Shown here: piece by piece, positions 1 through 41,644 of the stretch
Position numbering within the stretch: position 1 is the stretch's first letter
How the letters are laid out: each line of letters opens with the position of its first letter
Origin: Neelides folsomi
Taxonomy: Eukaryota; Arthropoda; Collembola; Neelipleona; Neelidae
Reading direction: 5' to 3'
NCBI GenBank assembly: GCA_034687125.1
Contig: JAQGBZ010000486.1
Span: 1 to 41,644, forward strand
Length of the DNA stretch: 41,644 nt
Position numbers and translations under genes: made by a program
Notes under the pieces: model-generated
Seen by the model: only the letters and a program-made list of their open reading frames with translations
Told to the model about the DNA's origin: nothing
The model's database searches: none

Positions 1-342
1 GTGCCTCTTTTTGGGTTCAATGTGCCCGTTTTAGGGCACATGTGCCCGTTTTTGTATCCAGGATCGAGACCCTGACCAGATTCCATGAATTATTTATGAT
101 TAATGAGGGGATATTGCTATTGATAATAGAGGAACGTTTCTGAGCTATTTTGTTTATGACTTAATGACTTTGATTTGAATCATTCTTTATGTTTTAATTA
201 AGAATATTTTAAGGTCGCAACGAATGTTTATTTCAGTAACAATATTTGTAATTATCCGTATATTCTCCTTGTGTAACACTATACTTATCTAATTGTAGAT
301 AGAAATTATCTATTAATGGTGAATCAACATAATGTTAATTTA
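1..342. other. intergenic edge with short palindrome
   Basis: No gene is visible here. Positions 20-41 form a perfect 8-bp stem (ATGTGCCC / GGGCACAT) around a 6-nt loop, and TGTGCCCG then repeats directly. The rest is AT-rich. It lies downstream of the trypsin gene, whose AATAAA signal (344-339, minus strand) overlaps the stop codon. Confidence 0.5.
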
Positions 343-2265
343 TTACTTTTCGTGTTTTTGGCGAGTATTTCTTTTAATGTTTTTCCCTCCATCTTTTGTC
401 CATTTGAGTTTCATTTGCTCAAAAATAGTTAATTCCTTTTCTCGCAGGATATTCATTTCGTTTGAATCAAATGTTAATGCCGGAGTTGTTTTTTCTGTTG
501 TTGCTGTTATTGAACAATTAAGATAATCATCTTCCCCATTTTGGCAGTCAGCATATTCATCGCAGAGCCAATAGAATGGGACACAATTGAAGTTGTCAGA
601 ACATATATGCTAAAATTTAACAAATCGTGATTAAACTAATGATGTTTCGAATAATAAGATTAGGCATAAAACAATTTGATAAATTGATAAATTCAATATT
701 ATAAAAGTTACATTAGGTTTTTCACAAGGGCAATAGACTTCATCTGAAAAATCACCACAGTCATTATCATAATCACATTTCCAATCAGAAAGAATGCATT
801 TTCCATTAGTACATGTGAACTGTATGGAAAGAGGAAAATAATCGTTAAGACACTCAATGCTGAATAATAATAATTAATAATAATTAAAAAATGGAACTTA
901 CTTGATCGCTGCCGCATTCTGGCTTTGGTGGGCATGTTCCATTTTCATCGGACCAATCACCGCAGTCATTGTCTTGATCACAAACCCAAGCCTCCCGAAT
1001 ACAATTTCCATTGGCACATTTGAAGTCAGACTAAATAGAAAATAAAGTTGCACTTTATTTCAATGAATAATAAAATAAAATTGGATTTGGTGATTTTTGT
1101 AATTTACAGGATTGCAAGGTGGAGGGTTCCCAATTGTACAATTGGAAATAAAATCTATACAGTCGTCAGTTGGAACTCTTGCGTAAACTCCTGGATAGCC
1201 AGCTCTGGCACATCCAAATCCCCAGGAAACAACTCCAACGAGATGTGCGTTTCCATTAACATCGTAAACAACCTTCAAGAAAATATTTGTTATTAGATTG
1301 ACTTTATTAGCATAAAATATAAGATCACTCGAAAATAAGTGGAAAACCCTATGCTTAAAAAATGGAAAATTAATATTAAAATAAAACAAATTACTATTAA
1401 TAATATAAATAATATAATAATTGGTAATTTTCAATAGTGCAATTCATTCAATAAGAGTTGCACTTGATTATTAATAAAATTTATCATTGGAAAAAATTAC
1501 CAATGGGCCGCCAGAATCTCCTTGACAAGCATCAGCCCCTCCAGATGTCATATTTCCCATGCAAATCATGGTGTCATCCACACCATAACCAGTTGGTTTG
1601 TACGCGTCGTTGCACTTATCATTTGGAACCAATGTGCTGCTGACCCATTGGAGAATGTCAGACGTAGGTCCGTTTTCTCTTATGGTTCCCCATCCGCAGA
1701 CAGTTGCAATACCATTCGGATCAAAATTCCTAAAGGTATAATCAATCGGAGACACGTATTCGTTGAAGGTAAGTGATTCGTTTAATTTCCACATGGAATA
1801 GTCTTTGCTAAGATTATCGTCATCGTAACTACGACACGTCACTATTTGACTCGGGGTTCGGATTTGTTGATTACCGTTGTATTGAGTGGAGGACTATTCA
1901 ATAGAAATTAATTTAAATCAAATTTTAGTTTTATAATATATTGAAATTGAAATTTTGATTTTTAAATATAGGAATATAAATTTTGTATAAGATATAAAAT
2001 ATTTGATCTTTACGAGTATTCCGAAAACAATTGAGTATCCAGTTGGAATTGCTTGACTACAATGGGCGGCAGTTATGACCCAATTTTTATCAATTATCGA
2101 GCATCCGCAATACACTTTGTTATTATATAGAATTAGGCCCGAATATGGGAATTGACCTGCAATCGCATTTTGCCCGCCAACAATCAAAGGCGCTCCGATT
2201 TTTTCCTCTACTGAATTCCCAGGCACCGAAAGGGCAAAAAGGGTTAAAAAGGTTAATCTCCACAT
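343..2265 (-). CDS. secreted trypsin-like serine protease with three C-terminal LDLa repeats
   Basis: Six exons, all introns in phase 0: 2265-2014, 1893-1501, 1272-1108, 1030-902, 819-712 and 609-343, giving 437 residues. Residues 1-17 look like a signal peptide. The activation cleavage site is LIVGG (residue 28). The catalytic triad is visible: His68 in TAAHC, Asp115 in SKDYSMWKL and Ser211 in GDSGGP. Asp205, six residues before the serine, together with SWG and PGVY glycines, predicts trypsin specificity for Lys/Arg. After the protease domain come three LDL-receptor class A repeats of six cysteines each. Every repeat is split by an intron just after its first cysteine. Repeats 1 and 2 keep acidic Ca2+-cage residues ([16 protein letters not shown]); repeat 3 is weaker (DCQNGEDD). 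The last ~50 residues are charged and resemble nothing I know. Likely an extracellular or gut protease; the substrate is unknown. The family assignment is sure; the exact 3' exon is probable. Confidence 0.9.
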
Positions 2266-3260
2266 TTCAACCTATTGAAAATAATAATATAAAATGGTTT
2301 TTGTGTTAGCGTTGTAAAATTCCTTTTATGTAGGCTAAAACTGTTTTGGTTCTTGTTGGAAAATGAGAGAATTCGAGGAGTTTAAATAGTCAAAATTTTT
2401 CATTGAAAAATATTGATTAATTTTCACTGCATAATGTCTTTTGATTGTATTATGCATTGCATAATAATGATAAGAATAAGAATGATTTAATAAACAGGAA
2501 AGACCGTGAAGAATTAATGCACGTGTGTTCATAAGTGAAAATGTAAAAATCACAGATTGAGAAATTGAAAATTAATTTCATCATTATTTTGCCTGATTGT
2601 TGATAATCTTCATGTTACTGATTTCCATTCACTTGATAGGATTAAAAGATAAATAAAATGATTTAATTCAAAAATAAACATTTTAATCGTCAATATGCTT
2701 ATTATCTTTAGCATTATTTCCCTTATCATCTTGCATTATTCAATTTTTATACATCTTTTGCATTTACATTACCTTGGTATTATTGCAAGTCGTTAATCAA
2801 TAATCAATAGTTAATTTAATAAATCAATATTGTCTGTGCCGGCGGAAGGGTGAGGCGATATTATATTGTTGTTAAATTGCGATTTATTTAATCAACTCAT
2901 TAAACCTTCAATTGTTACAAGAATTTATAAATATATCATCAAAAGTTTTAACAATACTTAGAGAAAGTGTTATTATTGTAATTCATTGAATAATTTGATA
3001 AGTTTAAATGCCACTAAATTCCATTTTATGAGAAAAGGTAAAGTTGTTAGTATTTAGATATGTTAGTGAAAAGGTTGAGTTTTGTAAGTGAAAAGATTAT
3101 GTATGAAAAAGATTAACTAATTAAATGGATAATAATTACTTAAAAAGGAATTAAAGATATAAACTGGCGGCAAAGGCAATTATCTCTCTTAATATCTTCA
3201 CACCATCACAAAACTTATCTTCCAGGGAGCTTATTTATGAAACCATGTTTAGTAAAGTTT
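2266..3260. other. intergenic, AT-rich
   Basis: I see no coding exon. The part nearest 2265 should hold the trypsin promoter, but I cannot point to a core element. Confidence 0.5.
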
Positions 3261-3385
3261 GTGTTAACTTTAACACGTTGGTAATTTTCCTGCACAAATT
3301 TCTGTGTTAAGTTTACCGTGTTATCTTGCTGTGCTAAGTCTGTGTTAAATCTAGCACAACCTAAAACCTGTGTTAGTTTTAACAC
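3261..3385. repeat. cluster of GTGTTAA palindromes
   Basis: The 16-nt palindrome-like units GTGTTAACTTTAACAC (3261-3276) and GTGTTAGTTTTAACAC (3370-3385) flank further partial copies of GTGTTAA and its complement (around 3302, 3319, 3341). The block lies just before the Myb/SANT-like fragment. It looks like the terminal or subterminal repeat of a transposon. Confidence 0.55.
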
Positions 3386-3426
3386 GCAAATTTAAATTCC
3401 TTTACTTTCGTTTCAAAATTTGAAAA

Positions 3427-3719
3427 ATGACGAGTGAGGGCTTTAAATTAATTGAGATCGCCAGCAAGTTAAAAGGTCGTTTCAGACCAAGGAAAAGGTA
3501 AGTCGTCGATCCGAATATGGTCACAACAATCGACACGTCAACCGATAAAGTAATTTGTGGCGAAAAGTGTGGTTAGAGAGCGAAAAATTACACCAAAGAT
3601 GAAAATCTCCTTCTTGTGTCCCACGTCATGGAGCATCACTCCACATTGTTTGGACACCACTCGTTGCAGATCACTGAGAAATCAAAAAGTACAATTTGAG
3701 AAGAAATTTGCATAAAGGT
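3427..3719 (+). pseudogene. broken Myb/SANT-like DNA-binding domain fragment
   Basis: A short open stretch begins at the ATG at 3427 and continues to a possible GTAAGT donor near 3499. From about 3574 one frame reads NYTKDENLLLVSHVMEHH and continues with ITEKSKS and EEI. This is the spacing of the Myb/SANT-like domains found next to transposases, in which a Trp precedes EEI. Here that Trp position is a TGA stop. Other stops lie upstream. It is best read as a dead fragment of a transposon accessory protein. The similarity is my own recognition of the pattern and is moderate. Confidence 0.45.
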
Positions 3720-3801
3720 GAATTTAATTTTTAAGATTAATTATTAAGTAATTTTTAATTGTGAAATTGTGATTCTCAAAATTTTAACGTTTCATCAGAC
3801 G

Positions 3802-5375
3802 GTACTACACTTTTGTACGTACATCAAAACGGAAAAGAAGATTCTAAACGAATAGTATTAAGAAAGGGACAAGTACTCAATAAAATCCATGACATTCACA
3901 CGGAAATAGGACACCTTGGATTTCGGAAAACATGTGATTTCATTTCGAAGGGTTAGTAATAATAAAATTGAAAATTAGTAATTTGTTAATTGAATCGTTA
4001 TTTAATTTTGTTAAAATAATGAATATATTTTACTTCAATTTATAAATCTTAAATGAAATTTTAGAATCTGGTTTTAATTAAATTTTAGGTTTTATTGGGA
4101 TTCAATGACAAAAGATGTTCGACAATTTTGTTCTTCGTGCAAACAATGTCAACCTAACAAATCTATGAAAGTTGATCAAGAGAAACTTCACCCCATTCCA
4201 CCGCCACAAGCTTCAGAACCGTTATTACAATGGGGAATTGATTTGATGAAAGTTCCAAGATCTGAAGGTCATGAATATTTAGTCATTTCTATTGAACGTT
4301 TGACTAAATGGACGGAAGCAGAACCATTAAAAACAAAAGTGCCATTGAAGTGATTGATTTTTTTTAATGGAATTTGCATGAGATTTGGGATGCCAAAAGT
4401 TCTTATTTCTGATCAAGATTAAAAAATTTATTATTTTTTAAATTAACATATTTGTAAAATTATGTTTTTATTAAATAATATTAAAATTTTATTCTCAATG
4501 ATTATTATATAATTTTATTTACAATATATTTTTATTACCAATTAGGGACCGAGTTTTGCAATGGATTATTCGACTTGCAATGGAAAATTATTGTGAAATG
4601 AACGGAATTATTCACCGAAGAACTCCTGCTTACCATCCTCAAGAAAATGGACTCACTGAAAGGCAAAATCAGAATATTAAGTGTGGACTAAGAAAATGCC
4701 AAATTTTAGATGTAATTTACTAATTAACAAATTTCTATATAAAATTGGTGGATAATTATTAAAAATATAAATAATATACTTAAATAATAATTTAAAAAAA
4801 ATTAGATTGGCTTCAAAACATTGGTCGATGATGCTAAACACTGGCCCTATAACCTCGACCGAGTTTTATTTGGATTAAGAACGCATGTCCCAAGATCTAC
4901 AGGATTTTCACCGTTTCACTTGGTTTATGGCTATGATCCAAGATTAAAAATTGACAATCAAATCGACAAACTACAACGAGAAGAAATAGATGGTACTGAA
5001 GAAAATATTCAAAATCATCTTTCAACCATACATGAACATTTTGCCATATTGGACAAAGGTCGTCGTGCAAGAGCAAAGATTTTAATTGAACAAGAAAAAC
5101 AGAAGGTTGCATATGAAATAAAGTTTAATAAGAATTCTCTTGATTTTCAAAAAGGCGAATTGGTAATTTTTAATTAGTCAATTTTATAAAATTATTATTA
5201 ATTTATTAAAAATAATCTATATTTTTTTAAATTATTTAAACTCAAGCTTTGTTAAAATTATAATTAATGTTTCATTTATTATTAATTATTGTAATTGTAT
5301 ATTTAATATTCATTTATAATTATTATAATACTGCATATTTACCATTTTAGGTTCAAGTTCGAAAACGAACAAGAT
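3802..5375 (+). pseudogene. degenerate intron-containing DDE integrase (gypsy/Ginger/GIN-like)
   Basis: Five blocks, roughly 3802-3952, 4089-4410, 4545-4710, 4804-5162 and 5351-5375, together read as one integrase. The zinc-binding HHCC module is HTEIGH plus CSSCKQC. The DDE core is also visible: Asp in QWGIDLM, Asp in LISDQ/GTEFC and Glu in HPQENGLTER. A C-terminal region with the PRSTGFSPFHLVYGYDP motif follows. Blocks are separated by AT-rich gaps that mostly begin GT and end AG, as spliceosomal introns do. The gene is broken: a phase mismatch at the first junction, frameshifts around 4345-4370 and near 4575, and a donor (after 4421) in which GT is lost. Introns inside the coding region argue against a simple gypsy retroelement and favour a Ginger-type DNA transposon or a former host gene. 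A hAT end starts at 5389, directly after it. Confidence 0.75.
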
Positions 5376-5388
5376 AAGGTGATGTACT

Positions 5389-7760
5389 CAGTGGCGGTCC
5401 TGCCATTGGGCACAGAAGGCACAGGCCTACCATAAATTTTGGAGCTTTACACTATATAAAATGGATTTTTTTGTTATTTGAAATATATATTGAATAAAAA
5501 AACTATTAAACTAATATTTAAAATGTATTTGAGTTTAAACTAAATACACAAATAAAAATGTATGATTAAAGCAATGGTAAATACAAACTTAGGGTAATAT
5601 GATAAAATCATTTACCATAGACAATATTCCGCTAATAAACGAGGGTTTAGTATCTTACATTTAAAATACTTTAGAGCATCAGAAAAATCAGAATACGAGG
5701 AATTAAAAGTACGCATTTAACTTTTCAATTAATCTAATATTTAAACTAAAAACTATGCCCAAAAAACAGTCTTCAATATTATCTTTCATTGTCAAATCAA
5801 AACCTGGAGTTTCAAGTGAAAAAAACACAGAAGATTTAAGTCGACAAAGTGAATTCCAATTACCAAGTTCGTCAGAATTGGCACAAAATTCTGCTGAAGT
5901 ACTTAATGCAGGTTAAATTAGTTAATTAAAATCATCAATACGAACAAAAGTATATATACAAATACCTATATATAAATATATAATTTAATTGCCGATTAAA
6001 ATTTGAATTAAATAAAAATTAATCTAATTATTTTGGATATAGAAAACCAAGACGAAGTTGAATCTGTGCCTTTAAATAAAAATTCTGAATTTGATAATTC
6101 ACCAGAAGATATAAGTAAATCCAAAGATTCGGTTCCAGTTCAACCAAGACGTTTAAAATTCCCCAAAACGGTGTTCGGTGGAAAAGAACGAGGATTTAAC
6201 GCTTTCTGGTACGATAAATATTCTTGGTTGGAGTATTCCACAATTACAGACGAAATTTACTGTTGCGTGTGTCGACATTTTTCGACTGCTAAAAATTCTA
6301 CATTCATCACTGGATTTTCTGATTGGAAAAACATTGCTGTTTCTTGTAAAAAGCATTGTGATCCATCAAGGCGCAATTCAATTCATTATAATTCTGAAGT
6401 TAAATTTTTAAATTACGAGAAATCAAAGTTCACCGGATCTATTGCTTCACTGGTTGATTCTCATCATAAACAAAATGTTTTGCATAATAGAAATGTGTTA
6501 AGCACACATATAAAGGTAATATTATATTAATATAATTATTTTAAAATTAAAAATAATCAATTTCTATTATAAAACATTAAAAATAAATTTATATAAAATA
6601 AAATGTACTTAAATTATTAAAAAACATTTATTTAATAGAATTCTTATTTTAATTTACTTTTTACAGATCGTGATAACTTGTGCGCAACAAGATCTTCCTC
6701 TACGTGGTCACAGAGAATCCGAATGCAATAAAGAAAAAAAAGAAAACGGGGATGCTGTTAAATCTCAAGGAAAGGATGAGACATTCAACAAAGGAAATTT
6801 TCTCGCATTCACAAGATTCGCCGAAAATGTCAGTCCCGAATATCAAAAATGCCGAATCCATGCCTGAAAATGGAAAATACGTTTCAGGAAAAATTCAAAA
6901 CCAAATAGTGAATATATGTGGAAATATTATAACAGAAATGATTTTTAGAGAAATCAAAGACGGAGTTGAATGCTATTCAATTATTGCAGATGAAACCATG
7001 GATAAAGGTAAAATAGAGCAATTATCACTTTGCATCCGTTATGTGTATAAGCTAAAAGTACATGAGAGATTTCTCGGATTTGTTGATTTGCACAAATTTG
7101 ATGCAAAAACAAAATCTGATGCTATCGTAAAAATGATTGAAAGTGCTGGTTTATTGTTAAAAAATTGTGTTGCTCAATCCTATGATGGTGCAAATGTAAT
7201 GAGGGGTGATTTTAATGGTGTTCAAAAAAAGATATCCGACATTGTTGATGGTTTTTGCCCATATATACATACATTGCTATGCTCATCGTTTAAATTTAGT
7301 GCTAATGTTTTGTTGTCAGTCATTAGAAGAACTCAACGATTTAATTGGATTACTTCAAGTCGTTTACAATTTTCAATCCAATTCCGCATTGAGAGCAGAA
7401 TATTTCGAAAACGCACAAAAAGAATGTGGATATTCAAAAATTTTATTACCAAAAAGTTGTGATACATGATGGTCAAGCCAAAAAATGGATTGAACTTTTT
7501 TTGTCTTCGCTTTGATGCAGTATTGACTGCATTGAATGTAATAATTAAGAATGGAAAAAGTGATGAAAAAGCTTTGTGTCGTGGCTTCAAAATGCAACTT
7601 GAAAGGTTTTCAACGCTTTTATTAATTTTCGCATGGAAGTCTTTGAATTATTCTGAATCCATTCAGCATACTCCCTGAAATTGTAAAATGCCATTTTTTA
7701 ATTAATATGCTTAAGATGTCAAACATGTCTCGTAGGATGTCAATTGTTAATTCTTTATAA
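5389..7760 (+). mobile_element. degraded hAT transposon with TTF-type zinc-finger transposase
   Basis: The 5' end CAGTGGCGGTCC (5389) is typical of hAT terminal repeats. No matching 3' end was found, so the right boundary is approximate. The transposase has exons 5755-5911, 6043-6515 and from 6667 onward. Exon 2 carries the TTF-type finger region (FNAFWYDKYSWLEY, then CCVCRHF). Exon 3 holds the hAT core, including the IADETMD aspartate, EQLSLCIRYV and QSYDGANVM. Breaks: a frameshift near 6825, another near 7270, a stop after SCDT at about 7460, and little readable coding beyond 7680. The relatives are ZMYM1-like hAT transposases. The element is inactive. Confidence 0.8.
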
Positions 7761-8035
7761 AGAAACTACTTTGCAAAATCTATAAGCTTGATAAATTATA
7801 AATATTTAAAAAATAACATTTAATTGCTTTATAATATCAGAGATATCCCAGATTTCTATGAATTAAAGCTACTACTTTGTCCTATTGATTTTAAAGGGTT
7901 TAACCTTCTTTGAATTAATCATTCGAGTGAGGAGCGATAGAGAAAAAGATTATATTATATTAATAAATAAGATGTTAATATGAAAGAATAAAGGTATAAA
8001 AATCTATAAATATATTTTAAATCATCAGTTGATTT

Positions 8036-11000
8036 TTATTCATCAATTTCTTTTCTCGAGACGAGTCTGAAAGTCTCTAAGAATTCATTGAGTGAAACTT
8101 GGCCATCTCCATTGACATCCAAACTCCTTGCAATGTCACAGAGTTCTTCCGTGTCAATTCCAAGGCCGCTACAAGCCTCACTTAATTCCTCAGCAGATAA
8201 ACCACCTTGAAATTAAATCAACAATAAACGAACATTTATTAAAACAAAACATTTTTACATTTAATTAAAAACTAAATTTTTTTATTGTTTATTTATTCGA
8301 TATGGTACGATTCCAATTTAAATATTAAATTGTAATTAAATATTAAATTGTAATTTTAATGAAATTGGATTATTTTGTCTTTTAAGAGTAAATTGAATTT
8401 GGGTTTACCTGAGTTGTCCACATCAATTTTTCTAAAAAGCGATTCCAAAGCAGCTCTGTGTCTGTACAAAACGGCTTCAACTCCCACAGGGACTTTGTCC
8501 ACATCGTCGAATGTTGATTCGTAATTTACCATCCCGTCCGAGTCCACGGTGGCTAATGAAGGACGAAGAAGTCGCCAAGGGACCTTTCAAACAAAACGAC
8601 CCTCCCGTTCACTTTCAAAATCATCATTGGGAATCTCAATGGACTTCTCCTTCAAACACCCGCGGGAGAACATAAATTCCTTTTTTAAACCTCGCTAGGG
8701 AATTCAACTAATCTCATATTACTTTTATTAAACATTTAAAAGTCCTATAATCCCAAATTCCTTTATTGGATAGTTAAAGAAATTGGAGGAATTTCCCATA
8801 TAGTAAGTTTAACTAAAGGGAAGATTCTCATCTTGGTATTTATACAGGATAGGTTAGGTTAGATTGTGAATATACCCTTAAGGTTAAGATGTCTTCCATG
8901 GCTTTTGCCCAATCTTTCACATTCAGAGTTTTGGTCTTCTGGGGATCAAAAGCTTCAAAAGCTGTGCGAAGTTCCCCTTTGTAGCACGCGATTCTTCCAC
9001 GAAGATCCCTAAATATACAAAATACATACATCATCATCCTGTATATAAAAGTTCATTTGTCAAAATTCAAATTGTATCCCCAAAATTTTCGCATTATTTA
9101 GCAAATTGTTTTATACAGTATTTAGCTTTTTATATTACCTTAATGCTGCTGCCTCCACATGACCCACGCGGTGTCTGAGTGGTAAATTCCTGGTTCTTGG
9201 AGTGAACGATGAGAATTGGAACATGATGGGATGAAGCGTGTTGGGGGATTCGGGTTTTCGGAGGAGCTTGACATAAGCCCCGCGGTTGCTTCCTTCTTCG
9301 TAATAGTTCGAAGCGGAGAAAATTGTAAGGACCTGCAAAGGATTTTCAATTTAACGCCAAACTTCATAAATCATTTTCTCTCATAAAATGAAAATCCAAA
9401 TCAAATTAATCCACAGCAAATCCAATTATTTCAAACAATAATTTCCAATCACAGGCTAATTAAATTCATTGTATACAAAATATGTATATTCATATATACT
9501 ATACATATATTCTTATATAGGATATATTCAATAAAGATTATATAAATTATTGTCCAAAATAATTAGTCTTAAGAATCGGATGAAAACAAGAGGATTGATT
9601 TTGATTAGAAATTGAATAAGGATGAAAACAATGAATAAAAATTTGCTACAAGAGAAGATCCAAAGTGAGACGAAGAAAGATTTTGGCTTGGGAGGTTTCG
9701 CGTGGGGAGTTTGAAGGGAAGGAAAAGCAATTAACTCCGGCTTTCCATCCAACTTCAAACTGGTGCCTTGGGATTGGCCGACTACAAAAACCTACTTTAA
9801 AATAGTAAACCTATAAAATTTAAACTCAAAAACCCACTATAACTTTTTATGCCACGACTCGTGCTAATCCTCAATAAATCTATGAACCCTGGCAAAAACA
9901 ATTTTATAAAAAGTCCTTAAAACTTCAATACCAAGAATTGCAAGAATTGCAAGAATTCTTTTATATAAAAAACGTAAATTCAAAATTAAAACGTAAATTT
10001 AAAATGTAAATGTAACTTGTACCAAAATTTGAAATTTTATTAAAATTTTAGTCAATTTGTGAATTTCCGCGTTTTATATATAATTTTGGTTTTTGTGCAT
10101 GAACAAAAGTTCATTTGAAACATTTTTGCAGAAATGAAAAATGGCATTTGATAATTTAATAAGGAGAAATTGCGAAGAAGAATCTTATGACGTAATTTTG
10201 GAAATGACTCAGCTCATGTTGCATCTTATTTCTCTTCCACTCCAACCCTCACCTTTAAACAAAACTCGCCGCTTCTATTCAATAAAAAAACTTTTACAAT
10301 TTCGTTCTTTCACTTTAACTTTGGCTCTCTTTTAGTTTTTCCATTAACAAATTAATTTTTCCCTTTTGTTATGTCAAAATTGTTCTACTTGGAGTATAAA
10401 GTTTCCACATCCTATGAGATACTAATTGAATAAAAAACTTTTTTTCAATTTCTTCCTCATCCATACACATGGGTATATTGCTTTAAAAGAATTGTTGGTT
10501 AATAATTTAACTCAATTTGGAAATTTACTTATTGAATAAATGGGAACATTATATTAACTTAACAGCTTTAATATTTGATTAGACCATAATTGATAACATG
10601 TTTAACTCATCCACATCCATTATTCTTTTATTACACAATGATTTTAAATTCGCATTATTTTTCCAAACTTCTCCACTTAAGTAAATGCATAAATAATTTA
10701 AGAAAATAAAAGAGCTACATATATATAAATAATAACTATATAAATAAAAAATACATTACTAGATATAGTCATAAAATATTTAAAATCTTAAAAATTGATT
10801 AAAGTGATCAAATTAAATAAAAATGTATTTAATATATTTACTGTAAATTGGACTTTTCTCTTTATTTGAGTGAAAGGGATAAAAAGGGTTTTAGAGGTTG
10901 AGTGGATGTAAAAAGAGATCTCGCTTAATCTCACAATCTCCTCGAATAAAAAGGGAAGATAAAAGGAAGTTTGAATCTTCTTTACTTTCACACTTCTCCC

Positions 11001-14000
11001 CCAATGTCCTCATTCTCCTCACAACGATCTCTTTAATAATCCAACCAACCCAGACAACTCCCCAAACAATTTCGCTCCAAGTGAACAATAACACATTTCG
11101 CTGTTCATTCTTGTATGTCAAAAATCTCATAGAGGATTTCTCCCCATATGCCAAAATGCCAAAAAGGCGGCAAAAAACATTAAGCGTCAAAAAGATTTAG
11201 AAAAAAATTTCCCTGTAAATCTTTTGAGAAAAGTCAGACAAAAAATGAATGTTATTGGAAAAGATTTAAAGGGAAAGTGAAGGAGATAAGAAAAATTGAA
11301 GATTGAAATAAGCTTTAAAAGTTCAAAGGTTCAACTTTAACCTTTCCCTTCCTTTCTCGTCATTTCCAATAAATAATAAATTATTGATAGCTGAACGACA
11401 AAGATGTGAAAACTTGCCTGGTCATTGTGAGTAAATTCATACCCAGACGTTTTGCATTCATGAGATCTTATGAGGAGATTGAGCCCGTGCTTTGCCAGGA
11501 AACTCTTGGAAACGTCCGGGCCGAAAAAAGCCCCACCACCACGGAATGTATTTTGACCTGACCCTGGACGTGACACGGGGTCACTCCAAAGAACGTCAAC
11601 CACCTGTCAATTTTAAATTAAAATTTACCACTTAAAATCTAAAAATTGTTTTAAATTATCAATTTAATACAAATTAATAATTTGAAATTATTGTTATCTG
11701 TATTTTCCCAAATGGCGATATCTTTAAGAACGCATGAGCATAGAATTATTCGCATGATTTAGGATTTCAATTTTACCTGTCTCCATTCTGAATTTGGTAA
11801 ATTTGCCAGATCTGAGAGTCTTATTGGTTTTCCCAAATGATCTCTTGATTCGGCTGCGGGCGGTCGAAGGACAGAGAGGAATTTGACTCTGTCGATGTTC
11901 CCAAGTTTGGCGAGATCCGTCGAGGCAGAGACGCCCCCGTGCACCACGCAAATTTGATTGTCGATCAAAGTGGCGAGAGGCAGCGAACGATAAACTTCGT
12001 CCACCAACCGAAGAATTCTCCCAGACATTTCCTGAACACCAAAGGAAGGATATTTCAATCAAATTAGATACTCTAACCTCGGAAATAAATTGACGTTAAA
12101 GAGATTTCAAATTTCGGCACTTCACTCATTCAATAAATGCCAATATTGTACAACTATATAACTACTATATATATATATATAATTTAGATAGTTCATATAT
12201 TGATTTGATGATATACTGATTCTGATATACAGACAATGTAGCCACATATATTTTCATATTGGATTTATATATTTGTACATATAAAATATCACAGGAAGTT
12301 TCGTATTTACATAACTGTATCCAGTAATATTATAAATCTCATAGGTAAATACGAATTTTGTGAAAGTGTGATATATAGTACAGATATTTATATTTACTAT
12401 TGGCAAATAGCTATACAAATCTTTTTCGATTTCATTGTGGGTGAATTGAATGAAATATTTGTGAAATCGATGGGAGTGAAAGTGGGGAGTTTTTTCTTAC
12501 CTTGTACTTTCGACGCACTTCTCTCACGAACCCATACCTGCAAAATATAATTTACAATCAAATACCAAACAGAAATTCATTCTTTATAAATACATTTATT
12601 TACAAATTAATAGAGAACAAAATACACAACGTAAATATTAGTCAAAATTTCGAAATAAGCCATTAAATTAAAATACCAACGAACATTAAGTAAATGGCAG
12701 TATGATTTTATTTATATAGCCATTATAAAAGCGACTATAACTTTCACCGTTTAATTATATGCTAAATTTAGAGGAATCGATGTGACTACAAAGAGCTATA
12801 AAAACAAAGGTGTAAGAAAACAAAGAAAATTGTAAAGGTCAAGAAAAGAGTAAAAGTTATATAAAGAATTCTTATATTACATTTAGACCTTTGGGAATGA
12901 ATGTAAAAGATATGCCAATTATATTATAAGATATTTATGGGCTAACAGAGTGAGTGAGCATACTTTATATAATATGTACCGGTACAGGTATGTATATATC
13001 AAAGGGGGGAGAGTTGATTTATCCAGGTGACATTTTACCTGGCGTTCATGACGTGGTCTTCGTGATTCCCTCGGTTGAGAGCTACGGACCCAGGTGCATT
13101 GAGGAGACAGGCGAGGAGAAGAACCAAAACTTCGATCCCGCACGGCCCTCGGTCAACGTAATCTCCATTGAAGACATAGGGATTGTCTGGGGAGGGAAGA
13201 CCATTCTGCAAATACAAATACTCCCTCCGTCCAAATTCACTTTGCTAAATGACGCGGATGGGGAATTCCAATCTTGTCACAAAATACTCGCTTTGCTTTT
13301 TGTAATGGAATATCTCACTTTCTTTGTTCTAACCTAACCTATCCTATCACTAGTTTACTCCATATGACAAACATTTTGGAATGAATAGCTTAACCTACTG
13401 CGATTATACCATGTGACTATACCCTATGACTATATCATGCGAATATATTTTAAATTGTGCGAATATGTACCTGTATTGTGATATTGAGAATATAGTTGTT
13501 ATATTGGCAATGTTAGATAAAGAAGAAACAAATAGTAAATAAGGATAGATATAAAACCTGATAGTTTTAACCCTATGATTAACATTATCCTTCCTTATTG
13601 ACAATTTTGGCCAATGGGGCGTATTATGGAATGAGTATTGTGAATGGGAATGAAGGGAATCATAAAGGGTAATATAAAAGGTTATATCCGCCATCATCTT
13701 TTGTGTGTTTAAATAAACGGAGCAATGGACTTTGGGATTAAATCAATTGGCTTTAATCAACGTCGAGTTTGAATAGAAAGTAAATCACGGTGGAAACTCA
13801 ATGAACCCGGGCCGAATGAGGCCTTTGATGAAACTCTCAATTTAAACGTCGTCTCCAAGAGGGAGAAGATAAGAACTGACTGTGAGCGAGGAGATCCAAA
13901 GACCAATTGTTTCACTTAATCACCTTCATAACACTAAAGAGCTCAAAGGGTTAAAGAGATTTTAGAGAAAATTTTAGAATAAATTCTAAATTCAGGCTGA

Positions 14001-17000
14001 ATCCGAAATTCAGCTTGAATCCAAAATTTCGGGCAAATCGGAATTTTTTGGTAAATCCGAAATTTCGGGTAAATCCGAAATTCCTGGTAAATCTGAAATT
14101 CTGGATATTTACAAGATTTTGGGTGTTTATAGATATTTTGCATAAATCGGTCTTTTCGGATATTTCGGTTTTTGGCAAGATTTTCGCATAATGGTATCTT
14201 TAGAGGATTTTAGATTTTTGTATTTTTCATGTTTTCGAATAAATTATGAATGATTGAGTGTTTTCAAAATATTTGGGGATTTATGGGATTTGCGATATCT
14301 AGGGTTTATTGAGTTTTCGGGGTGGAATTTTGCGGAGATATGTTAAAGCATCAATAGTTGTGAAATGATTGGCTGAGAGGTGTGTGGAAACATTCAACAG
14401 ATTCCAACGGATTTTGCCATTTATTTTCCATTGATGTGGAAAAGGGTCGTTTGATATTCCGCCTTTGAGCAAATACGATTGTGTGGGGAAATTAATATGC
14501 GGACTGATTTATGCACATACCATTACTTTGTATCGACCGGCCTATTTTACCAAATTTTACAACCTGCCGATTCCGCGGTGGGAAAGATCAATGAAATTCC
14601 CCGCCAAATTCACCACAATTCCCGTTATAAATAAAGATCCAGACACAGGTGGTTTGACCAATTACCTTGTAGAAGATTAAGAGAAGATCCTGAAGCTGCA
14701 AAATTAATAAATTAATCATAATTAAGAAAATATATAAAAACTTTATTGGATCAAATTGTAATAATTTTCACCTGGCCGTGCAAATCTCCACAAACTGCAA
14801 TTTCTTTCCATCCTCCGCTGGCGACAAGTTGAAGCGTTGGGAGTTGACGAAGGGCCTTCGCTCCACCTTCCAATATTTGACAAACAAATCGGCCATCCAG
14901 AGGCTAAACACAATTTAACCATTTTAATTCAACAATCAATAAAATAATCAATCCCTTTCTTCCCTATCTTTTTTCTCCATCATTAGAATAATTCGATAAT
15001 TTGTAAATTTAGTTTCTCTTATCTTGAACCCAAACTCAGTACATTAACAAAAATAAAAAAACTTTCAATGAAAAAAATAAACTTTAAACCAATGAAATAA
15101 TATTTTCCAGAATCAGAACTTTAGAAGTTAGAACTAAAGCCTAAAAAATAAGTGAAGTTTTATCTCAAGTCAAATCAGGCCAAAACTTGAGCTTTTTATA
15201 AAATACTGCATATAAGATGATAAAAGATATGAATTGGGGAAATCACGCAGTAATTAAAACTTTTACCTGATTTCTGATTATTCCGCATGCATTTAACGAT
15301 TATATTTGTTGACGATAAAAAGTTCAAACTTTTATAAAAGTCAAGATAAAATATACAGCTTTTATATTACGTCAACGTTTAACCTTTTTCTCTTATAAAA
15401 ATACTTTTATATTAACTGACTCTATACTACCTACCTATACTATAACTGTATACACTATACTATACCTACAGGTAATGGTGATTATTATTATACTATTAAT
15501 GTGATATTTGTGAACAATATATAAATTTTAATAAATTTTATATACTTATAAAACTTCATATAACACTTTGTTAAGAACCTTCAATAATTTGAATAATATG
15601 TATGTGAATATGAATATAAACCAAGAATTTGGATTTGTAATAGGAATAAAGTTTTTGATTGAAGTTTAGTGGAGTAAATGGAAGGATTTGTCGAATGAGA
15701 GTTTGTGAAGGAAAACGAATTGGTCTTGGAATTAAAAGTGAGGTAAAATGGATCAATTAAGCCAAAGTTTTTTTGGTAGTTAATCTTCAAAGTCCTTTTA
15801 CTTGTTCTCTCTTCAGGTTCTCGACGAGTTCTTCAAGTCCGACGTGTCCGATGGGGGAGGTTGGGGAAAGCGAAGGGCCGCTCTCCGGACGACCCAAAAG
15901 AGCACAAAAGAACCCGTACAGCTACAAAACACGCAAAATGAGTTTTTCATCTTTCAAAAACCTCACAAAATGAAGAGAAAACAATTCTTATTACACTAAA
16001 TATTCAAAACCTCGCCCACGCAATCATATCATTCCCTTTATAACAAATCTCTTAACATCCACATACAAATACCTTATACATATACTATAAGAGATTCATA
16101 TAATTAATTTCCCTTTGTAGGGGAAATCTTACTTTCCTTTTTCCTATACAGAGAAGAAAGTAATTCCTTTTCCTTATGCAGGTAAGTATGTATAACTTAA
16201 ATCATAAAATCTCCCCCTTTATTTCCAAATATAAAATCAGATTCTTACCTTTAGCTCGTCTTGCTGCCCGCAATATTCGATCTAAAATCAACATTAATTA
16301 ATTTGCGTATGTTAATTAATAAAAAGTGATCAATATTTATTGATCGTTAAAAGCAATAACATTAAATTGGACACTACATAATTGCTATATCAGTTTAATG
16401 TCCCATAATATCTGAAGAATTGGGCATTATTATAATTCGATTAGCAAAAAAGCTTATTTTGACCATTTTGTATTTTCTATAAAACAATTATTTGCAAATT
16501 AGCACTAATATTTAGTTAAGTTAAATCATTTTGTTTTAATCTCCCAGATTAGATTTAGAAATGAGTTGGAAGTGTTGGAATTGATAAATGGATATTTGAA
16601 CACTTTATTTGTTTTCCATTAGGAAATTTGAGCTAATTGGAAGGAGATTAAAACCGAGGAGTCAAAATTCACTCACCTGTCAAACTCAACTAAATTTTGG
16701 TCTAATTCTTATTAACTCATTTCTTATTAACTCAAATCTTGTTAAATCCATCCCATGAATCCTTTTCTCCCCATCCATCAATTGACGTAAATCTCATTAG
16801 TGGAAATCTCTTTAGCTTGATCTCATTAAGGGAGGAAGTTTATAAATTTATATGTAGAGCTTACTTGTTGGAATAATTCCCATGAAGTTCGACGGCGAAT
16901 TTCAAGCCGTGCCAAATACGTTCGATACCTTCGAAATTAAAAAAAAACATTAATCAATCCAATGCTTTTAAATTAATTAATTAATTCAAAAATTAGTTAA

Positions 17001-17803
17001 TTATTGAATTAATTTAATAATTAATTAAAAAAGTTAATATTTATAAAATTCCCAACAATTCAAAATTTATACACAAGGAATATTTCCAAATAATTCGTGT
17101 AAATGTCGAATGGATAAATAAAACTGTCAATTGATTTTTCACATGAGAAAATGGAATATTGAATAATTAATCAAACTCCCTGTTTATTAAATGGGGAAAG
17201 AACAAAGCGAAAACATCAATTTTAGATTGATCGGCTGAATTACACAAAAGTGCATTATTAATTAAAAGACCAACACCGCACGAACAACGTTAGTCCTTTT
17301 CTCGAACAAGAAACTTTATAAATATTTTATTCATTTTCTCCCTTCCATTTTCTCCATAAGGTCAGATAATAAATTGAATGAAATAATAGTCCTAAAAAGG
17401 CCAAGTCAACAGTAAAGTAAAGATAAAGCTTTATCAAACCAAGATTAAACATCCCCTTAATGCTTTTATCCAATTACTCACAATTTTCACTTATTCTTCC
17501 TTTTATTTAGATCCCTAATTAAATAATTACAACTCTCATCCTTACAAATTATCCTTATTCGTTTTCTTGTTGTTTCTTATATTTACAATTAAGGGCCATT
17601 GCTTAAGTTAATTTTTAATTTATTTAATTGCTTAAATATTTAATTTAAATTTAAATTTACCATCTTTGTATGAGAACTGCAGCTTTCCATCCAGACTCTG
17701 CTCTGACACGTGCTGAGACGATGACGGCGGTTGTTTGGCGATTCCTATGATTTTTCTGACCTTTCCGTTCCTTCTTTTTCTCTGCACTTGCCCCGCCGCC
17801 CAT
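8036..17803 (-). CDS. rdgC: rdgC/PPEF serine/threonine phosphatase with IQ motif and EF hands
   Basis: Fourteen exons: 17803-17661, 16928-16865, 16281-16249, 15921-15802, 14903-14772, 14695-14666, 13205-13039, 12537-12501, 12031-11777, 11603-11418, 9332-9139, 9008-8876, 8583-8409 and 8205-8036. They encode 612 residues (Drosophila RdgC is about 660). The start is MGGGAS; an in-frame stop lies just upstream and the sequence fits an N-myristoylation signal, as in mammalian PPEFs. A calmodulin-binding IQ motif follows ([13 protein letters not shown], residue 45 on). The PPP metal-centre motifs are all present: GDLHGQ (159), GDYVDRG (188), GNHED (220), VVHGG (271) and IRSHE (372). The C-terminus has one degenerate EF hand (475-486) and two canonical ones (552-563, 586-597). 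In flies this enzyme dephosphorylates rhodopsin and is Ca2+/calmodulin regulated. The donor after HNDQ (11417) is GC rather than GT. An AATAAA overlaps the stop codon. Confidence 0.93.
9900..11400. other. intron of the phosphatase gene, no internal gene seen
   Basis: This is the middle of the large intron between exons 10 and 11 (11417-9333). It contains small tandem copies of GCAAGAATT (near 9940-9960) and long AT-rich stretches. The open frames at 10141-10335 and around 10900-11200 on both strands lack codon structure or domain similarity that I recognise. Confidence 0.5.
13994..14105. repeat. 18-19 bp minisatellite in a phosphatase intron
   Basis: About six diverged copies of a unit close to GGTAAATCCGAAATTTCG lie head to tail in intron 6 of the phosphatase gene. 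On the minus strand they give a repetitive open frame of the FRIYPKF kind. It starts with no clear context and lies within an intron, so I do not call it a gene. Confidence 0.75.
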
Positions 17804-20762
17804 CCCGCCTTCAACTCCGGAAAAGAGTGACTGAGACCTCAACAAGTCCAAGTGGTGGTTTTAGCCCGGCTCGGCTCCAGCGCAGTTTTCCCTCCGTGGA
17901 AGTTGGAAGAAATGTCAAAGAACTCCAGCGCAGGCTCGCCGTCCAATCATTATCAATCTCAATCACAGCAACTCCCCACAACTCCCCTCAATGGAACAAA
18001 ACAAGAAGACCAAAATAAGACGTTCCCTTCACCTTTAACTTTTCCACCATTTGTAGAAAACCTCCGCTAATTTGTTCGTAAACAACGCAATTTAACCAAA
18101 AGACCAAAATGGAACATAAATCCATTTAATTTTAACAATGAATTTATTTGAATAATATAATATTAATATAATGAATTATTGGATCATTATTGGATATACA
18201 TTAAATTGTATTGATAACATTAACTAAAGGTTCTTTAGTTTTTGTGGCGGTTGTTTGTGTTTAATCCATATCTAAGTAATCAAGTCATTGATGGTGGAAG
18301 GATTTGGGCGGTTGGGCGACGTGTTCGCGTTGGCTGTCAATTTGTCAAACGACTTTTTCCATTTCCCACTTCAATGGACAAAAATGAAACTGATTCAACC
18401 AAACTCGCTTTATATTGCTAGTTCTTTTATATCTTTTCTTCATTTTATGGCAATGTAGAACATAAATACACTATGTAATAAAGTGTACCCATTCACATAT
18501 GCACAAAAGAAAGTGCTTTATTTAACAATAGGTACAGTACTTTTCTTTCTCCTTTCAATAAACAACTAATACCATATACATAATATATAAATCCTTACCT
18601 ACATTCATATATATATATATGTACTTTAGTAGTATCGTTAGTAGATATTATAGTCAAAATCTGTAGTATCTGTAGATATATTTAATATAATGCTTAAGAT
18701 CACTGTGATATGATCAATATATATATCAAATTTTGTTCAAAAGGGTCGTTGATGCGAAGTTGAATAAAATGTCATTTCTTACACATTCTTTCACCAATTA
18801 CAAATAGCTCACTTTCACTATATAGTATACTATACATACAGATATGTATACCATACCATATAATATGTATAATGTTATTATAATGTTAATATGTATAATA
18901 CCTAAAGGTAATTATATAGTATACTATACATATCTTAGGATCTGTAGTTTTTATCCTGATTTTGAAGATTTGGTATTATTTATATAGATACTTAACTTTG
19001 GATTAGTTAGATGAAGGCAACAGCTGTGTAAGGATGAGTGAACGTATTGTAAATATAAATACGGGTTCTATTGGACCTTTTGTTAAAGAGTTGAATGAAG
19101 TCCGAACTCATGAGAGATAAAATATATGGTTCTTTGAATGTGTAGAAATACCCGGGTAGAATAAGGAACAGATATGTACCATACAGTATGAACAGATATG
19201 TGCTATGTACATATTGTATATGAGTATATTGTATTTTCTAAGTAACATTAGTTGAGAGGATGAAGCTTTTGAAGGAAAAAATATCTCTTTGCTTTCTTTT
19301 CCCATCCTTCACTCAAAGACCCAAAACACACGTAAAAGTCCTTTAAAACTCCATCAAAATATATAAGGCTTCAGTAGACATTCAACTCAAAGACATCGGT
19401 CATGGCTTTATTTATTAACGAGATTTAGGAACATCGCAGGATTTAGCCATAAGAGGATAAAAGAGATCTAAAGCTCCAAATTTCCCATATATCAATTTTA
19501 TCTATCTTTATGTGGTTAATAATATTTGGAACTGTTTTGGGTGTAATTGAATGAATTGTGACTTTGGAGAAGATTCGAAACTGCGGGACTTTTGATGAAT
19601 AATGGTAGGAAATTGTGTTTTGTATCAAATGGTTTTTCTTCTACGTTTCCTCATCGGGGTAAGTGGTTCTCTCTGTACTAAAAGAGATAAGAGGATTTAT
19701 GGAACAGACATGGAGAAACGCTTGATAAATCAATCCCACAAAGAACCACCAATTTACATTCAGGGCCCTTGCCAGTTGGGGGAATCCACAGGGGGGAATA
19801 CATGCAAGAATTTAATTCGGCCATCCTTATTTACTCAAATTCTCTTCCAAACAGTTTTATTGCTTTTTAATTATTTTAATTCCACGAAATTTTCTAATTA
19901 AATACACTTTCAATTGCTTATCGGTCCCATGCTGGATTTATTACATATTTGGATAAATAAGGATGTAATGAACCATATTAAATACTTTGCGTAAATCTAA
20001 ATGAGATGAGAGTCATTAGAGATTATTTATATTGTAATTAAATAAGCAGTTAAGCAGTTTATCAAATAAGAGATTTATTATATATACTCATTTGATATAA
20101 TGTTACATAAGTAAATACGTAAATATTTATGTATAATGCATTTATGTTTGTACTATATCCATATGTATGGTATTTATATTTCTAGGAATTAATATTTTAT
20201 ATGTATGGTGGTTCGTGGTATATGAGGAGATAAAACGGTTTTGATGCTGAGAAATTAAAATGAAGTTTTAATTGAAGTCGAATGACGGTTGGATCAATAG
20301 ACTAAATGTAGATGTCTAGGTAAGTTTGTATATTTAAGTAATAATGGATTGTAATCGCAGGAAGTTGGTGATTCCATTCAAACGAGGGCTTTTATGCTCC
20401 TTTCAATTGCGTAGATAAAACGTATTAATGAATCCTTTTCATCAGAATGCGAATGTGAAGGACATTTGGAGTATGACAGGTGAGGAAGGAAACGAAGGAT
20501 GGAATTGTCTTTTACAAACACATGCCAATTTCAAATCAACTCAAAAACATGATTTGATAAATATTAAGTTTAATTTAAAAATTAAATGAATTTCATTGAT
20601 TTTATTTTTTAAAATTTTAATAAATAATGAGAATATTGAGAATGAATAATGAATGAGTAATAATAATAATGATTTATTCAGTAGTAGAAATTAGTCATTA
20701 ATATCTAATAAATGTAAATATAATAAATAATAGGTATTGGTTTTAAAAATAATTTTTCATTT
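17804..20762. other. intergenic: phosphatase upstream region and repeats
   Basis: The part near 17804 should contain the rdgC promoter, and there is no convincing upstream exon. The rest is AT-rich with TATA/ATAC simple repeats (18600-18960). An open frame at 19602-19901 (99 codons) has no recognisable domain and poor start context. I leave it unassigned. Confidence 0.5.
18819..18932. repeat. 20-bp direct repeat pair
   Basis: TATATAGTATACTATACATA occurs at 18819-18838 and again at 18913-18932, and contains the palindrome TATAGTATACTATA. Both copies sit in an AT-rich block upstream of the phosphatase gene. Function unknown. Confidence 0.6.
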
Positions 20763-22036
20763 TTAATTATTTTTAATTAACCAAGTCACGGCAAGATTTA
20801 CAATCATATGATTAATAAAACCTGCAAATTCATTATTTATGTCCAAAACTCCCCCCAATTTTATTCTAATTGGGCGGAATGATTTGCTCATCAAGTTTTC
20901 ATTTTTACTTTTTTGAAGAAATGAAAGCTTTATAAAAATTCGCGAATGGGATTCCAATTTATTGATGAAATAAAATGTAAAATTCATACAAAAAAAGGCG
21001 AATATTAACAGGATAAGAAATGGTAAATATTTGCTGAAAAATATTGATGGATTTAATGTAGAAATGGCTAAATAGCTTACGCAAATGCTTAAAAGGATTG
21101 CGGTTCCGAAAATGAAAATGATGGCAATTATTGTTATTGGAAAATAAAATACAACATTGGTATAGTTTGACATAATTGATAGTTGTTTATATATTTGAAA
21201 AATATTATTGGAGTTTTTAAATCTCCATGGTCGAAGAATCAACTCGGCCATCCAATTTATTTGAAATTTTAAAATTACATAAACATGAAGAAATGTGTAA
21301 AAATTTAAGAAAACTGCTTGTAATACTAAAAAATAATATGGAATAATAATTATTAATTCCCATAAATGGCTTTCAAATTTAAATATTATTTTTAAATGTC
21401 GGTAAATATAAAATTTGAAAATATCTTTGTCCCTTAAAATAAATGACACGGTTGAAAGTAGAAATGCTTCAAAATAAGAAAAATAATTTGTAAATTTTAA
21501 AAAATGATTTAAAAACATTTTTTTATCATTGTAAGCCCGCTCCTTTTGAGAAAAATAATAACCTAAAAAAATAATTTAATGCATTTAAAAATTAAATTTA
21601 AAACCTAACTACCTATATTTAAAAAATATTAAATGAATAAATATATAATATTCATACGTTGATATTTCAAATCAGAATAAACTATTTCATTAATTAATTG
21701 AGTAATAAAGGTTATTGAATATTCATATAAAAAGGAATAAACTATACAATTAAATATCACTAATAAATAAAATCCATTTAAATATAGGTCCAAAGTATCT
21801 TCATGTTTTGCTTTCTTTTGATTTTGCCAATCAAATTTAAATTGGGGAAAAATAAATAAAAACGTGACTAACAAGATCAATGGGTAAAAATATCTTGAAA
21901 ATGGAAAATATCTATAATTTTGGATTTTGAGAGTGAACCTGATATCATTCCATATGCTTTTATGGGATAAAAAAGTTGAAACTTTATAAAAGCAGTGAAT
22001 TACGTAAAGGTTTTTATTTGAATACATTTTTAACAT
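20763..22036 (-). CDS. seven-transmembrane chemoreceptor (gustatory-receptor-like)
   Basis: Two exons, 22036-21658 and 21562-20763, join in phase (C|GT gives Arg) into 392 residues, the usual length of insect-type gustatory and odorant receptors. Hydrophobic segments alternate with short charged loops. Clear examples are RYFYPLILLVTFLFIF and YLNGFYLLVIFNCIVYSFLY in exon 1, and VFYFPITIIAIIFIFGTAIL and FLILLIFAFFCMNFTFYFI in exon 2. Near the C-terminus SKSFRPIRIKLGG precedes a last hydrophobic helix. That motif recalls the S-x-RPxRIKxG tail I associate with springtail receptor families. Expected role: ligand-gated cation channel or sensory receptor in the plasma membrane. The ligand is unknown. 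Assignment to a named GR subfamily is not possible by eye. No disruption is visible. Confidence 0.75.
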
Positions 22037-22256
22037 TGACTATAAGTTTTATAAGTCTATAATTAAAATCGGAGTTATTTATTGCCAAATATCCAATTGA
22101 TTTTAAGTAGGCAAACATATTTAAATTATTCGTATTCTAATCATAAAGATTTGTATCGAATTTAAATTGACTAGTTTTATATTGAAAAGAACATTAACTA
22201 TTTTATTTTACATTAGCTATTTTTATCTGAATTGGTATAACTCCATTATTATAATA

Positions 22257-22342
22257 TACTACCCAACAACGAAAAGGTTTGAGCGATCCTTGCTTAATGT
22301 CAAACTGAGGGATGGCGCAAACTTTTTTGTTGTTGGGTAGTA
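22257..22342. mobile_element. short hairpin MITE with TA ends
   Basis: Inverted arms TACTACCCAACAAC (22257) and GTTGTTGGGTAGTA (ending 22342) match perfectly, and the pairing extends inward with a few mismatches (GTTTGxGCxATCC). The outermost TA on each side fits a TA target duplication as made by Tc1/mariner-type elements. At 86 bp it carries no gene. Confidence 0.65.
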
Positions 22343-22517
22343 GTATATATACTCTAGGTATAAATACTATATACAATACTCGATTCCTTGTATTCGGAAC
22401 ACTCTGATAATTTTATATTATATGTACATAAATATGCAAATTTTTGCCGGTATATGAGTCTTTGTTTATTTAACACTCTATATTTTAAAAAATAAGTGTT
22501 ATCTAGTTTAAAATAAA

Positions 22518-24481
22518 ATGGGTAGGGAAATAAAACCCGAGTTAAAAGGTATGGTGAAAGCATACAACGTAAGTATGAATCTTTCCTACCATAAGATTCA
22601 AATTAAATTAGAAGAACTATGCATAAAATTGGCATCTCCAAGTTAGCCGAAAGCCGACGTCCAAATTAGCCGAATAGCCGACGTCCAAGTTAGCCGAATA
22701 TTTCCTTCAACGTTACATCTCCTATCTAATCTCCAAGTTGGCCGAATGGCCGACGTCCAAGTTAGCCGAATAGCAAAAATAACCACACTACAGGCGATCT
22801 CCAAGTTGGCCGAATACTAACAAAATATATATCTTATTGCAAGTCAACTTTAAACTTAATATTGTTAAGAATATTAGTTTTTTTATTAATTTTACTTCAT
22901 ATTAATAGTGGTGATAACTTGATCACTAATCTGCCAGTAATTTAAAATTATTATAAACTCAAATAAACCTCGATAAACAAAAATAACCTAACCTAGGAAT
23001 CAATAAATAAACTATATAATTTATTGGAAAAACGGAAATTAGAAAGAACCAGTTTATTTTATGTAAACTACTGTATGATCATATTTCATAAGACATATCA
23101 CCCTATCCAAGCCATCCGCTAAATTCCCCCCTTGGGCGTTCCCCTAACCCTCAACACCAATTAGATGTTTCCATATTTCCAAATTGTTTAATCATTTAAA
23201 AATGGCCCCCGCCGTTCCCGTCGTCCAAAACTTTCCAACCCTAACTCCTTCTTTAATTGATCTCCAATCGACAAATGGGGACGTATAGGGGCAACTCGCT
23301 GCGCTCTACATTTTGGTGCTATTGCTGATTTTTTTTATTAATTATAAAAATTTAATTTTTAAAAAAATTTTTAAAAATTTAAAATGACGGCGGATTGGCG
23401 GTATTTTTTAATAAAATGATACTTATTAATTTATTTATATTTATATTTATAAGTAATTTGTATCAAAATAACATTTAAATATATTATTTATTTGAATTAT
23501 GTTATATGTGAGAAAATTGGCAACCTTTTAAATCCAATAAATCTTCATAGGCAAGTTACGCCGTACAATTCCTCCCACTTTCAATTATCCATTATACATA
23601 ACTTTTTATGGGGAACAATTTTGCAATAAGATATACCGGCGGAATTCTTCGGCGTAACGAGATAGCAATGTAATCGGGGCAATATAGACGGGAAAAAAGG
23701 TCATTTTCTGGAGGGTGGTTCCTCCCACAATTTCGCAGTTGGCTTGGAGGGGGTGATATATTCAAAATAACGACGATAACTTATATGTAAATGGGCATTG
23801 TGAAACTATGGTATATAATATGTTTCTATTTCTCGCCCCAAAAGAGAATTGTTTTGAAATTATTCGGCTAACTTGGATATCGGCTGTGGTCCCCTATCGG
23901 CTATTCGGCTAACTTGGACGTCGGCTATTCGGCCAACTTGGAGATTAGATAGGAGATGTAATGTTGAAGGAAATATTCGGCTAACTTGGACATCGGCTAT
24001 TCGGCTAACTTGGACGTCGGCTTTCGGCTAACTGGGATCTCCCCATAAAATTGGACATGGGACAATTGCCAGGATAAGACATCAAGTTGGAATTAGAAGC
24101 CGAAGAAAAAATGAAGATATCCCGACCCCTCCAATTGAGCAAACTCCGAGAAAGGTCAACAACAATATCAGAAAGTTGAATCTTTTCACCTCAATGGAGA
24201 AAAGTGAAAAATTTTTGGTTTACAGAAAAAAAGACAAGAAATTCTGAGCAAAATAGCTCACATGGAAAAGAGCGAGTTTGTGGTGACGCTTGATGAGGCT
24301 ATGGTGAGTGTTAAGGATCGTGGGAATGGCAAGAGGAAGATCTGCTGTGCGGACTATGGATGAAATTTTTTAAAATTAAAAAAGATTCGGACATCCGTTG
24401 ACAGGAAAAGGATAGATCGAGTCTATGAAGCTTGGAGAAGAAGACTCTTCCTCATCCACAAGAATAAGGGCCTAAAATATT
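22518..24481 (+). pseudogene. mariner-like transposase fossil split by a later insertion
   Basis: The 5' piece 22518-22632 begins MGREIKPELKGMVKAYNVS and looks like an N-terminal helix-turn-helix. The 3' piece resumes after 24043 with HGTIARIRHQVG, then TPRKV, then FVVTLDEAMV, where the Asp is the likely first catalytic residue. A C-terminal tail follows (VDRKRIDRVYEAWRRRL, about 24398 on). Breaks: a 1-nt phase shift at the junction, a frameshift near 24240, a stop after CCADYG at 24361, and a large internal deletion removing most of the DDE core. The transposase was therefore dead. Family recognition is by pattern only. Confidence 0.6.
22622..24054. mobile_element. non-autonomous DNA transposon with long inverted repeats (MULE-like) and target duplication
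   Basis: The element spans 22633-24043 (1411 bp). Left arm 22633-22774 and right arm 23900-24043 are inverted copies differing at about four internal positions, apart from their ragged outer ends. Both arms are built from a ~24-bp unit close to CCAAGTTAGCCGAATAGCCG. Identical CATAAAATTGG copies flank it at 22622-22632 and 24044-24054. A duplication of 9-11 bp with long arms suggests a Mutator-like element; this class call is inference. The interior has no coding frame. Extra partial units lie just inside the arms (22798, 23867). Confidence 0.8.
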
Positions 24482-25037
24482 GAAATTACAAGAGATTCAC
24501 AAGAGAAAGATCTGTTCCGAATATAAGGAATCAGCCTACTATATATATAATAAATAACCGATAAGTCCACGTGTTTGCAAATACTAGTAAATACAAATAC
24601 TCGGAATACTACATAGAAAATATTTATAAAAATAATTAAATAAAAAATATTGACGAAAAGAATTAAAAACCATCATTGTAATTAAGTGACAATAAGTAAA
24701 TTGTAAATAATTAAATTGTGTCCAACTGAATGAATTGGAATGATTAATCTTTTTCGATTATTATAAGAATACAATAAATCACACAATTTGTCATTTAAAT
24801 AGATTTATACTGAATAAAATATACAAAAGCGTAAATTAGTTTAATTATATTGCAAACTTTAAGTTCCATAATAGCCAGAAATATTGAATTAGATAACATA
24901 CATATACATATATTATACTTATCTGTATAATAGAAAATGCGATTGATATAAAAGCCCGAAAATAATTTATTTGATATTAAATCAATTTTAGTTTGATTCA
25001 TTTGATTGACATTCATCTCAAATAATCTCTAATTAAA
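24482..25037. other. upstream region of OBP-like gene 1
   Basis: AT-rich, with no coding exon that I can support. The region just before 25038 should hold the promoter and 5' leader of the OBP-like gene. Confidence 0.45.
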
Positions 25038-25802
25038 ATGTTCAATTTGATATTTCCATTCCTCGTTTTATTTCTTTCTTTTGAACTTGGTGCCCAATGC
25101 CAAGAACATTCAGGAACAACTTTTTATCCAACAATTACAACAACCATGATGTCAACCACTAAAGGTCATCCGGCTGCTCTGGGGCCCCCGCCGCCTACGC
25201 CACATCCTGGCCATTCTTGTATGTTGAAATTGGCCCATTCACACAAATTCCATTCGAGTATTTTGCAATGCTACCACTCCTTGAACCTCGACCCTTCTTC
25301 CATTCCCTCCAATGAGGACGAAATGGAGCAGAATGGTTACGATGACAATTGCTTATCTGACTGCATATTACAAAAAATGCAATTCACCAATGACGACGGA
25401 GTCGTCGAGGTCGAGGAAATCGCAAAAGAATTTCATCAAATTGTTCCAGTCGAGTCAAAACAACAGGTAGGATTTATTTTAAACAATATATTTATAAGAC
25501 TACTTATGTAAATTTATAGAGATTACTTTCATTATGTATTTTTATACAGTTTTAAATTAAAATTAAATAAATATATTTGAATTTAAATAGATTGTGAAGA
25601 TTGTGAATGAATGTAAAGAGGATTCTGATAAGTTTGCTATGGAACAAGGAGCCGTTGCGCTTTTTCAACCATGCAAATTGAGTGCAAAATTCCTTTTTTG
25701 CATTGCTAAAATGGAAAATGAAATCAAGGTAAAGTCATAATTTTATTTTATTTTTACGAAAAAATTTAAGATTAAAAAATATTTTTTTTCCAGGCTTGTT
25801 AA
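25038..25802 (+). CDS. odorant-binding-protein-like secreted protein 1
   Basis: Exons 25038-25466, 25591-25728 and 25794-25802 are all in phase 0 and encode 191 residues. A signal peptide (to about residue 19) leads into a Thr/Pro-rich linker (residues 25-58, with GPPPPTPHPG). Then comes the PBP/GOBP cysteine pattern: C78, C105, C109, C151, C171 and C180. The diagnostic spacings are C2-x3-C3 (CLSDC) and C5-x8-C6 (CKLSAKFLFC). Extra cysteines at 61 and 191 could form a fourth disulfide. The final exon codes only Ala-Cys-stop. OBPs are extracellular carriers of small hydrophobic ligands; whether this one works in olfaction is unknown. It is followed 0.8 kb away by a second OBP-like gene in the same orientation. 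An AATAAA sits at 25991-25996. Confidence 0.82.
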
Positions 25803-26589
25803 AATACACAAAACGAGAATCGGTATGAAAATTTAAGAAAAAATCAAATATCAGTAATTGTAATTGGACAACTTATTGCATCTGATCTTACTTTATAACC
25901 TTCTACATATTAGATGAGATACATACAAACTAAAACACAATGTAAATTAAACTATTAGATCTATTATATTGTGGAATTGTAAAATAATTGAATAAATGAT
26001 TATTAATCAAACCGTGAATTTTTTATTATAATTATTACTGAACGATATCAATGCATGTATAGATTAAAAAGTAATCATTGATCATGGCATGATTTATTAT
26101 CTGTATATACGAAATTCTTAAAACTATGTGAATTAAAATATTAAACCATTGAATTGAATCAAATGATTTTTAGTCAAACCTTGAAGATCATTATAGGCAT
26201 AAATGATATATAATTTAATAATTTCCATAAAGACTTTGTTGAATATTACATACATTAAATTCAATTTTATAATCCTATGATTATGTACAATTAGCATTTG
26301 GTTATATGTACTTATAGTGGAATTTTTAAATAAGATATTTTGAAAACTGATTCAATTCAATGAGTCGATTAAAAGCATTTATTCAAAGCATTAATTCAAA
26401 TGCATTATAATTTAAATTTTGAATAGTCATTTTGGAGTAAATAGAGGTTTAATGTTTAAGCTTTAACTTTAAGCTTTAACTCTAACATTATTTATTCTCT
26501 TGGGAAAGAACAAAGTAATATAAATAAAGTTATATAATTTAAAATTTCTTTTAGCACATTTCAAATCTGCCAAAAGTCTGAGCACAAAC
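25803..26589. other. spacer between the two OBP-like genes
   Basis: The spacer includes the AATAAA of gene 1 and AT-rich sequence with repeated TTTAAGCTTTAAC-type words around 26455-26480. No further OBP exon remnant is visible. Confidence 0.5.
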
Positions 26590-27669
26590 ATGAAACAAAA
26601 TTTATTTAATTTATATTTTTTGGTGATTAATTTATTTGCTTTAATTATATTAACTTTGCAATTTTAATTGTATTTAAAATTATTTATTTTGATAATGATA
26701 ATTTTAATGATAATGATAATTTTTATTTCAAGAAAATTTAAATAGTTTACATTTGACCACAATTTACCCAATCAAATTGGTCTTACAGAAAATAGCCTAT
26801 ATTACTTTGGATAATAGCTTAACGGTATTGTTTGACGATGAATGTTTTGTTTGCAGATACTCAGTTGTTGGTTTACTGTTATCAATTCCCAAGATTGTAA
26901 ACCTGACCCAAGAGTGGCAGAATGCGAGACAAGTGTAGCTGACATGGTCAAAGCACAAATTAGACATGTTGAACCTTGCATTAAAGAACTCGGATATAAA
27001 AGTGGAAAAGAAATATCAGACGGAACAAATGTAAAAAATTCTCTCACGTTATTTTTAAAAACTACCAATAAATATTTTTAAATATTTTATGAAATTATAA
27101 AATGATATTGTTTTAATTTATTTATCCAGTGCATTATGAAATGTCTTATGATGAAAGAAGGAATGGTAAATTATAAATAAATTAAATATTAAATATTAAA
27201 TTAAATATTTAAACAGTATAATGGTTTCATGATTTAATTGACAAATAGTTGGATAAAAATGGGAAATTGGATAAATCAAATGCGGCCAATTATTTGATTT
27301 CTTCTATTCCTGATTTTCTCATTGCAGGAACAATTGAGAAATTGGAAAAATGCGGATCCGCATTTGGTAAAGGAAAAATCCCAATTAACTATTTTATTTC
27401 TTTTAACAATACTCATACGCTAAATGAAATTAATGATATTAATTAAAATATATCGATTCATGTTGATTTAAACTTTATAGAGGGCCAATTAGATAATAAT
27501 GAAAAAAGTTGCAAAACCTACGAAGGCATTTTGAACTGTATCTTAGAAACAATGCCAGGCGTAAGTTTATATTTTAAATTACATTTTACATAATTTATAA
27601 TTTCCTTAATTTATAATTTCATTTATACAAATATTTTTATTTTAGTTGTGCCATGGAGAATGGGAATAA
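26590..27669 (+). CDS. odorant-binding-protein-like secreted protein 2
   Basis: Preferred model: exons 26590-26622, 26857-27030, 27130-27165, 27249-27366, 27481-27560 and 27646-27669, giving 154 residues. The first two exons join in phase 0 to a good signal peptide, MKQNLFNLYFLILSC and onward, and the acceptor TTTTGTTTGCAG is strong. An alternative is to start at the ATG at 26842 inside that acceptor tract, which gives a shorter signal. The PBP/GOBP cysteines are C52, C70, C74, C116, C131 and C140, with CIMKC (x3) and CKTYEGILNC (x8). C25, C34 and C149 are additional, as in Plus-C-type OBPs. Likely a tandem relative of the preceding gene with very different sequence. AATAAA at 27691. It converges on the peroxidase gene. 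Confidence 0.8.
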
Positions 27670-27843
27670 TTCTTGGGGAAATTAACAGTTAATAAAATGG
27701 ATATTTAATGTTTCTCATTTAACTCAATTCTATTTATTTAAATATTCTTAAAATAAAAATATCCCCAATTAAAATTTACCGCACTTAAAGCTTTTCATAA
27801 TTAATTTAGTCAAAATAGGTAATACAATCGAGTTGATTTTAAT

Positions 27844-30800
27844 TTACTTTAAAAATTTCTCCAAGATTAAATACCGTGAAGGATCCTGGCACGAAATGGC
27901 CGGGTTGTTTCTAAAATTCAAACACATGATTATTACATTGGCGTTTAATGGCATTAATTAAATAGAGTTAAAAAGAATCCAATTTATTTACCGGCTTTGA
28001 ACAAGAAAAACGTTTCTTGATGATGATTGCAGCATTCCATTGTCGCACATTATAGCTCCAAGTGTTCGTTTACTGATTTCTGCAACTTGTGATGATGTGA
28101 AACCACTTGTTTGATGGGTGAAGAAAAGGCGATCTCCGAACTTAAGTCGCCTGGCCTGTTCACCAATAATGCATTGGAAAGTTTCGCCGATGATTCCACC
28201 AACTGATGGAAATTCAAGCAACCCTCCGGTAAAAAGGTCAATGTCTTCTGGCGACCTGTAAAGTCCACTCAGTCTCGACAAGCCTGAACCATCCACATTT
28301 GGTGGCGGGCTTCCAAAACTGGTCACTGGTGGGAGTCCACACAATTTTCTGAAAGTGTTCCAAGGCGGAAGACCGTGATCTCGTCCACGCTATTCAACAT
28401 TAAATTAAATTTTAATTTATAGTTAAATTATTAATGTTAGTTAAATTATAATTATTAGTTAAATTATGTTTAGATATTATAAAGAATAAAGACTATAAAT
28501 TAATTCCATTAATTGATTGTAAATTAAAATTCAATAATTTACTTGGATATTTCGAGCGATCAAATCGGATCCAAAATTTGCTCCTTGAGCTCTGAATAGA
28601 AAATTGGTGAGATCGCCTGTAACTAAACGATCAAAAGCTTGTGCATTGGCCCTCATCATCCCCATCATGATTAAATCGAATCTAGGAAAATATTTTTATA
28701 TTAATTAACATTTAATTAACATTTAATCAATGTTTAGATCCTAACCCTTTTCCATTTGATTGAAGCAAAGCACTTGGATTAAAAAAGCTATCTCTGATTG
28801 TAAATGCTCCTGCTGGCGCTCCATTAACATCGAACATTTGGAACACGCCGTTGACCAAAGAATGACCAAATCTGTAAGCGGCCGTGGCAAATGAATTAAT
28901 CACCGATGGATTAATATCTGGGTCGTAAGTTGAAGGTCGATTGACCCAAAGATTGTTTTTTGACATTCCTTGACCCAACAGCACTGGTAAATACTCCCCA
29001 TATGTAATAAAAGCAAGTTCAGCCCCAACGATCTTCCTAATAATAATTAAATTATATTAATTTTAAAATATTTTGCTTTATACTTACAATTTGTTAAATT
29101 ATGAATTAAAATTAAAATTAAAAACCTCGTTAGTTGGTAAACATCTTCGTCGGACCATGAATTTTTTGTAACCCTATTAATTTCCGTTGCAATTCGATTG
29201 TGTTCTCTCAAGAATACTAAATATTTATTAAATGTATGATATTATAAATTAAATGTCCATTTAGAATTGAATTCATAAAATGTTAATAATTGTGAAAGTG
29301 AATTATAATTAGTAAAATTGTAATTTAGGTAATTAATATTAAATTTATTTATTACGATTGTGCATCGTTGTTAGAGCCGGATTTTCATTAATTCGATCAT
29401 CCCCTGCAACGAAACTTCCTTGGATTGTATCCCTTGTTACATCTGATGGCATTGGGAGAAATCCCATAGGAACAGCAGACCGAGCTTTCAACAATCCTTT
29501 AGGTTTACGAAGGTCACGGGCACGAGTTGTCGTAGACCCGTAAATTTGTGAACCGTCGATAAACGCCGTATTGGTGTTGATCTGCTCACGAACTCCGGAT
29601 TTCGCTTTAATTTTCATTAATTATTAAATATTAATTAAATATTAAATAAATTAACAAATTTAAAGTACAAGGTGAGCCCGAGTTAACAATCTTATCATAT
29701 GGTAAAAAAAGCGTCAACTCGGAGGACTCGGACCCACCTTGTATATCACACATCTTTAAAAAAAGCTTACTTCCAAAACACCCAATTGACCTGGTGAAAT
29801 CAAGACAATTTTGACCTGACCTCACTCCATTATGGAATTGATCATTAGCTGGGATTGGAATTTGAAGTCCACAGCCCGGTTGATTTGGATTTCGACAACA
29901 CATCAAATCTATGTAAATTAGTAAAACATATTAGAATGGAATTTAAATCATAATTAAAATAAAACTTGAATGGTTAAAATAATTTATTTTAATATTTAAT
30001 TATTTAATATTTTTTCAACAATTACTTCCTTCTGGCGTCATGCTGATGTCATGATCTAAAAACTGCCCAAATACGGGCACAGCATTTGTGATGGACGGAT
30101 CAATCCTGTTTTCACTGGTGTGGACGGTCGTGCTGACAATACGAGGATTTGGGAGTCTGGATGGCTTTCTAGTTGCAGGCATTCCCCCGCGTGGTTCTGA
30201 AGTCCTGTCTTCGTAACTTGAGGTCACGATTCGGGTCAAAGGTGTATTGGCAGCTCCCCAAAGAGGATTATTTTTAAGGTTGTTGCATGACCCATCAATG
30301 GTTCTTATTTGAGAATTTTGGCAGGTGGGAGTGGGGCGGCCGCACGCTGGAGGTGACGTCCCTTGGCGAGTCATCAAACCCAAAGCTTCGCCAAATCCCA
30401 TGTCATGTCTTTTTAATTTTAAATGATATTATTTAAAATTTAGCATGTTTAAGCATAAATCGTTGAATGTTTTATGATTATATCAATAATTAAAGTAATT
30501 GTGATTAATTCAGTTAATAGTTTAGTTAAAATAAGATTAATTAATTTAAAAACATTTCAGCGAGGATCTCTGTGGCTTTTTCATAAATGCTGCTATTTTT
30601 TTCCATTTCTTCACTAAAAGCTGTCATTTTTGTTCCTCTTCTTTTTGCATATCCCGCGGTTAAGGTATTGTTTAGTGTTACCACATTGTACCATTGTTCA
30701 GCGTCCTTTCAATAAAACAATCATTTAAATCATTTAACAATCGTAAAATTATCAAATAATTAAATTTTTAATTTAATACCTCGATGGCTCTCTTCACAAT

Positions 30801-31031
30801 TTTCCTTTCAACTTCACTGTGAGCGAAAGTTGCCCCAATGACAAATGCCAAGATGAGGAATCTGAAATCATTTAAAAATACATGCATGTTAATTAGCCTT
30901 AACAAAAGTTACTAACATTAACAAATTATTAGAATTTTAATTATTTAAAGATTGGTAGTTATCTAATTGTATATTTAAAAAATAAATGTAAATTGAAATT
31001 AATTAAATTGATAATTTATTAAAAACCTCAT
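27844..31031 (-). CDS. secreted animal heme peroxidase (peroxinectin/chorion-peroxidase type)
   Basis: Eleven exons: 31031-31027, 30861-30780, 30705-30554, 30408-30026, 29908-29771, 29604-29356, 29216-29126, 29036-28746, 28681-28543, 28389-27992 and 27910-27844, encoding 664 residues. The first coding exon is only ATGAG. A signal peptide (MRFLILAFVIGATFAHS) is followed by a charged propeptide-like stretch and the catalytic domain. Key residues: distal His199 with Asp198 in FLDHDISMTPE, catalytic Arg324 and Glu327 in GDDRINENPAL, and proximal His425 in YRFGHSLV. REHNRIA, GSQIYGS and RGRDHGLPPWN are family hallmarks. Such enzymes oxidise substrates with H2O2 in cuticle or eggshell cross-linking, or in immunity. 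Which of these applies here is unknown. A hairpin element lies in intron 5. Several donors are GTTTTT, weak but phase-consistent. Confidence 0.92.
29666..29743. mobile_element. 78-bp hairpin MITE inside a peroxidase intron
   Basis: Perfect 9-bp ends TACAAGGTG (29666) and CACCTTGTA (to 29743) extend inward to about 19 paired bases with three mismatches (CCGAGT / ACTCGG). The TA ends fit a TA target site. It lies in intron 5 (29770-29605), which explains why that intron is more GC-rich than its neighbours. Confidence 0.6.
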
Positions 31032-33034
31032 GATTCCAAAATTATAAATTAAAAAGGGTTATTGGAAAATAGCTATAAGAAGTGATTTGATTTTATAGGA
31101 TTAAAATCCTCACCGCAATTACGTCGGGAGCGAGATTAAAGAAAGAAAAGAAAACATTTGATTTGTTCCCAATCACAATTGAGAAATGACATCATACCAT
31201 TTGGTCTTCTTTGTTGGGAAAAGAATGAGAGAAAAACTTCAATAATTTCAATTCCAAACTTTCTCATTGAACAAATTGAATTCAACCTGGAAAATATAAT
31301 TTCATTCATTTTCAAATATTTTATATAATATTATATATTTATCTTACATATTTCATTTCATTCTCATTTTGTATTGCATAAACGTGCCCATGAAATATTC
31401 AATTCTTGATTAAAATACATTAACGATTATATAAATTATATTCAATGTCAGATACGTAACGAAGGTGGAAAATTGTATTTAATTTAATTTAATTGCCATT
31501 TAATCTATTTTAGACATAAATTCATGAAATTGAATTTGAATCTAATAATAAGCTAATTAAATTGTGCATAATTTAATTGCGCTTTGACTTTTAAACTTGA
31601 CTTTGTTTTTAAGTTCACTCGGTTCATGGGCTTATAAATAAAATTTAATGGTAAATTGATTCTTAACAAACCGCCCACCTGTTCAATTAAACCAGAAATT
31701 GGATTTATCTGAATCTCATATTAATGACAAGTGCTGACGTCAAATGTAAATAATTCATCCACGTCTGATCATTCACACAAACAACTCCTTGTTACAAATC
31801 CTAATATCTTGCAATTAAATTACATAACAAGTATCATTAAAAGATTTAATATCATTTAGTTTTGTATGGCATGGCACTCTTCTAATGGAACTTTTTATCC
31901 TTTGATCCATTTTTGTTTGATATTTATACGGCACTACAATTTAGATGCACTACGACCTACAACATATGTTAAATTTAATTGTCATTAAATTGTCATCAAC
32001 ATTAAGCCATCGAAGGATTAATTTTTAGCTATTAAAATCAAATGGAATAAATTCAGAAACTGAACCAAATACCTTATAAGCTATTTTATATCATTATAAT
32101 TATAACCTATGTATTTTTCATTTGATGTTTTCTTCTTTAGTTAAATCCTTTAAATGTCAATTAATTTCATTAAACATTAAAGAACCAATGCGCAATATTA
32201 ATAAAGCTTAAGAATTGCATTGTGTAACATTTTGATGTCTAGCACATAAATTATATAATTTAATACAAGTATCTATATAAAACAAATAAATAAATATTCT
32301 TAAATACATACGCTATACATAAATCATAAATACATACATACCAATGGTACGTACATTAAACCCCTGAAAATATTATATCAGTATATGGTACATAATACCA
32401 TGTATAAATACTTACTTATTATTTATATATAAACTGCATATTATTTAATGCCTAAAATAAATATGGTAAGACATTAAAGTTAAATAAATGAATTATTATA
32501 AGCATTGTACTTAATATAACTATAAGTAAGATAGATATAGTATAAAAATATAGTTTGGCTTGCTATAAATTTTCCTTTTATTAGTCGAAGCTTCTTTTGA
32601 TGTTTCTTCAGTTCGTAAATCTTTCCATTAAAAAGCAGGGGATCATTTTTATTCAATTTTATGGCTCATTGGTTTGCCCTTGAACATTTCTAAATTGGTC
32701 TTCTGACCCTTCATTTTCCTCCGTTGTGACTTGGGGGGAACTCCACGTGGACGCAAATATTAAATATAGCAAGGAGGAGACAATTGGAAATTTAAACACT
32801 TCCCATACACATTCGTATACAAGCACATACAAATAGTTAAATACACTCATACATAATTCCTTATTAAATCCCTTCATCAGAATCAACAAGTCGAGTTATA
32901 AAACATTTCTCTCACCCTCACACTTTTCAACCAATTAAATCACAAATCCCTTTTAATAACCAGACATTAAAAGATAAAACCAGTTGGCCTTTGACTCCAA
33001 GACAGAAAAGTCTCGATTTATCAAGATTTTAAAA
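31032..33034. other. divergent intergenic region between peroxidase and crystallin-type gene
   Basis: This 2 kb stretch must hold both promoters. It is AT-rich, with TAAATACATAC-type simple repeats (32260-32340). A 76-codon minus-strand frame at 32889-32659 lacks recognisable features. I call nothing in it. Confidence 0.5.
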
Positions 33035-34329
33035 ATGGAAACTGTTGTCATTGTAGGAAGGTAAGAAAAATTTTTGTTCATTTTATTAATTATTCAATAT
33101 AGTTTTAACATTTTAAATTTTAATTACAATACAATTACCATTATAATTAAATTTTAAATAATATTAAAATTACAGCGGTCTTGTTGGAAAATCCTGGGCA
33201 ATGCTTTTTGCCTCAAAGGGCCATCAAGTTCGTCTCTACGATTCATTCCCAGAAGCCGTTGACAAAGCCCCGGGTGAAATTGAAGAAATGATGAGGAACT
33301 TTGAGTCGAAGGGATTTCTCAGAGGAGATTTAACAGCAGATGAACAAATTAAACTCATTAAAGGTAAATTCCCAATTACAAATAATATCACAATTTAAAT
33401 AATTATTTAAATAATTATTTCATTAAAACTTAATTGTTGATTTAAATTTACGTATTAATTAATTAAATGGTTTTTGAATAACAGGTTATAAAGATTTGGA
33501 CGAAGCCTTAGTTGGAGCAACTTATGTCCAAGAATGCGCACCAGAAACGTTGGAATTGAAAACCAAAGTTTGGCACATTTTGAACGAGAGTTTGAAAACT
33601 GTGGGAAATTCAACGGCCGTTCTTGGGAGTTCTTCTTCAACAATCCAACACTCCGAATTCTGCCCAAGCGAGTTGGAAGTGAGCCAAAGGTCGCTCATTG
33701 TCCATCCCGTGAATCCACCTTATTTCGTATCGTTGGTTGAACTTTGCCCTTCCGCTGCCACCAACGACGATGTGACCAAGAAAGTCAGAAATCTCATGGA
33801 ATCGATTGGGATGAAGCCTGTGGTCATTAATAAAGAAATTCCGGGATTTGCACTCAACAGGATTCAGTAAAATATTAAAAGCTATTTAATAAAACGATCC
33901 AAAATAATTAATAACTTAATTGATATTAAATTTAATAATTGTAATTAAATATTAAAATAATTAAATATTTTTAGATATGCAATTTTGAACGAAACTTGGA
34001 AATTGGTCGAAGAGGGATATTTAACTGTGGCCGATGCAGATTCCGTAATGAGGGACGGTTTGGCTCCAAGATATGTTTTTATGGGCCCGTTGGAAACTGC
34101 CCAATTGAACGCCTTTGGCTTTGTCGACTATTGCACTCGTTATGGAGACGGAATCAAAAAAGTGTCGGAGACAATGACGAGGATTCCACACATGACGGCC
34201 GAATCGTGTCTTCATATTGACACCCAGCTACAGGAAATGACCAAAGATGAGGATTTGGGCCAGAGGAGAAAATGGCGAGATGAAAATTTGGCACTTTTGG
34301 CAAAATTCAAAAATAATCTTCAACTTTGA
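33035..34329 (+). CDS. CRYL1: lambda-crystallin / L-gulonate 3-dehydrogenase
   Basis: Exons 33035-33060, 33176-33363, 33485-33866 and 33975-34329 join in phase into 316 residues (human CRYL1 has 319). The N-terminus is a Rossmann fold with VVIVGSGLVGKSW (G8, G10, G13) for NAD binding. The conserved HPVNPPYF motif places the catalytic His at residue 145; the preceding LGSSSST segment holds the conserved serines. The C-terminal helical domain follows, with GFALNRIQYAI and VMRDGLAPRYVFMGP. The family oxidises L-gulonate to 3-dehydro-L-gulonate in the uronate route and is cytosolic; related 3-hydroxyacyl-CoA dehydrogenases share the fold. The poly(A) signal AATAAA is at 34359-34364. The gene appears intact. 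Confidence 0.95.
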
Positions 34330-36538
34330 AATTATAAAAAAATTGATTTTATTAGCTGAATAAAATTCATTCAAATGAGAATTAAATTGATCATGATTTT
34401 ATCATTGTTAAATTAGTCGAGTGATTTAATCAAATAATTTAAAATCATTTCGATAACTTTTAATTACTTTTCATTTCATACTTACCATTAGGAATGGAAT
34501 TTACTTTATTTATTTATAAATCTGGTAAATGTCACGAATCTCAAGAGTTTCCAAAGTTGGTCGAAGTGAAATGATGAAAATCCTTTGATGATCCAAGCAA
34601 AGAGAAATATGCAGGAATTTGCTTTTCCTTTTTAAGGCCAAAGAATCAATAAGAACATAAAGATTTATCAAATACAAAACGCAAATGAACTTTCTCTGGC
34701 AAATTAATTCTTTTATTAAACAATCATTTTAAACTACCCAACTATTAGTATACTTTATTATACGCAATTGGTACTATAATACATTATATTGTTTATTCTC
34801 CATCTGTCTAACTCCATAAACCTTATTGACACCTTGAAGTGTAAATTCAAAGCCTGAGTTAATTCCTATCAAAGTCAAAGTTAATCTCATAAAATTCCTC
34901 AACATTAAAAAGTATTAAATTGTAAAACTTAAATCGAGTAAAACGTTGAATGTCGAAGGTTGGGGTTTGAAGGATTTGTTTCTCAAAGCATTTTACTATT
35001 TCTGCCGTTGTGAATTTTTGTTCGGCGTGAGTGTGAGGGAAATACGCATGAGATTTTTTGGTTTGATTGAGAGTGAAGAGAAAGGCTATGTGAAGGTTTT
35101 CTTATTTTCTTACCAAATCTCTTTCTCGAATCAACTCATCGAAATCCAATTTGAACTCCCCTTTAAAAACCACACAAAAAATGTTTTCTCCACAATCAAT
35201 TTAAATCTCACACTCAGATTTGTAACTTTATTTATTTATTAATATTAGTTAGTGAATATAATTTTACATTATATTACTTTATATTACTAGATTTTTAAAG
35301 ATCCTTAAAGATGACGCACATCAATATAATCCTTAAATGGTGGTCCTTGGTCAACGAATTACAATTTCTTTAAACGGTTCCTCAAATCTGAGTTAAACTG
35401 AGCTTAAATATGGCTTAAACTCCATTAATAAAAATGTTTATATAAAGTGTATTTTTGTATTTATATAAAGTGGATCATTTAGTTTTAGTAAAGGACGTCA
35501 GCAAGTGAGTGAAAATAAAATAAAGATTGTAACTTTATAATCCTCACACTTAACTTATAGATATGTATATGGTTATTGCTTATTGTAAATATGGGCTAAA
35601 GGCTAAAGCTCTTTCTGCACATGATTGATTGACCATCTTGTAAGGAAATAAAAATAAATTGAATTTGAATGTCAACTCCAGAGATTCCCATCACTAAAAT
35701 TCAAATTGATAATAATCTTCGCATTGGGAATCATGTTGTAATAACTTTTGGTTGTAAAGGTTGATTTCACTTTATGAATATTTTACGACATCAATTGGTT
35801 TTTATTATGACAATTATTTAGAGTACATATACATCATTTGGGATATTTAGCTAACGTTTACACATGGTGATAAAAATTGCTAAAGAGGGTTAAAAACTGT
35901 TAAAGGGGCTTAATAAGCATTAAAGCAATAAAAGGAAAATTCTAAAAAAAGAAATTCAATCGCTCAATCTTAATTTCTTCTGACGTCCAAAAAGAGATTT
36001 TTTATTTTAAGAAATTGAAATCCAATTAAGCTTGTAATTTAAATGATCAATCTTTTAATCTTTTCAGGTAGTGAGTTACAAAATGTTACACGACTTACAT
36101 GTCAATCCGATTTACATCAATTACATGACAAGACTTACAAGCGGAGAATTGAGGAATTGGATAAATTGAGATTCTGCATTGTAAATTTCCACATTATATT
36201 TCCATATTTAAAATTGCACATTTGCTATTATATTTGCATATTTCTAAATTTACCATTTTAATCTTCCCAAACTTCCCATATTTGAACTTCAACCCTTCAT
36301 TGCAATTTGCGAGTTTGAGCACGCGACGGATCAGAAATTGTAAACTTGAACATGAAATATTCCAGTTGGGAGATAAAGAATGTTTGAAACTGAGTTTGGG
36401 TCTCCCAGTGGTCCTTCGCTCCTAATCCTTTTCTTCATCTTCCCAATCTCCTTCCTTTGGAGGACGAAGGAGGGAAAAAGGACCAAACTTCACAGGAACC
36501 TTCCACTCACAAAACAACTCCCGAACGACCAAGTCAAA
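34330..36538. other. intergenic, with one doubtful exon-like stretch
   Basis: Mostly AT-rich. At 36068-36180 a stretch after TTTTCAG reads hydrophilic in one frame (LHDKTYKRRIEELDKLRF) and could be a 5' exon of the downstream gene or chance. The sequence is full of ACTTACA/ATTACATG words, so I do not annotate it as coding. C/T-rich sequence just upstream of 36539 may be the 5' leader of the next gene. Confidence 0.4.
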
Positions 36539-39500
36539 ATGGAAGAACCTTCGTGGTTTTGCTGCCTTAAACAACCTAAAAATATACCACAGGTGAACAT
36601 TTAATTAAACAACTACTTAATTAACTATAGCTAATTAACTTACTATATTATAGTAATAATAAAATTATAATACTACAATTGTACTGTAATTTTGTAAATA
36701 AGACGTAATAAGTAGTTAATGTAAATTATGTACATGTAGTATACTTAAAGATAAATAAAACGATTAATTAATTAAAATTCTAATATTACATTAAAGGTAG
36801 AAATTAAAATAGTGCATGATTTAAATATAATAATGTTATTTAAAAGAGTAAAGAAGTAAATGCCCCTGCCAAACCCCCAATCGTCTGCCAAGTGAAAGGA
36901 GGAGAAAACGAAGGAGAAATGAAACAAGTAATTAACCCTAATTACACTCCTTTAACAAAAACAAATATCCTTATACATAAATAGACTAGCTAAACAGTAT
37001 TTATCAATATTTCATTCTTGTTCCTTTCATTCTCATTGTATTTGTATTATTGTATTATTGAAGTTTAATTTTGATATTGGGATTTCGGATTTTTAATACT
37101 AAAATTACATGATGTATGATTTAGATTTATAGTTCACACATGTCTGTATCAATTGCAAATTACTCAAATTGTCCAAATTTGTTAATGTAGAAAGAAGAAA
37201 ATGAAGATCCCGAGAGTGAAGGGATGAGCTCAGACAGGAAAACTTTCATTATCAAAAAGATCCTTAGAATGAACAGAATGATGGGATTTCTCAAACCACA
37301 GGAAAAACCTTCAACTCAACAACTGTCAAAGACACAGCTCCAAGTGCAGGTAAAGGAAAGAAAATAGTTTAATTATTTATTTAAATAAGGAAAATTAAAT
37401 GTAATATTATATAAAAGTTTATAATATATAATAAATGGAACAAAGCGATGAAAATGAATAATTTTGTAATTTGGTTTTGATTGAAGGAGAAAGACGAAGA
37501 CGAAGAAGAAAACGCCCGAGTTTCCAAATGGGGAACTTTGGGACGAGTTCTTAGATTTTGGTCTTTGAGATCTCCGGGAAATGAAGAAAACCCAAATAGG
37601 GAAATTCCTATTGATCCAAATGAAACTTTAAAATCACAAGTAAACAATCTCAAATTTTTAATTGGCCTATAATTGAAATCCATAAGCTAATTATATTCAA
37701 TTTAAATAGTTATAATCAAAATTAATAAGTTAAACTAATCAAAATTAAATCTGACAGGTTAGTGATGGGGAATCAATGTTGGTGGTTTTCCCTGATGGCT
37801 CGGTAAACAAAATCAAAAGTTAAATAAGTGATTTAATTGAAATCAATTCATTTATTCCTAATTGTAATTACTTAAACCAATTAACAGAGAAATCCTACAC
37901 CTGAACCAACAACAGAGAATGAAACCGAAACGGAAACTTCCAGCCGACCACGTCTCACTTTTAAACGGTTGGCAAAAATCAACAAAACGCTTGGATTCCT
38001 CCACAGGGACAACAATGTAAATTTTAACTTAAATTTTTATAACTATTCATTATTTAAATTATGTAAATATTGCATTAAAATGTATTTAAATTTTATTAAA
38101 TATTCCAATTTGACTTATTCAGAGAAAAGAAACTCCAAAGGAAAAAAAGAAAATCACATTTAAAAAATTGGCAAAAACTACTAAAACATTAGGAGCTTTA
38201 GGTCTCATGAAATCCAAAGCGGAACCTGTGCCAAAAAAGGTAAGGACTTTAAATAGTTTCAAAATTAATAAAAAGATTTTTAATGTTTTGAAATTTTATC
38301 AATTATGGTTTTGTACATAAATATTTTGTTGCTTCCACGTTGTTTCAGAAGAAACGATTTACGTTCAAAGGTCTCGCCAAACTTAATCTCTTGCTTGGGG
38401 GCGGCGGATCCGTCGACGCCACCGACAATGTAAATAAAATAATAATTTGTAAGATGCTTTTTAAGGGAAAATCTCAACTTTCCTCTTTGCTTCCTCTTTG
38501 CTTCCTCAGAGCTCCCCTGTTAAAAAAAGTAGCCCAAAGAAAAAAGTTTCGTTCTTGAGACTCGCAAGACTCAACAAGGCATTTGCTGGCTTAAGGATGC
38601 GCAGACGGCAAAAAGTACTTCATTAAATAATAATATTTAACTTCATATTTACTCCAATATAATTTAATTAAGCTATGAAAAATTAACAAAATTATTACTA
38701 ATAATTTATTAGGAATTAAATTTGAATTTCATTGTACATAAGTATAAACTGATAATAATTAATGTAATAAGTATGGAAAATAATATCAAAATTAATAAAT
38801 ATGGCCAATATTTAAAATTTTGTAATTTTTATAAATTTATAGGTTCCTATATTTATGCCAGCCAAAGACATTTTTGCTCCTATTTTCCGAATGAACAAAA
38901 CTTTGATGACTTGGGCCAACAAAGCAGCCGAGAAAGAGCAGAAAAGAAAGAAAACTATTTTCTCTCGATGGAGCAAAGTTGGAAGAGCTCAAAGAACATT
39001 TTCAATGTTTTCATCTAAATCTTCCCCAAAGGTAAATTCCCAAATTCATCAAAATTAACATTTAAACAAAGTTGATTAAAGTTAAATAAAGTTAATTAAA
39101 GTTAGTTATCTAACAGTAATAGTATATTAAATTGACTTCAAATTGAAGGTCCACGACATTACAAGTGCCATGGGAAAAGAAATGACCAAAAGCACCGTTT
39201 CTGCCACCTTCATCGCCCGTAAAAGCGTGGGCCAAACAGGAAAAACTCATCCGTTGGTTGCGGCCGTTTTGGAAGCGAAAGCTCGTGAAGAAGCCGAAGC
39301 CGCCGGGATTCCTTGGGCTGAACGTAAAGAGTCAATCATTTCAGCCACAAATGTGAGCTTTGGACGGAAGGAATCTTTGGGAGTTTGGCCAAGGAAAGAA
39401 TCAAATCCGCTTTTAGCCGCAGTGCTCCAACAAGCAAGGCGGGAATCAATGGAACGAGGAATTTCAAATGTTCTTACAAGCCCAAAGCTCGAACTTCCCA

Positions 39501-41335
39501 CAACTGTCCAAGAACTCCCGGAAGAACAAAATACAGAAAGTGACAAAACAAATCCTCAAAGACGAACTTCAATATCCCGCCAACGTAAAGATAGTCTAAA
39601 TTCTGCGAATAGTATAAATTCTGCGAAGGAAAGGAAAGATAGTTTAAATTCTGCGAATAGGGAACGTAAAGACAGTCTAAATTCTGCAAATTCTGGAACC
39701 ACAGCAAAAGTTACAGAAGATCAAAATGGACAAAGAAGAAGTTCAATTACAAGGCGGGAATCTTCAGTTGGAAGGAGAAATTCAATTGTAAGGCGCGATT
39801 CTTTGACTCCGTCCATTTTGGAGAAAAACGAAGACCAAGGAGTTGAGGGGCGGGAGGAAAAGGGAAGGAGGGAAAGTTCAAATAAAGTTCACACCGTTTT
39901 ACTCCTCAATCAAATGAAAGGCGGGAGGAAAAAGAGCAGTTCAAATGAAATTTCCCCACAAGATCAACCAGACGATGTGGAAGTCGAAGAAGTTTTTGAA
40001 AGACCGCAAACACAAGAGGAATTGAACGATTCAATGAAAATTGCTCAGATTGTGGATGAAACTGGTCCTGGGTTTAATGTAAATAAAAAACGCAATATGA
40101 TACCAATATAACTTTAAAATATATTAAAATCTTTTAAATATAAACAATTAATATTTAATTTAATTTTAAATTTCTTTTTTAATTTAAGACTGTTCGTAGC
40201 GGATCAGAAAATCATAAAAGATTAATGCACAGAAAAAAAGCTTTGTTCAAAAAATGGGCCAAATTCTATCAACTTGTTTGTGCTTGGAGGATGATGGTCA
40301 ACAAATACGGAAATGTGAGAAAGCCCATTTGGAACTTATTAAAATTAAATTAACATTTAATTTACAATTAGATGATTAATCATTAATAAACAATTAATTA
40401 TTAATCTTTCAATTAGCAATAAGTTAGTTAACCATTATTCGGTTATAAATTTTAATTGTGTTTCAGGACACTTCCAATTCCATCAAGCTCCAGCTTCTCC
40501 GTGGCAAAATGCGAACAATCAACGAGTTGATGAACGAAGCCGGAGCGATCAAAGTCAAATGCCAACAAGAAATCGAAGAGATGCGTCCGAACGTAGAAGA
40601 AGCGTACAAAGAAACGGAACTTCCTTACTGCGCCCTTGACCTCATGCGATCAGTTAGATTTAATCCGCCACAAGCTGTACAACTCGTCATGGGAGCAATT
40701 TGCATCCTTAAGGTAAAAATAATTAATCATTGCTTATATCTTAATACACTTAACGTATTTACAATATTTAGTTAATAATTAATTTAATTAGGGACTCGAG
40801 CCAGAATTTACTTTGAGTGCTGGTCAAAAGATCATTAGCCATATGGACTATTGGGGAACGTCGAAGAAACTCCTTGCCTGCAACTTCCACGAAGAACTCT
40901 CTGACTTACGGAAGAGTGAAAACATCCATTATCCAAATATTCTCGAATTCCAAGAAATCATTCTCAACAACCCTGACTTCAATAGAGAGAAAATCAAAAG
41001 GGCTTTCCCACCTTGTGCAAGTAAAATCAATTAACTTTAAAGTCAGCACATTTTTAAAATGGAATAATTAATTAAATTGTCATATTTAATTGTTGTTTGA
41101 TTCTTCAGTTTTGTACGATTGGATCTTGAAGGTTGAAGCTTATGGAATTGTTGTGTGCCAAGTGAAGGAGAAGCAAGAGACAATCCAAACAGCGGAGAAC
41201 ATGATCAGAAAAGGGGAGCTCATTTTAAAGCAGTTGGAAAAAGCTCTTCGGAAAGTGGAGAAAAGAAGAAGCCAAGAACTTTTCAACCCAAAACCAATAT
41301 CAGTCAGACTCAATCAATCAAACAAATACAATTAA
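36539..41335 (+). CDS. orphan dynein-stalk-like protein with repeated basic modules
   Basis: Fifteen exons: 36539-36592, 36847-36927, 37191-37349, 37487-37639, 37758-37802, 37888-38016, 38123-38239, 38349-38429, 38510-38614, 38843-39031, 39149-40078, 40189-40314, 40467-40712, 40792-41020 and 41109-41335. They give 956 residues, all phase 0 except the last intron. Residues 1-18 include CC, a possible palmitoylation site. Residues 46-371 repeat a basic/hydrophobic module about once per exon (LTFKRLAKINKTLGFL, ITFKKLAKTTKTLGAL). Residues 372-681 are Ser/Arg-rich with RKDSLNSAN repeats and many RRxS motifs. Residues 724-950 match the dynein heavy-chain stalk and microtubule-binding domain: NPPQAVQLVMGAICILKG, DYWGTSKKLL, NNPDFNREKI, then a Trp-containing helix and a Glu/Lys coiled coil. 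No P-loop or AAA sequence is present. Proposed role: microtubule binding under kinase control. This is inference. The first two exons are the least certain. Confidence 0.8.
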
Positions 41336-41644
41336 AGTTTAATTTAATTACTAAATACGTTTATAAGGATAATGTACTCTAGGTCATGTAAATGTCATAG
41401 GTCATGTATTTACACAAGCATATGCATATGGTTTTATATTCAAAATGTACAAAAAGTTTATAATAATGAAATATTTCAGGTATACTGTACCCATTTTCAG
41501 GTATATATACCTGTTTTATACCCTTTTTCTGCCCCAAGATCTGTACCCTGACCGTCGATCCCTGAATAAGACCCAAAAGTAAAATATGATAGGGAAAATA
41601 TTTTTTATTGAAAATCCAAAACATGTGTGAATGGTCCATTTGTA
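41336..41644. other. 3' flank and window edge
   Basis: No gene is supported. A perfect 16-bp palindrome CAGGTATATATACCTG lies at 41498-41513, with repeated (G)TATACC/GTACCC words around it, loosely like the GTGCCC words at the window start. Confidence 0.45.

Follow-up and report, generated by a model that had tools for sequence, protein, structure and literature searches.

The DNA described here raises the question of whether a dynein stalk, together with the microtubule-binding domain (MTBD) at its tip, can exist in a gene that lacks the dynein motor. The dynein MTBD is the far end of an ATP-driven lever, and its affinity is set by the motor through the registry of the stalk. The window, by which we mean the whole stretch of DNA analysed, is the entire 41,644-nucleotide contig C486 from the 75.1 Mb assembly (840 contigs) of the springtail Neelides folsomi. 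An initial annotation, made from the sequence alone, had recognised stalk landmarks near the end of this contig and proposed that a motor-free stalk tip is fused to a basic arm. The sequence supports this architecture, but binding of microtubules by the product remains a predicted property. The explanation that we favour, with moderate confidence, is that the window gene belongs to a set of seven in this genome that encode motorless proteins of dynein origin, which may act as static microtubule decorators or cross-linkers.

A hand-built gene model starting at position 36539 consists of 15 exons on the forward strand and encodes 956 amino acids (aa), the same length as given in the initial annotation, with the stalk occupying residues 724-956; its introns are in phase 0 throughout except for the last one, which is in phase 1. 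Exon 1 (36539..36592; residues 1-18) has an open frame and a GT donor, and the ATG at 36539 is its putative start codon. Exons 2 (36847..36927), 4 (37487..37639) and 5 (37758..37802) have predicted splice sites in phase 0, exon 5 being short and the least certain of the model. Basic-hydrophobic motifs are found in exon 3 (37191..37349; FIIKKILRMNRMMGFLKP at 37245), exon 6 (37888..38016; LTFKRLAKINKTLGFLHR at 37954), exon 7 (38123..38239; ITFKKLAKTTKTLGALGL at 38153), exon 8 (38349..38429; FTFKGLAKLNLLLGGGGS at 38358), exon 9 (38510..38614; VSFLRLARLNKAFAGLRM at 38546), exon 10 (38843..39031; DIFAPIFRMNKTLMTWAN at 38867) and exon 12 (40189..40314; ALFKKWAKFYQLVCAWRM at 40240; net charge +10), and between the last two of these lies exon 11 (39149..40078), which encodes a 310-aa, probably disordered, Ser-rich arm (12.3% S). 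The stalk is encoded by exon 13 (40467..40712), which carries the distal part of the first coiled coil (CC1) and MTBD helix H1 (NPPQAVQLVMGAICILK) and is followed by a phase-0 intron between ILK and G; exon 14 (40792..41020), which carries H2, a flap insert and H3-H5 (with DYWGTSKKLL and NPDF), its helices being named by alignment to dyneins rather than from a structural model, and is followed by a phase-1 intron after PPCA; and exon 15 (41109..41335), which carries H6 (LYDWI), a shortened second coiled coil (CC2) and a TAA stop codon at 41333-41335. We infer from the in-frame phase-0 splice sites that the arm exons are joined to those of the stalk. The final four exons had already been put forward in the initial annotation, and they were recovered with GT-AG joins, a single frame and the expected peptide.

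Other parts of the window contain a trypsin-like protease (1060-1893), mobile-element-like open reading frames (ORFs) at 4806-7462 (viz. a segment at 4806-5177 that resembles a retroelement integrase by eye and has no Pfam match, and a DUF4371 match at 6677-7462 with an E value of 9.4e-15), two hydrophobic ORFs of 270 and 136 aa on the reverse strand (20763-22039) that appear chemoreceptor-like by eye, the longer one having no Pfam match, an animal haem peroxidase (27988-30428) and a 3-hydroxyacyl-CoA dehydrogenase-like sequence (33478-34329). The assembly also includes a 15.2-kb mitochondrial contig (C742), in which COX1 is open under code 5 and the gene order is what we take to be the usual arthropod mitochondrial order.

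The region at 40467-41335 is identified, far above chance, as a dynein stalk with its MTBD. All of the landmarks listed for it in the initial annotation (viz. the coiled coil, DYWGTSKKLL, NPDF and the WI helix) are present in the window peptide, and the last 275 aa of the protein match 33 distinct solved-structure sequences at E<=0.001, the best solved dynein being DNAH12 (phmmer E value of 1.2e-18), with DNAH3 at 1e-17 and DNAH7 at 1.1e-14. The Pfam profile for this domain (PF12777, MT), which had been suggested as a check, gave a borderline outcome: the C-terminal 275 aa (E value of 7.3e-5, 22.4 bits), the isolated stalk (4.1e-5, 23.2 bits) and the whole 956-aa model (0.0019, 17.8 bits) all have significant E values, but each score falls short of the 24 bits set as the curated cut-off. 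Direct comparison with solved dyneins is clearly positive, both for the window protein and for a profile built from seven related stalks described below, which matches DNAH12 with an E value of 2.4e-26. A match of the 956-aa model to DUF3974 (E value of 2.4) was taken as chance, and a single-sequence structure prediction for one window exon (76 aa; mean pLDDT 51.8, pTM 0.32, four helices) was uninformative.

With the window stalk as query, six more loci were identified in the genome, one each on contigs C95, C724, C3 and C157 and two on C360 (C360a and C360b), and ordinary dyneins on C399 and C122 were matched weakly in the same search. When two other members were used as queries, the matches at E<=1 comprised these seven loci and one on C89 (E value of 0.59), which was treated as chance. 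The paralogue stalks are 26-40% identical to that of the window, and identities within the family as a whole range from 23 to 43%. A tree of 19 stalks groups the seven in a single clade (100/100 support) on a long stem branch (1.34 changes per column), and they are judged to be a well-supported gene family. The existence of six paralogues makes a cut-off dynein gene or an artefact unlikely. The two members on C360 are arranged head to head, with their stalks at 20687-22485 (-) and 29075-29931 (+) and both motif arrays between them, and a promoter region common to the two is possible. On C3 (506056-507076) a short open N-terminus with MENDKESKIPLK is followed by the stalk, and no arm motif was found at this locus, which may represent a minimal member of the family.

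Comparison of the family stalks with those of dyneins indicates which parts of the domain have been kept and which have changed, and it bears on a different explanation for these genes, viz. that the stalk fold has been kept while microtubule binding was lost or replaced, so that the MTBD would now mediate contacts with other proteins and the shortened coiled coil would form a rod. Several changes are in accord with such a role. Six residues (P53, R64, F135, R147, P156 and Y161) do not vary among the seven members and are seldom or never found at the corresponding columns of 12 aligned dyneins, and four of them (P53, R147, P156 and Y161) are counted in its favour, as are the long stem of the family and the loss, in all seven members, of a proline at the MTBD end of CC2 that is present in all five reference dyneins. 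Among the resident dyneins this proline is found in 7/7 in one alignment set and in 6/7 in another, the lower count being due to C44 having been modelled through another exon. Five members have K or R at the basic position of H1, which we take to correspond to K3299 of cytoplasmic dynein; the window copy and C360b have Q there. The net charge of the window copy's MTBD core is -2. The loss of the CC2 proline would fit a loss of registry signalling, and together with the Q in H1 of the window copy it may leave room for altered or lost binding. Ahead of H6, F-P-P (F-R-P in C3 and Y-P-P in C360a) takes the place of a different stretch, and the residue preceding the H6 tryptophan is D in six of the seven members and K in six of the 12 aligned dyneins. 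Against lost binding, the family retains H1, with its basic residue in five of the seven, the invariant PP of NPP and a flap separating H2 from H3, which the resident dynein C122 lacks; the spacing from NPP to the landmark W/F is close to the dynein value (97-99 in the family vs. 96 in three dynein ORFs), and the MTBD core is better conserved than the stalk as a whole (mean column identity of 60% vs. 47%). Taken on its merits, lost binding is possible and rather unlikely, and we continue to favour a static decorator or cross-linker.

The positions of introns provide information on the origin of the family. The resident dynein gene on C399 encodes a stalk with 107 of 186 residues identical to DNAH12, and it shares with the family, in both place and phase, the phase-0 intron between ILK and G (found in 5/7 members) and the phase-1 intron between PPCA and xLYDW (found in 7/7). 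The C3 member has no ILK/G intron and carries a different phase-1 intron. Among the other resident dyneins, C117 has the second of these introns and C122, C453 and C66 have neither (C500 and C44 were outside the comparison). In view of the introns matching C399, the family is probably derived from the stalk exons of a DNAH3/7/12-type dynein, and the presence of two such introns points to duplicated genomic exons rather than retroposition. The intron evidence is judged to be stronger than that from the tree, in which the family clade joins C399 and DNAH7 with weak support (66/89). In the scenario that we propose, stalk exons of a DNAH3/7/12-type gene were duplicated, a new 5' part would then have been acquired, and later duplications would have given rise to the present copies. 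This probable descent, and the fact that the motor gene C399 is still resident, are also what would be expected of dominant-negative regulators that occupy dynein sites on microtubules, or stalk-recognising partners, and thereby tune the resident inner-arm dyneins. We consider this improbable, as it has no direct evidence and leaves both the long arms and the seven diverged copies unexplained.

Fragments of large genes are common, and the Pfam scores of these loci are below the cut-off or absent (only one of the seven family stalks, each scanned singly, matches the MT profile at E<=0.01), which would be compatible with decaying pieces of dynein genes, i.e., pseudogenes. Such decay is very improbable for this family, because the stalks are open in 7/7 loci over three to four exons, derived residues are common to the copies, and their end points are similar. 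In addition, the pooled fractions of differing sites over 4612 codon pairs are 0.52 at codon position 1, 0.40 at position 2 and 0.66 at position 3, and the order of position 3 above position 1 above position 2 holds in 21/21 member pairs, which overlap in their members and are not independent; this pattern is read as protein-level constraint on the family.

The initial annotation had also claimed that the gene ends right after the second coiled coil and that it encodes no AAA module. A TAA stop is indeed present, but CC2 itself is shortened: the stop is located 70 aa past the landmark W, compared with 85 aa from this W to GGLGGEK, presumably the start of AAA5, as measured in three dynein ORFs of the protein collection. 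Only 309 bp separate the stop from the end of the contig, so the window alone leaves room for a gene that continues. The paralogues make an end at the window stop likely, and all seven family frames, read straight on, stop 47-95 residues past the landmark W (F in C3). Profiles for AAA4 (PF12780, AAA_8) and AAA5 (PF12781, AAA_9) have no match on the window contig or on the contigs of the six paralogues (C95, C360, C724, C3 and C157); in the genome they match only C44, C66, C117, C122, C399, C453 and C500, the same seven contigs that carry PF12777, and thus they match all of the ordinary dynein contigs and are blank at the window, in agreement, for the two modules covered by the search (AAA4 and AAA5), with the claim of no AAA module. 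The reading frame continues without a stop upstream of the mapped stalk for 101 (C95), 130 (C360a), 145 (C157) and 183 (C360b) codons, running into low-complexity sequence, and therefore no AAA4 exon directly precedes CC1 in these four loci; the open stretches in C486 (6 codons), C724 (31) and C3 (31) are short and uninformative. At the DNA level, the exons were thus not found to form part of a longer dynein heavy chain, the result that the initial annotation had named as contrary to its proposal. That the window, being a whole contig with the stop so near its end, holds exons of a full dynein gene broken by the contig end or by mis-assembly is the least credible of the explanations considered, since the stop is in frame, the paralogues on C157, C95 and C3 lie well inside contigs of 143, 195 and 678 kb without AAA_8 or AAA_9, and four of the seven loci are open upstream of CC1 into low-complexity sequence.

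The sequence that precedes the stalk constitutes the second distinctive part of these genes. The fusion of a basic, Ser-rich arm to the stalk, as described in the initial annotation, is seen in the window, where the net charge is +36 for residues 1-371, +3 for residues 372-681 and +10 for residues 682-723, and low-complexity or basic sequence lies upstream of the stalk in at least five of the seven loci. Exon 11 contains 14 R[RK]xS sites, which are of the type recognised by PKA, a basophilic kinase; the mean in shuffled sequences is 0.54 and none of 10000 shuffles reaches 14, the excess being partly due to a short repeat (RKDSLNSAN) within 39149-40078. The arm of C360b has PGTPG repeats in place of those of the RKDSLNSAN type. 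A search of the genome with the window arm returned only itself at E<=5, so that no paralogue arm was found by ordinary search.

The region upstream of the stalk contains repeated copies of an 18-residue basic-hydrophobic motif, and most of these sites were first chosen by eye. An earlier scan had largely re-found the training sites of its own profiles, and the motif counts were therefore taken from a leave-one-locus-out test, in which sites had to reach the score ranked fifth among those from 208,612 nt of control DNA. In this test, profiles from all other loci found 5 upstream sense sites in C360a, 5 in C157, 3 in C95, 2 in C360b and 1 in C486 (0.06-0.10 expected), and profiles from the same class of loci found 5, 3, 4, 4 and 3, respectively. 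The motifs are thus present upstream in 5/7 loci by profiles that omit the locus tested, and no upstream motif was found by such profiles in C724 and C3. No locus has more than one antisense match. Of the two C360b sites, one is simply a run of basic residues, and the single C486 site found with the all-other-loci profiles is marginal and ties this locus only marginally to the class formed by C360a, C95 and C157. The link between the two motif classes (C360a/C95/C157 and C486/C360b) is weak. In the window, the exon 3 motif was recovered by profiles lacking this locus and those of exons 6 and 7 by the C360b profile, while the motifs of exons 8, 9, 10 and 12 were recognised by eye and not recovered in the leave-one-locus-out test. 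Counting non-training sites, profile A (C360a, C95 and C157) found 6 upstream, 2 downstream and 0 antisense, with 6 in seven dynein loci on both strands, and profile B (C486 and C360b) found 2 upstream, 3 downstream, 1 antisense and 0 in the dynein loci, from which there is no enrichment by profile B alone. Motif-like matches also occur downstream of the C95 stop (minus-strand coordinates 5494-9690; best match SDIIKLIKINLTIKTEVK), with 4 sites by the all-other-loci profiles and 1 by the class profile; these may reflect chance, a neighbouring gene or a continuing gene. The class profile also gave 1 downstream site in C360a. An amphipathic helical character of the motif was unsupported at 100 degrees (the observed value is equalled or exceeded in 1102 of 2000 shuffles), and a periodicity peak at 110-120 degrees was post hoc and is not claimed. 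Our confidence in the favoured explanation rests mainly on the stalk.

Searches for similar proteins outside this genome gave no comparable architecture within the data covered. A stalk-region search of full-length proteins returned none at E<=0.01 among 936 candidates. The seven-member stalk profile gave 4 matches in the protein collection, among the 7999 candidates sharing most words, and a profile of the core gave 7 matches among 322 candidates. Of the 11 matched proteins, three run into GGLGGEKQRW and one has AAA_8, identifying them as pieces of ordinary dyneins; two have VAPK and LCKW and are motor-like, and five end ahead of the family's PPxA-YDW junction and are uninformative about it; this junction is seen in none of the 11. 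Eukaryotic genes appear to be represented in this collection by single ORFs, which suits it poorly to intron-rich genes, and hence absence elsewhere is weak evidence. We found no description of a motorless or stand-alone dynein stalk in the open-licence literature. On the present data, the seven loci appear to represent a new, motor-free family with a dynein-derived domain and presumed microtubule binding.

Several known systems resemble this family in part. Its closest solved relatives, DNAH12, DNAH3 and DNAH7, have the flap between H2 and H3, and two intron positions are common with the resident gene of this type; the family differs from them in the absence of detected AAA4 and AAA5, in its short CC1 and CC2, in the loss of the CC2 proline and in its new upstream sequence. 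The yeast proteins Vik1 and Cik1 are Kinesin-14-associated non-motor subunits that have a motor-derived microtubule-binding fold and do no ATPase work, but their fold is that of kinesin and they are partners of a motor subunit, whereas the stalk family has no known partner. Tau and MAP2 are classical microtubule-associated proteins with basic, phosphorylated, disordered arms; they are similar in the basic, Ser-rich arm with kinase-type sites and differ in having no dynein stalk. A parallel is also provided by the SRS-DYNC1H1 and SRS+-DNAH7 fusions, which likewise present a motorless MTBD on a stalk and decorate microtubules (PMC6629372). In these man-made seryl-tRNA-synthetase fusions the registry is fixed by the partner, whereas the family is natural, with a free or self-paired short stalk and a basic arm.

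According to that study, the isolated MTBDs of DYNC1H1 and DNAH7 decorate microtubules when held on fixed stalks, and the flap of DNAH7, which touches the neighbouring protofilament, has been proposed to have a flattening effect on the lattice (PMC6629372). By analogy, a ringless stalk in a natural protein would be expected to bind and not to be released by ATP, provided that the changes seen in the family have not abolished binding. For a static decorator or cross-linker, CC1 and CC2 would pair as a short stalk that presents the MTBD, which would dock on the groove of the tubulin dimer while its flap extended to the next protofilament, as it does in the isolated DNAH7 MTBD. Without the ATPase ring nothing would drive registry shifts, and the affinity would therefore be set by the fixed stalk and not cycled by ATP. 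The basic arm could hold a second microtubule, tubulin tails, a membrane or another partner, and a PKA-like phosphorylation switch could be provided by the 14 R[RK]xS sites of the window copy. Given the axonemal ancestry of the stalk, these proteins would most likely act in sperm flagella or sensory cilia.

In broader terms, we see an even chance that this is a natural family in which evolution has freed the stalk from its motor in one arthropod lineage, yielding static and possibly kinase-regulated decorators or cross-linkers encoded by seven genes, which in sperm or sensory cilia may have taken over from axonemal bridges or been added to them. A motorless clade that has diverged to 23-43% identity would constitute a natural experiment on the MTBD acting alone. 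It would help to separate the stalk residues required for motor coupling, for which the CC2 proline is the first candidate, from those that bind tubulin, and it would add an evolutionary route to microtubule-associated proteins.
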